Assembly: GCA_951828585.1 (NCBI GenBank)
Contig: OX639991.1
Coordinates: forward strand, 2,884,576 to 2,948,575
Reading direction: 5' to 3'
DNA: 64,000 nucleotides
Source of the DNA: Longimicrobiales bacterium
GTDB taxonomy: Bacteria > Gemmatimonadota > Gemmatimonadetes > Longimicrobiales > Gaopeijiaceae
Of the stretch, positions 1 to 64,000 are shown piece by piece; positions within the stretch are counted from its first letter, which is position 1, and every line of letters starts with the position of its first letter. The position numbers were made by a program, and so were the translations under genes. The notes under the pieces were generated by a model. It made no database searches. It was not told the DNA's origin and saw only the letters and a list, made by a program, of their open reading frames with translations.

Positions 1-59
1 GCCGGCGCGAAGACCAGCAGGAACCCCGGCAGCCCGCGGGCTTTCACCCTCCACCTCAT
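1..59 (-). CDS. 5' end of a secreted or membrane protein, cut by window edge
   Basis: An ATG on the minus strand at 59 is preceded by a GGGAG ribosome site about seven bases upstream. It opens a frame that stays open to the window edge. The first residues, MRWRVKARGLPGFLLVFAP, have a basic start followed by a hydrophobic stretch, as in a signal peptide or first membrane helix. Only 19 codons are visible, so the function is unknown. Confidence 0.45.
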   Translation of the reverse strand, partial: MRWRVKARGLPGFLLVFAP

Positions 60-189
60 GAGCGACTCCCTGAGAGTTTGGCTTTTCCCGCCCGTGCCCG
101 GCCATGAAATCACCGGGATCCCGTACCTCCCCATATTCGACACGTCTCCAGCCGTAGATGGTTGTCGCCGAAACCGAAAACGGACCGTG

Positions 190-345
190 CTACCTCACGT
201 TACGCGGCAATCTCCTTACCACTACCGTCTGCACTCTCAACTCGTTCCGCTCGATGAAGGCGGCCAAGCCGTCGGGGCCGAAGGCGGCCGGCATCGCCGT
301 GGCGCCGGTTGCGAAGGTGCCCAGGTAGCGGCCGTCCGGGGTGAC
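190..345 (-). pseudogene. C-terminal remnant of a 6-bladed beta-propeller protein
   Basis: Just downstream of the acyl-CoA dehydrogenase stop, the minus strand encodes about 51 residues that read like a protein tail: [11 protein letters not shown], then [18 protein letters not shown], then VRRLPRNVR and a stop. This matches the last blade of secreted 6-bladed beta-propeller proteins common in Gemmatimonadota and Bacteroidota. A stop codon lies immediately before the first conserved residue and no start is near, so it is a fragment. No other part of the gene lies nearby. The identification rests on remembered family patterns. Confidence 0.5.
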
Positions 346-362
346 TTACAACCGCGCCCCGG

Positions 363-2777
363 TCACGGGTCAGCCTTTTTCGCCCCGATCGGCGCCCCCA
401 CCAGCTCGTCCGGTATCCCGAAGGCGTCCACCAGCTCCACCGCCCTCGGCGCCAGCTCCCGGCAGTACCGATTCACCTCATTTCGAACCGCCTCGCTCTT
501 GGACGCCTCAAGATAGCCCTTCTCCAGATACCACGCGCGGTGGTCCTCCAGCGTGGCCAGGCCGTACAGCGTCACCACCTGCTCCACCAGCGCCCTCGCC
601 TCCCCTTCCTGCATGGCGTCCAGGGCGTCGTGGGCAGCCTCCAGCACGATCCGGTCCACATGCGCCCGCGATAGCGCAATCAGGTGATCCTGGCAGGCGT
701 TCACCGCATCGAAGCTGTCCAGGCCCTGGTCCAGGCGGGCCTTCAGGCGGCGGGCCGCCGAGCGCAGCAGCCGTTCCTCCCGGTACAGCATGGCGGCGTG
801 CTGGAAGTCGCGGTCGGCCAGGTGGCCGGGGTCGGTCCGGCGGGTCACGACCGGGTTCATGTCGGCCAAGCGGGTGCCAGCCAGCTCGGCCAGGTAGCGG
901 GCCATGCCCCACATCGACAGGTCGCCCATTTCGCGGCGGTAGCGCGACAGGAGACCCTTGGCGGCCAACTGCAACAGAACGGGGTTGGCGCCCTCGAAGG
1001 TGGCGAAGACATCGGTATCGGCCTTGAGGCGGCCGAACTCGTTCTCCGCCAGGTAGCCCTGTCCACCACAGGCTTCACGGCAGGCCTGCAGCGTGTCGAG
1101 CGCGTGGTGCGACGCGGCGGCCTTGAGCGCGGCTGCCCGGACCTCGAGCTCGCGGCGGTCCGGTTCCGGGTTCGCGTAGCGGCGGATCAGGTCGCGCACG
1201 GCGAAGGCCATCGCGTAGGTGCGGGCGACCCGCGGCAGGAGCTCCCGCTGCAGGGCCAGGTAGTCCAGGACGGGGACTTCGGGCCCGGCCGCGGGGCCGA
1301 ACTGGCGCCGCCCGGAGGTGTATCGCACCGCGATCGCGAGGGCCTTCTTCGCCACGGCCTGCGAAGCCGCCGCGATGCTGATCCGGCCCGCGATGAGCGT
1401 GCCCAGCATGGTGAAGAAGCGGCGGCCCGGACTCGGAATCGGGCTGTGGTACTCCCCCTCCGGGCTGACCTGGGCGAAGCGGTCCAGCAACGCGTCGCGG
1501 GGAACGCGCGCGCCGTCGAACGAGATGCGCCCGTTGTCGACCCCGTTCAGCCCTTCCTTCGCCCCGCAATCCTCAATATTCACGCCGGGCAGGATCCGGC
1601 CGCGGTCGTCCCGGATGGGGACGAGGAAGGCGTGGACGCCGTGGTCGTCGAGAGGGGTGGTCGCGGCGTCGGGGGGATGGCTGTGCGGTTCCCGCGTGGG
1701 ATCCTCGCCGCCGCTCGGAACGCGCAGCCGGGCGAAGACGGTGGCCATGCGCCCGTGCAGCGCGGCGTTGCCGATGTAGTCCTTGCGCGCGTCGCTGTCC
1801 GGGGTGGCGATCACGAACTCGGCGGCCGCGGGGTCGTAGGTGGCGGTCGTGCGCAGGTCGCGGACGTTGGAGCCGTGGCCGGTCTCGGTCATCGCGTAGC
1901 ACCCGGGGAGTTCCAGCGCGGCGATCCGGGACAGGTAGCGGCGATGGTGCTTCTCCGTCCCCAACTGCGCGATGCTGCCGCCGAAAAGCCCGAACTGCAC
2001 CCCGTACTTGACCAGCACGCTCAGGTCGCCCAGCGCGAGCTCCTCGAAGACCGCCACCGCCCCACACGGGTCGCCCTCTCCGCCGAATTCGCGCGGGTAG
2101 GCCACCGCCCCCAGCCCCGCCCCGGCCAACACCTTGACCGCCTCCAGGGTGCGCTCCCGGTACTCGGCACGCGAAATCTCATCCGGGATGCGCAGTTCGG
2201 GACGGACGAGCGCAGCCCGGGCACGTGCGCGCAGGTCGGGATGGTCGCCGTGGATGAGCGGCGCCACCTCCTCGGCCAGACCCCGCGCGCGCGGCCCCGC
2301 GGCCACCGCCTCGCGCCCCTCCCCGGTGATGTCCCGCAGGGCCTCCGCGCCCGCCACACCCAGCTCCAACTCCACCCGGCCCAGCGTCGCGATGGCCTCG
2401 TCGCGCCACGACGCCGCGTCCCCTCCGGCCCGCGCCGGGTCGGCCTCGACGACTGCCAGACCGGCCCGAGTGAGGGTCATTGTTCCGTTTCGGGCGGCCG
2501 CGCGGATGGCGGCGGTGGCCGCGCCGAAGACCGCCGGAGACGGGGGATTGCAGGGGTCCAGCCAGTCGCGCACATGGGCCCGGCCCTCGGGGGTCATCCA
2601 GGCCGCGCCGTCGAGCGCGCGGCTGACCGCATCGAGTTCCTCGTCCTCCATGAGGCCGTCGGCCCACACCGCGCAGAGAACGGGCAGGAAGGCGAGGAAG
2701 GTGGGCTCGTGGGAGAGGGCGGGGATGGGTGTGGGGGACATTCGGCGATCGTGCTCTCGGTGGTCGCGGGGATTCAT
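363..2777 (-). CDS. Acyl-CoA dehydrogenase/oxidase family flavoenzyme (ACOX-like)
   Basis: A flavoprotein predicted to oxidise acyl-CoA to enoyl-CoA in fatty acid degradation. At 804 residues it is about twice the size of ordinary acyl-CoA dehydrogenases and has acyl-CoA oxidase architecture: a long helical N-terminal extension, the flavin segment CYAMTETGHGSNV near residue 293, the RRQFGP helix, and ACGGQGYLAENEFGRLKAD followed by FATFEGANPVLLQ in the C-terminal helical domain. Whether it passes electrons to oxygen or to an electron-transfer flavoprotein cannot be read from sequence. The start is uncertain: ATG at 2777 or ATG at 2741 (MSPTP), neither with a good ribosome site. It stands alone, divergent from purE, and the three-part motif at 2849-2887 points at it. 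Confidence 0.85.
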   Translation of the reverse strand: MNPRDHREHDRRMSPTPIPALSHEPTFLAFLPVLCAVWADGLMEDEELDAVSRALDGAAWMTPEGRAHVRDWLDPCNPPSPAVFGAATAAIRAAARNGTMTLTRAGLAVVEADPARAGGDAASWRDEAIATLGRVELELGVAGAEALRDITGEGREAVAAGPRARGLAEEVAPLIHGDHPDLRARARAALVRPELRIPDEISRAEYRERTLEAVKVLAGAGLGAVAYPREFGGEGDPCGAVAVFEELALGDLSVLVKYGVQFGLFGGSIAQLGTEKHHRRYLSRIAALELPGCYAMTETGHGSNVRDLRTTATYDPAAAEFVIATPDSDARKDYIGNAALHGRMATVFARLRVPSGGEDPTREPHSHPPDAATTPLDDHGVHAFLVPIRDDRGRILPGVNIEDCGAKEGLNGVDNGRISFDGARVPRDALLDRFAQVSPEGEYHSPIPSPGRRFFTMLGTLIAGRISIAAASQAVAKKALAIAVRYTSGRRQFGPAAGPEVPVLDYLALQRELLPRVARTYAMAFAVRDLIRRYANPEPDRRELEVRAAALKAAASHHALDTLQACREACGGQGYLAENEFGRLKADTDVFATFEGANPVLLQLAAKGLLSRYRREMGDLSMWGMARYLAELAGTRLADMNPVVTRRTDPGHLADRDFQHAAMLYREERLLRSAARRLKARLDQGLDSFDAVNACQDHLIALSRAHVDRIVLEAAHDALDAMQEGEARALVEQVVTLYGLATLEDHRAWYLEKGYLEASKSEAVRNEVNRYCRELAPRAVELVDAFGIPDELVGAPIGAKKADP

Positions 2778-2848
2778 CCACGGACGGGTGTCATGTCACG
2801 ACACTAAAAGATACGCCGTTTCGGAGGGCGTAGTTCCAGGGGCGATAA

Positions 2849-2887
2849 AGTCAACTGTGATGTACATTATGTAAACTACACATGACT
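2849..2887 (-). promoter_or_regulatory. Three-part TGTCA/TKACA/TGWCA element, copy A
   Basis: Read towards the acyl-CoA dehydrogenase gene this is AGTCA-N8-TTACA-N16-TGACT. The spacing is identical to four other copies (26414, 41760, 44100, 63434). The middle and last blocks resemble a -35 (TTTACA) and a -10 (TGACTT) separated by 16 bases. It ends about 70 bases before the first possible start codon, inside an unusually AT-rich patch. Confidence 0.55.
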
Positions 2888-2995
2888 ACTGAGCTTCGGG
2901 AACGCCCGCCGCTGCTGCCCGCACCCCTTGAAATCCCCCGCCCGCCAAGGCAGAATCGTTTCTTCCCCCTCCCACCCCTCACCCGACACCCGCCG

Positions 2996-3508
2996 ATGAG
3001 CCGACCACTAGTAGGCGTGATCATGGGATCCCGCAGCGACTGGGCCACGATGCAGCACGCGTGCGACACGCTCGACGGGCTCGGAGTCCCGTACGAAGCG
3101 CGCGTCGTGTCCGCGCACCGCACGCCGGACCTGCTCTTCGAGTACGCCTCGGCGGCCGAGGAACGCGGCATCCGCGTGATCATCGCCGGAGCCGGCGGAG
3201 CCGCGCACCTGCCCGGGATGGTCGCCTCGAAGACGGTTCTTCCGGTCATCGGCGTGCCGGTACAGTCGCGTGCGCTCAAGGGGATGGACTCGCTTTTGTC
3301 GATCGTGCAGATGCCCGGGGGCGTTCCCGTGGGGACGATGGCCATCGGCGACGCGGGGGCCACCAACGCCGGACTGCTGGCGGGGCGGATTCTTGGTGGG
3401 GAACACCCGGCCATCCGGGAAGCGGTGCGAGCCTGGGCCCGCGCACGCACCGAAGCGGTTCTGGCCGACCCCGACCCGCGCGAACCCCCGCCCGTCACGG
3501 GAAGGTGA
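2996..3508 (+). CDS. purE: N5-carboxyaminoimidazole ribonucleotide mutase (PurE, class I)
   Basis: Converts N5-CAIR to CAIR in de novo purine synthesis, acting on the product of the next gene, purK. The 170-residue protein starts [19 protein letters not shown]. It carries the class I PurE signatures [26 protein letters not shown] and [17 protein letters not shown]. The frame is open upstream, but the conserved GSRSDW block fixes the start at ATG 2996. A 52-base gap separates it from purK, so the two are probably one transcript. The length is normal for the family. Confidence 0.96.
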
Positions 3509-3560
3509 AGCTGAACTGTCCGCGGGTGGCCTGCGTCCCGCCGGCCGGCGCCCGACGCCG

Positions 3561-4685
3561 GTGAAGGTCGCCGTCCTCGGTGGTGGCCAACTCGGCCGCA
3601 TGCTGGCCCTGGAAGGGATTCCGCTGGGCCATCGCTTCACCTTTCTCGAGCCGTCGCCCGATCCACCCGCAGCTACTGTCGGCACGGTGATCCCCGCCGC
3701 CTACGACGACCCGGGAGCGTTGGCGCGGATCGCCAGGGAAGCCGACGTGGTTACCTACGAGTTCGAGAATGTCCCGGCCGCGAGCGCCGCCTACCTCGCC
3801 GAGCGTCTTCCGGTTCTACCTCCACCCCGAGCACTGGGCGCGACACAGGACCGCCTCGCCGAGAAACAAATGTTCAAAAGCCTCGGCATCCCCACCGCCC
3901 CCTTCCACTCCCTCGACACTCCCGGCGACCTCGCCACCGCCCTCGCCACCGCCCGCCTCCCCGCCGTCATCAAGACCCGCCGTTTCGGCTACGACGGCAA
4001 GGGCCAGATCGTGGCGCGATCACCCGCCGAAGCTGCCACGGCCCTCGACACCCTCGGCCCGGGCCTGATCGCCGAGCAATTCATCCACTTCGAACGCGAA
4101 CTGAGCATCCTCGCGGTACGTAGCCGCGACGGACGGCGCGTCTCCTACCCGCTCACCGAGAACCACCACCGCGGCGGTATCCTACGCGCCAGCTACGCGC
4201 CCGCCCCCGGAATTACGCCCGCGCTGCAAGCCCGCGCCGCCGACTTCGCCGCACGCATCATGGACCAACTCGACTACGTGGGGGTGCTCGCCATCGAACT
4301 CTTCCTGAAGAACGACCGCCTCCTCGCCAACGAAATGGCCCCGCGGGTGCACAACTCGGGGCACTGGACGCTGGACGGCGCGGACACCAGCCAGTTCGAA
4401 AACCACATCCGCGCGGTTACCGGTCTTCCTCTGTCGGCTCCCCGGGTGCCCGGCCCCGCCGCCATGCTGAACATCATCGGCGAGCTGCCGGACCCCTCCG
4501 CCGTCACCGCCGTTCCGGGCGCCCACCTCCACCTCTACGACAAGGTGCCGCAGCCCGGGCGCAAACTCGGCCACGTGAACATCACCGGCTCCGACGAGGC
4601 TACGATTCGCGCAAGCGCCGAGCAGATCTGGGCCCTGCTGCCCGGCGAGCCTCCCGTCCTCCCGGCGGGTCGCCGACCCGGTTAG
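3561..4685 (+). CDS. purK: N5-carboxyaminoimidazole ribonucleotide synthetase (PurK)
   Basis: ATP-grasp enzyme that makes N5-CAIR from AIR, bicarbonate and ATP, feeding PurE. The 374-residue protein begins at GTG 3561 with KVAVLGGGQLGRMLALEG, the N-terminal nucleotide-binding loop of PurK. Further along are TYEFENVP, the ATP-grasp core with KTRRFGYDGKGQ, FERELSILAVR, and the metal-site region LLANEMAPRVHNSGHWT. The open frame reaches much further upstream, but that part overlaps purE and has no family resemblance. No clear ribosome site precedes the GTG. Confidence 0.95.
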   Translation: MKVAVLGGGQLGRMLALEGIPLGHRFTFLEPSPDPPAATVGTVIPAAYDDPGALARIAREADVVTYEFENVPAASAAYLAERLPVLPPPRALGATQDRLAEKQMFKSLGIPTAPFHSLDTPGDLATALATARLPAVIKTRRFGYDGKGQIVARSPAEAATALDTLGPGLIAEQFIHFERELSILAVRSRDGRRVSYPLTENHHRGGILRASYAPAPGITPALQARAADFAARIMDQLDYVGVLAIELFLKNDRLLANEMAPRVHNSGHWTLDGADTSQFENHIRAVTGLPLSAPRVPGPAAMLNIIGELPDPSAVTAVPGAHLHLYDKVPQPGRKLGHVNITGSDEATIRASAEQIWALLPGEPPVLPAGRRPG

Positions 4686-4794
4686 CTTTCCTTCTCTTCG
4701 CCAACCGCCGGCCGCGCGGCTTCCGCGGTTTCCTCACCAGCCGCCACCGAGCGGTCAGCTCATCCTGCCCTGTCATTCAACGACGCACCGGCCC

Positions 4795-5277
4795 ATGCTA
4801 GACGAAATCAAGACCAGGATCTCGGAAGAGGTCGAAACCCTCACCCACGAGCTCAACGTGGTGTTGCCCGAGCGCATCAGCAAGGCGGTCGAACTGGGAG
4901 ACCTGCGCGAGAATTCCGAGTACAAGAGCGCACTCGAGCGCCAGCAGTTCGTGCAGGCGCGGATCGGGCACCTGGCGGGGCGCATGGCCGAGATCTCGAA
5001 GATCGACGTCACGGACATGCCCGCCGACCGCGTCGGTTTCGGCTCGCGGATCGAGGTGCGGGACCTGGCGCTGGGGGAGGTCGTCACCTTCACGATCGTG
5101 GCGGGTGACTTCATCGACTTCGAGAAGGGCCACATCTCCCTGGATTCTCCGCTCGGACAAGGATTCCTGGGCGTGCGCGAGGGGGACGAGGTCACCATCC
5201 GGCTGCCCGCGGGCGAACGCCGTTTCGAGGTGGTCGAGGTGACCACGCTGCCGCAGCAGCTGGCGGGGAGCGGGTAG
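4795..5277 (+). CDS. greA: Transcription elongation factor GreA
   Basis: GreA rescues arrested RNA polymerase by stimulating cleavage of the nascent transcript. The 160-residue protein has the N-terminal coiled-coil hairpin (IKTRISEEVETLTHEL, then ISKAVELGDLRENSEYKSA with the acidic DLRENSEY tip) and the C-terminal FKBP-like domain ending around LGVREGDEVTIRLPAGERRFEV. The length is typical. It follows purK by 109 bases and ends convergent with the next minus-strand gene. Confidence 0.93.
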   Translation: MLDEIKTRISEEVETLTHELNVVLPERISKAVELGDLRENSEYKSALERQQFVQARIGHLAGRMAEISKIDVTDMPADRVGFGSRIEVRDLALGEVVTFTIVAGDFIDFEKGHISLDSPLGQGFLGVREGDEVTIRLPAGERRFEVVEVTTLPQQLAGSG

Positions 5278-5337
5278 CGGCCTCGCCAGCCCGGCGCCTC
5301 GCCACCCTGGGTGCTCGCGCCGGACTATCCCGGCCCG

Positions 5338-7929
5338 CTAGAACCCCTGCGGCCTCGGCACGCGCGCAACGATCACGCGCACCCCGAATCCGCTCAGCAC
5401 ACGGAAGACGGCCGCGGCCCCCTCGCTCACGGCCTCGAAGTCGTACGCGCGGATCCCGCTGCCGCCGACCTGGCCCAGGAAGCTCCTGGACCCCGCCAGG
5501 TCCACCGCCGACACCGCGTCGCTGTCGTCACCGCCGACGATCGTGACCGGCCACGGATAGCGCCCCGGCGGGTCCGGGGTCGAGAAGATTTCGGTAGCGG
5601 TGGGGAAATCGTACAAGCGGAACCGCCATACCGCGTCGTCGGGGACAAGGCTCTCCGCGCCGGCGACCGTCATCGCGGTCGCGTGCGCGGCGAGCAGGTC
5701 GGCGATGCGCTCGCCAGTCACCCCGGTGATCCCGTCGATGCCGGGCGCCGTGAGCGAGTCGTTCAGCGTCGTCACGAATGCCTCGTCGGCAACCGGCGCG
5801 TCCCCGGCCGCGACCATCGCACGGTCGCGCAGAAGCCGGTGGAAGTGCCAGCCGCTGCCGTACACGTTGCCGCCTCCCAAGGGCTCGAAGGTGACCGCGT
5901 TGGGGTTCGGCGAGAATGCCCGCACGACGCGGGCCATGATCTGGAAGGTGCCGTACACCTCATCCCGGGTGTTGCGCAGCCCGTCGCGCATCATGTCGCC
6001 GGTGACGCGGGTGTTGACCGTCGGCCCGCCCGCGCGTTCCCAGGCGAGCCGCGAACTCATCTCCTTGGCGATCTCCGCCCGGCCCTCCTCGACCCATGTG
6101 GGGTTGAAGGTCCTCCCGCCGGAGGGGCGGCCCCGGATGTTGTAGTTTCGCACCCGCTTGTACAGCGAACTCACATGCGCCGCTTCGTGGACCATTCCCG
6201 CGAAGGCCCACTCGGAGTTCTGCAGCTGGAAGGCGCCCGCGCTGATGTGGATGAGCTCCATCTCGTTCGAGGACGCACACTCGGTGGTCGTGAAGACCAT
6301 GTCCCCCGACCACACGAAGGCCCGCACTCCGGTCAGCGTGGGGTCGATCAGCACGGTGATCCTGCCGTCGTTGTTCACGTCGCTCACGCCGCCGAAATAC
6401 CCCTCGATCACCTCCGCACCGTGATCCGCGTAGAAGTCGAGGATCCTGTTGGCGTTCTCAACGGAGACGGGAGAGGTCGTCCCCACCTCTTCGTACACCA
6501 CGAGGTAGTCGTTCTCGGCGATGATGTCCGCGACCACCGTTCTGGCCACGGTGCAGTTGTTGCCGGCGCCGCGCGCATAGAGGCGGAAGGTGTGGGGCGA
6601 GGCGCTCCGGGCACGGATGCCGCGCCGCGCCGCCTGCGCCTCGATCCCCCGGTCCAGCATGGCCCCCAGGCGGCCTTCGCCGGCGAGCCGGCGGAACAGC
6701 TCCATTTCCGCCTGGCGGATCCGGCCGTGGAGGGCTTCGTTGGCGGCCTGAATCTCCAGGGCCCGGGTCCAGTCCACCTCCTGCGCCGGCACCCGGTCCG
6801 CCGGACCAGGCGCGCGGTCCGCGACGACGGGGCGCAACCCGGCGGCCTCACCCGGCGATGTCCCCTCCACGACCAGCTGCACGCTGAAGAAACGCTCCGC
6901 CGCGGCGTCCTGCCCGGCGAAGGCGACCCGGTAGTAGGCCGACGCTTCGGGGGCCCGCACGAAGAGCCCACACGGTCCCAGCTGCCGGGGCTCGAAGGAG
7001 CGCGCATCGCCGACCGCCAGTCCCAGGGGGCCGTCGCACACGAACATTCCAAGGTCCGCGCCGGCCTCCTCGCCGCCCGAGTCGACGACCCGCACGGTGA
7101 ACTCGAAGTCGCCGGACTCGGCCGGGGTGCCCTGAATGATTCCGTTGGCCGACAGCTCAAGGCCCGACGGTAACGCGCCGCCATCGCCCAGACTCCAGAC
7201 GTAGCCCTCGTTGGTGCCTCCTCGTGCTTCGAGGACATAGTCGTACGCCAACGTGGCCCGGCCCCAGTCCAGGGAGTCGACCAGGATCGTCACGGGCCGC
7301 CGGACGGCGGTCACCGCGAACTCGGCCGTCATTCCGGCTGCGGTGGCGGACAGCGTCTGCACCGGGTCGGTGCCCAGCGTCCACACGGTTTCGGCAATGC
7401 CGTCGGCTCCGGTGACGTCGGAGACCTCCGATATGGCGCCTCCCCCCGAGGTCACCGCGAACGAAACGGTGATGTCCCCCGCCGGGTGCCCGTTGGCATC
7501 CAGCACCCGTGCCGCCGGCGACACCGGAAGCGGCTCCCCGAAGAAGCCCTCCTCTCCGTCGCCGCGCGCCGCCTCGATCCCGGCGGGCACCTGTTCGACA
7601 CTCGCCGACGCCTGACCGGTGGCTCCTCCCGCCCGCGCGCTGATCGTGGTGCTCCCGTTTCCCGCCGACGTGACCAGTCCCGACCCGAGTTCCACCCGGG
7701 CAACCGTCGGGTCAAGACTCGACCACTGGACTCTCGCGTTGGACATCGCGCTGCCGTGCTGGTCGAACACACGTGCCGAGAGCTGCTCGGTGTCGCCGGC
7801 GGATGCAAAGGAGACCTCCGACGGGGTCACCGTGATCGTGGTGGGGACCGGGGGGTCGACCGGGGTGTCTCCCCCCCCGCACGCAAGCAGTCCGGCGGTC
7901 AAGAGAAGGAGGTGTCGTGAAGTAGCCAT
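5338..7929 (-). CDS. Ig-repeat lipoprotein with zinc metalloprotease domain
   Basis: Predicted cell-surface protease of 863 residues. ATG 7929 opens a short lipoprotein signal (HLLLLTAGLLACGGG, lipid Cys near residue 15). Then come a BIG2-type bacterial Ig domain (ITVTPSEVSFASAGD), a second invasin-like Ig domain (FAVTSGGGAISEVSDVTGAD), and a putative-Ig segment (LPSGLELSANGIIQGTP). The C-terminal half has the zinc-binding MVHEAAHVSSLY and, about 30 residues on, WVEEGRAEIAKE, which supplies the third ligand as in gluzincins. Substrate unknown. The frame extends upstream of 7929, but that part overlaps the neighbour and lacks a signal peptide. It lies 20 bases downstream of the quinoprotein-hydrolase fusion, probably on the same transcript. 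Confidence 0.8.
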   Translation of the reverse strand: MATSRHLLLLTAGLLACGGGDTPVDPPVPTTITVTPSEVSFASAGDTEQLSARVFDQHGSAMSNARVQWSSLDPTVARVELGSGLVTSAGNGSTTISARAGGATGQASASVEQVPAGIEAARGDGEEGFFGEPLPVSPAARVLDANGHPAGDITVSFAVTSGGGAISEVSDVTGADGIAETVWTLGTDPVQTLSATAAGMTAEFAVTAVRRPVTILVDSLDWGRATLAYDYVLEARGGTNEGYVWSLGDGGALPSGLELSANGIIQGTPAESGDFEFTVRVVDSGGEEAGADLGMFVCDGPLGLAVGDARSFEPRQLGPCGLFVRAPEASAYYRVAFAGQDAAAERFFSVQLVVEGTSPGEAAGLRPVVADRAPGPADRVPAQEVDWTRALEIQAANEALHGRIRQAEMELFRRLAGEGRLGAMLDRGIEAQAARRGIRARSASPHTFRLYARGAGNNCTVARTVVADIIAENDYLVVYEEVGTTSPVSVENANRILDFYADHGAEVIEGYFGGVSDVNNDGRITVLIDPTLTGVRAFVWSGDMVFTTTECASSNEMELIHISAGAFQLQNSEWAFAGMVHEAAHVSSLYKRVRNYNIRGRPSGGRTFNPTWVEEGRAEIAKEMSSRLAWERAGGPTVNTRVTGDMMRDGLRNTRDEVYGTFQIMARVVRAFSPNPNAVTFEPLGGGNVYGSGWHFHRLLRDRAMVAAGDAPVADEAFVTTLNDSLTAPGIDGITGVTGERIADLLAAHATAMTVAGAESLVPDDAVWRFRLYDFPTATEIFSTPDPPGRYPWPVTIVGGDDSDAVSAVDLAGSRSFLGQVGGSGIRAYDFEAVSEGAAAVFRVLSGFGVRVIVARVPRPQGF

Positions 7930-7949
7930 CGCAAAGAGTCCTGTCCGAA

Positions 7950-10871
7950 TCAGTTTTCGTCCATGATTGCCCGGGAAACGAAGGGTCTCAGGATCCGGTC
8001 CACCGGCGCGGCGCCGAAGGGCTGCAGCTGCGTCCACGCAAAGGCGACGATCTCCTCCGCCGGGTCGATCCAGAAATAGGTGTTCGCCACCCCGGACCAC
8101 CAGTATGTTCCGTCCTCCTGACCCGCCGGCACCGCGAATCCCAGCCCGAAACCCATGCCGGGGAACCCCATTACGGGAAGCAGGTCCTCGGCGAGGTGGT
8201 TGCGGGTCATGAGCTGAACCGTCTCGGACTCGAGGACCCGCACGCCGTCCACTTCGCCGCCGCCCATCAGCATGAGGCAGAAGCGCAGGTAGTCGCTGGC
8301 CGTCGAGACGAGGCCGCCGCCGCCCGACAGCCAGGAGGGTGTCCGGGTGTAGGAGCCTTCGGTCGGGGAATCGCCCATTGTCAGCCCGTCGGGGCCGCGC
8401 GCGTACATGCCCGTGAAGCGATCCTGCCTGTCGGCGGGGACCTGGAACCCCGTGTCGTGCATGCCCAGGGGGCCGAAGATGCGTTCCTGGAAGAAATGGT
8501 CAAGGGTCTGGCCCGACACCACCTCGACGACATGGCCCAGAAGGTCGGTGGAGAGACTGTAGTTCCAGCGGTCGCCGGGGTCGTCGACCATGGGCAGCGA
8601 GGCGAGGATCTCCACGCGCCTTTCCAGGTCGAACCCACCCACCGCGGCCGGTCCGTTCAGGTCGGCGTTGTACATGGAATCGACGGCGCTGGTGCCGAAG
8701 TAGCCGTAGGAGAGCCCCGAAGTGTGCGTCAGGAGGTGCCGTATCAGCATGGGGCGGTCGGGGGTGCGGTGGCGGCCGTTGTCCTGGTAGACCCTGACGT
8801 CGGCGAAGGCGGGGATCACGCTGCTCACCTCGTCGTCCAGCGAAAGCCTGCCCTCCTCGACGAGCATCATGACGGCGGCGCTCGTCACCGGCTTGGTCAT
8901 CGAGTAGATGCGGAAGATGTCGTCGGGCTCGAGGGGATCCTCGTCCTGCACCCGCCATCCCCGCGCGTCCCAGTGCACGATCTCGCCGCGCCGCGCCACC
9001 ATCGTCATGATCCCGGCCGTCACGCCCCGGTCGATCGTCTGCTGCATGGCCGGCCCGATACTGTCGAGGACATTGCCATCGAGGCCGACCTCCTCGGGCG
9101 CCGCGGTAACGAGGACCTCCTGAACCTCCTGGCCGGCTGCCCCGCCCCCCGCGTCCAGCGCGAAGGTCGACACCCGCGGCGCGCCCCCGCCGACGGTCAG
9201 CCCGGCGGCCACGGAAATGTACTGGCGTCCGTCCACCTCGTATGCGACCGGCGAGCCCGCACCCCGTCCCACCTCCGCCGACCACAGTTCCTGCCCCGTG
9301 CGGGCGTCGAGGGCGGCCATCCGGGTTCCCGCGGCCCAGAAGACCAGACTGCCGCCGGTGGTCAGGGTGCCGCCGTGGCCACCGGCAGCGGGTACCCGCC
9401 AGGCCTCACGGTTCTCGGCCGGATCCCAGGCCAGCAGCACGTTGGCCGGCCCCTTCAGCTGCGGGCGTTCGGGACGGTTGGCGTCGCTTCCGCGTGTGGT
9501 ACCGGTATTCCAGCGACCGGCCTGGTAGTCGTATTCGCCGACCCTCTCCCAGTAGTAGTAGTTGTTCGTCGCCGGGAGATAGACCAGGCCGGTCCCCGGG
9601 CTGTAGGACATCGGATGCCAGTTGTGGGCGCCCCGTGGCCCGGGGGCCAGGTACACGCCCTTTCCGGTCATCCCGTAGCGCGCCTCGGGTGTCTCGACCG
9701 GGCGGCCCGACTTCAGGTCGACCGCGGTCGCCCAGGTGAGGTCGTCGGCGAAGGGCTCGGCGGAAATTAGCTCGCCGGTGATCCGGTCGACCACGTAAAA
9801 GAACCCGTTCTTGGGAGCCTGGACGATGACCTGCCGCTTGCGGCCGCCGATCTCCAGGTCGAGCAGTATGAGCGGCTGGGTGGCGGTAAAGTCCCAGTCG
9901 TCGCCGGGCGTGGTCTGGTAGTACCACACCATCGAGCCGTCCTCGGGGTCTAGCGCCATGATGGATGACAGGTAGAGGTTGTCGCCGCCGTCGGGGCTGC
10001 GGTGGTCGCGGTTCCAGGGGGACCCGTTGCCGGTGCCGATGTAGAGCAGTCCCGCCTCTTCGTCGACCGCCATGGCGTCCCATACCGTCCCGCCCCCGCC
10101 CGCCGTCCACCACTCGCCGGTCCAGGTATCGGCGGCCGCGCGCATGGCCTCGTCCTCGAAGCCGTCGGCGGGGTTGCCGGGCACCGTGTAGGTGCGCCAG
10201 AGCTGCCTCCCGGTCTCGGCGTCGTAGGCGGTCACGTAGCCGCGCACGCCGTACTCCGCGCCGCCGTTGCCGATCACGACCGCGTCGTGCACGATGCGGG
10301 GCGCCCCGGTGATCGAGTAGTCGGTGCCCGCGGGGGTCGTCTGCACCGTCCAGCGCACCGAGCCGTCCGCGCGGTCCAACGCGACCAGACGGCCGTCCAG
10401 GAGACCCGCGTAGATCAGGTCGCCGTGCATTGCAACGCCCCGGTTGACGTCGCCGCAGCAGGTGCGCGGGCCGCCCTGTTCCTCGTGGGGGATGGCCGGG
10501 TCCCAGCGCCAGATCTCCTCGCCGGTGGCCGCGTCGAGCGCGAAGACGAAGGAGAAGGCGGCGGTGCCGTAGAGGACGCCGTCGACGACCAGGGGGGTGG
10601 TCTCCAGGCGGGCGCCGGTCTTGGGGATCTCCCAGCTCCACGCGAGGCCGAGCCGGTCGACGTTTTCAGCGTTGATCTCGTCCAGGGGGCTGTGGCGGGT
10701 TTCGGCGGCGTCGCGGCCGTGGTGGGGCCAGTGGGCGTCGGCGTTGGCGTGGCGTGCGGCGGCCGGGGCGGTCTGGGGCGCGGTGGTGGCCGGGAGGGTG
10801 GCCATGGCCGCCAGGGTGAGGAACGAAGCCGCCGTTACGAGGTGGCGGTTGACGCTATGCGCGAGTCTCAT
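7950..10871 (-). CDS. PQQ-dependent propeller fused to class C beta-lactamase-type serine hydrolase
   Basis: A single 973-residue frame with two secreted enzyme modules. After a signal peptide (residues 1-40), residues of about 45-590 form a PQQ alcohol dehydrogenase-type propeller: repeated tryptophan-docking units (ALDAATGEEIWRWDP, AYDAETGRQLWRTY), the vicinal Cys pair in GPRTCCGDVNRG, and WDFTATQPLILL. From about residue 591 comes a serine hydrolase of the beta-lactamase/esterase family with SMTK (657-660) as the SxxK nucleophile motif, a YSL at 771-773 in place of YxN, and WSG near 925 where KTG is usual. Quinohaemoproteins normally end in cytochrome c, not a hydrolase. The continuous frame across the joint argues for a real fusion. 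The changed third motif makes lactamase activity unlikely; esterase or peptidase activity is more plausible. Confidence 0.85.
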   Translation of the reverse strand: MRLAHSVNRHLVTAASFLTLAAMATLPATTAPQTAPAAARHANADAHWPHHGRDAAETRHSPLDEINAENVDRLGLAWSWEIPKTGARLETTPLVVDGVLYGTAAFSFVFALDAATGEEIWRWDPAIPHEEQGGPRTCCGDVNRGVAMHGDLIYAGLLDGRLVALDRADGSVRWTVQTTPAGTDYSITGAPRIVHDAVVIGNGGAEYGVRGYVTAYDAETGRQLWRTYTVPGNPADGFEDEAMRAAADTWTGEWWTAGGGGTVWDAMAVDEEAGLLYIGTGNGSPWNRDHRSPDGGDNLYLSSIMALDPEDGSMVWYYQTTPGDDWDFTATQPLILLDLEIGGRKRQVIVQAPKNGFFYVVDRITGELISAEPFADDLTWATAVDLKSGRPVETPEARYGMTGKGVYLAPGPRGAHNWHPMSYSPGTGLVYLPATNNYYYWERVGEYDYQAGRWNTGTTRGSDANRPERPQLKGPANVLLAWDPAENREAWRVPAAGGHGGTLTTGGSLVFWAAGTRMAALDARTGQELWSAEVGRGAGSPVAYEVDGRQYISVAAGLTVGGGAPRVSTFALDAGGGAAGQEVQEVLVTAAPEEVGLDGNVLDSIGPAMQQTIDRGVTAGIMTMVARRGEIVHWDARGWRVQDEDPLEPDDIFRIYSMTKPVTSAAVMMLVEEGRLSLDDEVSSVIPAFADVRVYQDNGRHRTPDRPMLIRHLLTHTSGLSYGYFGTSAVDSMYNADLNGPAAVGGFDLERRVEILASLPMVDDPGDRWNYSLSTDLLGHVVEVVSGQTLDHFFQERIFGPLGMHDTGFQVPADRQDRFTGMYARGPDGLTMGDSPTEGSYTRTPSWLSGGGGLVSTASDYLRFCLMLMGGGEVDGVRVLESETVQLMTRNHLAEDLLPVMGFPGMGFGLGFAVPAGQEDGTYWWSGVANTYFWIDPAEEIVAFAWTQLQPFGAAPVDRILRPFVSRAIMDEN

Positions 10872-11069
10872 GCAGGGTGGTCCGGTCGAGGGTTGTGGGG
10901 TGGTGGGGGGTGGTCGCCCCTGCCGACAAGATGGCCGCGCACAGGCTTTTTCGCGACCGTGCCGAGCGTGGACGGGGTCGCTGGCTTAGCTTGTGACCGA
11001 TTCGGGGGCGCACCGGCCCGGTCCGGCGGACCCCCTGCGATGGTCTGCGGAGTCACTCGAACGAGAGAG

Positions 11070-11735
11070 ATGAGAGCCACGACGGGAATGAGCTGGCGAG
11101 CGACGGAAGAACCCCTGCCAGGGGATGGGCGGTTCGCCGCGCGGCCTGGTCCGGCAGCCCGTGGGGGATGTGCCGGTCGGGCACGTCGCCGCCCCCGTTG
11201 TTCCCTCGGACTTACCCACGGGCTCCATGCGGTTCCACGCTGGGCGTTCCTGCTGGCCCTCCCCGCCTGCGCCCCCGACGCCTCCGAATCCCTCCCCTTC
11301 GACGCCGTGGCCGATGGTCGCCAGCTCATGGTCTCGGTGATCGAGCCCGCCGCCGAGGTGTACTGGGACGCGGTGGGCGTGATCATGGACCTGGAGGGCA
11401 CGCATGAGATCGAGCCGCGGAGCGACGAGGAGTGGGAGGCGGTCGAGAACGCGGCCTGGGTGCTCGCCGAATCGGGCAACCTGCTGCTGATGGAGGACCG
11501 CGCGCAGGGCAGGGAACACTGGATCGCGATGTCACGTGCGATGATTGAGGTGGGGCGGCGCGCGGTGGACGCGGCCGTGGCGAAGGACCCCCAGGCCGTC
11601 TTCGACGTAGGGGCCGAGGTGTACTTCGTGTGTGTGGGGTGTCACGCGGCGTACGCGGCGGAGACCATCCGCCCGAGCGACGTGGCCGACTCCGCCGCCG
11701 AGGCCAACGCCAACCGGCCCCCGGGCCACCCGTGA
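11070..11735 (+). CDS. Secreted c-type haem protein, cytochrome c'-like
   Basis: The protein ends with a covalent haem site, FVCVGCHAAYAAETI, about 40 residues from the C-terminus. Before it come amphipathic helices (ADGRQLMVSVIEPAAEVYWD, REHWIAMSRAMIEVGRRAVD). A helical bundle with a C-terminal CxxCH is the cytochrome c' layout. The start is doubtful. ATG 11070 gives 221 residues, but the hydrophobic signal WAFLLALPAC then lies about 55 residues in. Either the N-terminus is atypical or an early frame change hides the true start (an ATG in another frame lies at 11227). Its stop overlaps the GTG of the next gene, so the two are probably translated together. It may exchange electrons with the two DUF6644 membrane proteins. 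Confidence 0.65.
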   Translation: MRATTGMSWRATEEPLPGDGRFAARPGPAARGGCAGRARRRPRCSLGLTHGLHAVPRWAFLLALPACAPDASESLPFDAVADGRQLMVSVIEPAAEVYWDAVGVIMDLEGTHEIEPRSDEEWEAVENAAWVLAESGNLLLMEDRAQGREHWIAMSRAMIEVGRRAVDAAVAKDPQAVFDVGAEVYFVCVGCHAAYAAETIRPSDVADSAAEANANRPPGHP

Positions 11736-12289
11736 TCGAGCGGTTCCTGGGGTGGCTGGGCGAAACGCCGTGGAGCGTCGCGCTCCTCGAGTCGCTCTAC
11801 GCGTGGCCGCTCGTGGAATCCACCCACGTCCTCACCCTCGGCCTCTTTGTCGGCGCCACGATCGTGATGGACCTGCGGCTCACCGGCCTCGCCTTCCGCG
11901 ACGTCCCCGTGCAGGCCTTCACGGGGCGACTCCTGCCCTGGACTCACGCGGGCTTCATCGTCATGACCGTCACGGGTCTGCTCCTTTTGTACTCCCAGCC
12001 GCTCCGCTACTACCACAACGTCTTCTTCCGCGTGAAGGTGCTCGTGATGGTCGTGGCCGGCATCAACGCCTTCGTCTTCCATCGGGGCGCGCACCGCCAC
12101 GCGACCACATGGGGCGCCGATGCCATACCGCCGCGCGCCGCGCGCATCGCCGGAACCGTGTCGCTGGCCGCCTGGGCCCTGGTCGTCGTGACCGGCCGCC
12201 TCATCGCCTATAACTGGTTCGACTGCGACATCCAGCCCCAGCCCGGATGGGTCAACTGGTTGGCCGGCTGCGAAGCCGTCACGGAATAG
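11732..12289 (+). CDS. DUF6644 family integral membrane protein (first copy)
   Basis: A 185-residue membrane protein starting at GTG 11732, overlapping the stop of the haem protein gene (GTGA), which indicates translational coupling. It starts VIERFLGWLGETPWSVALLE and has about five hydrophobic segments, including THVLTLGLFVGATIVMDLRL, FIVMTVTGLLLLYSQ, VKVLVMVVAGINAFVFH and AGTVSLAAWALVVVTGRLIA. Histidines in or beside the helices (ESTHVL, WTHAGF) could bind haem, but that is a guess. DUF6644 has no established function. The neighbouring CxxCH protein suggests a membrane redox role. The next gene is a paralogue. Confidence 0.75.
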   Translation: MIERFLGWLGETPWSVALLESLYAWPLVESTHVLTLGLFVGATIVMDLRLTGLAFRDVPVQAFTGRLLPWTHAGFIVMTVTGLLLLYSQPLRYYHNVFFRVKVLVMVVAGINAFVFHRGAHRHATTWGADAIPPRAARIAGTVSLAAWALVVVTGRLIAYNWFDCDIQPQPGWVNWLAGCEAVTE

Positions 12290-12298
12290 GAACGCCCC

Positions 12299-12769
12299 AT
12301 GCTCGAACCGTTCTTCCGCTGGTGCGAATCGACGCTGATCGGCCAGGCCGTCGCCAACTCGGTGTGGGCCTTCCCCATCCTGGAAGCGGTGCACCTGCTG
12401 GGCCTCTGCCTCCTGGGCGGCGCGCTGCTCGTCGTCGACCTGCGCATGCTCGGCGTCGGCCTAACCGGCCAGTCAGTCTCGCGGCTGGCACGCCACGCCC
12501 GTCCCTGGCTCGTCGCGGCCCTGGTGGTCATGGTCGCGACCGGCATCCCCCTCTTCCTCTCGGAGTCGATCAAGGCCTACTACAACACCTCGTTCTGGGT
12601 GAAGATGGCGACCCTGCCGGTCGCGCTGGGCTTCACCTTCGGCGTGCGCGAACGGGTGGCCCGCAACGAGGGAATGGAGCCCGGTCCGCGCTGCAAAGTG
12701 ATCGGCGCCGTGTCGCTGGCGCTATGGTTCACCGTGGCGGCCGCGGGGCGCTGGATCGGGTTTTCGTGA
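12299..12769 (+). CDS. DUF6644 family integral membrane protein (second copy)
   Basis: A 156-residue paralogue of the preceding protein, nine bases downstream. Shared blocks include the amphipathic start (LEPFFRWCESTLIGQAVANS against IERFLGWLGETPWSVALLES), the EAVHLLGLCLLGGALLVVDL helix matching ESTHVLTLGLFVGATIVMDL, the FWVKMATLPVALGFTF helix, and a closing VSLALWFTVAAAGRWIGF helix. It lacks the short C-terminal extension of the first copy. The pair presumably arose by tandem duplication and may form a heterodimer in the inner membrane. Function unknown. Confidence 0.75.
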   Translation: MLEPFFRWCESTLIGQAVANSVWAFPILEAVHLLGLCLLGGALLVVDLRMLGVGLTGQSVSRLARHARPWLVAALVVMVATGIPLFLSESIKAYYNTSFWVKMATLPVALGFTFGVRERVARNEGMEPGPRCKVIGAVSLALWFTVAAAGRWIGFS

Positions 12770-12783
12770 GGATTCCTGGTCAA

Positions 12784-12849
12784 TCTGGCCAGAAAAGCTA
12801 GCCAGATTTTGGGTCCGTCCGGCCAAGTTGGCTAGAAAAGCTGGCCAGA
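12784..12849. repeat. Nested inverted repeat with matching AAAAG internal loops
   Basis: Between convergent genes. TCTGGCCAG (12784-12792) pairs with CTGGCCAGA (12841-12849), and CTAGCCA (12798-12804) pairs with TGGCTAG (12829-12835). The two stems are separated on each side by AAAAG. The sequence also reads as two diverged copies of GGCYAGAAAAGCTRGCCAGA. It could be a bidirectional terminator or a small mobile repeat. There is no long T-run at either end. Confidence 0.6.
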
Positions 12850-12875
12850 ATCAAGGCTGATGCCAGCAGAATCTG

Positions 12876-13334
12876 CTAGCACCGCCCCTTTTCCTTCCGC
12901 GCCTTCAACAACTCCTCCTCATACGGCGCCCCCGTCCCCGACGACCCCAGAAAGATCTTCGACCCATCCGTAAACGTCACGTCACGCCCGTTGGCCCGCT
13001 TCAGCGAGTGGTCCTTGGCCTGGTAGCCGTCCACGATGATCTCGGTGCCCGGCTCCAGGCAGTCCCTCCTCAACCCCCGCCGCAACAACACGTTCGGCGT
13101 CCCCCCCTCCACCGCCCACACCTCCTTCGCGCCCTCCTCCTTCTCGATCTCCAAGTGGATCCAGGTATGCGGGTTCACCCACTCCAGCTTGACGACCTTG
13201 CCCTGGAGCCGAATCGGCATGTTGCGATCGAATTCCGCCCCAAAGGCGTGGTGCGCGACCACGGGCACGGCGACCACCGCCAGCAGCGCGATGCCCCCAA
13301 ACAGCAGGGTGAGATGCTTCCTGCGCATGATCAT
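12876..13334 (-). CDS. DUF6152 family secreted protein
   Basis: A 152-residue exported protein starting at ATG 13334, preceded by a GGAGG ribosome site and overlapping the stop of the upstream gene by four bases (ATGA). After a signal peptide (LTLLFGGIALLAVVAVPVVA) come the family landmarks HHAFGAEFD, IRLQGKVVKLEWVNPHTWIH and a small beta-barrel-like region up to GSKIFLGSSG. DUF6152 proteins have no proven activity. They are often encoded next to the kind of secreted protein found in the two genes upstream, as here. Likely periplasmic. Confidence 0.8.
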   Translation of the reverse strand: MIMRRKHLTLLFGGIALLAVVAVPVVAHHAFGAEFDRNMPIRLQGKVVKLEWVNPHTWIHLEIEKEEGAKEVWAVEGGTPNVLLRRGLRRDCLEPGTEIIVDGYQAKDHSLKRANGRDVTFTDGSKIFLGSSGTGAPYEEELLKARKEKGRC

Positions 13335-14377
13335 TTGTTCCTCCGTTCTTCCGCCCGGGCGCCCCGGAGCACGTTCTCCAGTGCGTAGTTGCCCTCGTGG
13401 CAGGCGTATTCGTAGACGAGCCCGCCGAGCCGGTTGAAGGGCACCTCGCCGCGCCAGGCCTCCGCCCACCTGAGCGGGTCTTCGACGGTGAATTCGTAGT
13501 GGATCCTGTCCTCGCTGGCCCGGGTGAAGCGTTCGATCACCCGCATCTCCTCCGACGGCGGGATCCCCTGCAGCGACTGGCGTGAATGAATATTGGTCGT
13601 CTCGACCACCAACGTGTCCCCCTCCCAGCGCCCCCACGAGTCCCCCATCCAGGGGCGGATGTGCTTCGGCAGGCGCTTCGGCTCACCCATCCGGATGACC
13701 CGCACGTCGTGCACCATCTCGGTCATGATCATGATGTGATCGGGGGTTTGCACGATCGTGTAGTTGTTGTTGTAGAAGTAGTTCGGCAACATCGGCGGCC
13801 CCCCGTTGGACCCGAACGACATAATGCACCGCTCCGCCAGCGGCCGGTTCTCCGGGTTGTCGAAGGCCCCGACCTCACCCCGGTTGCGCCGCCGCTCCGC
13901 GAACCACTCCCGGGCCTGTTCGCTCAGGGGTGGCAGCTGCCCGTTCTCCGGGGCGACGACGAGTGAGGTGCGCGGTTCGCCGTTGAAGATCGCGACACGG
14001 TCGCCGGAGTCGATGTAGAAGCTGTTGTAGCCGCCGGTCCCGCCCGATGCGGCGTCGAAGCGGGCATCGCCCGTGAACTGTCCGCCCACCGGAGGCGGTC
14101 CCCGGTCGGGGTCGCTGTCGGCGGCGGCGGCCTCCTGGGCGCTCATCACCCCGCTCTCGATCGCCCTGACCTGCTCCCAGGTGAAGACGGGGCCCATGTC
14201 TTCCCCCCAACGTTGGATGGGCGTAATCGTCGCGTTCGACCAGTTGCCCTGGAGGTCGGGGTGACCCGCGGGGGTGCGCGGCACGACCCAGTCGGGATCG
14301 GCCTTCTTCTCCTGGGCGCAGGCAGGATGGGCCAGCCAGGGGCCTCCCACGAATACGGCCATGGCCAGGACACGCAT
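13331..14377 (-). CDS. Conserved secreted protein of unknown function (paralogue 1)
   Basis: A 348-residue protein with a signal peptide (MRVLAMAVFVGGPWLAHPAC) and a mature region opening PRTPAGHPDLQGNWSNATIT. The C-terminal block YTIVQTPDHIMIMTEMVHD, then WMGDSWGRWEGDTLVVETTN and YACHEGNYALENVL, recurs in the next gene upstream, so the two are paralogues of one family that I know only as hypothetical proteins found beside DUF6152. A lipocalin-like or beta-rich fold is plausible but unproven. It is coupled to the DUF6152 gene by a four-base overlap. The frame extends to 14482, but the signal peptide favours ATG 14377. Confidence 0.7.
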   Translation of the reverse strand: MRVLAMAVFVGGPWLAHPACAQEKKADPDWVVPRTPAGHPDLQGNWSNATITPIQRWGEDMGPVFTWEQVRAIESGVMSAQEAAAADSDPDRGPPPVGGQFTGDARFDAASGGTGGYNSFYIDSGDRVAIFNGEPRTSLVVAPENGQLPPLSEQAREWFAERRRNRGEVGAFDNPENRPLAERCIMSFGSNGGPPMLPNYFYNNNYTIVQTPDHIMIMTEMVHDVRVIRMGEPKRLPKHIRPWMGDSWGRWEGDTLVVETTNIHSRQSLQGIPPSEEMRVIERFTRASEDRIHYEFTVEDPLRWAEAWRGEVPFNRLGGLVYEYACHEGNYALENVLRGARAEERRNK

Positions 14378-14450
14378 AAGCGATCCCGCCCGCCGCGGGG
14401 CTCCGCGCTTCGGGCGCCCTGCCGAGGGGGGTCGCGGCCCGGCCGGCCTT

Positions 14451-15398
14451 CTACCGGATCGGATTCTTGCGCAGGTGTCCATACATCAGCTCCTCGACGA
14501 ATTCGACGCACTTGAACTGTCCCAGCCGTGCGTTGGGGTCGATGTTGCGGTAAAGCGGCATCCGGATCGTCCACGGACGCGAAAAGGTCGCGGGATCGTC
14601 GATCTCGGCTTCGTACATGATGTGATCGGGGCTGGTCATCGTGTAGCGCTCGGTGACATGAAGCCCCGCGCTGTGATGGTTGCCGGCACGGTCGAACCAG
14701 GTCTGCCCGTTGAAGCCGTTCACCTCCACCACGAAGGTGTCGCCCTCCCAGCGGCCTACCGACTGTCCCATCCACGCATCGACCTGCGGCGGACCGGGGT
14801 CCTTCAGGTAGATCTCGCGCATGGCGCTCGCGTACTCGTACGCCATGAAGACCTTCGTTTCGCTCTGGAAGATCCGGAAGGGGAAGGGCATGTACGTCGC
14901 GCGCGGCACCCCCGGCAGATAGCACTTGATCTCGGGGTCGCGCTGCAGCCAGTGCTCCCGGTTCTCGTCACGCAACTCGAGCGCCTCGGGCAGGTAGGGG
15001 ATCTCACCCCCCTCGACCACGCCATAGCCAGGTGGGACGGACCCGACCGCCCCCAGCGCGAGCACCTCGTTGGCCGGCACGGGAATAACCGGCCCCGGCT
15101 GCATGGCCAGCGCAGCCCGGGCCGCGTGCGGCTCGATGTCCCAGTGGGCGTTGCCGAGCGCCTGCCATAGCCCGTTCATGTCGGGTTTGCCGGAGTCGGT
15201 GCGGGGGATGTCTCCGCTCTGGGCGGTCGCGCAGAAGGGAAGGGCCGTGGCGAGGAGCGAGAGGACCAGGGTACGGGCGGCGTGGATGGCCACCCCGTTG
15301 ACGATGGAGACCGCGCGTCGCCGCGACACGCCCGCGGAATCGGCGGGAGCAGCCTGTCCGGCCCACCCCGAAGCGCTGTTCATGAATGCAGTACTCAT
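14451..15398 (-). CDS. Conserved secreted protein of unknown function (paralogue 2)
   Basis: A 315-residue exported protein starting at ATG 15398 or ATG 15383. A basic region (SRRRAVSIVNGVAIH) precedes a hydrophobic signal segment (TLVLSLLATALPFCATAQ). The mature part begins DIPRTDSGKPDMNGLWQALG and contains WMGQSVGRWEGDTFVVEVNG and MTSPDHIMYEAEIDDP, matching the downstream paralogue. Conserved acidic and tryptophan residues suggest a ligand-binding barrel, but no catalytic motif is recognisable. It lies between the cytochrome-PQQ dehydrogenase and its paralogue on one strand with gaps under 80 bases, so a common transcript is likely. Confidence 0.68.
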   Translation of the reverse strand: MSTAFMNSASGWAGQAAPADSAGVSRRRAVSIVNGVAIHAARTLVLSLLATALPFCATAQSGDIPRTDSGKPDMNGLWQALGNAHWDIEPHAARAALAMQPGPVIPVPANEVLALGAVGSVPPGYGVVEGGEIPYLPEALELRDENREHWLQRDPEIKCYLPGVPRATYMPFPFRIFQSETKVFMAYEYASAMREIYLKDPGPPQVDAWMGQSVGRWEGDTFVVEVNGFNGQTWFDRAGNHHSAGLHVTERYTMTSPDHIMYEAEIDDPATFSRPWTIRMPLYRNIDPNARLGQFKCVEFVEELMYGHLRKNPIR

Positions 15399-15445
15399 GC
15401 GTGACAATCTGTTGAAGCCCTGCGCCGGAGGCCAGCCGAAACCCG

Positions 15446-17308
15446 TCAATTCCCCGTCCCCCCTGAATCCCCGACCCCGAACGCCAGCAGCAGGTTGCCC
15501 GGCATCTGGCCGAACATCCCGTACCCGCTGTTCACGAAGAGCATGCCCCCGGCGATGACAGGTCCCGGCCCGTCGATGGCGCCCCCCCTGCCCGGCACGC
15601 CCCCCACCGTCTCGACCGGCCGGGTCGTGTCGAATTCCCAGATCACCGTCCCGTCCATGGTGGAATGGGCCCGGATCACGCCGTCCAGCCCCCCTGCGAA
15701 CACGACACCGTCGATCACCGTCGCACCGGCCGAGATGGAGGAGTAGCAACCCCTCTTACCCTCGCAGGCCTCCGCGGGCGGCGCCGCCTTCCACACCTCT
15801 TCCCCGGTCATGAGGTCGAGCGCGTACAGCCCCGGCGACAGCGCCTTTTCGGGATGAACGTCGACGACCACGGCGTCCCGGTCGGCGACGGGCGCGTACG
15901 CGTAGCTTCCGTCGGTGGCCATCCCCCAGTGAATCCCCCCCAGCGCGCTCCCCTTGCCCACTACCGCAGACCACAGAAGAGCCCCGCCGTCGTCGGGGTC
16001 AAGCGCCCAAACCACGCCCGACTTCTGCCCCGCGACCAGGATCTCCTTCCCGTCCGGGCGCGTGACCAGCATCGGCGCCATCCCAAAGTCCAGGTCGGGT
16101 CCCGCGGGTTCCGGGCAATTCTCGCGATAGGCCGCCTGCGTGCACGCCATGTTGAAGGCGTCGTCCGCCGTCCCCTGGAAGGACCACGCCAACTCCCCCG
16201 TCTCCAGGTCCAGCGCGAGGATGGCGTCGCTGGTTTCGGTCGTGGGGTGGGTGAGGTTCTCCCCGGTCCCGGCATAGACCAGCCCGCGCGCGGGGTCCAC
16301 GGTGGGACTGGACCAGACCGCGGCGCCGGACGGGCCCCAGTTCGTCGTCCCGATCCCGTTCTTCCCCGTCTCTTCCGCGTACCCGGGGATCACCCGGTGG
16401 TACCACAGCACCTCGCCCGTGGCTGCGTCCAGCGCCGCGACCGCCCCCGAAGAGGTGCAGCACTCGTAGCGGGGATCCCCCGACACGGCGACTTCGAGCG
16501 AGGACACGGGGACAAAGAGCCGGCCGTCGTGCAGCGCCGGACTGCCCGTCCCGTACGCCGCCGAATGCCATCCGACCCGGTGCTTCCACAGTAGCGACCC
16601 GCTCGCCAGGTCCAACGCGTAGGCGTTCGTCCGCGAATCCACGAACCAGGCGGTGGACCGGCCCTCGGGCCCCTCGCCCACCACAATGGCGCCACGGATC
16701 ACCGCGTCGGCCTCGAAGCTCCAGCGCACGCACCCGGTGGCCAGGTCCAGCGCGACCACCTCGCCGAAAGGCCCAGCCACCAGTGCCGCGTCTCCGGCCA
16801 CAGCGGGCGAGGTGCGCATGTTGCTGCCGTCCGGGAAGGCGAAGGCCCACTTCAGTTGCAGATTCGGCACGTCGGAGGCGTCGAACCCGGCGCGCTCGGG
16901 GGGCTGGTAGCCGGTGCCCGCGAGGTTCCCGGCGAAGCCCATCCAGGAAACGGCCGCCGGGTCGAGGCCCATCCAGGAGGGGTCGGCACAGAGGGCGGCC
17001 TCCGGGATCGCCTCGGCCACGTAGCTCCGCCTGGTGAGATATTCGGCCACCTGGATCCGCTGCTCCGCGGTCATGCTGGAACCCTCCACGCGCATGACCC
17101 CGTCTTCCAGAACCCCGACGATGGCGCGTGGGGAAAGCTGCGCGAGCAGGCTGGTTCCCGCAGCCCGCCCCGTGCCCGCCGGCGTGTGACAGCTGGCACA
17201 CCTCTCGGCGAACAGCTTTTCCGCTTCCTGGGCGGGGGAAGGGGCGCATGCGACGAGAGATGCGACGGCCACGGCGGCTGTCGTAACAACGACACGGCGA
17301 GGACTCAT
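15446..17308 (-). CDS. Cytochrome c-PQQ quinohaemoprotein, polyvinyl-alcohol dehydrogenase type
   Basis: A secreted 620-residue quinohaemoprotein predicted to oxidise alcohols in the periplasm and pass electrons to its own haem. A signal peptide (residues 1-27) is followed by a cytochrome c domain with CASCH and an axial Met candidate in SSMTAEQRIQ. Then comes a propeller with repeated docking motifs (ALDLATGCVRWSFE, ALDAATGEVLWYHR, ALDLETGELAWSFQ). The domain order, cytochrome first and propeller second, matches polyvinyl-alcohol dehydrogenases rather than alcohol dehydrogenases with a C-terminal cytochrome. YECCTSSG contains an adjacent Cys pair. The true substrate is unknown. The 5' region holds a small reading frame and a strong hairpin. 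Confidence 0.83.
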   Translation of the reverse strand: MSPRRVVVTTAAVAVASLVACAPSPAQEAEKLFAERCASCHTPAGTGRAAGTSLLAQLSPRAIVGVLEDGVMRVEGSSMTAEQRIQVAEYLTRRSYVAEAIPEAALCADPSWMGLDPAAVSWMGFAGNLAGTGYQPPERAGFDASDVPNLQLKWAFAFPDGSNMRTSPAVAGDAALVAGPFGEVVALDLATGCVRWSFEADAVIRGAIVVGEGPEGRSTAWFVDSRTNAYALDLASGSLLWKHRVGWHSAAYGTGSPALHDGRLFVPVSSLEVAVSGDPRYECCTSSGAVAALDAATGEVLWYHRVIPGYAEETGKNGIGTTNWGPSGAAVWSSPTVDPARGLVYAGTGENLTHPTTETSDAILALDLETGELAWSFQGTADDAFNMACTQAAYRENCPEPAGPDLDFGMAPMLVTRPDGKEILVAGQKSGVVWALDPDDGGALLWSAVVGKGSALGGIHWGMATDGSYAYAPVADRDAVVVDVHPEKALSPGLYALDLMTGEEVWKAAPPAEACEGKRGCYSSISAGATVIDGVVFAGGLDGVIRAHSTMDGTVIWEFDTTRPVETVGGVPGRGGAIDGPGPVIAGGMLFVNSGYGMFGQMPGNLLLAFGVGDSGGTGN

Positions 17309-17351
17309 GGGGCGGATTCCCGCGGGATGTGGGGTGTCGGGGCCAAACGAT

Positions 17352-17396
17352 AAGCCCCCGGAGGCTCTGGACGCTACACAGAACCTCCGGGGGCTT
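17352..17396 (-). terminator. 13-bp hairpin upstream of the quinohaemoprotein gene
   Basis: AAGCCCCCGGAGG (17352-17364) and CCTCCGGGGGCTT (17384-17396) are perfect complements around a 19-base loop. On the minus strand the hairpin lies after the 20-codon reading frame and 43 bases before the dehydrogenase start. No clean T-run follows, only ATCGTTTGG, so it may terminate weakly, act as an attenuator, or protect an RNA end. Confidence 0.6.
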
Positions 17397-17461
17397 CTGA
17401 AACCGGCCGCAACCCGGCGCGAAGACCGCTTACGGCGCGAACGATTCGATCGTGTTTCGGC

Positions 17462-17524
17462 TTAGTGGCCGAAGCGGCGATCGCTTGCCCTTGCCGGGTT
17501 GGGCTGGGTACTGGGGCTAGACAA
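17462..17524 (-). CDS. 20-residue peptide with a 12-base Shine-Dalgarno sequence
   Basis: The minus strand carries AAGGAGGTGATC at 17538-17527. This is a full 12-base complement to the usual 3' end of 16S rRNA (GATCACCTCCTT), spaced correctly before TTG 17524. The frame encodes MSSPSTQPNPARASDRRFGH and stops. A promoter lies upstream and a hairpin downstream. Part of the coding region (minus-strand CAACCCGGC, 17501-17493) can pair with GCCGGGTTG at 17418-17410. It could be a leader peptide controlling the dehydrogenase, an independent small protein, or part of a structured RNA. I know no homologue. Confidence 0.45.
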   Translation of the reverse strand: MSSPSTQPNPARASDRRFGH

Positions 17525-17635
17525 GTGATCACCTCCTTGTTCAAGGGTTTGACATCGGGCGGGACACCAGGTCCTGCGCGAAACCGGGGCTGCCACCATG
17601 GCGGCACCGGGCTTGGCTTTGTGGGCCAACCTGAA

Positions 17636-17663
17636 TGTATACTGGCGAGTGCCGGATAATCAA
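17636..17663 (-). promoter_or_regulatory. Sigma-70-like promoter for the small reading frame
   Basis: TTGATT (17663-17658) and TATACA (17641-17636) are separated by 16 bases on the minus strand, about 100 bases before the strong ribosome site. On the plus strand the same bases give TATACT (17638-17643), which could serve the divergent amidohydrolase gene. Confidence 0.5.
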
Positions 17664-17707
17664 CCTCACCGGGCCGCTCGGCCCCACTCCCCCCCGGGAG
17701 GGACTCC

Positions 17708-19459
17708 GTGAACCGACTCATGAAGCGCCTGCCGATCGGTGCCACCCTCGCCACCGCCGTTCTCGCGGGCTGCACCGGCAGCGCACCGCCGCCAGCCGAT
17801 CTCGTGCTCGTCGGCGGCCGCGTGATCACCCTCGACGCGGAGAGCCGGGTGGCCGAGGCGGTTGCGGTGCGGGGCAAGAGGGTGGTGGCGGTCGGTACGG
17901 CGGCCGAAATCGAGGCCATGGCGGGGCCCGAAACGCGCCGCGTCGATCTGGCGGGCCGCGCGGTCACCCCCGGGCTGATGGACGCGCACGTGCACTTCGC
18001 GAGCGGCGGCGCGAACCGTCTCTACAACCTCGACATGAGCTACCCGAACGTCGAGAACATCGCCGATGTGCAGGCCATGGTGGCCGAACAGGCCGGCCGC
18101 GTGGCCGGGGACGAATGGGTGCGGGGCGGCGGCTGGGACGAGGGCAAGCTGGAGGAGCTGCGCTACATCTTCGCCGCCGATCTGGACGCGGTCGACGAGG
18201 ACCGGCCCGTCTGGCTCATGCACACCATGGGACACTACGGCGTGGCCAACTCGATCGCGCTCGAGATGGCGGACATCATGGCGGACACCCCCGACCCCCC
18301 CGGCGGCACCATCGACCGGGACGCTGACGGCGCCCCCACCGGCGTCCTCAAGGAATCCGCCATGGGCCTCGTCACCCGTCTCATCCCCCGTCTCGGCCCC
18401 GGCGAGCGGCGCGAAGGCATCCGCGCGCTGGCCGACGACTTCAACGCCGAATGCATGACCGGCGCCAAGGATCCGGGGATCGTTCAGGCCACCTGGGACG
18501 CGTACGCCGACGTCCTCGCCGACGGCGACCTCACCGTGCGCGTCTTCGCGCTGTGGAGCGAGCTCGACGGCACCATCGAAGAGGTGCGCGACTACGCCGA
18601 GGGCCTCGCGGCCTTCACCCGTCCCTACGAATCCACCGGCGACGACCGCCTCATCGCGGGCGGCGTCAAGCTCTACATCGACGGCAGCGGCGGCGCCCGC
18701 ACGGCCTGGCTCTACGACGACTGGAACCGCGAATTCACCGGCACCGACACCGGCAACCGCGGCTATCCCACCATGGATCCCGACGAACTCCGCCGCCGCT
18801 TCCGCGCGTACCACGACGCCGGCCTCCACGTCAGCATCCACTCCATCGGCGACCGCGCCATCGACTGGACGGTCGAGAGCTTCCAGGAGGCCCTGGCGGC
18901 AACGCCCACCAAGGGCCTCCGCCACGGCATCATCCACTCGAACATCCCCACCGACCGCGCCCTGGACGCCATGGCCGAACTCCAGCGCGACTGGCAGGCC
19001 GGCTACCCGGAGCCCTCCCCGACCTTCACCTGGTGGATCGGCGACACCTACGCCGGCAACTTCGGCCCCGAGCGCACCCTGCGCCTCAACCCGTTCCGCT
19101 CGTACCGGGAGCGCGGCATGATCTGGGCGAGCGGCTCGGACTTCTACGTGACTCCCTATCCGGCGCGGTACGGCGTGTGGGCCTCGGTCGCGCGCCGGCC
19201 GTTGCTGGGAGTCTACGGGGACGAGCCCTACGGCACCGCTCAGTCGGTGGATGTAGAGACCGCGCTGCGCTCATTCACCGTGTGGGCGGCCCACCAGATG
19301 TTTCTGGAGGACAGGGTGGGGACGATCGAGCCCGGCAAGTACGCAGATCTGGCCGTCTGGGACCGCGACCCGCTCACCGTGCCGACCGACGACCTGCGCG
19401 ACTTGGCCTGCGAGATGACGGTCTTCAACGGCGAGGTGGTGTTCGAGCGGGAGGGGTAG
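17708..19459 (+). CDS. Amidohydrolase family 3 lipoprotein (YtcJ-like)
   Basis: A predicted metal-dependent hydrolase of 583 residues, exported as a lipoprotein (ATLATAVLAGCTGS, lipid Cys near residue 22). It opens with the small beta-sandwich (LVLVGGRVITLDAESRVAEA), followed by the metal-binding strand PGLMDAHVHFASGG and LYIDGSGGARTAWLYDD. The insert typical of amidohydrolase_3 proteins carries HVSIHSIGDRAIDWTVESFQ. The end, LASGSD-like WASGSDFYVTPYP and GKYADLAVWDRDPLTVP, completes the barrel and returns to the sandwich. The family acts on formamides, hydantoins and N-acyl amino acids; the substrate here is not predictable. A single gene, convergent with its right neighbour. Confidence 0.88.
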   Translation: MNRLMKRLPIGATLATAVLAGCTGSAPPPADLVLVGGRVITLDAESRVAEAVAVRGKRVVAVGTAAEIEAMAGPETRRVDLAGRAVTPGLMDAHVHFASGGANRLYNLDMSYPNVENIADVQAMVAEQAGRVAGDEWVRGGGWDEGKLEELRYIFAADLDAVDEDRPVWLMHTMGHYGVANSIALEMADIMADTPDPPGGTIDRDADGAPTGVLKESAMGLVTRLIPRLGPGERREGIRALADDFNAECMTGAKDPGIVQATWDAYADVLADGDLTVRVFALWSELDGTIEEVRDYAEGLAAFTRPYESTGDDRLIAGGVKLYIDGSGGARTAWLYDDWNREFTGTDTGNRGYPTMDPDELRRRFRAYHDAGLHVSIHSIGDRAIDWTVESFQEALAATPTKGLRHGIIHSNIPTDRALDAMAELQRDWQAGYPEPSPTFTWWIGDTYAGNFGPERTLRLNPFRSYRERGMIWASGSDFYVTPYPARYGVWASVARRPLLGVYGDEPYGTAQSVDVETALRSFTVWAAHQMFLEDRVGTIEPGKYADLAVWDRDPLTVPTDDLRDLACEMTVFNGEVVFEREG

Positions 19460-19547
19460 GGGTGATGCCCTGACAGTCCGTGGCCAACTCCGCGCGAGCA
19501 CCGAGCGGTGAGGTACCGCGCTGCAGGGGGCTTCACTCCGCGCCGCG

Positions 19548-22304
19548 TCAGGGGGGCGAAGACAAGGCCGCCTCCCGGGACCACAGCAGAATGAGGCCGC
19601 ACGGACTCTGGCCGAACCGGCCGGGCACCCGCCCCTTCTGGTAGACCTCGGCCATTTCCAGGTACTCTGCCGGAATGTCGTTGAGGCTCAACCCCCCGAC
19701 ACTGGTCCCGACATTCCTTCCGTCCAGCAACACCGGTATCGGACAGCCACCGTACGTCGTGAGGATGACAATGGGCCCCCGGAAGCTCACCATGACCCCG
19801 GGCAGTCTGCGGAAGGCGTCCGCCAGGTTCGGTTTGCCTTCCTCGATGAGTGTCTCCCGGGTAAGGAGCGAGTCCGGCCAGCCCCGCTCCACCCTCCAAT
19901 TCACGCCCATTCTTTCCAGGAAGCTGGACCCTGCCTCCACCTCGATGGGATCGAGGACCAGGGCGTTGATGGCCATCGCAACCTCGACGACCGTCGTGCC
20001 TTCTTCGTTCAGCGTCACCGGCTCGGTGTGCGTCTCGTAGCCGAACCCTTCCACGCTGACCTTCACGACCGGCCCTTCCAGGCCTCCGAACTCGGCCGAC
20101 CCCTGCCCGTCCGACAACCGGCCCCTCTCGCCGTTGACCGAAACGGACGCCCCCTGGATCAGGCGCCCCGATCCGAATTCCGAAACCCGTACCACCAGCC
20201 TCCCGGCAATGCTGGTGACCACGTCGCCCAGTTCGCGCATCACAACCTGCAGGTCTCCTTCGCCCACCACCCGGAATGCCCCATGCAGCGTTGTGTATCC
20301 CCCCTTGTTCGCCGTGAGCGTGTAGCGTCCCGCCGGGATCTCCAGGGAGACCGTTCCGTTCATCCCGGTGACGTACGGCTCGGGGTGGTCCGGCAGTTCG
20401 ATCAGCGCGCCCAGCAGGGGCGCGTTGCCTTCCACGTCGCGGAGGTGCAGGGTCACGCGGAACGCAGTCGTGTCCGGGCCGGGCTCGCGGGTAGCCGGCG
20501 CGGGGGCATACAGCTCGGGTTCCGCTGCCGTATCCGGGGCCGGACGGTCAACTGCGCTTTCCATTTTGACAACCACAGTTGACATTTGATCTTCCGCAGT
20601 CGGAAGGACCAGGCTCTCAACGACGGCGAGAACCCCCAGCGGCACGAAGAACGTTTCCCTCAACACCGGATCCTCCTCCGCCGGCCCGCTCACGCTCACC
20701 CGCAGGCGCGAACCTGCCGGAACGTCGCAGAGCATGAAGAGCCCCCGCCAGTCGGTGGTGGTCCTGGCGGTGGCGAAGGCGCCGTCCCTGCCCATCGTCC
20801 ACATACGGTCCCCGGTGCCTTCCGGCCCGACTGGAGCGGCGATGGACGGCGCCGAGTACCCCGACGCCCGCAGCCATCGCACATCCACCCTCATCTCCGT
20901 CTTTGGCGTGCCGTCCACCGTGGTGATGCGGCCCAGAAACGCGACCGTCCCCCCGGGCCGTGGCGCTCCCCCGCACGAAGCGGCCAGCGCATCGGTCACG
21001 GACGGCGCGCGCAACCGGACGTGCGTGACCTCTCCCAATCTGCCTTCGGCAACCACTTCAGCCGGCGATGCCATGCCCCGGTTGGAAAGAAGCGGCCGCT
21101 CGACGCGGAGCACATGCCGGCCCTCGGGCAGTCCGGGCAGCAGGAAGGAACCGTCCTCTTCGGCGATCGCCTGGCGGCGCGTTCCCGCCAGTACCACGAC
21201 GACGGGCTCCAGTGGGGGCCCGGTCCCCAACGAGTCGGTGACCACCCCCGAGATGCTGGCCGACTCGGCGTGCAGGACGGTTCTGCCGCGCGCATCCGTG
21301 ATCGCCCAGGTGACCCCGCCCTCTTCCGAATAACCGGTGCGCCGGACACGGCCGCGGCGAGCCTCTTCGAGGTTCGGCATCCTGATCCGCCACTCGCGAA
21401 CGATCCAGGCGCCGTCCGGAAGCCGGGTGAAGGCGACCTCCCCGCCCGGCTCACCGATCTCGCGCGAGCGGATGAGGTTGAGATAGACGAACTCCAGCCG
21501 TTCGAGCTCCGAAGTCGCCGCATTCACCCACAGAACACCACCGATGTCGGGCACCTCGCGACCCTCGAGCGGCCGGAAGATGAGACCGATCCTGCCCTCC
21601 TCCCCCTCGCGCAGCCCGAAACAGTGCGAATCGAGGAAGGGGTCCGAGAGAAGCGCCCCCGCATCCGGGGCGAAGTAGACCGTGTTGTTGTCCGCGGTCG
21701 CCTGGACGAATCCCCGGCTCGCGAGGTACCCAATCGGGAAGGAACGGAAGGCCGCCGCCAGATTCTCCGAGATCGTGGTGTCCTCCTCGATGGTCTCCTC
21801 GGCGTCGCGGTCCAGCTGTCGCTCGTAGCGCAGGAGCGTGTAGCTGTAGAGCGACGCTTCGCGCGTGTACTCCTCCGCCGCCAGCGCCTTGCGCACCTCT
21901 TCCCAAACACGCGCGGTCGCCCGCCCTTCCTCCGGTCTGACCTCGCAGCGCCGCCCGCCCGACACGTCCAGCCCCGCGAGGGGGATCGCCTGCACCGGGA
22001 CCTGGATCGTGAGCAGTTCGCCGTCGGGCTCCGGTTCGAAGGGGTCCGTGGTCCAGTTGGCGTATCCGATTCGCTCTACCGTGATGTAGTGGGGACCGGG
22101 GTCGACGGCACGCACCAGGAACCTGCCGGCCCCGTTGCTGAGGACGCGCGTCACCTGGGTGCTCGTGCTGTCGTAGAGGATGACCATGGCGCCCGGTACC
22201 GGCGTGCCCGTGCCTTCCTCGACGACGACCCCGACGACCGGCTGTGCGGCGGTCCGGAGGGGGACGAGGGCGGTGAGGAGCAGGAGAAGGCGGGCGATGC
22301 GCAT
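19548..22304 (-). CDS. Secreted multi-domain protein: carboxypeptidase-regulatory repeats plus C-terminal TonB-plug-like domain
   Basis: A 918-residue exported protein starting at ATG 22304 (signal RIARLLLLLTALVPLRTAAQ). The first module, VVGVVVEEGTGTPVPGAMVI, is a carboxypeptidase-regulatory-like domain. A long middle part follows, with further transthyretin-like modules (SISGVVTDSLGTGPPLEPVV, EGNAPLLGALIELPDHPEPY, RLIQGASVSVNGERGRLSDG). The last 120 residues resemble a TonB receptor plug (RRLPGVMVSFRGPIVILTTY, then LNDIPAEYLEMAEVYQKG), but no beta-barrel follows. It may sit in the envelope as a sensory or adaptor protein. Function unknown. It stands alone between convergent and divergent neighbours. 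Confidence 0.75.
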   Translation of the reverse strand: MRIARLLLLLTALVPLRTAAQPVVGVVVEEGTGTPVPGAMVILYDSTSTQVTRVLSNGAGRFLVRAVDPGPHYITVERIGYANWTTDPFEPEPDGELLTIQVPVQAIPLAGLDVSGGRRCEVRPEEGRATARVWEEVRKALAAEEYTREASLYSYTLLRYERQLDRDAEETIEEDTTISENLAAAFRSFPIGYLASRGFVQATADNNTVYFAPDAGALLSDPFLDSHCFGLREGEEGRIGLIFRPLEGREVPDIGGVLWVNAATSELERLEFVYLNLIRSREIGEPGGEVAFTRLPDGAWIVREWRIRMPNLEEARRGRVRRTGYSEEGGVTWAITDARGRTVLHAESASISGVVTDSLGTGPPLEPVVVVLAGTRRQAIAEEDGSFLLPGLPEGRHVLRVERPLLSNRGMASPAEVVAEGRLGEVTHVRLRAPSVTDALAASCGGAPRPGGTVAFLGRITTVDGTPKTEMRVDVRWLRASGYSAPSIAAPVGPEGTGDRMWTMGRDGAFATARTTTDWRGLFMLCDVPAGSRLRVSVSGPAEEDPVLRETFFVPLGVLAVVESLVLPTAEDQMSTVVVKMESAVDRPAPDTAAEPELYAPAPATREPGPDTTAFRVTLHLRDVEGNAPLLGALIELPDHPEPYVTGMNGTVSLEIPAGRYTLTANKGGYTTLHGAFRVVGEGDLQVVMRELGDVVTSIAGRLVVRVSEFGSGRLIQGASVSVNGERGRLSDGQGSAEFGGLEGPVVKVSVEGFGYETHTEPVTLNEEGTTVVEVAMAINALVLDPIEVEAGSSFLERMGVNWRVERGWPDSLLTRETLIEEGKPNLADAFRRLPGVMVSFRGPIVILTTYGGCPIPVLLDGRNVGTSVGGLSLNDIPAEYLEMAEVYQKGRVPGRFGQSPCGLILLWSREAALSSPP

Positions 22305-22497
22305 GGATGTAGGATCGCTGGAGAGGGGGCGGTGGCACCAGAGGTGCAGCGGACTGTTCCCCGGCGGACCGCGGACGACGCTACAGGCTCGTCGCCGTAT
22401 CCGGTTCGCCACCGCCGTGGCCACTCCTTGATTGTAAACCCGGACGTACAAACCGTTCCCGGGGGTTGGTCCGCCGTCACAGGGACTTCGTCTAACT

Positions 22498-22629
22498 GAG
22501 CTCCGGTGGGAGCCGCTCTACGACGACGGTGTTGACCCCGAGCTCGTCGCTTTCCACGAACACAGTCACGGCCGGCTGGACATGGCGGTCCGATTCGGCG
22601 ACAACGTCTACCTGTTCGAGTTCATCAAG
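22498..22629 (+). pseudogene. Remnant of a PD-(D/E)XK nuclease domain from an AAA-ATPase-like protein
   Basis: 44 in-frame codons look like the catalytic core of the PD-(D/E)XK domain found at the end of AAA-ATPase-like proteins: ELRWEPLYDDG, then HEHSHGRLDMAVRFGDNVY and LFEFIK. This matches the family pattern GRxDMAV...VYLFEFKV. An in-frame stop ends it a little later, no start is near, and it abuts the 3' end of the opposing gene. It is therefore a fragment of a lost accessory gene. The identification is from memory of the family. Confidence 0.5.
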
Positions 22630-23311
22630 CCGCCCTGTACGCCCTCACAAACGCCACCCCGCTCACGATCACCGCCACCCCGATCCACACCACCCCCCAC
22701 GCCGTCGTCGACAGCGGCGTGATTTCCGCCAGCATGGCCGCGTCCGACTGCAAGTGCGGCCGGTCCAGCACGTCGCTCTTGATGTCCAGAATCGCGTAAA
22801 GACAGCTGGTCAGCCCCAGCGCAGTCAGCACCACCTTGCTCGCCCCCGCCCCCAGCTTCCGCCCCGCGAGCACCAGAACAGTCCCGAAGCCCAGCCCGAA
22901 AAGCAGCCCGAAACCATTCCTCACATACAGCGCCGTGAGCAGCACCACCAAGCCTCCGACCACGGTGAGCAACACATGGTTCGAAACTCGTCGCGTGCCG
23001 GCGAGCGCCAGCAGCGCCACGCCCCACAGCAAGCTGCCCAGGTAACCCGCCGAAAGCGTCAGGAAGGCGTTGCCCCCGCCGCAGTGGCAGGCGCCGCCCT
23101 GTTGGGGGTCCAGAACGATCTTGTCGATCGTCCCCCCCGTGGCCAGGGACGCGATCCCGTGGCTGATCTCGTGGAGCATGACCACGAAGATCTTGAGCGG
23201 ATAGATGGCGGGCGTGTCCCAGAGGAGCCACACGGTGGCGAAGTATATGGCGAAACCGGCGAGGAAGGTCAGCTTCCGGCGCGCGGTGGGGGAATCCTGG
23301 GGAGTGGTCAT
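22625..23311 (-). CDS. M50-type membrane metalloprotease
   Basis: A 228-residue polytopic protein starting at ATG 23311 with MTTPQDSPTARRKLTFLAGF. The zinc motif lies in a membrane segment, VVMLHEISHGIASLATGG. It is followed by VLDPQQGGACHCGGGNAFLT and AGYLGSLLWGVALLALAG, the arrangement of M50B-like intramembrane proteases. Four or five more hydrophobic helices follow. The family cleaves membrane-anchored proteins, or in some members has no known substrate. It is divergent from the thioredoxin-like gene across 256 bases in which I see no clear promoter. Confidence 0.8.
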   Translation of the reverse strand: MTTPQDSPTARRKLTFLAGFAIYFATVWLLWDTPAIYPLKIFVVMLHEISHGIASLATGGTIDKIVLDPQQGGACHCGGGNAFLTLSAGYLGSLLWGVALLALAGTRRVSNHVLLTVVGGLVVLLTALYVRNGFGLLFGLGFGTVLVLAGRKLGAGASKVVLTALGLTSCLYAILDIKSDVLDRPHLQSDAAMLAEITPLSTTAWGVVWIGVAVIVSGVAFVRAYRAA

Positions 23312-23567
23312 GGCTCGTATTCCCGGCTGTGGAGACTCTGCAGTCCTTTTACGTGTGGGGGCGATGAACGGTTCCGGTTCCGGTCCCTTGCGCTTTCGGA
23401 GCCTCCCACCCAACGCGTCCGTCCTAACGGTTGGGCGCTCGGCCCCGGAGCCGGGGTTGCCCGCGACCCTGGTTGACCCACTCCGGTCCCGCGGACCATT
23501 GGCTCGCCCGCTTCCCTTTGAGTAGGTTGTGGCTTGGTCGTTCGAAAGTCCAGACGGGAGGATTCCA

Positions 23568-24092
23568 GTGAAGATAAGAATGGTGGTACTGCTGGCAGCG
23601 GTGGCGTGGGCGGCGTGCGCGGTCCCCGATTTCAAACCGCTGGAGCCCGGCGACAACGTCCCCGCCTTCAACGCATCGACGCTGGACGGGGAGGAGTTCA
23701 ACAGCGCCGACCTGGCCGGCTCCCCCTACATGCTCAACATCTGGGCCACCTGGTGCGCGCCCTGCCGGCACGAGATGCCCGAACTGCAGGAGCTCCATGA
23801 GACCTTCTCCGGACAGGGATTCCAGGTCGTGGGCGTCAGCGTGGACGACCGCGGGTCGCGCGAGACAATCCGGGAGTTTCTCGCCGAGGTCGGGGTGACC
23901 TTCCCCATCTACCACGATCCGTCCTGGGAGATCCAGGACTTGTACGGCCTGCTAGGCCTGCCCGGGTCGTTCCTGATGGACGCGGAGGGGCGCCTTGTGC
24001 GGAGGTGGACGGGATCCTTCAAACCGATGGCCCAGGACGTGCAGGAAGACGTGCGGAAGCTGGTTGGCCCGGCAGCACCGGACCAGCTGTAA
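23568..24092 (+). CDS. TlpA-like thiol-disulfide oxidoreductase, probable lipoprotein
   Basis: A 174-residue redox protein starting at GTG 23568, which has a GGGAGG ribosome site six bases upstream. The start IRMVVLLAAVAWAACAVPD is a short lipoprotein signal. The thioredoxin fold carries NIWATWCAPCRHEMPELQEL with the WCAPC active site, VVGVSVDDRGSRETI, and the cis-Pro loop GLLGLPGSFLMDAEGRLV. It probably reduces disulfides, for example on apocytochromes, outside the cytoplasmic membrane. That role would fit the secreted haem proteins in the window, but they are not adjacent. The permease gene follows 74 bases downstream. Confidence 0.88.
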   Translation: MKIRMVVLLAAVAWAACAVPDFKPLEPGDNVPAFNASTLDGEEFNSADLAGSPYMLNIWATWCAPCRHEMPELQELHETFSGQGFQVVGVSVDDRGSRETIREFLAEVGVTFPIYHDPSWEIQDLYGLLGLPGSFLMDAEGRLVRRWTGSFKPMAQDVQEDVRKLVGPAAPDQL

Positions 24093-24166
24093 CAGGAGCT
24101 GGTGAACCCCTGCGTCGCACCGACAGAGCTGGCACCGGACTGCGAAAGGCGCGACAAGGGTGACCT

Positions 24167-26407
24167 GTGACATCTGAACAGCCTTCCGCGGACACACCCG
24201 GCACCGAGGGCGGCGGACAGGTCGTAGTCGCGGGACTCAGCCGCGACCTGGGGCTGGTCTCGGCACTGGCGATCGGGACCGGCACCATGATCGCGGCCGG
24301 CATCTTCACGCTGTCGGGGCTCGCGGTCGGGTACGTGGGCAGCGCGGCGATCGTCTCCTTCCTGCTGGCGGCCGTCGTAGCGGCCTTCACCGCGCTCACC
24401 TACTGCGAGTTCACCTCGATCTACCCGTTCTCGGGCGAGGGCTACCTCTACGCGCGCAAGACCTTCCCCCCGCTGCTGGCGTACCTGGTGGGCTGGTGCA
24501 TCCTGCTGGGCTACGCGTCCTCCTGCGCCTTCTACATCGCCAGCCTGTCCAGCTACTTCAACGAATTCATCTGGCACGTACCCCTGGCGGCCCTGCCGGG
24601 GCTCGTCTTCCTGGCCGCCCTCACGCTCCTCAACATGAAGGGCACCAAGGAGAGCGGCGCCTTCCAGATCGTTGTCACGGTCGCCAAGATCGTGCTTCTC
24701 ATCTGGTTCATCGCTGGGGGACTGGGCAGCTTCGACACGGCCGCCATCACCGAACGCTTCAGCCGGGACCTCCCCCTGATCGCGTCCACCGCGGCGCTGG
24801 TCTTCATCACCTTCTTCGGGTTCTCGGCGATCGCGGCCTCGGCGGGCGAGGTCATCAACCCCACGAAGATCATCCCGCGCGCAATCTTCATCTCGATGAT
24901 CGTGGTGACCGTGCTCTACGCGGCGGTGGTTCTGGTCGTGGTCGTGGCCGACCTGAACGAGTACACCGAGTCGGCGATGGGGGTCGCCGCGCGCGCCTTC
25001 CTGGGACCGGTCGGGGGCGCGGTGATCGTGGGCGGCGCGATCTTCTCGATGATCTCCGCCTCCAACGCCTCGATCCTCGCCGGGTCGCGCGTCGCGCTAT
25101 CGATGAGCCACCGGCGCCACCTGCCCCGTTTCTTCGGCCATATCGGCGCACGCTCGCATACGCCATTCGTGGCGGTGCTGGCTGCGGGCGCCTCGATCGG
25201 CCTCTTCGCCCTCATACTGCCGCTCGAGGACCTCGCCCACTTCGCGAATCTCGTCCTCCTCTTGGCGCTGTGCTTCGTGAACGCGGCGCTGATCGTCCAC
25301 CGCCGCCGCTTCCCCGACATCGAGCGTCCGTTCCGGGTCCCGCTGGTGCCGCTCGTGCCCGCGCTGGGAATCCTGGCCAACATCTACCTGATCCTGCAGA
25401 TCCCGATTCAGGGGCACCTCCAGCCGGTGCTACTCGCCATGCTCGCGCTCCTGGTGGGGCTGTTCTGGTACGCCGCCTGGCGCGGCACCCGCTTCGAAGT
25501 GCCCGACCCGGCGGGGCCCAGCTCCCGCATCGTCGCGCTGCATGCTTCTCCGCGCACCGCGCCCTTCCGCATCCTGCTCCCGGTCTACAATCCCCACACG
25601 GCCGAGCCCCTGGTGCGGATCGCCGCCACCCTGGCCGGGCACCGCGACGGCGAAATCACCCTGCTGCGCGTAGTCCAGGTCCCCGATCAGCTGCCGCCCG
25701 AACTCGCGCGCAAGGCGATCGAGGCCGAGGACGGCATGCTGGAGCGCCTGCAGAAGCTGGAGGGCGAGCTTGGCGTCCCGATTACGACCGAGGTGCGTGT
25801 GGGACGGAACGTGGCTCGCGCGGTCCTGGAGGCGGCGCGCGAGGACCGCTCCCACCTGATCGTGCTCGGGTGGAAGGGCTTCACGACCACCGCGCGGAAG
25901 ATCCTCGGCGAGGTCACTGACGACGTGGTGCGCCTCGCGCGCGCCGACATCATGCTGGTCAAGTTCGGGCCCGAGCGGGTGGCGCCGCGGCGCATCCTGC
26001 TTCCCACGGCGGGGAGTGTGCACGCGCGCAAGGCGGGGGGTTACGCGCTGGGCATCACCGAGGGGAGTGGGGGCTCGCTCACGCTGGGCGGGGTGGTGCC
26101 GCCGGACGCGCGGGAGCGGAAACGGGCGGACAAGGAGCGGTGGCTGGCCGAAGAACGGGCCGAGATGCCGGAGGGGGCGGCGGTGGAGACGCGGATCCTG
26201 GACGGGGCGGGGGTGGTCGAATCGATCGTGGCGGCGGCCGACGAATTCGACGCGGTCGTGGTGGGGGCCTCGGGCGACAGCTTCTCGAGCCGCATCGTCT
26301 TCGGGACGATCCCCGAACGGGTGGCGCGCGAGGCGCCGGGCACGGTGATGGTGCTCAAGAGCCACGACCGGGTGAGGGCGTTCATGGGGAGGGTGGCGGC
26401 GGATTGA
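24167..26407 (+). CDS. APC-superfamily amino acid permease with two C-terminal Usp domains
   Basis: A 746-residue transporter beginning at GTG 24167. Residues of about 20-450 form a 12-helix APC permease: AIGTGTMIAAGIFTLSGLAV is the first substrate-binding helix, followed by FTSIYPFSGEGYLYARK and FGFSAIAASAGEVINPTKII. From about residue 470 two universal stress protein domains follow. The first has ILLPVYNPHTAEPLVRIAAT and the second ends VVVGASGDSFSSRIVFGTIP, a nucleotide-loop-like GxxG(S) segment. Fusion of APC permeases with Usp domains is known in archaea and bacteria and implies control by ATP or stress. The substrate is probably an amino acid or polyamine. Confidence 0.87.
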   Translation: MTSEQPSADTPGTEGGGQVVVAGLSRDLGLVSALAIGTGTMIAAGIFTLSGLAVGYVGSAAIVSFLLAAVVAAFTALTYCEFTSIYPFSGEGYLYARKTFPPLLAYLVGWCILLGYASSCAFYIASLSSYFNEFIWHVPLAALPGLVFLAALTLLNMKGTKESGAFQIVVTVAKIVLLIWFIAGGLGSFDTAAITERFSRDLPLIASTAALVFITFFGFSAIAASAGEVINPTKIIPRAIFISMIVVTVLYAAVVLVVVVADLNEYTESAMGVAARAFLGPVGGAVIVGGAIFSMISASNASILAGSRVALSMSHRRHLPRFFGHIGARSHTPFVAVLAAGASIGLFALILPLEDLAHFANLVLLLALCFVNAALIVHRRRFPDIERPFRVPLVPLVPALGILANIYLILQIPIQGHLQPVLLAMLALLVGLFWYAAWRGTRFEVPDPAGPSSRIVALHASPRTAPFRILLPVYNPHTAEPLVRIAATLAGHRDGEITLLRVVQVPDQLPPELARKAIEAEDGMLERLQKLEGELGVPITTEVRVGRNVARAVLEAAREDRSHLIVLGWKGFTTTARKILGEVTDDVVRLARADIMLVKFGPERVAPRRILLPTAGSVHARKAGGYALGITEGSGGSLTLGGVVPPDARERKRADKERWLAEERAEMPEGAAVETRILDGAGVVESIVAAADEFDAVVVGASGDSFSSRIVFGTIPERVAREAPGTVMVLKSHDRVRAFMGRVAAD

Positions 26408-26413
26408 AAGAAA

Positions 26414-26452
26414 TGTCAATCATGCTTTACATTAAGACAAGTCAGCATGACA
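26414..26452 (+). promoter_or_regulatory. Three-part TGTCA/TKACA/TGWCA element, copy B
   Basis: TGTCA-N8-TTACA-N16-TGACA reading towards glpD, whose start is 43 bases downstream. As a promoter it would be TTTACA (26426-26431), a 16-base spacer and TGACAT (26448-26453). It is AT-rich against a GC-rich background and starts seven bases after the permease stop. Confidence 0.6.
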
Positions 26453-26494
26453 TATTGACCAAAGTCAATTGAACCTGGGAGGAAACCCGAAACG

Positions 26495-28066
26495 TTGCCA
26501 ACCCCCCCATTGTCCCGCGACGAAGTCCTTGATCGGGCGACGGAGCTGCGTCCGTGGCACGTCATCGTGGTGGGCGGGGGGTGCACCGGGATCGCCACCG
26601 CCCTGGACGCGGCGGCCCGCGGATACCGCACCCTGCTGATCGAGCGCGGCGACTTCACTGGGGGGACCTCGAGCCGCAGCACCAAGCTGGTCCACGGCGG
26701 GGTGCGCTACCTCAGGCAGGGCCAGGTGCAGATGGTGTACCGGGCGCTTGGAGAGCGGCGGCGGCTTTGGCGCAACGCGCCGCACCTGGTGCACCGGCTG
26801 GCGTTGATCGTGCCGGCGTACCGGTGGTGGGAGCAGCTGTGGTACGGCGCGGGGCTCAAGGTCTACGATGCGCTGGCGGGCAGGCGGGGGCTGGGGCGTT
26901 CGCGGCTATTGTCGCGGCGGAAGTGTCTGAACCGGTTGTCCACCCTGGAGGAACGCGGGTTGTGGGGTGGCGTGCTCTTCCACGACGGCCAGTTCGACGA
27001 CACCCGGCTGGGCTGGGCGCTGGTCCGCACCGCCGCCAACCTGAACTGCGTGGCCCTCAACTACGTGGAGGTGACGGGGCTGGTCGAATCGCGGGGCGCG
27101 ATCAAGGGCGTGAGGGTGCGTGACCGTGTCGGCGGCGGCGAGTGGGTCGCCCGCGGGGCGGTGGTGGTCAACGCCACCGGTCCCTTTGCGGACGCCCTGC
27201 GCACGATGGACGAACCCGGCCCGGGTCCGGGCGTCGTGCTCAGCCGGGGCGCGCACATCGTGGTGAGCAGTACCTACCTTCCCGGCGCGGCCGCGCTGCT
27301 GGTCCCCTCCACCGACGATGGTCGGGTGCTTTTCGCCATCCCCTGGCACGGCCACGTGGTGATCGGGACGACCGACGTGCCGGTCGCGAACCCGTCTCCA
27401 GAGCCTGTTCCCAGCGACGCGGAGGTGGACTACCTGCTCGACCACGCCGGCCGCTACCTGTCGCGGCCGATCGGCCGCGGGGACATCCTGTCGGCGTGGG
27501 CGGGGTTGCGCGCGCTGGTGCCGGCGGGGAGCGGGGAGAATACGGCCGCCCTCTCTCGCGACCACAGCGTCAGCGTCTCGCGGCGCGGACTCGTCACCGT
27601 GGCCGGGGGGAAATGGACCACTTGCCGCAGGGTCGGCCAGGACACCGTGGACATGGCAGCCGATGCGGGCGGGCTGTCGCCGGCCCCATCGGTCACCGCC
27701 AACCTGAGGCTGTACGGCTACACCACACGCCGCGACCTGCTCGCCCCGTGGCGCGTCTACGGTGCCCAGGCCGACGACGTTGCCGGGATTGAGGACGAGG
27801 ACCCCAGCCTGGGCCGCCTCATGCACCCCGGCCTGCCGTACCGTCTGAGCCAGGCCACGTGGGCCGCCCGCCACGAGATGGCAGTGCGTGTGGAGGACGT
27901 GCTGGCCCGGCGGACCCGGGCGCTCTTCCTGAACGCGAAGGCGGCGGTCGCGGCGGCACCCGAGGTGGCGCGCGTCATGGCGGCGGAGTTGGGGCGCGGC
28001 GACGACTGGGTCAAGGCGGAGGTGCGGTCGTTCGGCGGGCTGGCGGAGAGGTATGTAGTGGGGTGA
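26495..28066 (+). CDS. glpD: Glycerol-3-phosphate dehydrogenase, FAD-dependent (GlpD)
   Basis: Oxidises glycerol-3-phosphate to dihydroxyacetone phosphate at the cytoplasmic membrane and reduces quinone. The 523-residue protein begins at TTG 26495 with a GGGAGG site about 12 bases upstream. The Rossmann loop is VIVVGGGCTGIATALDAAAR, then ERGDFTGGTSSRSTKLVHGG and VRYLRQGQ, which are diagnostic for GlpD. The substrate domain includes LFAIPWHGHVVIGTTDVP and the closing FAD strand LVTVAGGKWTTCRRVGQ. The C-terminal helical domain is present. No glycerol kinase or facilitator is nearby. The three-part element directly upstream suggests shared control with the other element-bearing genes. Confidence 0.93.
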   Translation: MPTPPLSRDEVLDRATELRPWHVIVVGGGCTGIATALDAAARGYRTLLIERGDFTGGTSSRSTKLVHGGVRYLRQGQVQMVYRALGERRRLWRNAPHLVHRLALIVPAYRWWEQLWYGAGLKVYDALAGRRGLGRSRLLSRRKCLNRLSTLEERGLWGGVLFHDGQFDDTRLGWALVRTAANLNCVALNYVEVTGLVESRGAIKGVRVRDRVGGGEWVARGAVVVNATGPFADALRTMDEPGPGPGVVLSRGAHIVVSSTYLPGAAALLVPSTDDGRVLFAIPWHGHVVIGTTDVPVANPSPEPVPSDAEVDYLLDHAGRYLSRPIGRGDILSAWAGLRALVPAGSGENTAALSRDHSVSVSRRGLVTVAGGKWTTCRRVGQDTVDMAADAGGLSPAPSVTANLRLYGYTTRRDLLAPWRVYGAQADDVAGIEDEDPSLGRLMHPGLPYRLSQATWAARHEMAVRVEDVLARRTRALFLNAKAAVAAAPEVARVMAAELGRGDDWVKAEVRSFGGLAERYVVG

Positions 28067-28164
28067 ATGGCGCGGATTGCGAGATTGGGAGTTGGGGAAC
28101 GGGCGCGCGGGGTTTGACGACGGGCTGCGAGCGTCCGGGATGATGGACCGCTGATCCGCTTGGA

Positions 28165-28193
28165 TTGGTTCAGTTCCCGTGAGGGCGTATCTT
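28165..28193 (+). promoter_or_regulatory. Sigma-70-like promoter upstream of the coiled-coil membrane protein
   Basis: TTGGTT (28165-28170) and TATCTT (28188-28193) with a 17-base spacer, about 40 bases before the start at 28234. Confidence 0.45.
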
Positions 28194-28233
28194 TGGACCT
28201 GGGCTCCCCCGTGGGGACGAAACGGAGAGGTTC

Positions 28234-28578
28234 ATGGACCAGACGGCGTGGGTGGGAGTTGGCGGCGTAGCGACGATCGTTCTCAGTCTCGTTGCCCTGT
28301 GGCGGCTGCTGAAGAACGAAATCGCAAAGGAGGTGGGTGCGTTGCGACGGGAGTTCACGACGCTCCGTAAGAACAACTTTGCGCACCTGGAGAGGAAGGT
28401 TGCGGACCTGGACGCCCGGATGGACCGGATGGGCGACCAGATGAACCGGATGGACGAACGGATCAAGGAAGTCAGGACGGAGGTTCGGGACACGCGCAGG
28501 GAGCTGAAGGCCGACATCCTTGCGACGGAGGGGCGGCTTATGGAGGCGATCAAGGGCTTGAGTCTGTCGGCGGGGTAG
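28234..28578 (+). CDS. Small membrane-anchored coiled-coil protein
   Basis: 114 residues starting at ATG 28234 behind a GGAGAGG ribosome site. A single N-terminal membrane helix (VGVGGVATIVLSLVALWRLL) is followed by about 80 residues of charged heptads (LERKVADLDARMDRMGDQMN, DERIKEVRTEVRDTRRELKA), a continuous coiled coil. No enzymatic motif. Such proteins often act as oligomeric membrane tethers, but I cannot assign a role. The DinB gene follows 16 bases downstream and may be co-transcribed. Confidence 0.7.
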   Translation: MDQTAWVGVGGVATIVLSLVALWRLLKNEIAKEVGALRREFTTLRKNNFAHLERKVADLDARMDRMGDQMNRMDERIKEVRTEVRDTRRELKADILATEGRLMEAIKGLSLSAG

Positions 28579-28594
28579 GGAGAAGAGCGCACCG

Positions 28595-29119
28595 ATGCAC
28601 GTATCACCCGCCAGACCCCAACCCGACGAATACGCCGACTTCTACGGCACCTACATCGACGCCGTCGGCGGTCCCCTGCTGGAGACGCTGGAGCGCGACT
28701 CCGGCGAGTGGCGGACCCTCCTGGCTTCCGTGCCCACCGGCCGGGAAGGCCACCGCTACGCGCCCGGGAAGTGGTCCATCCGCGAGGTCGTGGGACACGT
28801 CATCGACGGCGAGCGAATGTTCAGCATGCGCGCGATGGCCTTCGCCCGCGGGGACCGGTCGCACTTCCCCTCCTTCGACGAGAACGCCTACGCGGCCGCT
28901 TCCGGGGCTGACCGCCGCGCGCTGGCCGACCTGGCCGAGGAGCTGTCGGCGGTGCGAAGGTCCACGCTGCTGTTGCTGAAGAGCTTCGAAGAGGAGACCT
29001 GGGACCGGCGGGGCACAGCGAGCGGGTACGAGTTCACGGTGAGGAGCCTGGCCTGGATCATGGCGGGGCACTCGCGGCATCATCGGGGGGTGCTGGCGGA
29101 GTTGTACCTGGCGTCATGA
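28595..29119 (+). CDS. DinB/YfiT-like metal-binding four-helix protein
   Basis: 174 residues of the DinB_2 superfamily, metal-dependent four-helix-bundle enzymes often acting as bacillithiol or mycothiol S-transferases, or of unknown role. The metal ligands are visible: REVVGHVIDGERMF supplies the first His, and IMAGHSRHHRGVLAEL the two C-terminal His residues. YAPGKWSIREVVGH is the usual family opening. It overlaps the next gene by four bases (ATGA), so it is translationally coupled to the cyclodeaminase homologue. Confidence 0.85.
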   Translation: MHVSPARPQPDEYADFYGTYIDAVGGPLLETLERDSGEWRTLLASVPTGREGHRYAPGKWSIREVVGHVIDGERMFSMRAMAFARGDRSHFPSFDENAYAAASGADRRALADLAEELSAVRRSTLLLLKSFEEETWDRRGTASGYEFTVRSLAWIMAGHSRHHRGVLAELYLAS

Positions 29120-30084
29120 ATGTCCGCATCATCTCGCGCGCGGAGATCCTGTCGCTGATCACCATGAGCGACGCCATCGACGCCATGGCGCGGGCTTTCG
29201 GGCAGCTGTCGGCGGGGTCGGCCGAGATGCCGGTCCGGGGGGCGCTGACGACCGGCGGCGGTATCTCTCTCTTCATGCCGGCGCGGCTGGGTGGGGCGGG
29301 GGAGCGTGGCGCGAAGGTGGTGTCGGTTTTCGGGGACAACGGCGCGCGGGGGCTGCCGAGGATCAACGGTGTCATCCTCATGCTCGACGATGAAACCGGC
29401 CTCCCCACCGCCCTGATGGACGCGGGAGAGCTCACCGCCATTCGCACCGCCGCTGCCGCCGGCCTCGCGGCCAGGCTGCTGAGCCGGCCGGATTCGAGGG
29501 TGCTGGCCATCTTCGGCGCGGGGGTGCAGGCGCCGCGTCAGATCGAGGCCATGCGCGCGGTGCGGCCGATCGAGGAGGTGCGGGTGGTTTCGCACGGCGG
29601 GGATTCCGCGCGGCGGCTGGCGGCGTCGCTGGTGGGAGTCGAGGCGCGGGCGGTCTCCGACCCGGCCGAGGCGGTGGACGGCGCCGACATCATTGTTGCG
29701 GTGACCACCTCGGGAATCCCCGTCTTCGATGGCTCCGCGCTTCCCACCGGCACCCACGTGAGCGGCAGCGGCACCTTCATGCCCCACATGCGCGAGGTCG
29801 GTAGCGAGGTGGTGGTGCGGGCGCGCGTGGTCGTCGAGGAGCGCGAAGCGGCGATGGAGGAGGCGGGCGACCTGGTCATCCCGATTCGGGAAGGGCTAGT
29901 GACCGCCGACGTGATCGACGCCGACCTGGGCGAGATCGTCAACGGGGCAGCGCCCGAGGGGAACGCGGGACGGGAGCTGACCTTCTTCAAGTCGGTCGGC
30001 ACGGCGGTCCAGGATGTGGCGGTCGGGGCCGAGGTGCTGCGCCGCGCCGAGGCGGAGGGGGTGGGGAGGGTGGTGGGGGTTTAG
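29116..30084 (+). CDS. Ornithine cyclodeaminase / mu-crystallin family protein
   Basis: 322 residues with an NAD-binding Rossmann fold. Members deaminate ornithine to proline, reduce cyclic ketimines, or make N-substituted amino acids. Family blocks in order: ARAFGQLSAGSAEMPVRGAL, LDDETGLPTALMDAGELTAI, RTAAAAGLAARLL, the dinucleotide loop LAIFGAGVQAPRQIEAM, and GTHVSGSGTFMPHMREVG near the C-terminus. The usual Asp of the cyclodeaminase site appears to be kept in DADLGEIVNG. Exact substrate unknown. Coupled to the DinB gene by an ATGA overlap; the PIN gene is convergent with a one-base gap. Confidence 0.86.
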   Translation: MNVRIISRAEILSLITMSDAIDAMARAFGQLSAGSAEMPVRGALTTGGGISLFMPARLGGAGERGAKVVSVFGDNGARGLPRINGVILMLDDETGLPTALMDAGELTAIRTAAAAGLAARLLSRPDSRVLAIFGAGVQAPRQIEAMRAVRPIEEVRVVSHGGDSARRLAASLVGVEARAVSDPAEAVDGADIIVAVTTSGIPVFDGSALPTGTHVSGSGTFMPHMREVGSEVVVRARVVVEEREAAMEEAGDLVIPIREGLVTADVIDADLGEIVNGAAPEGNAGRELTFFKSVGTAVQDVAVGAEVLRRAEAEGVGRVVGV

Positions 30085-30085
30085 G

Positions 30086-30475
30086 CTACCGCAACGAGGC
30101 CGCGGCGGCCTTCAGGGCGCGGTCGAAGGTCTCGATGCGGGTGACGCCGCGCCGCTGGCAGCTGGCGAGGTGGCACAGGTCCCGGGCTCCGAGCGCCGGG
30201 TGCCGGGTGGCGAGGTCGATACCGAGGATCACGTCGTCGCGCTCCATGGGCCACACGTCCATCCCGGTTCGGTCGACGATCTCCAACGCGGCGGCTAGGG
30301 CGCGCGTACGCTCCACGGGCAGATACGCGTGGCCCAGCTCATGAAGGACTTCGGACGATGTCGCAAGGGGTTGCCGGTCGGCCATCGCCGCGGCGAAGAA
30401 GCGACGTGCGCGCGGGCGAAGCGGGTGCTCTCTTCCCACCGCATACATCACGACGCTGGTATCGACGAAGACCAT
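30086..30475 (-). CDS. PIN-domain toxin, VapC family
   Basis: A 129-residue PIN ribonuclease. Acidic active-site residues are visible: MVFVDTSVVMYAVG (first Asp), SSEVLHELGHAYL (Glu), and ALGARDLCHLASC followed by IETFDRAL (the C-terminal Asp residues). It lies three bases after the antitoxin gene in the classic antitoxin-toxin order. VapC toxins cleave tRNA or rRNA; the target here is unknown. ATG 30475 is the only sensible start. Length is normal. Confidence 0.88.
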   Translation of the reverse strand: MVFVDTSVVMYAVGREHPLRPRARRFFAAAMADRQPLATSSEVLHELGHAYLPVERTRALAAALEIVDRTGMDVWPMERDDVILGIDLATRHPALGARDLCHLASCQRRGVTRIETFDRALKAAAASLR

Positions 30476-30478
30476 GGG

Positions 30479-30754
30479 TCAGGTCCGCGTTGAGCCCCGG
30501 CCCCGGGACGCGCGCATGACGGCGAGGTGCTGCTCCCAGTCCGGCTCGGTGCCGCATTCCATATCGGCGTCACGGTCCGCGAAGAACCGCCACACGTCAT
30601 CCTCGGTGCGAAAGGGTTCGGCGTCCGCATGTTGATCCAGGCGGTCGGCGGCGGCGGCGCGGAGCCACGCACTCAGGGTCAGGCCTTCGCGCCGGGCGGC
30701 GGCGGCGTAGCGGGTGCGGTCAGGCTCCGAGACGACCAGGTGGATTCGCGCCAT
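30479..30754 (-). CDS. Ribbon-helix-helix-type antitoxin of the PIN toxin
   Basis: 91 residues starting at ATG 30754. The N-terminus ARIHLVVSEPDRTRYAAAAR, then REGLTLSAWLRAAAADRLDQ, fits a short DNA-binding strand plus two helices as in MetJ/Arc antitoxins. The rest is acidic and probably wraps the toxin (EPFRTEDDVWRFFADRDADM). It lies immediately upstream of the toxin gene. A palindromic AT-rich patch starts 19 bases upstream, as expected for autoregulation. The assignment rests mainly on context. Confidence 0.75.
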   Translation of the reverse strand: MARIHLVVSEPDRTRYAAAARREGLTLSAWLRAAAADRLDQHADAEPFRTEDDVWRFFADRDADMECGTEPDWEQHLAVMRASRGRGSTRT

Positions 30755-30772
30755 CGACTTGCTTTTCGGTGA

Positions 30773-30810
30773 TGTGTATGTGATATGCTCAGTCACATAT
30801 AATATACACA
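30773..30810. promoter_or_regulatory. Operator-like dyads upstream of the toxin-antitoxin pair
   Basis: TGTGTAT (30773-30779) and ATACACA (30804-30810) form an outer inverted repeat. TGTGA (30779-30783) and TCACA (30793-30797) form an inner one. The patch is strongly AT-rich, lies directly before the antitoxin start and includes TATATT-like sequences on the minus strand, as expected for an autoregulated promoter. Confidence 0.5.
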
Positions 30811-30818
30811 CACCGAGC

Positions 30819-32380
30819 CTACGAATCCATCACAACCCCCCCCGCCTCCGCCACCAGCACCTCGATCATCTCCATGTAGAAGTCCCGGCGCGACCTCTGG
30901 TCCTGGGTCGGCGGCGCGACCACCCCTTCGATGTCACCGGCCAGGCGGCCGATCCGGTAGGCCATTTCTCCGAACTCGCGGGCCAGATCGCGCAACTTGG
31001 TGGCCCGGGTCCCGGAGTCGTCCTCGGCGATCCCTTCCAGCGCTTCCTCGATCCGTTCCACTTCGGCCGCCACCTGCGCCCGTGCCTCCGCCAACTCAAG
31101 CAGCGTGTTCGTCCAGGCCGCGCGCACGCCCGGCGAGACGTTCAGGCGGGGATCGTCGCGTACCTCGAACTCCTGCCACGACTCGGACCCCGCCGCCCCC
31201 AGACGCGCGATGTAGGGTCCGGGCACGACCAGAGGCCCCCGGCCGTCTTCGATCTCGTGGCGCAGGTCCCACACGACCCGGAGAAGAGGCCGATTTCGGC
31301 GCCCAGGAAGAGGACGGATTCGCTCTGCAGGTCTTCGCGGACGGTGCGCAGGACCCGGTCGGGGGGCAGATCGGAGGTGATGGAGGCCCAGGTCTCGCCG
31401 TAATCGTTCGACTTGTACAAGTAGTTAGCGTAGTCGTCGTTGCGGTAGTTGTTCCAGACGGCGTAGACCCGGGCCTCGTCGTAGCGAGAGGGTTCGATGC
31501 CGCTGACCCAGGCGCCGGGGGGAAGGCCGGGGAAACCGCTGGGTGCGCAGGAGTCGGTCGCGTCGCGGGCGGATACGTGGGTCCAGCGCTCGCCGCCGTC
31601 CCGCGACACATGCTCCCACGTCTCGCCGTGGTCCTCCGAGCGGTAGATGCCGGCGCGGCGCTGGGTGTAGGCGGTCGAGGCGTTGTAGCGATAGCCCTGC
31701 TCGACGCTCGCGTAGACGATCCGCGGGTCGCTCCGGTAGATGGAGATGCCGATCCGGCCCAGGACCCCCTCGGGGAGGCCGCGGGTGACGCCGGGTCCGG
31801 ACAGGCGGTCCCATCTGTCGCCGCCGTCGGTGCTGCGATACAGGCCGCGCTCCTCATTCGGACCCCACAGGTGGCCCATGGCGGCCACAAACACGAGGTC
31901 CGGGTTGTCGGGATGGAGCGCGATGCGTCCGATGTGGCGGCTATCGCGCAGCCCCATGTTCGTCCAGGTGGCGCCGCCATCGGTGCTCTTGTACACGCCG
32001 TCGCCCCACGAGGAACTATGCCGGTTGGCGCGCTCGCCGGTGCCGACCCACACGATCGAGGTGTCGCGCTGGTGGAGCGCGATCGCGCCGACCGAGTGGG
32101 TTCCCTCGTGCTCGAAGACGGGGACCAGGGTGATACCGTTGTCCGTCGTCTTGAAGACGCCGCCGGTCGCGGAGGCGACATAGAAGGTGACCGGATCGGA
32201 CTCGGCGACGGCCAGGTCCACAATGCGGCCGCTCATTGTGGCCGGGCCGATGTTGCGGGGACGGAGGCCGTCGAGCTGGGCCGTGGTGACCTGGGCGGTG
32301 AGGGGCGTGGGGGTCGAGGCCGCGATGAGGGCGGTGACGAGCCAGGCGAGGGGCCGGGTGGGGCGGAGGTCATGGTGCAT
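30819..32380 (-). pseudogene. VPS10/sortilin-type BNR propeller protein with internal deletion and frame change
   Basis: ATG 32380 opens a signal peptide (LAWLVTALIAASTPTPLTAQ) and BNR/sortilin repeats (ASATGGVFKTTDNG, GDGVYKSTDGGATWTNMG, RAGIYRSEDHGETWEHVS, YKSNDYGETWASI) as far as LFLGAEIGLF. Intact relatives then finish the propeller and have several hundred more residues. Here the frame runs on into unrelated residues. The typical C-terminal part resumes in another frame at about 31282 (RVVWDLRHEIEDGRGPLVVP, then a coiled region to 30819). The middle, probably about 300 residues, is missing and the ends are joined out of frame. The gene cannot make the normal protein, although a truncated secreted propeller of about 412 residues might be produced. 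Confidence 0.75.
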
Positions 32381-32503
32381 CGGACAGGAGGTCGGCAAGG
32401 GAAGACTGGGAGTCGTGACGGCCCTGAAGTTCGGGTCCGGCGGGGAGGGGATCAACCTCGCCGGAGGACCGGGCATCCTCCAGCATCCACGGACTGCCAA
32501 GCC

Positions 32504-34321
32504 TCAGTTCCGGGCTGACTCCCGCTGCGAAGGCATCGAGGCGACGACCACCCGTTGCGTCTCCTCGTCCCAGAAGTAGTAGATGCAGAGGCAGCGGCGT
32601 GGGTCGTGCCGGTCGGCACCGCATTGGAGGTGCCATTTGACGGGATGGCGCTGGCCTCCCCACTTGCAAACAAGGCAATCCGCGTCGCAGGGGAGGTTGT
32701 AGACCCTTTCGTCAATCTCGTGAATGCATCCGTGCAGGCTTGGATCGCCGCTGCGGAGGCACTCATCCCGATAGTCGTGGGCGAGCCAGTGTATGCACCT
32801 TGCGGCCAGAGCCACATCCTCGAACTCGGCGCCTCTCAGTTCCCGACGCACTTCGTCAGCCAGCGACACACACTCTCCCAGATTCTCGTCGCACCACGAT
32901 GCGAATTGCTCCCATGCGGTCGGGAAAGGGGTCACGGCATCGGGGTTTCCACCCAACGTCCGAACCAGCTCGGTCAACTGGACAACCTGTCTCCGGGCTT
33001 CGTCGCGTTCGCGCTCGGCCTGGTCGGCCCGCCGTAGTGCCTCGTTGTACCGGTGCGCCTGGATTCCGGCTCCTTCGGTTGCAGTTTGCATCCTCCGTCC
33101 GACCGGCTCGGCCTGATTACCGATGGCGGCGTCAGTCTCCGATGTTGCAGGGACGGGTTCGCGAACGCTGGCCTGGGCGGCCCCGAACTGCCAGTTAGGG
33201 GCATCGTTGGGCATCTGAACTCTGTCTCCCTCGGATGTCGAGGCGTCCTGCGTGCGCGGCGGCTCGCCGGAACTGCTCCGCAGGGAGTCGCGGAGTCGCG
33301 CGACCAACCGGGCCGGAACACGCCCCGCCGCCGCTTCTTCCCGGGCCAGGTCATCATAGCCGATGGAGAGGTGGCCATCGGGGCCGGCTCGTATCCGCTC
33401 CTCGATGGCCATCTTCAGGAACTGACGAGCAGTTTCCTCTGCTCCGCGCTCGTCTTCCATCCTGTTCTTCAGGAACAGCGGATGGTGGGTGCGATCCGCA
33501 AGATGATTGAAACCGGCACGGTAGAATCTCCAGGCACCGAGGAAGACCGAGAGGGACTTGGACACCTGGCCGCTGAGGCGGTAGGTCATTTTTGGGGGCA
33601 ACACCCACACGATCGCGAGGCCGGTCAGTATGCGGGCCAGTGATTCCCACCGTCGCCGCAACAGACCAAGGTCTTCGATGTCGGGTGGCACCGAGACCAC
33701 CGCAAATGGCATCCTGCGCCCCGGATCAACAAGCATGCGATGGAAACCCAGCATCGTCTCCGGCGCGTCCACGACGATCGGCGTGTGGCTGAGCGTCCGC
33801 CCACCAAGCAGCAGAGGTATCCGTTCAGCCATCCCGGCGAGCATGTCGGCGGGGTATTGACTGGCGGGATCGGCGGGCACTACAGACCGGTCGGACACCT
33901 TGACGCAGACGAGAGGTGAACGTCCTTCCGGATGTGCCACAACAATTTCAGTGACGGTGGCCAAGCCCTTGCGAGGGGTCCGCTCCAACTGCGCGGCCCA
34001 GTAGTCGCCCCGCCCGTCCCGGGTCCGGATGGCCCGGCACACCGCATCGTTGCCGGTATGGGTAAACGACCGATGGGCTTGAGCTTTCCGGGGCAGCGGG
34101 GTGCCCATTTGGTCCTGAAGCCAATCGACGGCGGTCCTGCGACATTCATCGGCTGCGGAGGGGTCGGCATGGGGTGCAACCTCGGCCTCGACGCTCAGCT
34201 GTGATCCACCGATCGGTGCGGGGTGTTTCGGCAACCTGGTGTCGATGCGCACCAACTGTTCGTCGCCCCTCCGCTCATCAAGTCCACCGTGTTCTTGTCG
34301 CATAGTCGCCCCAATACCCAT
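32504..34321 (-). CDS. Large protein of unknown function with coiled coil and possible C-terminal toxin-like domain
   Basis: 605 residues from ATG 34321, or 599 from ATG 34303; neither start has a strong ribosome site. Parts by eye: an N-terminal region with WAAQLERTPRKGLATVTEIV and VVDAPETMLGFHRMLVDP; a mixed region LARILTGLAIVWVLPPK and LSVFLGAWRFYRAGFNH; a low-complexity linker near residues 345-410; a coiled coil (YNEALRRADQAERERDEARR); and a Cys/His-rich end (LPCDADCLVCKWGGQRHPVK, RRCLCIYYFWDEETQRVVVA). The last segment recalls compact RNase-type toxin folds, but this is only a resemblance. Base composition looks less GC-rich than the neighbours. The nearby toxin-antitoxin pair and broken genes point to accessory DNA, perhaps a defence gene. 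Function unknown. Confidence 0.6.
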   Translation of the reverse strand: MGIGATMRQEHGGLDERRGDEQLVRIDTRLPKHPAPIGGSQLSVEAEVAPHADPSAADECRRTAVDWLQDQMGTPLPRKAQAHRSFTHTGNDAVCRAIRTRDGRGDYWAAQLERTPRKGLATVTEIVVAHPEGRSPLVCVKVSDRSVVPADPASQYPADMLAGMAERIPLLLGGRTLSHTPIVVDAPETMLGFHRMLVDPGRRMPFAVVSVPPDIEDLGLLRRRWESLARILTGLAIVWVLPPKMTYRLSGQVSKSLSVFLGAWRFYRAGFNHLADRTHHPLFLKNRMEDERGAEETARQFLKMAIEERIRAGPDGHLSIGYDDLAREEAAAGRVPARLVARLRDSLRSSSGEPPRTQDASTSEGDRVQMPNDAPNWQFGAAQASVREPVPATSETDAAIGNQAEPVGRRMQTATEGAGIQAHRYNEALRRADQAERERDEARRQVVQLTELVRTLGGNPDAVTPFPTAWEQFASWCDENLGECVSLADEVRRELRGAEFEDVALAARCIHWLAHDYRDECLRSGDPSLHGCIHEIDERVYNLPCDADCLVCKWGGQRHPVKWHLQCGADRHDPRRCLCIYYFWDEETQRVVVASMPSQRESARN

Positions 34322-34374
34322 TATTCATAGAATCAACCCCAAAATTCAATGGGAGCGTTCCGGGCGCAAGACTC

Positions 34375-34407
34375 GGTGTGCACGGTCGGTGTGCACGGTC
34401 GGTGTGC
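34375..34407. repeat. 13-bp tandem repeat, two and a half copies
   Basis: GGTGTGCACGGTC occurs at 34375-34387 and 34388-34400, with a partial third copy to 34407. It lies in the 91-base gap between the hydrolase stop and the start of the unknown 605-residue protein. Probably simple slippage. Confidence 0.7.
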
Positions 34408-34412
34408 GGGAT

Positions 34413-35576
34413 TCATCCGTATTGCAGGGCCATCATCTCCTTCAGCCCCGTGAAGAAACGAACGGACTCGCGTATTCGTGAGGGGGTAGCCCCGGATTCA
34501 CGGGAGTGGGCGAAGAGGCCCGTGATCGTGGCGGAGACATCGGCCCGCTTCCGGAGGAGACGCTCCAGGGCCAGGGTCTCCGTGAAGGGGATGAGGTGGT
34601 CGCGGCGACCGTGCAGGAGACGAACGGGGGGAGGGCGATTGTCACCGAAACTCGCGGGCGGCGGCAGCGCCGGATGGATCCGGTGGGCGGCATCGGCCAG
34701 CAGATGGGTCATTTCGCGGGCTGGACCCGGTTTCGGCTCCCGGTCGGCGGGGGGTGCAAAGAGGCGGAAGAGGGGTCGGTGCGTTTCCGGGATCGACCTC
34801 GCCAGGTCGTCCTTGGCGACATCGTAGCTCGGATCCCACGACAGGATCCGGCGTTCGCCGGCCAAGGCGGCCAGACGGTGAAGAGCGCGGGATACGCATT
34901 CGGCATCTTCGCAGCCCGGGACTCGGTGGAGATAGTTGGCGGCGACGACCCACCGCCCGTACGGATCGGGCCGAAGGTAGTGGGTCCTTCCGCGCCACCT
35001 GAACTGTCCCGTCAGGCCGAATCGGAGGGTGTTTGCGAGATGGCAGTAGCTGCCGAAGCCACCCAGTCCCCGCACCAGCCCCTTCTCCGCAAGTTGGGCG
35101 CCCACGCGCAGGACCTGGGGAAAGCCGAAGGAGAGTCCCACCAGGACGACGCCCCCGGGCCGAACACGCGGGTCGCCGGACAGATGCCCGGCAGCCCGAG
35201 TCAGAGCCGTCTGAGCGGGGAGGGGATCGAGGTCCAGCCGTCGCCAGGAGGGAATGTCCGGCACCAATACCACCGCTCCGGACCGAGCAAGCGCGGCTGC
35301 GAAGCGCACGATGGCCGGGTGGTCTGGTCCCGGGAGGGTCACGCCGTGAAGCAGCACCCAGCCGGGGGCCGGAGACCTTTGGGACCTCGGGCCGTACCTT
35401 CGGGCGTAGAAAGCCGAGGTGCCGCTGCCGATCACCACCTCCCGGGTGCGGATTCCCGGAACCCCGATCTCCAGGGGACCGCCGGAGGGAGCGGGGGAGC
35501 CGTCGCGCTCGGACAGGTGCCGCCCGCTGATCCACCCCCGGATGTACCGGACGGTATCACGGATTGGACTGGACAT
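34413..35576 (-). CDS. Alpha/beta-hydrolase family protein
   Basis: 387 residues, no signal peptide. The hydrolase core shows the oxyanion strand WVLLHGVTLPGPDHPAIVRF, the nucleophile elbow VLVGLSFGFPQVLR (GLSFG), the acid region LLHGRRDHLIPFTETLALER and a late His in ITGLFAHSRESG. The triad is therefore Ser-Asp-His. A roughly 130-residue cap separates the elbow from the acid. The closest type is prolyl oligopeptidase/dienelactone hydrolase-like esterases; substrate unknown. It is divergent from the DUF2723 gene, with 81 bases between the starts. Confidence 0.8.
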   Translation of the reverse strand: MSSPIRDTVRYIRGWISGRHLSERDGSPAPSGGPLEIGVPGIRTREVVIGSGTSAFYARRYGPRSQRSPAPGWVLLHGVTLPGPDHPAIVRFAAALARSGAVVLVPDIPSWRRLDLDPLPAQTALTRAAGHLSGDPRVRPGGVVLVGLSFGFPQVLRVGAQLAEKGLVRGLGGFGSYCHLANTLRFGLTGQFRWRGRTHYLRPDPYGRWVVAANYLHRVPGCEDAECVSRALHRLAALAGERRILSWDPSYDVAKDDLARSIPETHRPLFRLFAPPADREPKPGPAREMTHLLADAAHRIHPALPPPASFGDNRPPPVRLLHGRRDHLIPFTETLALERLLRKRADVSATITGLFAHSRESGATPSRIRESVRFFTGLKEMMALQYG

Positions 35577-35657
35577 GGCTACTCTCTTGGCTCTCGAGTC
35601 GAGCGAAAGGACGGCCCCTCCTGGGTCCGGCTTCTTGCCAATCTACCGCGACTCGCC

Positions 35658-37886
35658 ATGATCAAGTGCATGGTAGCGAAACCCGGACATCCCAATGGCA
35701 GCCTGACGAAGCCGCCGTATCTGGCCGCGGCCCTTGCCGGGGCGGGCGTCTTTCTTCTCTACGTCCTGACCCTGGCCCCCGCGACCTCCTGGTGGGATAC
35801 CAGCGAATACATCGCCACGGCCCACACGCTGGGCCTGCCCCATCCGCCGGGCAATCCGCTTTTCGTGGCGGTCGGGCGGACCTGGTCCGTTCTGCTGGCG
35901 CCCCTGGGGCTCTCGCCTGCCGTTCGGATCAACCTCATGGCGGCCGCGACTTCGGCGGGCGCGTCCTTTTTCTTCTTTCTGGTTGTGCACCGCACCCTGG
36001 TGCAGATTCGGGGTGCCGGCCGGGAGGCGCTGATCGGGGCGGCGGCGGCGGTGGCGGTGTCGGCCACGGCCTTCACGGTGTGGAGCCAGAGCAACACCAA
36101 CGAGAAGGTCTACACGCTCTCTTTGCTGGTCGCGGCCGCGGTGAGCTGGCTGATGCTGCGCTGGTACGACCGCAGGCACGACCCGCGGAGCGTGACGCTG
36201 GTGATCCTTGCCATCTACCTGATGGCTGTGGGCGCCACCAATCACCTCATGTCGGTACTTCCGGCGGGGGCGGTGCTCGTCTTCATCTGTCTGACCCGGC
36301 CACGGCTGTTGGCGAACTCGAGGTTCCTGTCGTGGGGCGTCGCGGCCGTCGTCGTCGGACTTTCCTTCAACTTCTTCCTGCCGATACGCGCGGCCCAGCG
36401 CCCCGTGATCAACGAGGGGGATCCACGGTGCGGCGGGGTGGTGGAGACGGCCGTGGCGATCTACACCAACGGGGCCGCCGGATGTCCGGCGCTGGCCGCG
36501 TCACTCAGGCGCGACCAGTACGCGAAACCGCCGGTCACGACCCGCATGGCGCCCTTCTCCCACCAGCTTCTCAACTTCTTCCAGTACTTCGACTGGCAGT
36601 GGTCGCGGGGACTGGACCCGGACGAGCCTCCGAGCCGCAGCCGCCTCCCCTTCAGTCTGCTGTTCCTTGCCCTGGGAGGGGTCGGCTTCTTCACCGTCTG
36701 GAAGGGCGACAGGAGGACGGGCGCCTACTTCATGGTCTTCGGGGCCACGTTGTCGGTCGCGCTCGTCTTCTACCTCAACTTCCGCTACGGGTACTCGCTT
36801 GCGCTGGAAATAAGAGGCGAACGTACCCACGAGGTGCGCGAGCGCGACTACTTCTTCCTGCTCTTCTTCGCGCTGTGGGGGGCGATGGCCGGGCTGGGGG
36901 TGGCGCGGTGCTGGCTGTGGCTGGGGGACCGCATGGGGAGCCTTCGCAACGCGTCGCCGGTGTTGGCCGTGGCGGCGATCCCCTTCTTCCTGAACCTGAG
37001 CTGGGCCAACCGGGCCGGGGACTGGGCCGCCCGCGACTGGGCTTACGGACTGCTGACCAGCGTCGAGCCGTACGGCGTGATTTTCACCAACGGCGACAAC
37101 GACACCTTTCCGCTGTGGTATCTGCAGGAGGTGGAGGAGATCCGCCAGGACGTGACCGTGGTGGTGGTCCAGTACCTGTTCACGGAGTGGTACGCCAAAC
37201 AGCTGCGCGAGCTGACCGAACCGGGACGGCAGCGGCTCTTTGTGCCGGTCGAGGGGTTGCCGTATGGGGGCCGCGAGCCGCCGGAGGGGCCGGTGGTGGC
37301 GCTCACGGACGAGGAGATCGACACCGTTGAGGACGGGCCGCTTCGCGACAACCTGGCCGTGCGAATGGGCAACATGACGGTCCGGTACCCGAGGGGGATG
37401 GACGTTCGCAGCGGCCATCGGCTCGCGCTTGCGATTATCGATGCCTCGTCCGCCGAGAGGCCCATCTACTTCGCGTCCCGGAACGGAGAGATGCAGGAGA
37501 TGGGGCTCAGCGCGTGGGGAGTGTCGGAGGGTCTCGCGGTGCGGCTGCACATGCGGGATCTGGAGGGGGAGCAACCCGTGGAATACCGCCAGACGGGTGA
37601 GGGTCTGGGACGCGAATGGTTCAACTACCCGCGATCACGGCATCTCGTGGACGAGGTCTACAGCTACCGGGGGTTGCGCGCGCGAGAGATCTGGCAGGAC
37701 TACTCGACCAAGAGCATCGTCTACGGCTACTACCGGCTGACGGCGCTGCTCGCGGCGCTCACGGAGGTCGACGGTGAGATGGAGACGAGCCTACGCTACC
37801 AGGAGATGGCCAGGGAATTCCTGCACGGGTATCTGGGGGGATCGGAGGCGAGGCGGGAGCGCGCGCCGAATATCGCGATCGATTGA
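35658..37886 (+). CDS. DUF2723 membrane protein, glycosyltransferase family 117 type
   Basis: 742 residues from ATG 35658 (or 35670). The N-terminal half is a GT-C-type membrane domain with about ten helices. It carries APATSWWDTSEYIATAHTLG, the acidic first loop used for catalysis in GT-C enzymes, then GLPHPPGNPLFVAVGRTWSV and WSQSNTNEKVYTLSLL, all typical of DUF2723. The C-terminal half is soluble, with VIFTNGDNDTFPLWYLQEVE, the DNDT/PLWYLQ motif of the family. Members are predicted to transfer sugars to exported proteins (protein O-mannosyltransferase-like). The frame is open far upstream, but that part overlaps the divergent hydrolase. Confidence 0.88.
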   Translation: MIKCMVAKPGHPNGSLTKPPYLAAALAGAGVFLLYVLTLAPATSWWDTSEYIATAHTLGLPHPPGNPLFVAVGRTWSVLLAPLGLSPAVRINLMAAATSAGASFFFFLVVHRTLVQIRGAGREALIGAAAAVAVSATAFTVWSQSNTNEKVYTLSLLVAAAVSWLMLRWYDRRHDPRSVTLVILAIYLMAVGATNHLMSVLPAGAVLVFICLTRPRLLANSRFLSWGVAAVVVGLSFNFFLPIRAAQRPVINEGDPRCGGVVETAVAIYTNGAAGCPALAASLRRDQYAKPPVTTRMAPFSHQLLNFFQYFDWQWSRGLDPDEPPSRSRLPFSLLFLALGGVGFFTVWKGDRRTGAYFMVFGATLSVALVFYLNFRYGYSLALEIRGERTHEVRERDYFFLLFFALWGAMAGLGVARCWLWLGDRMGSLRNASPVLAVAAIPFFLNLSWANRAGDWAARDWAYGLLTSVEPYGVIFTNGDNDTFPLWYLQEVEEIRQDVTVVVVQYLFTEWYAKQLRELTEPGRQRLFVPVEGLPYGGREPPEGPVVALTDEEIDTVEDGPLRDNLAVRMGNMTVRYPRGMDVRSGHRLALAIIDASSAERPIYFASRNGEMQEMGLSAWGVSEGLAVRLHMRDLEGEQPVEYRQTGEGLGREWFNYPRSRHLVDEVYSYRGLRAREIWQDYSTKSIVYGYYRLTALLAALTEVDGEMETSLRYQEMAREFLHGYLGGSEARRERAPNIAID

Positions 37887-37923
37887 CTTCGGGGTGATGG
37901 GCTGCCGTGTGTTGGTCCCGTGG

Positions 37924-39387
37924 CTACCTGGTTCCTTCGTACCGGGACTTCCAGAGAGCCGACAGATCCTCGACCAGTTCGAACTCCGAGCTTGGGACTG
38001 CGATACCAAGGCGGTTGAACAGGAAAATCCTTCCGGACCACATACCGTCCTGTTCACTCCCCCCGGTGACGCTGAGGAGTACCCAGTCCCTCGGTTCGTC
38101 ATCCTCCTCCACACTGCTGACCTTGACGATGCCGCCCCTCACCACCAGCCGGCTGTCTTCGACCCGGATCCGATCGGCATTGACTTCGATGGTCTCCGCC
38201 CGGAGGTCGGGATCGTATTTGCGATGCACGGGGTGGAACCCTCGCGCCATCAGCTTGTTCGCGAATTCCACGGGAGTCTCGTTTCGGAAGGCGAGGCCCG
38301 GCCATGCTTCACGATCGGACGATTCCAATTCCGTTCCGTAAAACTCCACCAACCGCATTTGGCCCCACTCGATGACGGGAGGGTCCTCCCAGTAGATTCC
38401 GGCGATTCCAACGTCCCCGCTGCCGTTGTCGGCGCGCTCCACTGATTGAGCCTCCGCCGCCGCTCCGTTCGCGATCTCCGCAACCTGCGTCGGAGCCGGC
38501 GCATCGCACGCGATGGCCAGCGCGACCAGCGTCGCACCCGACAGCAACGCGACCTGACTCCTGTTCAACTTCCTCTTTCTCTCGCTCATCGTCTTCAATC
38601 TCCGTTCGAGCAGACTTTTCGGTTGACCCATTGCCAGGGCGAGTCCCCAGCGGGTTTGAGACAGCGACCCCGCCTCCAGGAGGACGGCGCCGTAGTCGGC
38701 AACGCCGATTCCCGACGCGATGACCCGCTGGTCGCAGTCGATTTCCACGGCGGCGCGCAGCCGTCGGCACATCCACCAGATCGCCGGGCTCCAGGGGAAC
38801 GCGGCCAGCACGAGACCGGCGTACAGCAGCGCGAGGTGGTCTCGGGCGCGAGCGTGTTCGGCTTCGTGGCGAATGATCGCGGACCGGGCGGCCGGTTGGA
38901 GCCCGAGCACCCAGCCCGGAAGCACGATGTCGGGCCTGACAACGCCGACGAGGGCGGGGCCGAAGCGGCGCGACACGCGGACATCGGTGCCGTCGACCTG
39001 TTGGCGCGGCCAGCGGCGGCGCGCGCGGGCGACTACCGTCAGAAGGGTGGCCAGCACGGCCAGGACAGCTCCTGATCCCGCCGCCCACGCGAGGTTGGCG
39101 GTCCTGGTAGTGTCGCGGCTGGTGGACAGGGGCACTTGCGGAACGATCGTCCAGCGCGCCACCGGAACGGGTAGGGTGATCGTGGGTACTTCGTCCACGG
39201 TCATCACCACGGGTGCCGTCGGCCTGCGCACTCCTCCCGCGAGCGGGATCAGGACCGCGAGGGTGAGCGCGACCAGCCAGGCGATGCGGCGGGGTCGTCT
39301 AAGGGCCGCGGCCAGCCGCTCGAGGGCCAGCGCGGCGGACGCGATGATGGCTCCGACGAGGGCCGCGTAGGTCATCCAGGTCAGCAT
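37924..39387 (-). CDS. M56 (BlaR1-like) membrane metalloprotease, copy 1, with unrelated C-terminal domain
   Basis: 487 residues. The N-terminal part is a BlaR1/MecR1-type membrane protease: helix pair from MLTWMTYAALVGAIIASAAL, then zinc motif IIRHEAEHARARDHLAL, WWMCRRLRAAVEIDCDQRVI, and the exit helix after MGQPKSLLERRLKTMSERKR. The C-terminal sensor is not a penicillin-binding domain but about 170 residues beginning IACDAPAPTQVAE with no recognisable family. Unlike copy 2 it lacks plug motifs. In BlaR1 systems the protease cleaves the BlaI repressor after a signal. It lies 18 bases downstream of copy 2, third gene of the BlaI operon. Confidence 0.85.
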   Translation of the reverse strand: MLTWMTYAALVGAIIASAALALERLAAALRRPRRIAWLVALTLAVLIPLAGGVRRPTAPVVMTVDEVPTITLPVPVARWTIVPQVPLSTSRDTTRTANLAWAAGSGAVLAVLATLLTVVARARRRWPRQQVDGTDVRVSRRFGPALVGVVRPDIVLPGWVLGLQPAARSAIIRHEAEHARARDHLALLYAGLVLAAFPWSPAIWWMCRRLRAAVEIDCDQRVIASGIGVADYGAVLLEAGSLSQTRWGLALAMGQPKSLLERRLKTMSERKRKLNRSQVALLSGATLVALAIACDAPAPTQVAEIANGAAAEAQSVERADNGSGDVGIAGIYWEDPPVIEWGQMRLVEFYGTELESSDREAWPGLAFRNETPVEFANKLMARGFHPVHRKYDPDLRAETIEVNADRIRVEDSRLVVRGGIVKVSSVEEDDEPRDWVLLSVTGGSEQDGMWSGRIFLFNRLGIAVPSSEFELVEDLSALWKSRYEGTR

Positions 39388-39405
39388 TGGTCCGTCCCCC
39401 CTTTG

Positions 39406-41127
39406 CTATTTGGGGCGCCGGGTCGACGGCTTGTCCGAGGACTCCTTCTTCGTGAAGACCAGGATGACCCCACTGGCCCCCTCTTCACCGTATTTCTCCC
39501 GCGCGGCCTCGCCCTTGATTACCTCTATGCGGTCGATGCGCTCGGGGCTCAGCGCGGGGTGCAGCTCATTCAGGGCGGAGACACCCCCATCCAGGCGGAC
39601 GCCATCGATATAGATGACCGGTTCCGCCCCGGTGGTCCCATCCCGACGCGGTCGGATAACCAGTTCCCTCAACTGTCTCGTCGCGTTCGCCGTTCCCGTC
39701 ACGACGATACTCCTGACGGATGGCACGTCGATGAGCTCGGCTTCGAGTTCCACCTTGATCGCCTGTCCCGTTACCACGAAATCCCCATCAGGTGAGACAC
39801 TCGCTTCGACTGGACTGAGGATCACGTCGGGCGCGGGCGGCACCACGATGACCTCGGGCACGGGCTCCCCATCCTCCGTGAAGACCTGGATCACCCCGCT
39901 TGCCGCTTGGTCGCCGTAGTGCAGCCTGGCCGCCGGTCCCTTCAGTATCTCGATGCGGGAAATATTGGAAGCCCTGCCGAAGTAGCAGCAGCTCCCGCTG
40001 GCTTCGGCGGTCGTGTCCGGGTTCTCGAACAACCCCCGCGCCGACTCCGGCAGGTCTTCCGTCATCCGGATCCGGACTCCATCCACGTACAGGAGCGGCG
40101 GTGGTTGCGAGCCGAACGCCTTGGCCTGCAGGAACCTCACGACCCAGTCCTCCTGCTGCGCATCGGCACCCTGTTCAGCCTCGTCTGCCATTACCTCCTC
40201 GAACGCCTCCCGCACCTCCGTCGGCACCGGCGTATCACACGCCACGACCACCGCCCCCACCGCCACCGCCACAAGCAGCGCCCCGTAGCCCCCACTCAGT
40301 TTCTTTCGCTTCTCGCTCATCGTCTTCAATCTCCGTTCAAGTAGACTTTCGGGTTGGCCCATGGCCGGGGCGAATCCCCAGCAGTCACGGGAACGGGACC
40401 CCGCGTCCAGGAGGACATCGCCGTAGTCGGCGACATCGATCCCGGACGCCAGGACGCGGTGGTCACAGTCAAGTTCCACGGCGGCGCGGAGCCGCCGGTA
40501 CATCCACCAGATCGCGGGGCTCCAGGGGAGCGTGGCCGCTACGAGGCCGCCGAAGAGCAGGACGAGGTGGTCCCGCGCGCGTGCGTGCTCGGTCTCGTGC
40601 CGGACGATCGCGTCCCGGGCGCCCGGTTCCAGTTCCATCACCCACGAGGGGATGACCACGTCCGGCCGGGTCACTCCCACCAGGGCGGGGCCGAAACGGC
40701 GGGACACGTAGACCTCGGCACCGTGCACCCTCGTTCGCTCCCAGCGGCGGCGTCCGCGGGCCACCTGCACCAGCACGCCGGCCAGAACGGCCAGTGAGGC
40801 CAGGGAGCCCGCGCCCCAGACGAGCGCTGCGATCCTGCCGGTGGGCATGCCTTGGGGAACCGGCAACGCGGGGATCACGCTCCACAAGTCCTCCACGGCG
40901 ATGCTGCCGGCAGTTGCCGGTGCCGCTGTTCCGCTCTCCACTGCCACTGGCACCACCTCGGGCCCGCGCCATCCTCCCACCAGCGGAATCACGACCGCCA
41001 ACGTCAACGCCGCGACCCAGGCAATCCGCCGCGGCTGCCCCATCGCTGCCGCCAGCCGTTCCATCGCCAACCCGCCCACCGCCACGATCCCGGCGATCAG
41101 CGCCGCGTACACCATCCAGGCAATCAT
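39406..41127 (-). CDS. M56 (BlaR1-like) membrane metalloprotease, copy 2, with TonB-plug-like sensor repeats
   Basis: 573 residues. Membrane protease part: MIAWMVYAALIAGIVAVGGL, zinc motif IVRHETEHARARDHLVL, WWMYRRLRAAVELDCDHRVL, MGQPESLLERRLKTMSEKRK and a last helix ending VVACDTPVPTEV. The extracytoplasmic part carries two plug-like units as in TonB-dependent receptors: ISRIEILKGPAARLHYGDQA with SGVIQVF, and IDRIEVIKGEAAREKYGEEG with SGVILVFTKK. Replacement of the beta-lactam sensor by plug domains suggests an envelope or ligand signal other than penicillin. Its start overlaps the BlaI stop by four bases (ATGA), so the two are coupled. Likely partner of that repressor. Confidence 0.87.
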   Translation of the reverse strand: MIAWMVYAALIAGIVAVGGLAMERLAAAMGQPRRIAWVAALTLAVVIPLVGGWRGPEVVPVAVESGTAAPATAGSIAVEDLWSVIPALPVPQGMPTGRIAALVWGAGSLASLAVLAGVLVQVARGRRRWERTRVHGAEVYVSRRFGPALVGVTRPDVVIPSWVMELEPGARDAIVRHETEHARARDHLVLLFGGLVAATLPWSPAIWWMYRRLRAAVELDCDHRVLASGIDVADYGDVLLDAGSRSRDCWGFAPAMGQPESLLERRLKTMSEKRKKLSGGYGALLVAVAVGAVVVACDTPVPTEVREAFEEVMADEAEQGADAQQEDWVVRFLQAKAFGSQPPPLLYVDGVRIRMTEDLPESARGLFENPDTTAEASGSCCYFGRASNISRIEILKGPAARLHYGDQAASGVIQVFTEDGEPVPEVIVVPPAPDVILSPVEASVSPDGDFVVTGQAIKVELEAELIDVPSVRSIVVTGTANATRQLRELVIRPRRDGTTGAEPVIYIDGVRLDGGVSALNELHPALSPERIDRIEVIKGEAAREKYGEEGASGVILVFTKKESSDKPSTRRPK

Positions 41128-41525
41128 CCGTCATCCCCCCTGCGCTCCACGCGGTCCAGGATCGAACGCATCCGTGCGATCTCTTCCGCGCTGAACTCCC
41201 GGTCCTCAACCAGGGTGGCCAGCAGACGCTCGGCCGAGCCGTGGAAGATCTTGTTCACGATGCGCGTGAGCGCGCGTCCGCCCGCCCGCACCGACTCCAC
41301 AAGCGGGAAGTAGCGGTAGGCGCGTCCCTCCTGCTCGTGGCCCACGGCGCCTTTCTCCTCCAGGATCTGCAGCATCTTGAGGACGGTGGTGTAGCCGACG
41401 TCCTCGCCGAGGGCCTCCCGGACTTCGGTGACGGTGCCGGATCCCTCGCGCCACAGCACGCTCATGATGTCGAGCTCGCGGTCGGTGAAGCCCTTGGGTT
41501 CCTGCTTCTCTCGTTTGCGGGTCAT
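41124..41525 (-). CDS. BlaI/MecI-family winged-helix repressor
   Basis: 133 residues from ATG 41525. FTDRELDIMSVLWREGSGTV and VREALGEDVGYTTVLKMLQI are the winged-helix DNA-binding part. ILEEKGAVGHEQEGRAYRYF is the wing, after which the usual cleavage region follows; the C-terminal dimerisation helices include RIVNKIFHGSAERLLATLVE. BlaI proteins repress their own operon and are inactivated by cleavage by the M56 partner. The first M56 gene overlaps it. Two inverted repeats flanking its promoter (41577-41647) are probable binding sites. An in-frame ATG at 41570 is possible but less likely. Confidence 0.92.
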   Translation of the reverse strand: MTRKREKQEPKGFTDRELDIMSVLWREGSGTVTEVREALGEDVGYTTVLKMLQILEEKGAVGHEQEGRAYRYFPLVESVRAGGRALTRIVNKIFHGSAERLLATLVEDREFSAEEIARMRSILDRVERRGDDG

Positions 41526-41576
41526 CCGTCGTAGCTCCCGTTTCTCATCGTGGTGGTGACTTCCCCGCACGTTTTC

Positions 41577-41647
41577 ACGACGAATCTCGTAATTCCTTGG
41601 TACCCACGTTATAGAGCAAGGACCCGAATGTCAACGACAATCTTCGT
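41577..41647 (-). promoter_or_regulatory. BlaI operon promoter with two operator dyads
   Basis: On the minus strand: TTGACA (41634-41629) as -35 and TAACGT (41611-41606) as -10 with a 17-base spacer; TATAAC at 41613-41608 is an alternative -10. Two inverted repeats of the form ACGA-N6-TCGT lie at 41634-41647 (abutting the -35) and 41577-41590 (downstream of the -10). The same promoter and both dyads recur at 43955-44026 before the truncated BlaI copy, as expected if BlaI binds there. Confidence 0.7.
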
Positions 41648-41759
41648 AAAAGATGCCAGAGCCGGGTCGGTCACTGCGGTCCGTCCTGCGGCACCCGGTC
41701 GGCTCGGCGTCGGCCCCGCTCGAAACTCCCAGCCGGGAAAGGTCCCAAGGCGAGAACAA

Positions 41760-41798
41760 TGACAACTATGATTTTCATCATGTCAATTGTGGTTGACA
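41760..41798 (-). promoter_or_regulatory. Three-part TGTCA/TKACA/TGWCA element, copy C
   Basis: In the direction of BlaI: TGTCA-N8-TGACA-N16-TGTCA. As a promoter: TTGACA, 16 bases, TGTCAT. The 16-base spacer contains the palindrome ATGA-TGAAAA-TCAT. It lies about 110 bases upstream of the operator-flanked promoter and would give a second, longer BlaI transcript. Confidence 0.6.
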
Positions 41799-41869
41799 CG
41801 TCCATCGCTAACCGGCCCCAATCGCGGGGGCCTCCCGGGCCGAGCGTCCGCCGCGTCCGGTCCAAGTCA

Positions 41870-42709
41870 TCACCCTATTCGGAGTCCTCCGCAACCGTCC
41901 ACGGCTCGCATGCGTCGCAGCTCCTCCTTCGTGAACCCCCGGTCCTCCCCCAGCAGGGCCTCCGACGAGCCGAGGTCTGGCCCGCCCTTGGTGAGAATCA
42001 GGATGATGCCGGAAGCCTCTTCGCCGTAGAACAAATGGGCCATACACCGACCCTTGATCACCTCCATCCGGTCGATATCGGTCGGAAGAAGCTCGTAGAT
42101 TTCCGGTCCGCCCGGGTCGACGCGCACACCGTCGATGTTGACGATCGGCGCAGACGCCACGAACGCGGCACGCTGGAGCACCGGCTGGCGCTCCTCCAGC
42201 GTCCGGGCCGCCCGCGACACCAACACCAGGGTGTCGGTCGCCGCCTCGCGCAGCCCCAGGGCCGTCGTTAGCACGTCGCTCTGCTCCGTGATCGCGTCCG
42301 GGTCCTTCGTGAAGACGTGGATGACTCCGCCGGCCGCTACGGGTCCGTACAGCTTCGCCGCATCCACTCGCTTCAGGACCTCGACGCGCTCGATCCGGGG
42401 GTCCCAAATGGGGTCCTCGAGGAAGCTCCGCACGGGCTCCGGCATGTCTTCGGAACGTTCCAGAACGATGCGGACGCCGTCCAGGTAAACGAGCGGCGCG
42501 CCTTCGTACCTCAGGAGGGCCCAGCCTTCGAGGCTGACCACCTCCCTCTCCACATCGGCGCCCCGGCGGCCCTGGTCGACCATCGCCTCCTCGACCACGT
42601 CCCTCACCTCCGTCGGCATCGGGGTATCACACGCCCCCACCGCCACCGCCACCAGCAACGCCCCATAGCCGCCGCTCACCTTCCTTCGCTTCTCATTCAT
42701 CGTCTTCAA
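41870..42709 (-). CDS. Plug-only remnant of an M56 protein (copy 3)
   Basis: 279 residues that begin exactly where the last membrane helix of the M56 copies starts (KTMNEKRRKVSGGYGALLVA against KTMSEKRKKLSGGYGALLVA). The whole membrane protease part is missing. Decayed sequence matching the LLERRLKTM stretch continues upstream to about 42770. Two plug-like units remain (VEVLKRVDAAKLYGPVAAGG and MEVIKGRCMAHLFYGEEASG). As it stands, the start plus VAVAVGACDTP could act as a lipoprotein signal, so a small envelope plug protein might still be made. More likely it is a decaying duplicate. It follows the broken copy 4 directly. Confidence 0.6.
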   Translation of the reverse strand: MKTMNEKRRKVSGGYGALLVAVAVGACDTPMPTEVRDVVEEAMVDQGRRGADVEREVVSLEGWALLRYEGAPLVYLDGVRIVLERSEDMPEPVRSFLEDPIWDPRIERVEVLKRVDAAKLYGPVAAGGVIHVFTKDPDAITEQSDVLTTALGLREAATDTLVLVSRAARTLEERQPVLQRAAFVASAPIVNIDGVRVDPGGPEIYELLPTDIDRMEVIKGRCMAHLFYGEEASGIILILTKGGPDLGSSEALLGEDRGFTKEELRRMRAVDGCGGLRIG

Positions 42710-42781
42710 CCTTCGTTCTCGTAGGCTTTTCGGTCCGACCCATCGCCGGGACGAAACCCGGACCCATTTAGTTCCCGCGGA

Positions 42782-43795
42782 TCACTTCTTCAGGAAGATC
42801 AGGATCACCCCGAGAACTTGCCCCCCCAGAGATTGTCCCGGTCGGATTCCGCCGGACTCTCAGCCACGGGCTCCACGATCCCCGCGGGCCGGTCCTTCGT
42901 GAAGATCCGGATGGCGCCGTTGGCACCCTCGTCGCCGAAGAGTTCGTGGGACCTCGCACCGCTGATCACTTCGACGCGGTCGACCAGTCCGTCCGTCCTG
43001 AGGCCGCTCTCCGACCAGAGCCGGACCGATTCGGGCAGGTCCTCGTAGCGCCCGACACGGACATCGCCCAAGAACACGAGCGGAGCCGGGTCCGAGACGA
43101 ACCACTTGGCCAGATAGGCGTCGTAGGAGTCCCGGGTCCCGTCGGTCGGTGTGCCTTCCCGGGCCTCCCGGGCCTGAACGTCGATCGCCTCCGCGACTGC
43201 GTCGCCCAGTTCCGTCGGCAACGGCACGTCGCACGCCGCCACCAGCGCGCCCGCCGCCACGCAGGCGAGCACGGCCCCGCGGCCCGGACCCAGCTTCTCT
43301 TGTTTCTCGCTCATCGCCTTAAGTCTCCTTTCGAGCAGACTCCCGGGTTGCCCCATCGCGGGGGCGAATCCCCACCAGCCACGCGACCGGGTTCCCGCGT
43401 TCAGGAGGATGGCGCCGTAGTCGGCGACTCCGATCCCCGACGCCAGGACCCGTTCATCGCAGTCCATTTCCACCGCGGCGCGAAGCCGCCGGCACATCCA
43501 CCAGATCGCCGGGCTCCACGGGAACACCGCCGCGGCGAGGCAGCCGTAGAGCAGCGCCGGCCGCCACAGGGACCCCGCCGACCAGCGACGAAACGGCCGA
43601 TGTGGCCTCCTGTACCGCGGGCGCGACAGGGGCGCCAGTGCTCCCCGCCAGGGGGATTGCCACTGCCAGGGTCAACGCCGCGAGCCAGGCGAACCGACGC
43701 GGCCACCCTGCCGAGGCTGCCAGTCGCTCGAGCGCAAACCCGGCAGCCGCCATCAGCAGCGCTACCAGAGCCGCGTACAGCATCCAGGCGATCAT
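42782..43795 (-). pseudogene. Broken M56 protein with plug domain (copy 4)
   Basis: The first 75 codons from 43795 match the M56 N-terminus (MIAWMLYAALVALLMAAAGF, RRFAWLAALTLAVAIPLAGS), then the frame changes near 43560. The other frame resumes at FPWSPAIWWMCRRLRAAVEM and DCDERVLASGIGVADYGAIL. The stretch holding the HExxH zinc site is deleted. The membrane exit helix, one plug unit (DRVEVISGARSHELFGDEGA) and a second one follow. Near 42811 one base is missing from a G-run, so the normal ending SGVILIFLKK is out of frame and the protein stops at KFSG. It cannot be an active protease. Confidence 0.8.
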
Positions 43796-43829
43796 CTTCG
43801 ATCCCTCCCGGGTCGCGTCCGGCGGACTC

Positions 43830-43904
43830 TCATGCGTCCCTCAAGATGTCGAGTTCGCGGTCGGTGAAGCCCCTCGGTTCACGCTTCTCTCGCTGGCCGT
43901 TCAT
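43830..43904 (-). pseudogene. Truncated BlaI repressor (24 codons)
   Basis: MNGQREKREPRGFTDRELDI, then LRDA and a stop. It matches the first 25 residues of the intact BlaI (TRKREKQEPKGFTDRELDIM), with everything else deleted down to a remnant of the 3' end beside the M56 start. It keeps its promoter and operators upstream. It is the decayed partner of copy 4 and supports duplication of the whole BlaI-M56 cassette. Confidence 0.8.
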
Positions 43905-43954
43905 CCGTCCTGCTTCTCCCTATGTCGCCGCGCCGGGTAACCCCCGGAGCTTTC

Positions 43955-44026
43955 ACGAAGGATCTCGTAATGCCCTTGATACCCACGTTAGGGACGGGAG
44001 ATCCGATTGTCAACGACAGTCTTCGT
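43955..44026 (-). promoter_or_regulatory. Second BlaI-type promoter with two operator dyads
   Basis: TTGACA (44013-44008), a 17-base spacer, TAACGT (43990-43985), and ACGA-N6-TCGT dyads at 44013-44026 and 43955-43968. The layout equals the intact cassette at 41577-41647. If still bound by BlaI it would place the copy 4/copy 3 remnants under the intact repressor. Confidence 0.68.
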
Positions 44027-44099
44027 AGCAGGTGTCGGCATCGGAGTGGTCCATTGTGACCGGTCGGAACCCCCAGCGAATCGGACTAGCGGCGCAGAA

Positions 44100-44138
44100 T
44101 GACAACTCTGGTTTACAAAATGTCACTCACAGTTGACA
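44100..44138 (-). promoter_or_regulatory. Three-part TGTCA/TKACA/TGWCA element, copy D
   Basis: In the direction of the truncated BlaI: TGTCA-N8-TGACA-N16-TGTCA, followed by T. It is closely similar to copy C, with which it probably shares origin by duplication of the cassette. It lies 74 bases upstream of the operator-flanked promoter. Confidence 0.58.
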
Positions 44139-44207
44139 TTTCTACCGCAAATCAGCCCTGGACAGCGGATTCCCACGGGGTGAATGCCGCGAGATCCACC
44201 TCCCCCC

Positions 44208-45674
44208 TCACCCCCCCTCCCTCCCCGCCGCCACCTCCTCCATCACCTCCCGCACACGCTCCCCGAACCCCCGCGCCCGCTCCATCACCTCCTCTTCGTC
44301 CACCGTGAGGATCTCACCGTCCTGCACCACCACCCGCCCATTCACGATCACGGTGGCCACGTCGCTACCGCGCGCCGCGTACACCAGGTGCGAATAGACG
44401 CTATACAGCGGCGTCAGCCCGGGCCGCCGCACGTCCACCAGCACGATGTCGGCGCGCTTGCCCGGCTCCAGCGACCCGATCTCGTCGTGCAGGTTGAGCA
44501 CGCGCGCGCCGCCCATGGTGGCCAGGCGAAACACGGTCTCCGCGGGGAGGGCCGCCGGGTCTCCCAGGATGAACTTCTGGACCTTGGCCGCGGCGTCCAT
44601 CTCGTCGAACATGTCGAGGTCGTTGTTGCTGGCGGGCCCGTCCGTGCCCAGCCCCACCGGGATCCCCGCCGCCAGCGCCGCGGCCACCGGGGCCGCCCTA
44701 GCGACGCCCAGCTTCATGTTGCTTTGCGGGTTGTGCGCGATCCCGGCACCGCCCGCCGCGATGCGCTGAATGTCCTCGTCCGACAGGTAGATCGAGTGGG
44801 CGAGCACCGTCCCGGGCCGGAGCGCGCCGATCGATTCCAGGGCCTCGACCACCCCCATGCCGGTCTGTTCGCGTGCGGTGACATCTTCGGACGGGTCCTC
44901 GACCGCGTGGATCTGGAAGGGGGCGTCGTACCGTTCGGCGAGACGGAAGGCGGCCTCGACGGCCTCCAATGGCGTGGTGTAGAGCGCGTGGGCGGCGACG
45001 GCCGGGACCACGGTGGGATGGTCCTGGTAACGCTCCATGAACTCTGCCGCGTCCGCGAGCGAGGCCTCGGGGGTGGCGAAGTCGGGGGTGGGGAAGCCGA
45101 TGACGTGCGGTCCGGTGACCGCGCGGATGCCGGCGTCGATGGTGGCCCGGGCCATGTCGTCGCGGAAGTAATACATATCGGCGAAAGTCGTAGTACCGCT
45201 CTTCAGCATCTCGACCGACGAGAGGAGGGTGCCCCAGTAGACGAAATCGGGGGCGACGAGCGCGGCCTCGGCGGGGAAGATGTAGTCGTTCAGCCAGGTC
45301 ATGAGGGGGAGGTCGTCGGCGAGGCCGCGCAGCAGCGACATGGCGGCATGGCCGTGCGTGTTGACCAGACCGGGGATGACGAGGTGGCCGGTGGCGTCGA
45401 TGACGCGGGCGTTCGCGGGGCGGGGGCCGCCCGCGGCGATGATCGAGGAGATGCGGTCGCCCTCGACGACCACCGCCGCGCCTTCGAGGATCAGGCCGGA
45501 CTCGTCCATGACGACGACGGTGCCGCCGTCGATGAGGAGGGGGGCGTCATCCTGGGTAGGGGCGGTGTCGTCGCCGCATGCCGCGACCAGCAGGAGGGTC
45601 AGGAGCGCGAGCCGGGTGGCGTGCTCCGCCGCGCGGAAACAGGAGCGGTCACAGTGAACTTCGCTGATGGCCAT
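44208..45674 (-). CDS. Amidohydrolase lipoprotein, MTA/SAH-deaminase-like
   Basis: 488 residues with a lipoprotein signal (LALLTLLLVAACGDDT). The amidohydrolase core shows the sandwich start LLIDGGTVVVMDESGLILEG, the metal strand LVIPGLVNTHGHAAMSLLRG, then LPLMTWLNDYIFPAEAALVA, which is characteristic of the TrzA/MtaD deaminase branch. Further on are HALYTTPLEAVEAAFRLAER, FQIHAVEDPSEDVTAREQTG, VLAHSIYLSDEDI and LGTDGPASNNDLDMFDEMD. Cytoplasmic relatives deaminate methylthioadenosine, S-adenosylhomocysteine or triazines. The lipoprotein signal here implies an exported enzyme with a different substrate. GKRADIVLVDVRRPGLTPLY closes the fold. Confidence 0.87.
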   Translation of the reverse strand: MAISEVHCDRSCFRAAEHATRLALLTLLLVAACGDDTAPTQDDAPLLIDGGTVVVMDESGLILEGAAVVVEGDRISSIIAAGGPRPANARVIDATGHLVIPGLVNTHGHAAMSLLRGLADDLPLMTWLNDYIFPAEAALVAPDFVYWGTLLSSVEMLKSGTTTFADMYYFRDDMARATIDAGIRAVTGPHVIGFPTPDFATPEASLADAAEFMERYQDHPTVVPAVAAHALYTTPLEAVEAAFRLAERYDAPFQIHAVEDPSEDVTAREQTGMGVVEALESIGALRPGTVLAHSIYLSDEDIQRIAAGGAGIAHNPQSNMKLGVARAAPVAAALAAGIPVGLGTDGPASNNDLDMFDEMDAAAKVQKFILGDPAALPAETVFRLATMGGARVLNLHDEIGSLEPGKRADIVLVDVRRPGLTPLYSVYSHLVYAARGSDVATVIVNGRVVVQDGEILTVDEEEVMERARGFGERVREVMEEVAAGREGG

Positions 45675-45875
45675 GGGACACCTTCAGAGGCAGCGGGTTT
45701 CGTGATCGACGTTGAACTCCGTCAATGGTACCCGTTCGCGGGGCTCTACTTCAATATCGAGGAGCCTCGCAGTCCGTGGACAAATCCGCGCGAATGCCGG
45801 GGGGAGCTCGTCTTCCGGCTGCGCGCTGGGGGGATGGACGTCCGTGGAGAGAAGGCGATGAGCCGAGCGGAGTCG

Positions 45876-47273
45876 CTACCCCGAGTGCTTCGCCGCCAGC
45901 GCCTCCAACCCCGCATCGATTTCCACGCGGCCGACCCACCGCCCTCGCACCATCACCCCCACGCGGTCGAAGAGGTTGGCCAGGTCGTCGAGGGGGTTGG
46001 ACCCCAGGAGCACCAGGTCGGCGCGTTGTCCCGGAGCGATCGTCCCGAAGTTGCCGTCGAGCCCCAGGTGTGAGGCGACGTATTCCCCCACGGCCACCGT
46101 CCCGCTCTTCAGGATTTCGTAGTTGGACATCCCCGCGTCGGCCATCACCTGCAGCTCCCGGTGGAGCGCGAATCCGGGCACGTTGAAGAGCTGGGGTGAA
46201 TCGGTCCCCATGAGGACCCCGGCCCCCGCGTCGGAGAGCGCCTTGAGGACGCGCTTGCGGAGTTGAAAGAAAGCCGCCAGTTCCTCGGGACTGCCCTGGC
46301 CCCCTCCCGCCCTCCGGCGCCAGCCTTCTCGCGTTCCCGGGGATACATACCGCATCTCCGGCTGCTGCAACAACTCGTTAGCATCCGGCCGACCACACAG
46401 GTTTTCCCAGAGGTACATCGTAGGTACCACGTAGACGTCGTGCTCGATCGTCATGCGGATGGCCTGGTCGAGCTTGGCCTCGTCCAACGCATCCGCCAGC
46501 CCCACGGGGCAGGTCTGTCCAGCGCTCACCTGTGCCTGCACATCATCCGACGCGATCGCCTGGATGTACCCGTCCAGGTGGTCGACCGTGGACATGCCGG
46601 TCTCGATCGCGTGCACCAGCCCTACATCGGCGGGGACATGGCCGGCCCAGGTGAGGCCCACTTCGCGGGCGACCTCAACCATGTGGTTCCATGTCTCCCG
46701 GGAGACCCCCGGGTGGATCTTCTGCAGGTGGTACCCGGCTTCGGCGTGGGCCCGCAGGAGGCGCTCAGCGGCCTCGGGCGTCGGGGCCGAACCTCCGTTG
46801 ATCGAGGGCGCGCCCACGTAGAAGTTCGGGCCGAGCACCTCGCCGCCTTCGATCTCTTCCGCGAGGGGGATCTGGTAGGCGGAGCCGAGCATGCCCCGGA
46901 TCGTGGTGATCCCGTTTGCCACATAGAGGAACAGGATGTCCTCGACCTCCTCTCGGGGTGGATTGGCCCCGGGCGGCACGTGGGCGTGCATTTCGGCCAA
47001 CCCCGGCATGAGAAACCGGCCATTGCCGTTGATGACCGCGGCGCCCGGGGGCGCGTCGACATCGTCCGCCGATCCGACAGCGGTGATCACGCCCCCTGAG
47101 ACGACCACGTACTGGTTGGGCACCACCTCGTCCGAACTCATCGGCAGGATGGTCACGTTCGTGAACACGATCGGACCGGGAGCCTCCTGCGCCTGGGCCC
47201 TGCCCGGTGACAGGATGGCCGTCGCGATGATCGCGGCGAATGACACGCGTAGTAACGACTTCATGAGATTCAT
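45876..47273 (-). CDS. Secreted amidohydrolase, imidazolonepropionase-like
   Basis: 465 residues from ATG 47273, with a GAGGGA site just upstream and a signal peptide (LLRVSFAAIIATAILSPGRA). The metal strand is LMPGLAEMHAHVPPGANPPR. It is followed by LYVANGITTIRGMLGSAYQI, then LTWAGHVPADVGLVHAIETG and MSTVDHLDGYIQAIA with the next metal His residues, and VLMGTDSPQLFNVPGFALHR with the catalytic Asp. GQRADLVLLGSNPLDDLANL ends the fold. This secreted group is abundant in Gemmatimonadota. Substrates are mostly unknown, possibly cyclic dipeptides or prolidase-type peptides. It is divergent from the unknown protein to the right. The 200 bases to its left hold no confident gene. Confidence 0.87.
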   Translation of the reverse strand: MNLMKSLLRVSFAAIIATAILSPGRAQAQEAPGPIVFTNVTILPMSSDEVVPNQYVVVSGGVITAVGSADDVDAPPGAAVINGNGRFLMPGLAEMHAHVPPGANPPREEVEDILFLYVANGITTIRGMLGSAYQIPLAEEIEGGEVLGPNFYVGAPSINGGSAPTPEAAERLLRAHAEAGYHLQKIHPGVSRETWNHMVEVAREVGLTWAGHVPADVGLVHAIETGMSTVDHLDGYIQAIASDDVQAQVSAGQTCPVGLADALDEAKLDQAIRMTIEHDVYVVPTMYLWENLCGRPDANELLQQPEMRYVSPGTREGWRRRAGGGQGSPEELAAFFQLRKRVLKALSDAGAGVLMGTDSPQLFNVPGFALHRELQVMADAGMSNYEILKSGTVAVGEYVASHLGLDGNFGTIAPGQRADLVLLGSNPLDDLANLFDRVGVMVRGRWVGRVEIDAGLEALAAKHSG

Positions 47274-47420
47274 TCCCTCGGCTGGATGGGTGGGGACATC
47301 GGCGAGCGACGCCTGGTCCTGCCATCCATCATACGGGATTCGCCGCCTTGCGACAGAGCCGGGGAGACGCTTGACTACGAGATGCCCCTCGGAGCCATCT
47401 TCCTTGCGGAGTGGAGAGCA

Positions 47421-48410
47421 ATGGGACGCAATTGGAGATTGACGCGTGTGGAGATTGACGGCGTGTGGAGATTGACGGCGTGGAGATTGCTGGCGGCGGT
47501 CGCCGGGCTGCTTCTGCTTGTCGCGGGAGGTAGCGCCACACCGGGCGGCACGGACTCTGGTCCCCGGCTGGCCGTGGCGTCGCCTCCGGTGGTCGCGGCG
47601 GTCGAGGTCGACCGTATTCGGCTTCACCTGGGCAAAGTCGAATTCGCCTTGCGGGCCAGGGAGACAGATGGGTTGAGCGCCGACCAGCGGGCGCGCCGCG
47701 TCGTCGCTCTGGACTGGCTGCGCGAGTACCGGCAGCGGGGACTGTTTCCGCACAACCACACGCATCCAGGCGCACGAGTGCCCGTCTTCGTCGATGAGCA
47801 CGGGACTCATTGCGCGGTCGGCTATCTGCTCAAGCGGTCCGGGGAGGCCGCGCTCGTGAACGATGTGGTCGCAACCGACAACAACATCCGTGTGCGGGAA
47901 CTCGCGGGCAACGAGCGCTTCGGGAACTGGCTGGAGGATGCCGGGCTGACACTGGAAGAGGCGGCGTGGATTCAGCCTGTGTACGATGGCAGAGATCCCG
48001 ACACAACGGCGGAAGACGTGGCCCTGATATTCTACCCGGGAATCGCTTCCGGAGGTCTGGCGCTCTATTCGCACCTCACCGAGCCGGGCCCCCGCGGATT
48101 GCAGGTGGCCGGCTCGCTCAACGCGGCCTTTGGCGTTTTTCACCTGGGCGTCGCGGCGATAATTGCGGGGAGAGACGGGACCGACGGTGCCGGAAGGATC
48201 GCCGTAAGCGGTGTGCTGTCCGCCGTTTCCCTACATGCGGCGATCCGCCGGTTCTTGCGAAGCCGCGACCACCGGGTTGCCCTTCGGGCGGCGGCACGGA
48301 ATGAGGACCTGAAGGGACCAAGCGCGGGTCACCCACGCTTCCAGGTCTCCTTGCCGGAGCCGGCGTGGATCCACGGCCGGCTGGGACTACAATTCCGGGC
48401 GGTCCACTAA
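47421..48410 (+). CDS. Conserved secreted or membrane protein of unknown function
   Basis: 329 residues from ATG 47421, which has a GGAG site upstream. An unusual repetitive N-terminus (NWRLTRVEIDGVWRLTAWRL) runs into a hydrophobic segment (LLAAVAGLLLLVAGGSATPG), so it is exported or anchored. The conserved part is REYRQRGLFPHNHTHPGARV, then PVFVDEHGTHCAVGYLLKRS and WLEDAGLTLEEAAWIQP, a pattern I recognise from uncharacterised proteins of Gemmatimonadota and Bacteroidota. The three His and the Cys suggest metal binding. Two further hydrophobic stretches lie near the C-terminus (FGVFHLGVAAIIAG, IAVSGVLSAVSLHAAI). The tandem repeat in the DNA forms the first codons. Confidence 0.7.
   Translation: MGRNWRLTRVEIDGVWRLTAWRLLAAVAGLLLLVAGGSATPGGTDSGPRLAVASPPVVAAVEVDRIRLHLGKVEFALRARETDGLSADQRARRVVALDWLREYRQRGLFPHNHTHPGARVPVFVDEHGTHCAVGYLLKRSGEAALVNDVVATDNNIRVRELAGNERFGNWLEDAGLTLEEAAWIQPVYDGRDPDTTAEDVALIFYPGIASGGLALYSHLTEPGPRGLQVAGSLNAAFGVFHLGVAAIIAGRDGTDGAGRIAVSGVLSAVSLHAAIRRFLRSRDHRVALRAAARNEDLKGPSAGHPRFQVSLPEPAWIHGRLGLQFRAVH
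47434..47496 (+). repeat. Four tandem units of GGAGATTGACGGCGTGT within a start region
   Basis: Units at 47434-47449, 47450-47466, 47467-47481 and 47482-47496 are 16, 17, 15 and 15 bases long. Because lengths differ, the units are read in changing frames (WRLTR, VEIDGV, WRLTA, WRLLA). Each unit starts with GGAG. It lies just after the start codon, where gain or loss of a unit would change the reading frame. Confidence 0.75.
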
Positions 48411-48433
48411 TCCTCCGAAACCCCGGAGCCGCC

Positions 48434-49663
48434 ATGGGCCCCACCGCCGTTCCCGCTTCCCCCGCATCCAAATCCGAACGCATCGTCGCGATCGACGTGC
48501 TGCGCGGCTTCGCCGTGCTCGGCATCCTGATCGTGAACATCCAGGGGTTCGCGCGCGTCGCGTCCGCGTACATGAACCCCGCCTCGGGCCGGGCGCTCGA
48601 GGCCGCCGACCTGTGGACCTGGGCCGGGATCTACCTCTTCGCCGACACCAAGTTCATCTCGATCTTCTCGCTCCTCTTCGGCGCGGGGATCGCGATGATG
48701 AGCGAACGCATGGCTCGGCGGGGCGTCTCCGGCACGGGGCTCCACTACCGGCGCCAGCTCTGGCTGCTCGTCTTCGGGCTGGTGCACGCCTACCTGATCT
48801 GGCACGGCGACATCCTGGTGACCTACGCGCTGTGCGGATTCCTGCTCTATCCGCTGCGGAATCTGGAGCCGCGCAAGCTGCTGTGGATCGGGGGATGCAT
48901 GGTGGGGTTCGTGGTGCTGCTGTGGGGCGTGGCGCAGCTCTCGATTCCCTACTGGCCGGAGACGGACCGCGTGGCAGCGGCGGCGGAGTGGGCGCCGTCT
49001 CGCGAGGACCTCGACGCCGAGATCGCCGCCTTCCGGGGAGGATTCGGGGACCAGGTCGCGGTCCGGGCTCCCATCGCGCTGGCTCTGCAGACTGCTGCCC
49101 TGCTGGGTATGCTGCTATGGCGCGCCGGAGGCATGATGCTGGTGGGGATGGCGCTGTACAAGCTGGGCGTGCTGGCGGCCGAGCGCTCCACGGCCTTTTA
49201 CCGCCGCATGGTGTTCGTCGGGCTCGGTGCCGGGTTGCCTTTGGCGGCCGCCGGCACCGCCTACAAGATCCATGTGGACTTCGCCTGGGATCGCGCGATG
49301 TTCCAGGGGGGGCTGTTCAACTACGTGGGCTCCATCGGGGTCTTCCTGGGGTACCTGGGGCTGGTCATGCTGGTGGTGAAGGCCGGCCGGCTCCCCGGAC
49401 TGCAGAGGCGCCTGGCGGCCACGGGTCGCATGGCGTTCACCAACTACATCACACAGAGCCTGATCTGCGCTTTCGTGTTCTACGGGCACGGTTTAGGGAT
49501 GTTCGAGCGGGTCGGGGGGCCGGGCCAGGTGGCGATAGTGGCGGGAATCTGGGCGCTGCAACTGATCTGGTCGCCATGGTGGCTGGCACGGTTCCGCTTC
49601 GGCCCGCTGGAATGGTTGTGGCGCTCGGCGGCGTATAGGAAACGGCAGCCGATGCGGATTTGA
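48434..49663 (+). CDS. DUF418 family integral membrane protein
   Basis: 409 residues from ATG 48434 (CGGAG site upstream). The start SERIVAIDVLRGFAVLGILI and VNIQGFA is the hallmark of DUF418/DUF1624-type proteins. FADTKFISIFSLLFGAGIAM, then RRQLWLLVFGLVHAYLIWHG and DILVTYALCGFLLYPLR follow. The C-terminal DUF418 domain includes GRMAFTNYITQSLICAFVFY and IWSPWWLARFRFGPLEWLWR. About nine or ten membrane helices. Members are loosely related to acyltransferase-3-type membrane proteins and have no proven activity. It follows the unknown protein by 23 bases and is convergent with the efflux operon. Confidence 0.9.
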   Translation: MGPTAVPASPASKSERIVAIDVLRGFAVLGILIVNIQGFARVASAYMNPASGRALEAADLWTWAGIYLFADTKFISIFSLLFGAGIAMMSERMARRGVSGTGLHYRRQLWLLVFGLVHAYLIWHGDILVTYALCGFLLYPLRNLEPRKLLWIGGCMVGFVVLLWGVAQLSIPYWPETDRVAAAAEWAPSREDLDAEIAAFRGGFGDQVAVRAPIALALQTAALLGMLLWRAGGMMLVGMALYKLGVLAAERSTAFYRRMVFVGLGAGLPLAAAGTAYKIHVDFAWDRAMFQGGLFNYVGSIGVFLGYLGLVMLVVKAGRLPGLQRRLAATGRMAFTNYITQSLICAFVFYGHGLGMFERVGGPGQVAIVAGIWALQLIWSPWWLARFRFGPLEWLWRSAAYRKRQPMRI

Positions 49664-49769
49664 AGCACACATGACCCCCGGGAGACGACCAGCCGTGAAC
49701 AAGGCCGGACGACCCCTGGCGCCGGAAGAAGTCCTGCGCAGAGATGGTGTCTCGTCAATCTCAAGACCG

Positions 49770-52700
49770 TCAAACCCCCCGCCCCCCCATCACCCGATGC
49801 TGCACCATCGCCAGCGCGGGCACGATCATCATCAACACTCCCGTCGCGAACAGGATCCCGAACCCCAGCGACGCCGCCATCGGGATCAGGAACTGCGCCT
49901 GGATGCTGGTCTCGAACACTAGCGGCGCGACGCCCAGGAAGGTCGTGATCGAGGTCAGGAAGATCGGCCGGAAGCGCGCCTTCGCCCCCTCGATGATCGC
50001 TTCCCGGCCGGGCATGCCCCGGCGCAGGCGCTCATCGATGAAGTCGATCATGACCAGCGAGTCGTTCACCACCACGCCGCTCAGCCCGATGACGCCGAAC
50101 AGTGACATGATCGCCATCTGGAGTCCCAGGATAGCGTGGCCTAGCACGGCCCCGATGATCCCGAACGGGATGGCCGCCATGATGATCAGCGGCTTGGTGT
50201 AGGAACCGAAGGGGATGGCCAGGAGCGCGTAGATCGCCAGCAGCGCGAGGGCGAAGCCGCTGCCGAGGGCGCCGAAGGACTCGACCTGTTCCTGTTGCTC
50301 CCCGCCGAAGGAATAGCTCAGCCCGGGGTTGCGGGCCGCGAGTCCGGGGAGCATCGAACTCTCAAGAAGGCCGGTCACCTCGTCGCCGGTTACGACGGCG
50401 GTGTTCACGTCGGCGGTGACGGTGAGGACCCGGTAGCCATCCTTGCGCTGAATGGTGGTGGGGGAGTTGCCGAAGCGCACTGACGCCACCCGGCCTAGCG
50501 GGACGTTGCCGCCGCCCGGCGAACGGACCTGGTAGCTCTCCACGTCGGCGATGGCGTTGCGCTCTTCCTCGGGCAGCCGGACGTAGACGCGTATCTCTTC
50601 GCGGCCGCGCTGTACGCGCAGGGCTTCGTTCCCGAAGAACGCGGAGCGGACTTGCCGGGCCAGGTTGTCGAGGGTTAGCCCCAAGGTCCGGGCCTCGGGA
50701 AGGAGATCGAGCTGGATCTCGCGGAGTCCCTGGTCCTGGTCGGCCTGGATGTCGAAGACGCCGGCGAATCCCTGGAGCCGGGCCATGAGGGAGTCGCCGA
50801 CCAGGGCCAGTCTTTCGGGTTCCGGGTGGGAGAGTTCGACGTGAACCGGCGCGCCGAAGGTGATGAGTTCCGCCGTGATGCCGAGCGACTTGGCTTCAGG
50901 CAGCGTACCCACCTCTGCGCGCCATTCCTGCTGGAAGTCGATTGCGGACACCGTCCGGTCCTCGGGGCTGACGAGCTTGAATTCCACGGCCGCGATACTC
51001 GCCTGGGGGCTGGCCGCACCGGTCGCCGCGCCGCCCGGTCCGGACTGCCTCGCCGGCCGGCCGATCGTGACGTTCACACCGGCAAGGAGCGACTCGACAT
51101 CCTCGCCCGCGCCGGAGGCGAGCCGTTCGAGCGCCCGGTATCCGGTCGTCTCCAGGGTCCGGGCCACGCTGGTGGTGCGCTCGGCCGGCGTGCCTTCGGG
51201 CATCTCCAGGCTGGCGATGACGAGGTCACCCTCCACTGACGGCATGAAGTCCACCTTGATGATCCCGGCCGGGATCATCGCGATGCAGACGATGATCATG
51301 CCGATTCCCGAGGCGATCACGACCCCGGGACGGCCCGTGGCGAACCGGAGACTCCGGTCGAGCGGCCCCGCAATGAAGCGCTTGAGCCCTGATTCCACGC
51401 GGGATTGAATGCGGCTGATGAGGTGCGGTTTGCGCTTGGGTGGGCGGCCTTCGCGCGCGGGAAGATGGGAGAGATGGTTCGGCAGGACGAGCAGGGACTC
51501 GAGCAGCGAGAAGAGCAGGACCGACATCACGATGATCGGGATCTCGCCGATGATCCGTCCGATCGAACTCGGGATGAAGAAGAGGGGACAGAATGCCACC
51601 ACCGTGGTCATGACCGCGAAGATTACGGGTCTGGCGATGCGGCGGGTGCCGCGGATTGAGGCAACAACCCCTTTTGCGCCCTCTTCCCGCTCGGCGTAGA
51701 TGTTCTCGCCCACCACGATCGCGTCGTCCACCACGATCCCGATGGCGAGGATGAAGGCAAACAGCGACATCAAGTTGATGGACACGCCCAGCACGGACAT
51801 CACCGCGAAGGTGCCCACGAACGAGACCGCGATTCCCACCGCGACCCAGAAGGCCAGCCGGATCTCCAGGAAGAGCGCCAGCGCGAGCAGCACCAGGGTC
51901 AGCCCCAGAAACCCGTTCTTGACCAGCAGTCCCAGACGCGACTGCAGGATGTCGGCGTCGTTGTTCCAGATCTCAAGCCCCACGCCCGCGGGGAGCGAAG
52001 GGACCACCTCCTCGTCGAGGTGACGCTCCACCGCGTCGACGATCTCCAGGACCTTCTCGTCGGCGGTTCGGAAGACCTCGACGTAGGCCGCGGGCTGACC
52101 CCTATAGCGCCCGATCAAATCCAGGTCGCGGAACCCGTCCCGAACCTCGGCGATGTCACCGAGTCTCACCACCGTCCCGTCCACGCGGCTCAGCACGATG
52201 ATCTCTTCGAAGTCCTGCTGCGTGTAGTTCTGCCCGGCCGTGCGGATCCGCACCTCCTCGTCGCGGGTGGCGATGCTTCCCGCGGACAGGTCCAGCGAAC
52301 CGCCCCGCACGGCGATCGCGATGTCCCCCAGGGTCAGGCCCAGCGCCCGCAACTGCCGCAGAGGCACCTCGATCGAGATCTCGTACTCGCGCACGCCCGT
52401 CGTCTCCACGTACGAGACCTCCGGCAACGCGGAGAGCGCATCCTCGGTGCGGTAGGCAAGTTCCTTCAGAGTGCGCTCCGACACGTCGCCGTAGAGGACG
52501 AGCCGGATCACGCTCTGCCGGTTGGTGACTTCGGAGACCTCGGGGCGCTCGGCCCCGGCGGGGAAGGTCTGGATCCTGTCGACCTGCGCCTTGATGTCAT
52601 CCAGGGCGCGGTTCAGGTCCTCGCCCATGTTGAGCTCCGCCACGACGGACCCACGGCCCTCCGCGACCGTCGACCGTATGTGCTTCAAACCCTCGACGCC

Positions 52701-52949
52701 CTCGATCTGCTCCTCGATCTTGAGGATGATCGACTCCTCGATCTCGTCCGGCGTGGCACCGGGATAGGCCACCGAAACCAGGACCCGGTCCATCGAGATC
52801 TCGGGAAACACCTCCTGCACCAGACCACGCAGCGCGAAGAGCCCCGCGAACAGGATGAACAACATGAGGAGGTTGGCCGCAACCCCGTTGCGGGCCATGT
52901 AGGAGACGGGGCCGCGCGACTCCCTTGCCGGCCTGCCCATGTCGTCCAT
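49770..52949 (-). CDS. RND-family efflux pump inner-membrane subunit (AcrB-like)
   Basis: 1059 residues, normal for AcrB/MexB-type pumps. The start codon at 52949 overlaps the adaptor stop by one base (TGATG). First helix: NGVAANLLMLFILFAGLFAL, then PEISMDRVLVSVAYPGATPD. The proton-relay helix 4 has the Asp pair in LAIGIVVDDAIVVGENIYAE. The second half repeats the topology (MMAAIPFGII-like KPLIIMAAIPFGIIGAVLGH, then SGVVVNDSLVMIDFIDERLR and RFRPIFLTSITTFLGVAPLV). It exports drugs, metabolites or lipids through the adaptor and outer membrane channel encoded just upstream. Substrate not predictable. Confidence 0.95.
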   Translation of the reverse strand: MDDMGRPARESRGPVSYMARNGVAANLLMLFILFAGLFALRGLVQEVFPEISMDRVLVSVAYPGATPDEIEESIILKIEEQIEGVEGLKHIRSTVAEGRGSVVAELNMGEDLNRALDDIKAQVDRIQTFPAGAERPEVSEVTNRQSVIRLVLYGDVSERTLKELAYRTEDALSALPEVSYVETTGVREYEISIEVPLRQLRALGLTLGDIAIAVRGGSLDLSAGSIATRDEEVRIRTAGQNYTQQDFEEIIVLSRVDGTVVRLGDIAEVRDGFRDLDLIGRYRGQPAAYVEVFRTADEKVLEIVDAVERHLDEEVVPSLPAGVGLEIWNNDADILQSRLGLLVKNGFLGLTLVLLALALFLEIRLAFWVAVGIAVSFVGTFAVMSVLGVSINLMSLFAFILAIGIVVDDAIVVGENIYAEREEGAKGVVASIRGTRRIARPVIFAVMTTVVAFCPLFFIPSSIGRIIGEIPIIVMSVLLFSLLESLLVLPNHLSHLPAREGRPPKRKPHLISRIQSRVESGLKRFIAGPLDRSLRFATGRPGVVIASGIGMIIVCIAMIPAGIIKVDFMPSVEGDLVIASLEMPEGTPAERTTSVARTLETTGYRALERLASGAGEDVESLLAGVNVTIGRPARQSGPGGAATGAASPQASIAAVEFKLVSPEDRTVSAIDFQQEWRAEVGTLPEAKSLGITAELITFGAPVHVELSHPEPERLALVGDSLMARLQGFAGVFDIQADQDQGLREIQLDLLPEARTLGLTLDNLARQVRSAFFGNEALRVQRGREEIRVYVRLPEEERNAIADVESYQVRSPGGGNVPLGRVASVRFGNSPTTIQRKDGYRVLTVTADVNTAVVTGDEVTGLLESSMLPGLAARNPGLSYSFGGEQQEQVESFGALGSGFALALLAIYALLAIPFGSYTKPLIIMAAIPFGIIGAVLGHAILGLQMAIMSLFGVIGLSGVVVNDSLVMIDFIDERLRRGMPGREAIIEGAKARFRPIFLTSITTFLGVAPLVFETSIQAQFLIPMAASLGFGILFATGVLMMIVPALAMVQHRVMGGRGV

Positions 52950-54124
52950 CAGCCGCCGCTGTCGCCGGTGCGCACGACCATCCCTTCGGTGGCGATCTGG
53001 ATTCCGGTCAGCACGACCGCCTGTCCGGCCTCGAGGTCGCCCGTCACGTAGACCATCTCGTCGGAACGCTGCAGGACCTCTACGGGGACGATGGTCACAA
53101 GGTTGTTGCCGCGCAGGGCCCACAGCTCGTTGCCGGTTCTGAGTGCGGCCCGGGGCACGGTGAAGTAGCGCTCCGGCGCGACGCCGTCGATCCGGACCTC
53201 GACGAACTGGCCGACGAGGAGGGGTGGGCCCTCTCCGGAGAAGGGCCTCGGAACCCGCACGACCACGTCGATGGTGCGCGTCTGCTCGTCCAGCGCGGCC
53301 TCGGCGCGGTCGACGTATCCCTCCCGCTCGTGGTTCCGCTCGCCGTATTCGGCGCTCACGGCGGCACGAACCCGTCGGTTGCCGTCGCCCGCGCGCAACC
53401 CCCAGAGGTCGGGGATCAGCACAGCTTCGGCGTCGGAGAGGGGGACGACGACCTCTACCGCGTCGGACGCGTAGAGGCGCCCCACCCCCTGTCCCGCCGC
53501 CACGAACTGGCCCAAATCGACCGACTCATTGCGCACGATGCCGGTGAAGGGCGCCTGCACCTCGGTGCGCGCCAGCGCCAGCTCGGCGTCGGCGAGAGCC
53601 GCGCTGTCACGGGCGAGCGCGGCACGGGCCGCGGCGAGCTGGGGTTCCCGCAGGGCCAGTGGATTCGCTGCCCCCGAAGCCGCGTTCGGCTCCCGCTTCC
53701 GGAACAGCTCGTACTCTTCGCGGGCAATGCGCGCGTCCTCCTCGGCCTGCAATAGAGCGACCTGCTGCGCGGCCACGTTGGCCAGCGCCTGCTGCACCCG
53801 GTTCCGGTAGTCGGCGTCGTCGATGCGGAACAGGGTCTGCCCCTCGCTCACCCGTCCCCCGCCCTGGAAGGACGGGCTGACCCAGGCGACCTTCCCGTTG
53901 ATCTGCGCAGATACATCGATCTCGGCCCGGGGACGTACCGTGCCGGCGCCGTACACCGGGATCGCCCCCTCGCCGGGGACGGCGGAGGCGGTGGTCACGA
54001 ACGGCACCCGGGAGGGCGGCTCGCGCAGCGGCGGCTCGGGCCTCAGTTGCACCATGATCACGGCAATCACAACGGACCCGAGGAGGATTCCCGTGGACAG
54101 CAGGAAACTCTTGCGGCGACTCAT
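52949..54124 (-). CDS. RND efflux periplasmic adaptor subunit (membrane fusion protein)
   Basis: 391 residues. A single N-terminal anchor helix (LLSTGILLGSVVIAVIMVQL) is followed by the lipoyl-like part GAGTVRPRAEIDVSAQINGK and FQGGGRVSEGQTLFRIDDAD, a long alpha-hairpin (NVAAQQVALLQAEEDARIAR, AARAALARDSAALADAELAL), the return strand VQAPFTGIVRNESVDLGQFV, and beta-barrel and membrane-proximal domains (LLVGQFVEVRIDGVAPERYF). It links the pump to the outer membrane channel. Second gene of the operon, starting directly before the stop of the channel gene (no gap). Confidence 0.94.
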   Translation of the reverse strand: MSRRKSFLLSTGILLGSVVIAVIMVQLRPEPPLREPPSRVPFVTTASAVPGEGAIPVYGAGTVRPRAEIDVSAQINGKVAWVSPSFQGGGRVSEGQTLFRIDDADYRNRVQQALANVAAQQVALLQAEEDARIAREEYELFRKREPNAASGAANPLALREPQLAAARAALARDSAALADAELALARTEVQAPFTGIVRNESVDLGQFVAAGQGVGRLYASDAVEVVVPLSDAEAVLIPDLWGLRAGDGNRRVRAAVSAEYGERNHEREGYVDRAEAALDEQTRTIDVVVRVPRPFSGEGPPLLVGQFVEVRIDGVAPERYFTVPRAALRTGNELWALRGNNLVTIVPVEVLQRSDEMVYVTGDLEAGQAVVLTGIQIATEGMVVRTGDSGG

Positions 54125-55666
54125 CTACTTGCTCCCTTGGGATTTGGTCTTGGAAGGATCTTCTAGACGGCTCGAATCCTCGGCGGGGACCATCCGGGGC
54201 CCTGCGAGCGACTCCGGCTCGGCCGTCCAGTCCCCTCCCAAGGCGCGGTGGACCGCGAGGCGGGCCAATGCCAGGTCGCGGGTTGCGGTCGCCAGCGTCG
54301 ATTCCACGTTCAGCAGGTTGCGCAGCGCGTCGAGGTAGTCGGTGTACCCTCCGATTCCGGACTCGTAGCGTTCCGACTGTAGCGCGACCGAAGCCTGAGC
54401 CTCTTCCCGCTGGGAGGTCAGGAAGGTGTGGCGCCGGCCCTCGTTGGCAAGCGCGGTCAGCGCGGCCTCGACCTCATAGACCGCCGTCACCACGGCGCGG
54501 CCGTACGTCGCCGCGAGCTGGTCGAACTGGGCGTGCGCGAGCGCGACGTTGCTGCGCAGACGCCCACCCTGGAAGATGGGCGCGGTCAGGTTGCCCAGCA
54601 GGTTGCGGAACCACTGGTCCACCCTGAAGAGTCCGTCGGCCTTGGAGGACTGCACTCCGATCGTGCCGGAGATCGACAGCGAAGGCAGCAACTCCGCGCG
54701 GCGGGCACCGATGGTGTAACGTGCCGCGTCCAGACGCAGGCCGGCGGCGCGCACGTCGGGCCGCTGGAAGAGCAGGTCGGCCGGCACGCCCGCGGCGACC
54801 GGATCGGCCAGCGAGGCCGGAGCGAGCGATTCCGGCACGATCGCATCCAGCTTGGACCGGTAGCCGCCCAACAGCACCGCGAGACGGCCTTCGGCGTCGT
54901 TCAGCCCCGTCTCGAGCTGGGGCAGGCCGGCCTGGGTGTTGCGGAGGTCCTGGCGCACTTGGTACAGCTCGAGCGAGGTGACCAGCCCGCGTTCGTAGCG
55001 GGTCTCGGTCAGCTCCTCACGCTCTTCCAGGACCTCGACGAGATTGCGGGAAAGCGCTGTTTGGCGCCGCAACGCGACGATCTCGAAGTACGTGGTGATC
55101 GTCGTGGCCAGCACCCCGATGCGCGCGGCGTGATAGTCCGCCTCGGTTGCCAGGTACTGGGCTCCGGCGGCGCGAGCGTCGTTGCGCGCGCGTCCCCAGA
55201 AGTCCAGTTCGTAGGCGAAGTCCGCGCCCAGCGAATAGGTGGTGAATTCGAGGCGGTCGGGAAACTCGATACCGCCCGGAATGTCTCCCCCGTCACCGCC
55301 GGCCAGCTTGCGGAACTGTTCGCCGAACCCCGCGTTGGCAGGCGTGTTCTGGTCCGTTACCGAGGCGCTGACCTGGACGGAGGGGAAGAGGCCGGCCCGG
55401 GCTATGCCCGCCTGGGCGCGTGCCTGCCGCACCCGCGCCACGGCCTCGGCAAGGTCGAAGTTGGCGGTGAGCACGGAGTCGACGACGGTGTTCAGAACCT
55501 GGTCGTGGAAGGCCGCCCACCACTCGCGTGCCTGGTAGTCGCCGGGCAGGGCGCCGCCCGCGAAGCTGGCCGAAGCATCGGCGACCGGTTCCGGAATGGA
55601 GGGCGGGGGTGCGAAGGAGCATGCGGCGGGATGAAGGAGGGCGGCGATCGTGAGAAGCCCGCGCAC
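54125..55666 (-). CDS. Outer membrane efflux lipoprotein, NodT/OprM type
   Basis: 513 residues if started at GTG 55666, which gives a compact lipoprotein signal (RGLLTIAALLHPAACSF). An in-frame ATG at 55792 behind a G-rich stretch would add 42 basic residues. The TolC-like repeats are clear: WWAAFHDQVLNTVVDSVLTA and NFDLAEAVARVRQARAQAGI at the start of the first repeat, DFWGRARNDARAAGAQYLAT, RPDVRAAGLRLDAARYTIGA starting the second, and ESGIGGYTDYLDALRNLLNV near the end. It forms the trimeric exit duct of the pump. First gene of the operon. Confidence 0.92.
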   Translation of the reverse strand: MRGLLTIAALLHPAACSFAPPPSIPEPVADASASFAGGALPGDYQAREWWAAFHDQVLNTVVDSVLTANFDLAEAVARVRQARAQAGIARAGLFPSVQVSASVTDQNTPANAGFGEQFRKLAGGDGGDIPGGIEFPDRLEFTTYSLGADFAYELDFWGRARNDARAAGAQYLATEADYHAARIGVLATTITTYFEIVALRRQTALSRNLVEVLEEREELTETRYERGLVTSLELYQVRQDLRNTQAGLPQLETGLNDAEGRLAVLLGGYRSKLDAIVPESLAPASLADPVAAGVPADLLFQRPDVRAAGLRLDAARYTIGARRAELLPSLSISGTIGVQSSKADGLFRVDQWFRNLLGNLTAPIFQGGRLRSNVALAHAQFDQLAATYGRAVVTAVYEVEAALTALANEGRRHTFLTSQREEAQASVALQSERYESGIGGYTDYLDALRNLLNVESTLATATRDLALARLAVHRALGGDWTAEPESLAGPRMVPAEDSSRLEDPSKTKSQGSK

Positions 55667-55971
55667 TGCCGGGTTGAGTCCGGAAACCCGCCCTCCCAGG
55701 TCGGCGGCTCTCCGATATCGGTCCTCGCGGGAATTCGTCCACGGGCCGCCAGCCGCGGGTCTGCACCGCCGTCGGCGGATGGCCGTCCGCATCCCCCCGC
55801 CAGCGGCCAGGGTCCGTCTCGCTATCATAAGCCTTCTCGCATTGGTGGCTTGTGTGGATTCTTCCGGGTGGCGTCCGCCCCGCAACGGCCGGAACCGCCG
55901 CGCACTGGCAGAACATTCCTTCGCCAACGATTGCCGCGCAAGTGAACTCCGTGGCGATTCAGGGCGGTCGA
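55667..55971 (-). other. Intergenic region upstream of the efflux operon
   Basis: 305 bases between the aminotransferase stop and the channel start. It contains a -10-like TATGAT at 55829-55824 on the minus strand without a convincing -35, and the alternative channel start at 55792. I see no gene, repeat or strong hairpin. Confidence 0.5.
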
Positions 55972-57114
55972 TCAGCCGTCGGGTTGGACTGCTATCCTGT
56001 CGAGCGCCCCCTCGAGACTGCGCACGGTGCGGTCCACATTCTCCAGCTTGTCGAGCCCGAAGAGCCCGATCCTGAACGTGCGGAACCCTTTCGGCTCGCC
56101 GCACATGAGCGGTACCCCGGCGGCCGTCTGCAGGCCGGCGGCGGCGAAGAGGGTGCCGTTCTGAAGCGCCCGTTCGTCGGTATGGCTGACCACCACGCCG
56201 GGCGCCTCGAATCCGGCAGCGGCAACGCTCGGAAACCCCCGCCCGGCCAGCAGTGCCCGCACGCGGCGCCCCAGCTCCCACTGCCTCCGCCCCGCTTCCG
56301 CGAACCCGAATGCCTCGGTCTCCACCACCGCCTCGGCCGACATGCGGAGCGCGTCGGTTGGCATGGTCGTGTGGTAGGTGTGACCGCCCGCCTCGTAGCT
56401 CCCCATGACCTCCAGCCAGCGGAGCAGGTCGCAGCTGAAGCTGGTGTTCGCGCTCGCGTCCATGCGGTCGAGCGCCTCGGGTCCCAGCATCACGAAACCC
56501 GCGCACGGCGATCCGCTCCACCCCTTCTGCGGTGCGCTGATCAGCACATCCACTCCGCACCGCCCCATGTCCACCCAGATCGCCCCGGAAGCCACGCAGT
56601 CCAGGACGAAGAGCGCGCCCGCATCGCGCGCGGCCGCCGCCACGGCGCCAAGGTAGTCATCGGGCAGGACAATGCCGGACGAGGTCTCGACGTGGGGGGC
56701 GAAGACGACATCGGGGCGCTCGGCGCGGATTGCCGCCGCGACCTCGTCGACGGGGGGCGGGGCGAAGGGCGACTGCGGCCCGTCGCCCACGGGGCGGGCC
56801 CTGATCACCGTCGATTCGGAGGGAATCCGGCCGGCGTCGAAGATCTGGGTCCAGCGGTAGCTGAAGAATCCGTTGCGGATGACCAGGCAGCGCTTGCCCG
56901 TGCCGAACTGCCGCGCAACCGCCTCCATGGCGTAGGTGCCGCCCCCCGGCACCACGGCCACTCCTGCCGCCCCGTAGGTCCGTTTGAGCGTCTTGGACAG
57001 GTACTTCATGACGTCGCGGAAGCGCCGCGACATGTGGTTCAATGACCGGTCGCTGAAGACGACCGAGTATTCAAGAAGTCCGTCGGGATCGATGTCGGGA
57101 AGCAACCCGGGCAC
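55972..57114 (-). CDS. Class V aminotransferase, alanine/serine-glyoxylate type
   Basis: 380 residues, PLP-dependent. GTG 57114 is chosen because AAGGAGGAG lies five bases upstream. Family marks: DRSLNHMSRRFRDVMKYLSK, VVPGGGTYAMEAVARQFGTG for the cofactor phosphate, APHVETSSGIVLPDDYLGAV, LFVLDCVASGAIWVDMGRCG with the PLP-stacking Asp, and the Schiff-base Lys in VLISAPQKGWSGSPCAGFVM. Candidate reactions are alanine-glyoxylate or serine-pyruvate transamination. The pairing of GDGPQ and HTYHTTMPTDAL loops is typical of this branch. It runs in the same direction as the efflux operon but is separated from it by 305 bases. Confidence 0.88.
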   Translation of the reverse strand: MPGLLPDIDPDGLLEYSVVFSDRSLNHMSRRFRDVMKYLSKTLKRTYGAAGVAVVPGGGTYAMEAVARQFGTGKRCLVIRNGFFSYRWTQIFDAGRIPSESTVIRARPVGDGPQSPFAPPPVDEVAAAIRAERPDVVFAPHVETSSGIVLPDDYLGAVAAAARDAGALFVLDCVASGAIWVDMGRCGVDVLISAPQKGWSGSPCAGFVMLGPEALDRMDASANTSFSCDLLRWLEVMGSYEAGGHTYHTTMPTDALRMSAEAVVETEAFGFAEAGRRQWELGRRVRALLAGRGFPSVAAAGFEAPGVVVSHTDERALQNGTLFAAAGLQTAAGVPLMCGEPKGFRTFRIGLFGLDKLENVDRTVRSLEGALDRIAVQPDG

Positions 57115-57282
57115 TGTCTCCTCCTTTGGATGGCTGGGAGCCTGGGGGCAACTGGCCGCCAGGCTCGATTGCACCGGGGGTTCCTACCGCCGGTTCCCCG
57201 GGACGTGATAGGTTAGCCAGTCGGCCCGGCCATGAGAATACACCACCCGGCGGGCGAAGTCCTCCCACTGTCGAGGAAGAGA

Positions 57283-58053
57283 ATGAGAACCACCGCCCTC
57301 CGTCGCTGCGCCCTTGCCGCCTGCGCCGCCACCCTCTGGGGCTGCGAGCGCCCCGTGGCCCAACTGGGCTACGAGCTGCAGCGCCAGCTCCCCCACGACC
57401 CCGAGGCCTACACCCAGGGCCTCCTCGTTCACAACGGGGTCTTCTACGAGAGCACCGGACAGTACGGCAAGTCCGATGTGCGTCAGGTCGACATCACCAC
57501 CGGCCAGGTGCTCCGCATCCATACTCTCGCCGACGAGCACTTCGGCGAAGGCCTTGCGCTGGTCGGCGACAGGCTGGTGCAGCTGACCTGGAAGGCGGGA
57601 CTGGCCTTCGTCTACGACGCCGCCACCCTCGCTCCGCTGGACACGCTGGAGTACGAGGGGGAGGGATGGGGGCTCTGCCACGACGGCCAGTCACTCTTCA
57701 TGTCCGACGGGAGCGGCACCCTGCAGCGCCGCAGTCCGGAGACTTTCGACCTCATCGAGGAGATCCGTGTCACCCGCGACGGCTTCTCGACGCGCAACCT
57801 GAACGAACTCGAATGCGTGGGAGACCACATCTACGCGAACGTCTATCTCGAGAACGAAATCGTGCGCATCGACAAGGTGTCAGGGGAGATAAACGGTGTA
57901 CTGGACGCCTTTTCCCTGTCCGTGTACGGCGGCCGCCCGGCCGATGCGGGAGCCGTGTTCAACGGCATCGCCTACGACCCGGAGGCGGGCACCTTCTACG
58001 TCACCGGGAAGCTCTGGTCGAGCATGTTCGCGATCGCGATCGCCGAGGAGTAA
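57283..58053 (+). CDS. Glutaminyl-peptide cyclotransferase, plant/bacterial propeller type
   Basis: 256 residues from ATG 57283 (GAGGAAGAGA upstream), with a lipoprotein-like signal (RRCALAACAATLWGCERP). A five-bladed propeller of the papaya-type glutamine cyclotransferase family: DPEAYTQGLLVHNGVFYEST and GQYGKSDVRQVD at the start, HFGEGLALVGDRLVQLTWKA, EGEGWGLCHDGQSLFMSDGS, LNELECVGDHIYANVYLENE and VFNGIAYDPEAGTFYVTGKL. It converts N-terminal Gln of exported proteins to pyroglutamate, protecting them from aminopeptidases. Two secreted metalloproteases follow, which may be its substrates or simply neighbours. Confidence 0.9.
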   Translation: MRTTALRRCALAACAATLWGCERPVAQLGYELQRQLPHDPEAYTQGLLVHNGVFYESTGQYGKSDVRQVDITTGQVLRIHTLADEHFGEGLALVGDRLVQLTWKAGLAFVYDAATLAPLDTLEYEGEGWGLCHDGQSLFMSDGSGTLQRRSPETFDLIEEIRVTRDGFSTRNLNELECVGDHIYANVYLENEIVRIDKVSGEINGVLDAFSLSVYGGRPADAGAVFNGIAYDPEAGTFYVTGKLWSSMFAIAIAEE

Positions 58054-58211
58054 CCGTTCGACCTCCCCTTGGTAAGGGTTTCTGGACCGCTTGGCGGGGC
58101 TGTAGCTTCGGCACTCGCCCTTGAAATGCGCCGTATGACGCCACATCATGGTGGACAGGGATTCGTTGTGAGCAGTCACAGGTTGGTCGGAACTGACAAA
58201 AGGAGGATGAG

Positions 58212-60023
58212 ATGACGACGATCGTGAGGAAGGGACTACCGTTGGCGGGCACGGTGCTGGTTCTTGCCTGTGCCGACCTGGTCATGGAGGCGGACCGGAT
58301 ACCCACCTCGATGGAGATCTCCAACCACAGTATCCTCATTCTGGAGAGCGAGACGGCGCAGTTCGAAGTCGTCGTGCGTGACCAGAACGACGAGGTTATG
58401 CCGTTGCCTTCATGGGCCCCTCCCACCTGGGAACTGATCGACGACCCTTCCATCGCGGACATTTCGCCGAATGGAACCGTCACACCCAAGAAGGGCGGAG
58501 AGAGCCGTCTCACGGCGGAGTTGGCCGGGTTGGGCGCCGCCGCGCGGATTCGCATCAATCCCGACGAGGTGGTCCTCACGGCTCCGCTGATCTACGTGAC
58601 CCAGGGCGCCCAGACCCGTGAGGGTGACGTCGCGCTCATCGCGGGGCGTCGTGCGCTGGTTCGCGTCTTCATGGTCGGTGACGAAACCAGCTTCTACGGG
58701 CCCAGCGTTCGGATCAGAGTGCTGCATGAGGATCAGGAGATCTTCCAACAGGTCTTTCCGGGGATGCGCGACCGGACTCCCAACGAGGTCATCGAGGGTG
58801 AGTTGGACGGGTCGGTCAACGGTGTGATTCCGGCCGCGGCGATTCGGCCGGGGGCTCGCATGGTTGTCGAACTCGACCCCGAGGGCGTGGTGCCGCTGGC
58901 GGCGGGCTCCCAGACACGCTATCCGACGAGTGGCTCGATGGAACTCCCCACCAGGGAACCGCAGATGTTCCGCCACATCATCGTTCCGTCCATCAACACG
59001 GCGTCGAGCAACGAGTCGATTGTCAGCTGGGCCAATTCACTGCACCTCGACCACCCTTATATGAATCTGATCCGGTCCCTGCTGCCGGTCGGTGAGATGG
59101 AATTGGAGATCCACGAGCCTTACCGTACGCTCCTCAACACCTTCAGCGATTGGATCTCCTGGCTGAATGACATGGTCACCCTGCAGCGGCGAGAGGGGCG
59201 GCGCGGCTACTACTATGGGGCTGCGGCGCAGCCGGCCGGGGGTCTGTTGGGGGTTGCGTACCTCGGTGTTCCAGCGAGTGTGGGGGTGAGTCGGGCCGAC
59301 ATCCACACACATGAAGTGGGCCACAGCATGAGCCTGCGACACGCACCCTGCGGTAACCCTGGCGGGCCCGATCCCGAATACCCCCACCAAGGTGGAGACA
59401 TCGGAGTTTGGGGATATGACTTCTTCCAGGAGCGCCTGAAGTCTCCCCGCGACTTCAAGGATGTCATGACCTACTGTGATCCCGTCTGGATCAGCGACTA
59501 CCACTTCACCAAGGCCACCCTTTTCCGCCTCAGCGGGGATGCCGGTGTCGTTCTCGACGCCGAACCGCCATCGGCCGACGACCCGGCGGGCGAGATGCTG
59601 GTGGTGCGGGGACTGATTCTGAATGGAGAGGTGACGCTCGAACCCGCGTTTGTCGTGACGGGGCCGCCTTGGCTTCCCGAAGCCGACGGTCCATACCGGG
59701 TGGATGGGATCGGCGAGAATGGACAGACCGAGTTCTCGCTCTCGTTCTCGGCGACCCCGATGGAATACGGCGGAGGGGGCTTCGTGTTCCTGGTACCGTA
59801 CAAGCCTGAATGGGCCGAGACGCTGGACCGGATGGTTCTGACCGGTCCCGAGGGAACGGACACGGTGACCCGCACGGGTTCGCCCCCGATGGCCGTGGTC
59901 ACGAATCCGGCCACCGGAAACATCCAGGCCATCTTCAGGGACTGGGACGGGGGACCGTTGCCTGGCGAGGGTGTCTCCAGGATCACGATTACTCGCGGGG
60001 TTCCGACGGGCGAAGGAAGGTAG
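58212..60023 (+). CDS. Metzincin-type zinc metalloprotease lipoprotein (copy 1)
   Basis: 603 residues, preceded by a strong AGGAGG site. A short lipoprotein signal has its lipid Cys at residue 20 (LAGTVLVLACADLVME). An Ig-like domain (residues of about 30-118: TAQFEVVVRDQNDEVMPLPS, SPNGTVTPKKGG) is followed by a beta-rich part. The catalytic motif HEVGHSMSLRH at 367-377 fits the metzincin HExxHxxxxxH rule, with VMTYCDP as a possible Met-turn, recalling M66/StcE-type peptidases that cut glycoproteins. A last beta-domain ends DWDGGPLPGEGVSRITITRG. It is a tandem paralogue of the gene at 60158. Confidence 0.82.
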   Translation: MTTIVRKGLPLAGTVLVLACADLVMEADRIPTSMEISNHSILILESETAQFEVVVRDQNDEVMPLPSWAPPTWELIDDPSIADISPNGTVTPKKGGESRLTAELAGLGAAARIRINPDEVVLTAPLIYVTQGAQTREGDVALIAGRRALVRVFMVGDETSFYGPSVRIRVLHEDQEIFQQVFPGMRDRTPNEVIEGELDGSVNGVIPAAAIRPGARMVVELDPEGVVPLAAGSQTRYPTSGSMELPTREPQMFRHIIVPSINTASSNESIVSWANSLHLDHPYMNLIRSLLPVGEMELEIHEPYRTLLNTFSDWISWLNDMVTLQRREGRRGYYYGAAAQPAGGLLGVAYLGVPASVGVSRADIHTHEVGHSMSLRHAPCGNPGGPDPEYPHQGGDIGVWGYDFFQERLKSPRDFKDVMTYCDPVWISDYHFTKATLFRLSGDAGVVLDAEPPSADDPAGEMLVVRGLILNGEVTLEPAFVVTGPPWLPEADGPYRVDGIGENGQTEFSLSFSATPMEYGGGGFVFLVPYKPEWAETLDRMVLTGPEGTDTVTRTGSPPMAVVTNPATGNIQAIFRDWDGGPLPGEGVSRITITRGVPTGEGR

Positions 60024-60032
60024 GAGGCGAAA

Positions 60033-60070
60033 GACGGCCGACCGGGGATCCACGCACCCGGTCGGCCGTC
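60033..60070 (+). terminator. 14-bp GC-rich hairpin between the two metalloprotease genes
   Basis: GACGGCCGACCGGG (60033-60046) and CCCGGTCGGCCGTC (60057-60070) are perfect complements around a ten-base loop, ten bases after the first stop. No T-run follows. It probably reduces read-through or stabilises the upstream message. Confidence 0.6.
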
Positions 60071-60157
60071 GGCTTCCACAGGCGAAGTTGGTCGTGCCCG
60101 GCCTCCGGGCCCGGCCGCTTCGCGTGGATTCAGCGCGAACATGTTGGGGGGTCACAC

Positions 60158-61975
60158 ATGAAGATGTTTGCACGGAAGGAGTCCCTGATCCTGACGATGG
60201 CGGTCTTCCTAGCCTGCGCCGACCTGGCCCTGGAATCGGATCGGATACCGGCGTCGGTCGAAATCTCCCCGCGAGGCGGCTTCTTCACGGAGGGCGAGAC
60301 CGTGAAGTTGAAAGTCGTGGTGCGCGACCAGAATAACGAGGAGATGCCGGTCCCGAGTTGGGCGCCGACCTGGAAGATCACGGATACAACCATCGTGGAA
60401 GTCGCTCGGGATGGCTTGATGAGCACGGTCGGAGGCGGGGAGGTTGTGGTTGGGGTGGAGGTGGCCGGCATGGCAGCGGCCACCCGGTTTCGCGTCAATC
60501 CCAACCAGGTCGATCTTACCGCGCCGGTGATCTATCTGAACCAGGCCGCGCAGAACCGGCGCGGCAGTGTGCCGCTGATCCCGAATCGGGCGGCACTCGT
60601 CCGGGTCTTCGTGGTCGGAGACCAGACCAGCTACTACCGGCCCAGTGTTCGCGTCACCCTTTTCCGGGACGATTCCGAGGTCTTTCGGCAGGTGATCCCC
60701 GCGCAGACCGATTCCACTTCCAATAGGGTCATGGAGGCCGGTCTTAGAGATTCCTACAACGTTGTTATTCCCGGGCACCTGATCCAGCCGGGGGCAGGAA
60801 TGGTGGTCGAGCTCGACCCGGAGGGCGTGGTGCCTCTGGGTCCGGGTGCCCAGACCCGGTATCCGGCTGCGGGTTCAATGCCGCTCGATCTGGTCGAGCC
60901 CCCATTGCTTCGCCAGATCATGGTTCCGACCATCGCGGCGGCCAACTCCAGCAACGCGGCCCTTGATTGGACGGACGGACTGCATCCCGGGAGTGCCCAG
61001 GTGCGCATGGCGAGGACAATCCTGTCGGTCGGCACGCTGGAGGTGGAAGTGCGCGAGACGTACCGCACCGGAAACGATCTTCGATCCTTCGAAGGATGGA
61101 GCCAATACATCAACGAGGTTCGTGCTCTGTACCTGGCCGAGGGCCAGCGCGGCTACTACTACGGCGTCGTGGGGGTTTCCGGTGGATCGGCGATCGGCGG
61201 TCTGGGCTTCATCGGCTTTCCGGTGAGCGTGGGGCTTCCCTACGGCTACATCTACGCTCACGAATTGGGCCACAACATGAATCTGCTCCACACGCCCTGC
61301 GGGGGTGCGGGCGGGTTTGATCGTTTCTATCCGCACAGCAACGGATCCATCGGAATCTGGGGATATGATGCCGCGGGGGAGCGGCTGCTCGATCCGGATG
61401 TCTACAATGACCTCATGGGCTACTGCGGCAACCGCTGGGTCAGCGACTACCACTTCGAAAAGGCTTTGGCCCACAGGCTGGCTGGGGATGGGGGGGTCAT
61501 CCTCGATGGGGCTTCGGACGCGTCCGGTGTCCCGGCCAAGGGCGACGTGCTGGTGGTGTGGGGGAGAATCCTGGACGGACGGGTGACCCTCGACCCGGCG
61601 TTTGTGCTGAGCGGTCCCGCGGCGCTTCCCGATGAGGGCGGTCCCTATCGCGTCGAGGGGATTGGTCTGGACGAACAGACCGAATTCTCGGTCTCGTTTT
61701 CTCCGACTCCGCTGGAGTATGGCGGAGGGGGCTTCGTCTTCCTCGTCCCCTGGGAGCCTGACTGGGCCGAAACGCTGGACCGGATGGTTCTGACCGGACC
61801 CGAAGGTATCGACACCGTGACTCGCGGCAGTTCGCCCCCGATCGCCGTGGTCACCGATCCGGCCACCGGGAACATCCGGGCCATTATCAGGGACTGGGAC
61901 GGGGGGCCGCTGCCTGGCGAAAGCACTTCGAACGTGACGATTACGCGAGGGATTCCGACGGGCGAGAGGCGGTAG
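60158..61975 (+). CDS. Metzincin-type zinc metalloprotease lipoprotein (copy 2)
   Basis: 605 residues from ATG 60158 (GGGGGG upstream). Aligns over the whole length with copy 1: lipid Cys again at residue 20 (LTMAVFLACADLALES), Ig-like domain (VKLKVVVRDQNNEEMPVPSW), catalytic HELGHNMNLLH with GYIYAHELGHN, the Met-turn candidate LMGYCGN, and the same ending (DWDGGPLPGESTSNVTITRG). Identity between the copies is high around the ends and the catalytic region and lower in the middle, so they may have different substrates. The frame is open upstream but overlaps copy 1. Confidence 0.82.
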   Translation: MKMFARKESLILTMAVFLACADLALESDRIPASVEISPRGGFFTEGETVKLKVVVRDQNNEEMPVPSWAPTWKITDTTIVEVARDGLMSTVGGGEVVVGVEVAGMAAATRFRVNPNQVDLTAPVIYLNQAAQNRRGSVPLIPNRAALVRVFVVGDQTSYYRPSVRVTLFRDDSEVFRQVIPAQTDSTSNRVMEAGLRDSYNVVIPGHLIQPGAGMVVELDPEGVVPLGPGAQTRYPAAGSMPLDLVEPPLLRQIMVPTIAAANSSNAALDWTDGLHPGSAQVRMARTILSVGTLEVEVRETYRTGNDLRSFEGWSQYINEVRALYLAEGQRGYYYGVVGVSGGSAIGGLGFIGFPVSVGLPYGYIYAHELGHNMNLLHTPCGGAGGFDRFYPHSNGSIGIWGYDAAGERLLDPDVYNDLMGYCGNRWVSDYHFEKALAHRLAGDGGVILDGASDASGVPAKGDVLVVWGRILDGRVTLDPAFVLSGPAALPDEGGPYRVEGIGLDEQTEFSVSFSPTPLEYGGGGFVFLVPWEPDWAETLDRMVLTGPEGIDTVTRGSSPPIAVVTDPATGNIRAIIRDWDGGPLPGESTSNVTITRGIPTGERR

Positions 61976-62053
61976 CGGCGGCCGGCCTGGCCGGGGAGAG
62001 AAACTCTAGGCGCCTGCCTGCGAGTGCCCGGGGGCTCGGTCAACCGCGAGTTC

Positions 62054-63364
62054 CTACCCGAAGAGCGCCCTCCCATCCTCGTCCTCCACGAACTCCGCGA
62101 AGCCCTGCGCGTCCTTCGCGGCCGCCACGATCCGGTCCACGCCGCGCCGGATATCGTCCATGCCGTTCGCGATCGACAACCGCAGAAAGTCCTGCCCCCC
62201 GGCCCCGATCCTCCCGAACGACGCCCGGTCCATCGAAGCCACCCCGTAGCGGTGCAGCAGGAACATCTGCAGCATGCCCGCGGGGGTGGTCCTCCGGCCC
62301 CGGCCCACCTTGTGAATCCTTTCACAAGCCTCGTACACCCCCAGCCGCTCGCACACCCCCGACACATCCGGAAAGACGTAGAACGCGCCCTTCGGCGTCC
62401 GGCACCTCATCCCGGGGACCTCGTTCAGCGCGGGCACGATCCAGTTGCGCCGCTTCTCGAAAGCGTCCACCATCCTCCGCACCTCGACTGCCGACGCCGG
62501 GTCCTCGTACGCGGCCGCGCCCGCCTCCTGCAGAAAGGGTGGCACGCACGACATGATGTTGATGTTGATCTGCTTGAAGATCGCGGCCTCCTCCTCGGTG
62601 GGGAGCACTGCCCAGCCGAGCCGCCACCCGGTCATGGCGAAGCCCTTCGAGTGCCCGCTGGCGATCACCGTCCGCTCGGGCATGCCCGGGTGCGACGCGA
62701 TGCTCTCGTGCTCCAGGCCGTCAAAGAGGATCTGCTCGTAGATCTCGTCGGAGTAGATGCGCACGTCGGGACGGCAGCGGGCGCGCACCAGTTCGGCGAT
62801 CCCGGCGAGTTCCTCCCGTGACAGCACGCCGCCGGTCGGGTTCGAGGGGGAGCAGAGGATGATGAGCTTGGTGCGTTCGGTGACGAGCGCGGCCAGGTCG
62901 TCGGCGGTGAAGGCGAAGTCCCGGTCGTCGGAGAGAGAAAGCGGCACCGGAACGGCCCCCACGAAGCGCACCCAGGACTCGTAGATGGGGAAGCCGGGGG
63001 AGGGGTAGACGACCTCGTCGCCCTCGTCGACGTAGGTCTGCAGGGTGTAGCCGATGGGCGGCTTGGCCCCGGGGGTGACGACGACGCGTTCCGGGGTGAC
63101 GTCGACGCCGCGGGTGCGGCGGACATGGTCGGCGATGGCCTGGCGGAAGGGAAGGATGCCGGCGGGATCGCAATAGCCGGAGCGGCCGGCGTCGAGGGCC
63201 GCACTGGCGACGCGGTTGAGGTGCGGCGCGCTGCGGAAGTCCGGCGCACCCAGATTGAAGCGGATGACGTCCATGCCCCGGTCGACGCAGCGCCGAATGT
63301 CGTCGCCGAGCTTGAAGGCGTTCTCGGTGCCCAGGTGGCTCATGCGGCGGGCGATCAGGGGCAC
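62054..63364 (-). CDS. Class I aminotransferase (aspartate aminotransferase-like)
   Basis: 436 residues from GTG 63364, with AGGAG eight bases upstream. Fold-type I PLP enzyme: IRFNLGAPDFRSAPHLNRVA, YCDPAGILPFRQAIADHVRR, VVVTPGAKPPIGYTLQTYVD, LIILCSPSNPTGGVLSREEL with the cofactor Asn, IYSDEIYEQILFDG with the Asp and Tyr, and the Schiff-base Lys in VIASGHSKGFAMTGWRLGW. FLRLSIANGMDDIRRGVDRI contains the substrate-carboxylate Arg. The C-terminal part is a little longer than usual, with a basic GRGRRTTPAG loop. The amino donor cannot be told. The three-part element E points at it. Confidence 0.92.
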   Translation of the reverse strand: MPLIARRMSHLGTENAFKLGDDIRRCVDRGMDVIRFNLGAPDFRSAPHLNRVASAALDAGRSGYCDPAGILPFRQAIADHVRRTRGVDVTPERVVVTPGAKPPIGYTLQTYVDEGDEVVYPSPGFPIYESWVRFVGAVPVPLSLSDDRDFAFTADDLAALVTERTKLIILCSPSNPTGGVLSREELAGIAELVRARCRPDVRIYSDEIYEQILFDGLEHESIASHPGMPERTVIASGHSKGFAMTGWRLGWAVLPTEEEAAIFKQININIMSCVPPFLQEAGAAAYEDPASAVEVRRMVDAFEKRRNWIVPALNEVPGMRCRTPKGAFYVFPDVSGVCERLGVYEACERIHKVGRGRRTTPAGMLQMFLLHRYGVASMDRASFGRIGAGGQDFLRLSIANGMDDIRRGVDRIVAAAKDAQGFAEFVEDEDGRALFG

Positions 63365-63433
63365 GGGGCGATCTCCTGGTGGGTTGCGGGGGCGGGGACG
63401 ACCCGGGCTGGACCGGGATGGATGGTGAAATGA

Positions 63434-63472
63434 TGTATACTATACATGACTTAATGTAATGTTGGCATGACA
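63434..63472 (-). promoter_or_regulatory. Three-part TGTCA/TKACA/TGWCA element, copy E
   Basis: Towards the aminotransferase: TGTCA-N8-TTACA-N16-ATACA, followed by T. As a promoter: ATTACA, 16 bases, ATACAT, about 70 bases from the start codon. The TTACATTAAG stretch is shared with copy B at glpD. Confidence 0.58.
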
Positions 63473-63597
63473 TCGTGAACAGCGCGCCGTCGCGATCCGG
63501 CTGTGCAGAACGTGGCTGGCAGGGACTTGCAACCTATGATCAGGGGCGAAGCCCGAGTCAGCGAAGGCCAGTACCGGTCAATCCCGGAGAAACATCC

Positions 63598-64000
63598 ATG
63601 AAGCGACCAAGCACCCGCCGAACCTTTCTCGCCGCGATGGCCGCGGGAGCCGCCGCCGCCCCGTCCGCTCTGTCCGCGGTGCGTGCGCGGCCAAATCCCC
63701 CGCCCTTTCTCCCCAAACTCACGGCACGCCCCGACGAATCATACTGGGAACTGGTCCGCGCCCAGTTCGCCTTCCGCGAGGAACGCGTCCCGATGAACGC
63801 GGCCAACCTGTGCCCCTCCCCCCGTTCCGTGGCCGCGCGCGTCGAGGAACTCACCCGCGACATCGACCGCGACTGCTCCTTCAACAACCGCGCCAAGTTC
63901 CGCGGCCTCACCGAGGGGTCCCGCGCTGCGGTGGCCGCCCAGCTCGGCGTCGGCCCCGACGAGATCGCGCTCGTCCGCAACACCAGCGAGGCCAACAACA
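63598..64000 (+). CDS. Tat-exported class V aminotransferase-like enzyme, 3' end beyond window
   Basis: ATG 63598 opens a frame that is still open at the window edge (134 codons). The start KRPSTRRTFLAAMAAGAAAA is a twin-arginine signal. It is followed by SYWELVRAQFAFREERVPMN, then NAANLCPSPRSVAARVEELT, FNNRAKFRGLTEGSRAAVAA and IALVRNTSEANN, the N-terminus of class V PLP enzymes of the isopenicillin-N-epimerase-like group, including the loop that holds the cofactor phosphate. Export of a PLP enzyme already folded with its cofactor fits the Tat route. Active-site Lys not visible here. Confidence 0.82.
   Translation, partial: MKRPSTRRTFLAAMAAGAAAAPSALSAVRARPNPPPFLPKLTARPDESYWELVRAQFAFREERVPMNAANLCPSPRSVAARVEELTRDIDRDCSFNNRAKFRGLTEGSRAAVAAQLGVGPDEIALVRNTSEANN

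Follow-up and report, generated by a model that had tools for sequence, protein, structure and literature searches.

Short reading frames occur in several kinds of structured or regulatory bacterial RNA. In attenuators, a tiny frame able to pair with a downstream segment is followed by a terminator, an anatomy that recurs in the element described here. In tmRNA, a short internal frame lies within a structured RNA, and its GCA-led codons are superficially similar to those of the element. The peptide SgrT is a product that has a role in its own right. As far as the accessible parts of the reports describe them, dual-function small RNAs (VcdRP/VcdP, PMC8672173; SgrS/SgrT, PMC4021124) are free-standing small RNA genes with a short reading frame, trans-acting attenuator leader peptides are represented by peTrpL/rnTrpL of Sinorhizobium (PMC7298713), and type I toxin mRNAs with metastable folds are small mRNAs in which translation is controlled by folding (PMC6733600). 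Measured against these partial accounts, the nearest kinds are the dual-function small RNAs and the trans-acting attenuator leaders; the element is partly like both and lacks one defining property of each, namely a selected peptide in the case of the former and a regulated downstream gene in the case of the latter.

The element lies in a 64,000-nt stretch of a Longimicrobiales genome (GCA_951828585.1, contig OX639991.1; hereafter the window), where it is flanked by a cytochrome c/PQQ-propeller (quinohaemoprotein) gene on the minus strand and an amidohydrolase gene on the plus strand. The original prediction had listed a promoter, a Shine-Dalgarno (SD) sequence, a TTG frame, a 9-base pairing and a hairpin, and all of them are present in the sequence as described, all on the minus strand (Table 1). 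The two promoter hexamers are separated by 16 nt (promoter span 17663-17636), and the 13-bp hairpin ends 43 bases before the ATG (17308) of the quinohaemoprotein gene, which would give an RNA of about 285 nt from promoter to terminator. By inspection, the conserved segment upstream of the SD could pair with GGGC inside the frame. The hairpin is an almost perfect inverted repeat and could terminate transcription on either strand.

Table 1 Features of the element (window coordinates)
Feature	Position	Strand	Basis
-35-like hexamer TTGATT	17658..17663	minus	Sequence; TTG retained in most genus alignment rows
-10-like hexamer TATACA	17636..17641	minus	Sequence; TATACATT nearly invariant across genus rows
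Conserved 5′ segment CGCCCGATGT upstream of the SD	17552..17561	minus	Order alignment
12-nt SD AAGGAGGTGATC, complement of the 16S tail	17527..17538	minus	Complementarity across unique elements
Start-codon region CTTGTC, able to pair with GGCAAG at 17489-17484 (codons 12-14)	17520..17525	minus	Complementarity kept, nearly invariant
20-codon TTG reading frame including TAA, peptide MSSPSTQPNPARASDRRFGH	17462..17524	minus	Frame, length and stop kept in relatives
Helix P1, 5′ arm CAACCCGGC (codons 8-11)	17493..17501	minus	Covariation
Proposed helix P2, 5′ arm GCGATCGCC	17476..17484	minus	Pairing in order alignment, no double changes; imperfect in the window genome
Proposed hairpin P3, stop codon in loop	17456..17473	minus	Sequence inspection
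Proposed helix P2, 3′ arm GGTCTTCGC	17419..17427	minus	Pairing in order alignment; 2 mismatches in the window genome (inspection)
Helix P1, 3′ arm GCCGGGTTG, within the 3′ untranslated region	17410..17418	minus	Covariation
Terminator-like hairpin, 13 bp	17352..17396	minus	Strongest covarying helix

Searches against Rfam 15 gave no match above the gathering cut-off for the window and 15 related loci, and lax Rfam searches returned only matches below the cut-off, on which basis a known RNA family was ruled out. A tmRNA was rejected as well: Rfam had no match at the element, the true tmRNA (tag ANSDLALAA) is encoded elsewhere in this genome, and the element, in contrast to tmRNA, has an SD and a start codon and ends in a terminator, with no tRNA-like end seen. 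Compared with type I toxin mRNAs, its peptide is hydrophilic and non-conserved, and it is present as a single copy in most genomes of the order. We also considered a fragment of the 16S tail read on the plus strand, as GATCACCTCCTT equals the 16S end; this was discarded, since it is on the minus strand that frame, promoter and terminator are jointly conserved.

Positions 17330-17710 of the window were searched with BLAST and matched in 52 of 59 genomes, the window's own counted (22/22 other genomes of the genus, 9/12 of the family and 20/24 of the order). A covariance model (R1) built from eight order-level sequences had matches in the order (126 of 146 genomes), the class (142 of 246) and the phylum (144 of 298), and a broader model (R2) matched 214 of 394 class genomes; as few first-look candidates were scored per genome, misses are expected in these searches, and for the 20/146 order and 180/394 class genomes with no R1 or R2 match losses and misses are indistinguishable. 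The element was single-copy in most genomes in these RNA-model searches. A pattern scan of named genomes returned at least 114 stretches, and among the 80 titles listed nearly all were Gemmatimonadota. One was labelled "uncultured bacterium" (L158), and three carried labels outside the phylum (L155 and L206, Gammaproteobacteria; L159, Euryarchaeota); these three are probably mislabelled MAGs, as their elements are typical of Gemmatimonadota. A false positive (L194) proved to be the ribosomal protein L27 gene of a Bipolaricaulota. Contigs often end near the element (L034, L036, L053, and L045 and L046, two contigs of one genome), perhaps where short-read assembly was broken by the strong terminator hairpin or by a local duplication. 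For the comparisons below, L194, a spurious second BLAST match without the motif in one genome (L056) and the window duplicates L001, L002 and L057 were dropped, and loci L066-L106, mostly repeats of genomes already included, were left out with the loss of a few new genomes. Identical element sequences were collapsed, taking 206 loci to 156 representatives and 149 unique elements.

The 149 unique elements had been picked without regard to phase or stop. Their start codons are TTG (129), GTG (17) and ATG (3), 144 carry the GGCA anchor in phase, and in 144 the frame reaches its first stop at codon 18-23, whereas the other two frames have a stop there in 7.4% and 1.3% of elements. The stop codon is TAA in 59, TGA in 49 and TAG in 40 elements; the exceptions are one element whose frame stays open through the 200 nt read and L043, in which the frame breaks early, at codon 14. 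Within the main length class (112 elements), internal stops at codons 2-19 occurred in 3, 53 and 91 elements in frames 0, +1 and +2, respectively. TAA, TAG and TGA each occur frequently as the stop triplet; TGG, expected there about 10 times under independent positions, was found in 0 of 93 cases. These comparisons of relatives establish that the start position, phase, length and stop of the 20-21-codon frame are selected and that the amino acids are not.

The latter point was assessed from codon changes in 60 nearest-neighbour pairs, in which 37 of 171 changed codons were synonymous, against 27-31% expected by region. The synonymous fraction was 0.31 for codons 2-7, 0.12 for codons 8-11, 0.17 for codons 12-16 and 0.14 for codons 17-20 (expected 0.27-0.31), and third codon positions were slightly freer in codons 2-7 only, being no freer than first and second positions elsewhere. 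Amino-acid constraint beyond that imposed by the RNA is thus not visible in these small counts, and it could be masked where RNA structure fixes codons 8-16. The C-terminal residues vary by family (IGA, FGN, LIDAR, LEAA), which speaks against an arrest peptide. No match was obtained in Pfam for the window peptide or in NCBIfam for three peptides, queries of 20 amino acids being at the sensitivity limit of both.

The strongest competitor of the reading we prefer is a true micropeptide gene, in which the 20-21-amino-acid peptide would act in trans and the RNA structure would merely tune translation or stability. It would account for the conservation of frame, start, stop and SD spacing and for the motif [RW]A[SN][DG]R, which occupies codons 12-16 in most elements. 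Against it stand the synonymous fractions, which are not raised, the third positions, which outside codons 2-7 have no extra freedom, and the differing C-termini, and the conserved residues fall on nucleotides that also suit RNA pairing. We regard such a gene as possible but doubtful. Of the "highly translated micropeptide" suggested by the original prediction, the conserved frame therefore stands, while the peptide shows no constraint at the level of amino acids.

The RNA fold was examined with alignments made without reference to structure. When 145 elements (effective number 111) were aligned with MAFFT, the best 16 covarying column pairs comprised nine in the terminator and seven in P1; the terminator and the helix between frame and 3′ region noticed in the original prediction are thus the only helices among these pairs. 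A second such alignment of 21 order-level sequences showed P1, P2 and the start-codon pairing jointly paired in 91.2% of cells, compared with 34-46% when slid. Double changes were found in 7 of the 12 pairs of P1. By contrast with P1, P2 (95.2% of cells paired) and the start-codon pairing (92.4% paired, nearly invariant) had none, and these two, together with P3, which was drawn by inspection, are proposals without covariation support, for which reason the switch discussed below is confined to P1. In seven loci of other families (L032, L036, L044, L047, L049-L051) the last codons, TCGGCGCC, could form either part of the hairpin around the stop codon or a pairing with a GGTGCCGA-like stretch further downstream; this alternative, also without covariation support, may be a second switch, one that the window's family lacks.

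The predicted fold of the window RNA has an energy of -132.5 kcal/mol (z -4.55), and that of the plus strand is even more favourable (z -5.67), as expected of a stretch rich in inverted repeats; folding energy alone is therefore no evidence of strand. Across 138 elements, the predicted mean probability that the P1 arm pairs with the 3′ region was 0.60, falling to 0.09 after shuffling of the 3′ region. Predicted accessibility of the start was only partly reduced and varied among families. We also modelled a ribosome at the stop codon as a means of opening P1, which did not occur, P1 remaining intact (0.62); opening is therefore proposed for elongating ribosomes only. P1 occupies frame positions 24-32, which, given the usual footprint sizes, an initiating ribosome would not yet reach and a terminating one would already have cleared, so that only elongation must melt it.

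A strong fold (the z of -4.55 above) in a free-standing RNA with its own promoter and terminator, present once in most genomes, would also suit a trans-acting small RNA that works by base pairing, with the frame being secondary. The frame is conserved far above chance, which such an RNA would not explain, and the 3′ arm covaries with the frame instead of staying constant like a seed for fixed targets; we consider this explanation improbable.

At least 12 contiguous nucleotides complementary to the 16S tail were present in 126 of the 149 unique elements, a count that is inflated, as many loci were fetched by a pattern demanding this SD, although loci found by BLAST and by the models carry the same motif. 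A search of 31 genomes located the 16S tail GGCTGGATCACCTCCTT in 18, one copy in each; in the window's own genome neither the tail nor a 16S gene was found. The predicted SD/16S duplex has -19.7 kcal/mol, compared with -8.7 for GGAGG alone, and the spacing from GGAGG to the start is 7 in 138 and 6 in 11 unique elements. The prediction that so extended an anti-16S match would be odd by chance agrees with the finding of only three copies of AAGGAGGTGATC in the 4.47-Mb genome; the other two lie in stretches that, by eye, read like coding sequence. Extended SDs occur on ordinary genes too: the L27 gene of the Bipolaricaulota stretch carries the same AAAGGAGGTGATC SD (L194, about 6825-6896).

Both the strength of this duplex and the long complementarity would be expected of a decoy RNA that holds 30S subunits, in which a 12-15-nt complement of the 16S tail, together with a helix just in front of the initiating ribosome, would serve to trap or count the free small subunits, and the mini-frame would release them. 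Conservation of the SD extension GATC may, however, be structural, since GATC also has a possible pairing partner inside the frame, the same SD is found on other genes such as that of L27, and the pattern used to choose many of the loci required it; such a decoy is quite unlikely in our estimation.

The position of the element relative to its neighbours was compared at the 156 representative loci, with orientation called by a simple GC-frame gene caller. The next downstream gene is on the same strand at 82 loci and on the opposite strand at 63, and none was called in the stretch at 11. Within the genus, five members (L015, L018, L020, L022 and L023) have a convergent amidohydrolase downstream in place of the quinohaemoprotein gene, and five neighbours checked in other groups encode an M50B-like peptidase, a redoxin, a DUF1707 protein, DapF and a Kdo transferase. 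The -35/-10 pair is retained in most genus alignment rows, and a hairpin followed by a T-rich tail was found in 81% of 148 elements compared with 7% of shuffles. A promoter scan of the elements gave modest enrichment (mean score 7.09 vs. 5.96 in shuffled sequences; at least 9 of 12 in 6.9% vs. 0.9%). A generic scanner found neither promoter nor terminator in this stretch, because both sites are below its consensus. Given the mixed downstream strands, the unrelated neighbours, the kept promoter and the hairpin with its T-rich tail, the element is a gene and not a leader; judged by sequence comparison, it is a free-standing gene for a structured RNA conserved across Gemmatimonadota.

Attenuation of the quinohaemoprotein gene, the other role put forward at the outset, would fit the short distance to that gene here and the presence of its homologue downstream in part of the genus, yet it is hardly credible and is refuted as a general role by gene order, the same element preceding unrelated genes or facing opposite-strand ones, and by the terminator columns, which among the 16 best pairs covary only internally, with no sign of mutually exclusive terminator and antiterminator helices. 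Support was obtained for the independent gene that had been offered instead, one that has a promoter and terminator of its own, a strong SD and a mini-frame; relatives retain the SD, the frame, the helix and the hairpin.

The best reading of the element, to which we give about even chances, is a structured small RNA with a fold gated by translation of a fixed-length mini-frame, the gene being kept for the act of translation and not for its product. According to this proposal, the 30S subunit would dock on the RNA through 12-13 bp with the 16S tail, the extended SD competing with local pairing for docking, and P1 would lie just past the end of the initiating ribosome. An elongating ribosome would have to melt P1, and termination after a fixed 20-21 codons would let it re-form, so that the RNA would alternate between a translated state with P1 open and an untranslated state with P1 closed and the start region partly sequestered. 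The RNA would act in trans as a translation-gated small RNA, and the likeliest outputs would be an effect on its own stability or processing, or the unmasking of either the 3′ arm or the SD. A more ambitious version, which we put forward tentatively and hold to be rather unlikely, is a small RNA with a housekeeping role throughout the phylum Gemmatimonadota that would measure translation itself: it would act in trans, and its fold would depend on whether a ribosome is passing through a mini-frame of fixed length and free sequence, docked to the full 16S tail.

Set beside the nearest described kinds, the element resembles the dual-function small RNAs in what appear from sequence to be its own promoter and terminator and in a short frame selected for translation, and differs from them in that synonymous change is not in excess and in that the frame is retained with drifting amino acids and forms an arm of the RNA fold. 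In contrast to peTrpL/rnTrpL, it has in general no regulated downstream gene (82 same-strand, 63 opposite-strand and 11 uncalled neighbours), no repeated regulatory codons were seen, and covariation does not place its terminator in an alternative fold. No report of such an element in Gemmatimonadota was found in the open-access literature. The RNA is kept in most genomes of the order and in many of the phylum, with its frame, its SD and the helix between frame and 3′ untranslated region selected and its peptide drifting, and it is directly testable in a cultured Gemmatimonadota strain. If the proposed reading is true, it would be a clear-cut example of translation used as a signal and not as a means of making protein.

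What the first reader, a model, noticed from the sequence alone, without database searches (positions are those of the whole stretch)
39406..41525. BlaI-M56 pair whose sensor is a TonB-plug-like domain instead of a penicillin-binding domain
The M56 protease coupled to BlaI by an ATGA overlap carries two repeats of the xRIEVIKGxxA...YGxxGASGVIxVF pattern, known from plug domains of TonB-dependent receptors. In BlaR1/MecR1 this position holds the beta-lactam sensor. The neighbour M56 copy 1 has a third, unrelated C-terminus. This suggests a family of signal-dependent repressor-cleavage systems with interchangeable sensors, possibly monitoring outer membrane transport or envelope protein folding.
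Basis: partly seen in the sequence, partly recalled or inferred. Interest (0 to 1): 0.6.

Follow-up and report, generated by a model that had tools for sequence, protein, structure and literature searches.

The report
BlaR1-like protease with plug-domain sensor
A sponge-associated Gemmatimonadota bacterium has a relative of the penicillin-sensing BlaR1/BlaI switch in which the antibiotic sensor is replaced by two half-copies of the plug domain of outer-membrane transporters; the switch has its own small regulon, whose commonest target in related species is an exported amidohydrolase.

Summary
Window 39406-41127(-) is a BlaR1-type M56 protease (HETEH). It overlaps blaI (41124-41525) by ATGA and carries two C-terminal plug modules (Pfam Plug 5e-12, twice the cut-off; Foldseek hits BlaR1, then SusC/TonB-receptor plugs). 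Each module covers only the second half of a plug, and there is no barrel. M56-plug is widespread in Gemmatimonadota, nearly always beside BlaI. C-terminal domains have been exchanged repeatedly on the M56 tree (plug, TonB_C, both; Cache or DUF3471 in Proteobacteria).

Beyond the finding: (1) the switch has a dedicated regulon. The operator/-35 signature TACGAN6TCGTTGACA occurs 25 times in 23 congeneric genomes, 0 in the control. All 25 precede an exported TRZ/ATZ-type amidohydrolase (10), blaI (5), M56 (8), a standalone plug lipoprotein (1) or a propeller lipoprotein (1). No TonB receptor is among them. (2) All 60 plug-type M56 proteins end TM4 in a lipobox-like Cys, usually followed by D/E. 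TM4 plus plug also exists as standalone lipoprotein-like genes. (3) The upstream copies in the window are decayed.

Best reading: a bla-like induction circuit with a plug-type sensor and an amidohydrolase output. The ligand is unknown; outer-membrane monitoring is not shown. In three genomes amidohydrolase-blaI stands without any M56-plug.

The parts
41124..41525 (-). blaI: BlaI/MecI-type repressor, 133 aa
   Evidence: Pfam Penicillinase_R 3.5e-29; ortholog of 80% identity or more in 21 of 23 congeneric genomes
39406..41127 (-). M56 receptor protease with two plug modules, 573 aa; ATGA overlap with blaI
   Evidence: Pfam M56 and Plug; model matches BlaR1 with Z 18 over residues 1-261
40585..40599 (-). 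zinc motif HETEH (residues 177-181), with the further invariant ExDCD at residues 218-222 (40462-40476)
   Evidence: H177, E178, H181, E218, D220-D222 invariant in 35 and 48 aligned proteins
40234..40293 (-). TM4 (residues 279-298) ending in the lipobox-like VVAC-D, Cys297 at 40237-40239
   Evidence: C297 invariant in 35 of 35 plug-type proteins, 60 of 60; the TM4 region has the lowest dN/dS against three of the four orthologs (0.06-0.15; 0.25 against the fourth)
39874..40107 (-). plug module 1 (residues 341-418)
   Evidence: Pfam Plug second stretch; whole-genome Plug search 40-107 and 53-107 of 107 for the two modules
39691..39777 (-). linker with two VVTG motifs resembling TonB boxes (residues 451-479)
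   Evidence: motif 20 times in plug-type C-termini against 3.7 in shuffles, but mostly in this ortholog group
39442..39627 (-). plug module 2 (residues 501-562)
   Evidence: Pfam Plug 497-554; model of the module alone matches SusC 8aa4, probability 1.00, TM 0.63
37924..39387 (-). second M56 protease with a C-terminus of unknown kind, downstream in the same operon
   Evidence: Pfam M56 1.1e-14; orthologs L098:6739-8142 and L099:2498-3910
41629..41648 (-). operator 1 overlapping the -35 box: TACGAAGATTGTCGTTGACA
   Evidence: one of three such sites in the whole genome, control 0
41576..41591 (-). operator 2: TACGAGATTCGTCGTG, 57 bp downstream of operator 1
44008..44027 (-). operator 1 of the decayed upstream copy: TACGAAGACTGTCGTTGACA; its operator 2 is at 43954-43969
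43830..43904 (-). blaI fragment: MNGQREKREPRGFTDRELDILRDA, then stop
   Evidence: sequence
42805..43795 (-). decayed M56 copy, catalytic segment deleted and frame broken, one plug module
   Evidence: ORFs 43454-43795 and 42805-43527
41870..42709 (-). TM4 plus two plug modules without protease (mini-M56), ending in a BlaI-like tail
   Evidence: Pfam Plug 6.8e-8
44208..45674 (-). exported TRZ/ATZ-type amidohydrolase with lipobox (LLVAAC-G); under this regulon in relatives
   Evidence: Amidohydro_1 5e-71; PRK09045 413 bits, below its cut-off; ortholog in 22 of 23 congeneric genomes

Best explanation
A BlaR1-like induction circuit with a different sensor and a different output. BlaI represses its own operon and a handful of other promoters through paired TACGA-N6-TCGT operators (shown as sequence; binding inferred). 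The M56 protein sits in the inner membrane with its zinc protease facing the cytoplasm and its plug modules in the periplasm (topology inferred from BlaR1 and the model). A periplasmic cue acting on the plug modules is passed through TM4, the protease becomes active and cleaves BlaI, and the regulon is induced (inferred by homology). The regulon makes more sensors (M56-plug, standalone plug lipoproteins) and, in many congeneric genomes, an exported TRZ/ATZ-type amidohydrolase. The logic is that of blaI-blaR1-blaZ: repressor, receptor protease, and an exported hydrolase that probably acts on the inducer or a related compound. Cue and substrate are unknown; an N-heterocycle or cyclic amide is the guess.
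For: M56 fold, zinc ligands and fourth TM as in BlaR1. BlaI adjacent in most M56-plug loci across three orders. 25 of 25 operator/-35 sites in 16 genomes lie before blaI, M56, the amidohydrolase, a plug lipoprotein or a propeller lipoprotein, and 24 have a second operator 44-59 bp on; the control pattern gives 0. Orphan M56-plug genes far from blaI also carry the operator pair. In 10 genomes the amidohydrolase has the operators, and the second one lies in its first codons (MYExxR). Amidohydrolase and BlaI orthologs are in 22 and 21 of 23 congeneric genomes, mostly adjacent. The sensor evolves fast (dN/dS 0.4-1.0) while protease and TM4 are constrained.
Against: No ligand and no experiment. Three genomes keep amidohydrolase-blaI but have no M56-plug of this clade, so another M56, or nothing, must act on BlaI there. 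In the window's own genome the amidohydrolase lacks an upstream operator. A sister genus has no amidohydrolase beside the operon; there a propeller lipoprotein diverges from blaI in some members.
Confidence: 0.6

Rival explanations
1. The plug modules are a TonB-coupled sensor. VVTG motifs before plug module 2 act as TonB boxes, so that TonB, when not engaged with transporters, pairs with the M56 protein and pulls on TM4. The protease then reports TonB or transporter occupancy.
For: Two VVTG motifs in the linker, up to five in orthologs; 20 against 3.7 expected in plug-type C-termini. The model's match to TonB receptors starts at residue 467, just before the VVTG strand. TonB_C domains sit on sister M56 proteins, sometimes in one chain with plug modules.
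Against: The motif is found in 10 of 53 plug-type proteins, mainly in the window's own ortholog group. No TonB receptor is in the regulon. The standalone plug lipoproteins look short of reach for force transfer (inference).
Confidence: 0.15
2. The plug modules are a passive or decaying decoration: a stretch picked up from a SusC-like receptor that only spaces or anchors the protein, while M56 acts on BlaI independently of it.
For: dN/dS of plug modules 0.4-1.0 and of linkers about 1; several copies lack a recognisable module or are decayed; the tree needs 15 gains or losses of the plug.
Against: All 60 plug-type proteins keep the TM4 Cys; standalone plug lipoproteins of the sister genus are under purifying selection (dN/dS 0.23-0.65), and one standalone gene of this genus has its own operator pair; the G, D and P positions of the module are nearly invariant.
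Confidence: 0.2
3. A classical beta-lactam receptor operon, mis-described.
For: BlaI and M56 belong to the same families as BlaI and BlaR1.
Against: No penicillin-binding domain in Pfam or NCBIfam; blaR1_generic scores 31.2 bits against a cut-off of 400; no beta-lactamase gene among the 25 operator sites.
Confidence: 0.03

Closest known systems
BlaR1/MecR1 with BlaI/MecI (S. aureus, B. licheniformis)
   Same: four-TM M56 zinc protease fold (Z 18 to 8ext), BlaI-family repressor, translational coupling, paired operators around the promoter, an exported hydrolase in the regulon of relatives
   Different: sensor is one or two half-plug modules instead of a class-D-like penicillin-binding domain; lipobox-like Cys at the end of TM4; operator TACGAAGATCTTCGTA; output is an amidohydrolase
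Plug domain of SusC/RagA and other TonB-dependent receptors (PF07715)
   Same: sequence (46.7 bits) and predicted fold of the second half of the plug, including the VDG...IERIEVIKG.AA..YG..A.GVI.I.TK core
   Different: no barrel, first half of the plug missing, inner-membrane tether, two copies
M56 proteins with a TonB_C domain (same genome: L020, L022)
   Same: M56 core, BlaI neighbour
   Different: TonB C-terminal domain as the periplasmic part; no Cys at the end of TM4 in these two
RsiV/RsiP anti-sigma factors cut by signal peptidase (PMC6066255, PMC8844934)
   Same: a membrane regulator whose signal-peptide-like helix may be a peptidase site; a lead only
   Different: anti-sigma factors, not M56; Gram-positive; no such cleavage is shown here

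Membership tests
M56 / BlaR1-type receptor protease | Peptidase_M56 domain with HExxH and third ligand | tested here: met
   Pfam 52.8 bits against cut-off 31; H177, E178, H181, E218 invariant
M56 / BlaR1-type receptor protease | four TM helices with BlaR1 fold | tested here: met
   AlphaFold model, Z 18.0 to 8ext over residues 1-261; helix 279-298 as TM4
M56 / BlaR1-type receptor protease | gene pair with a BlaI-family repressor | tested here: met
   ATGA overlap; adjacent in most relatives; exceptions
M56 / BlaR1-type receptor protease | autocleavage and cleavage of the repressor on signal | not testable with these tools
   needs biochemistry
BlaR1/MecR1 beta-lactam receptor proper | class-D-like penicillin-binding sensor domain | tested here: not met
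   no such match in Pfam or NCBIfam; blaR1_generic 31.2 bits, cut-off 400
TonB-dependent receptor | plug domain | tested here: met
   PF07715 46.7 bits, cut-off 23.9, but only its second half
TonB-dependent receptor | C-terminal beta-barrel | tested here: not met
   573 aa fully accounted for; protein ends after plug module 2
BlaI/MecI repressor | Penicillinase_R domain | tested here: met
   101.9 bits, cut-off 22.6
BlaI/MecI repressor | palindromic operator at its own promoter | tested here: met
   paired TACGA-N6-TCGT around the promoter, conserved; binding itself not tested
Bacterial lipoprotein (for the TM4-plug segment) | lipobox Cys after a positively charged, hydrophobic signal segment | tested here: inconclusive
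   pattern present and invariant, but internal in the M56 protein; N-terminal in the standalone genes

The most novel reading that the evidence does not exclude
TM4 is a working internal lipoprotein signal peptide. The M56-plug chain is lipidated at Cys297 and possibly cut there by signal peptidase II, giving a protease and a separate, inner-membrane plug lipoprotein from one gene. The standalone plug lipoproteins of the regulon would then be interchangeable with, or competitors of, the product cut from the protease. That would be a receptor protease built as a polyprotein, with sensor and protease meeting again in the membrane.
Probability: 0.25. Interest if true: 0.8.

Novelty: new variant of a known kind. 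Interest (0 to 1): 0.6.

Why it matters
BlaR1 is the textbook receptor that signals by cutting a repressor. Here the same protease and repressor families come with a sensor borrowed from outer-membrane transporters, and the C-terminal domain has been swapped many times. The small regulon, readable from sequence alone, gives a testable target: an exported TRZ/ATZ-type amidohydrolase. The invariant Cys at the end of TM4, shared with standalone lipoprotein-like copies, raises a concrete question about how the sensor is anchored and signals.

Tried and rejected
Literature: seven full-text searches for M56 or BlaR1 with plug, TonB, sensor diversity or domain surveys found no description of M56-plug proteins; an eighth on barrel-less plugs found nothing relevant, and the one promising paper was a false hit, 'M5625' and the gene bamI. 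Bacteroidota and Acidobacteriota survey: not possible. The single genome scan returned Gemmatimonadota and some Proteobacteria, and a plasmid locus cannot serve as a search centre; the one Spirosoma plasmid M56 beside BlaI has no recognisable plug. From memory, M56-plug fusions also occur in Bacteroidota database entries; this was not tested. Cys and plug association across the tree: too few independent pairs for a test, so the 60-of-60 count is not independent evidence. TonB-box idea kept only as a rival, because the motif is confined mainly to one ortholog group. Broad operator search with 3 mismatches was too noisy; adding the -35 hexamer solved it.

Full report
What is there. Window 39406-41127(-) encodes a 573-aa M56 protein whose start overlaps the stop of blaI (41124-41525) by ATGA. 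Pfam finds Peptidase_M56 (4.3e-14) and Plug (5.2e-12, two stretches); BlaI is Penicillinase_R (3.5e-29). The SusC/RagA signature of NCBIfam is just over its cut-off. Both modules match only the second half of the Plug profile. An AlphaFold model from 48 relatives (mean pLDDT 76, above 90 in most of the protease) matches S. aureus BlaR1 first and then plug domains of SusC, PirA and BtuB; VIA-align gives Z 18 to BlaR1 over residues 1-261 and up to 6.1 to SusC-type plugs over 467-568. Module 2 folded alone finds SusC plugs first (probability 1.00, TM 0.63, E 0.02).

Surroundings. The operon goes on with a second M56 (37924-39387) of unknown C-terminus. Upstream lie a second operator pair (44008-44027 and 43954-43969), a blaI fragment (43830-43904), an M56 copy with its catalytic segment deleted (42805-43795), and a TM4-plus-two-plugs piece ending in a BlaI-like tail (41870-42709). 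In relatives the same place holds tandem arrays of up to four complete M56 genes behind one blaI. The genome (one contig, 4.47 Mb) has 13 M56 and 10 BlaI matches. The named relatives are sponge-associated and other Gemmatimonadota MAGs, including a Longimicrobiales chromosome of the same genus and, further off, Candidatus Palauibacter; that the sources are sponges is read from the isolate names and from memory.

Sensor exchange. Of 48 relatives scanned singly, all have M56, 36 a Plug, 5 TonB_C. The same genome has M56-TonB_C (L020, L022) and M56 proteins whose C-termini look like propellers (L014, L019, by inspection and a weak NHL match). Some relatives carry plug and TonB_C in one chain. Proteobacterial relatives of this M56 clade carry a Cache or a DUF3471 domain instead. 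On a tree of 121 M56 cores the C-terminal class changes at least 24 times, and well-supported branches alone force 9 changes for the plug; the 'other' class includes degenerate plugs, so part of this is loss.

Regulon. blaI promoters carry two TACGA-N6-TCGT dyads, the first overlapping the -35 box. The signature TACGAN6TCGTTGACA occurs 25 times in 16 of 23 congeneric genomes and never in the control. Downstream of the 25 sites lie: amidohydrolase 10, blaI 5, M56 8 (one of them the decayed copy in this window), standalone plug protein 1, propeller lipoprotein 1; 24 have a second dyad 44-59 bp on. In the window's genome there are three sites: blaI, the decayed copy, and an orphan M56 with a degenerate plug 31 kb away. 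At the amidohydrolase the second dyad lies in the first codons. The amidohydrolase ortholog is in 22 of 23 congeneric genomes and BlaI in 21, mostly adjacent. In five genomes the operon is amidohydrolase-blaI without M56; two of these have an operator-bearing M56-plug elsewhere, three have none of this clade. The amidohydrolase belongs to the TRZ/ATZ and MTA/SAH deaminase group and has a lipobox. In a sister genus the operon is blaI-M56-plug lipoprotein, with a propeller lipoprotein divergent from blaI in some members.

TM4. Cys297 at the end of TM4 is invariant in 35 of 35 plug-type proteins and has a lipobox context in 60 of 60, against 9 of 19 TonB_C types without plug, 26 of 32 other Gemmatimonadota types and 0 of 10 Proteobacteria. 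The next residue is D or E in 77 of 95; ordinary predicted lipoproteins in the same loci have D or E in at most 6 of 50. TM4 has the lowest dN/dS against three of four orthologs. Standalone TM4-plug genes follow M56 in the sister genus (nine copies, dN/dS 0.23-0.65), and a two-plug form occurs in four congeneric genomes (0.7-1.1, so weakly constrained). A lipidated or cleavable TM4 is inference; the counts are not phylogenetically independent.

Mechanism. Shown: families, predicted fold, gene order, operator sequences and the genes behind them, constraint. Inferred: BlaI binding, protease activity on BlaI, topology, sensing by the plug, lipidation. By homology to BlaR1/BlaI (PMC9834060, PMC7593790) the likeliest circuit is induction by cleavage of BlaI on a periplasmic cue, with an exported amidohydrolase as output in many congeneric genomes. 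That the plug monitors outer-membrane transport is possible (VVTG motifs, TonB_C sister proteins) but nothing in the regulon points to it.

Novelty. Each part is a known family; no paper found describes the combination, its regulon or the TM4 Cys. It is a new variant of the BlaR1/BlaI kind. Interest 0.6.

Noticed in passing
L151, L158 (Bradyrhizobium): M56 proteins of the same clade with a Cache-like sensor domain (L158 scanned: 39.6 bits, just under the Pfam cut-off; L151 by similarity), beside BlaI: a plausible small-molecule receptor protease in a well-studied genus.
   Followed up: partly
L141, L152, L153, L157, L158, L167, L169, L172: In proteobacterial relatives TM4 ends in a V/A-x-A motif like a signal peptidase I site, where Gemmatimonadota have the lipobox-like Cys.
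   Followed up: no
L079, L147, L168, L171, L173: M56 proteins that carry both a TonB_C domain and plug modules in one chain.
   Followed up: partly
L119, L121, L122, L128: MAG contigs titled Gammaproteobacteria that carry the Gemmatimonadota operon; L128's contig has the same length as G083:C108, which is placed in the window's own family, so the titles look wrong.
   Followed up: partly
window 45876-47246(-): A second exported amidohydrolase-like gene next to the first one, without the operator.
   Followed up: no
window 35658-37883(+): A large membrane protein convergent to the M56 operon is kept next to it or to blaI in several relatives (L109, L205-L209).
   Followed up: no
L189:1578-2849; L115:3148-4365; L175:185-1531: Propeller-type lipoproteins under or beside the same operators; L189 matches PF17170 (6-bladed beta-propeller) with 34.5 bits.
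   Followed up: partly
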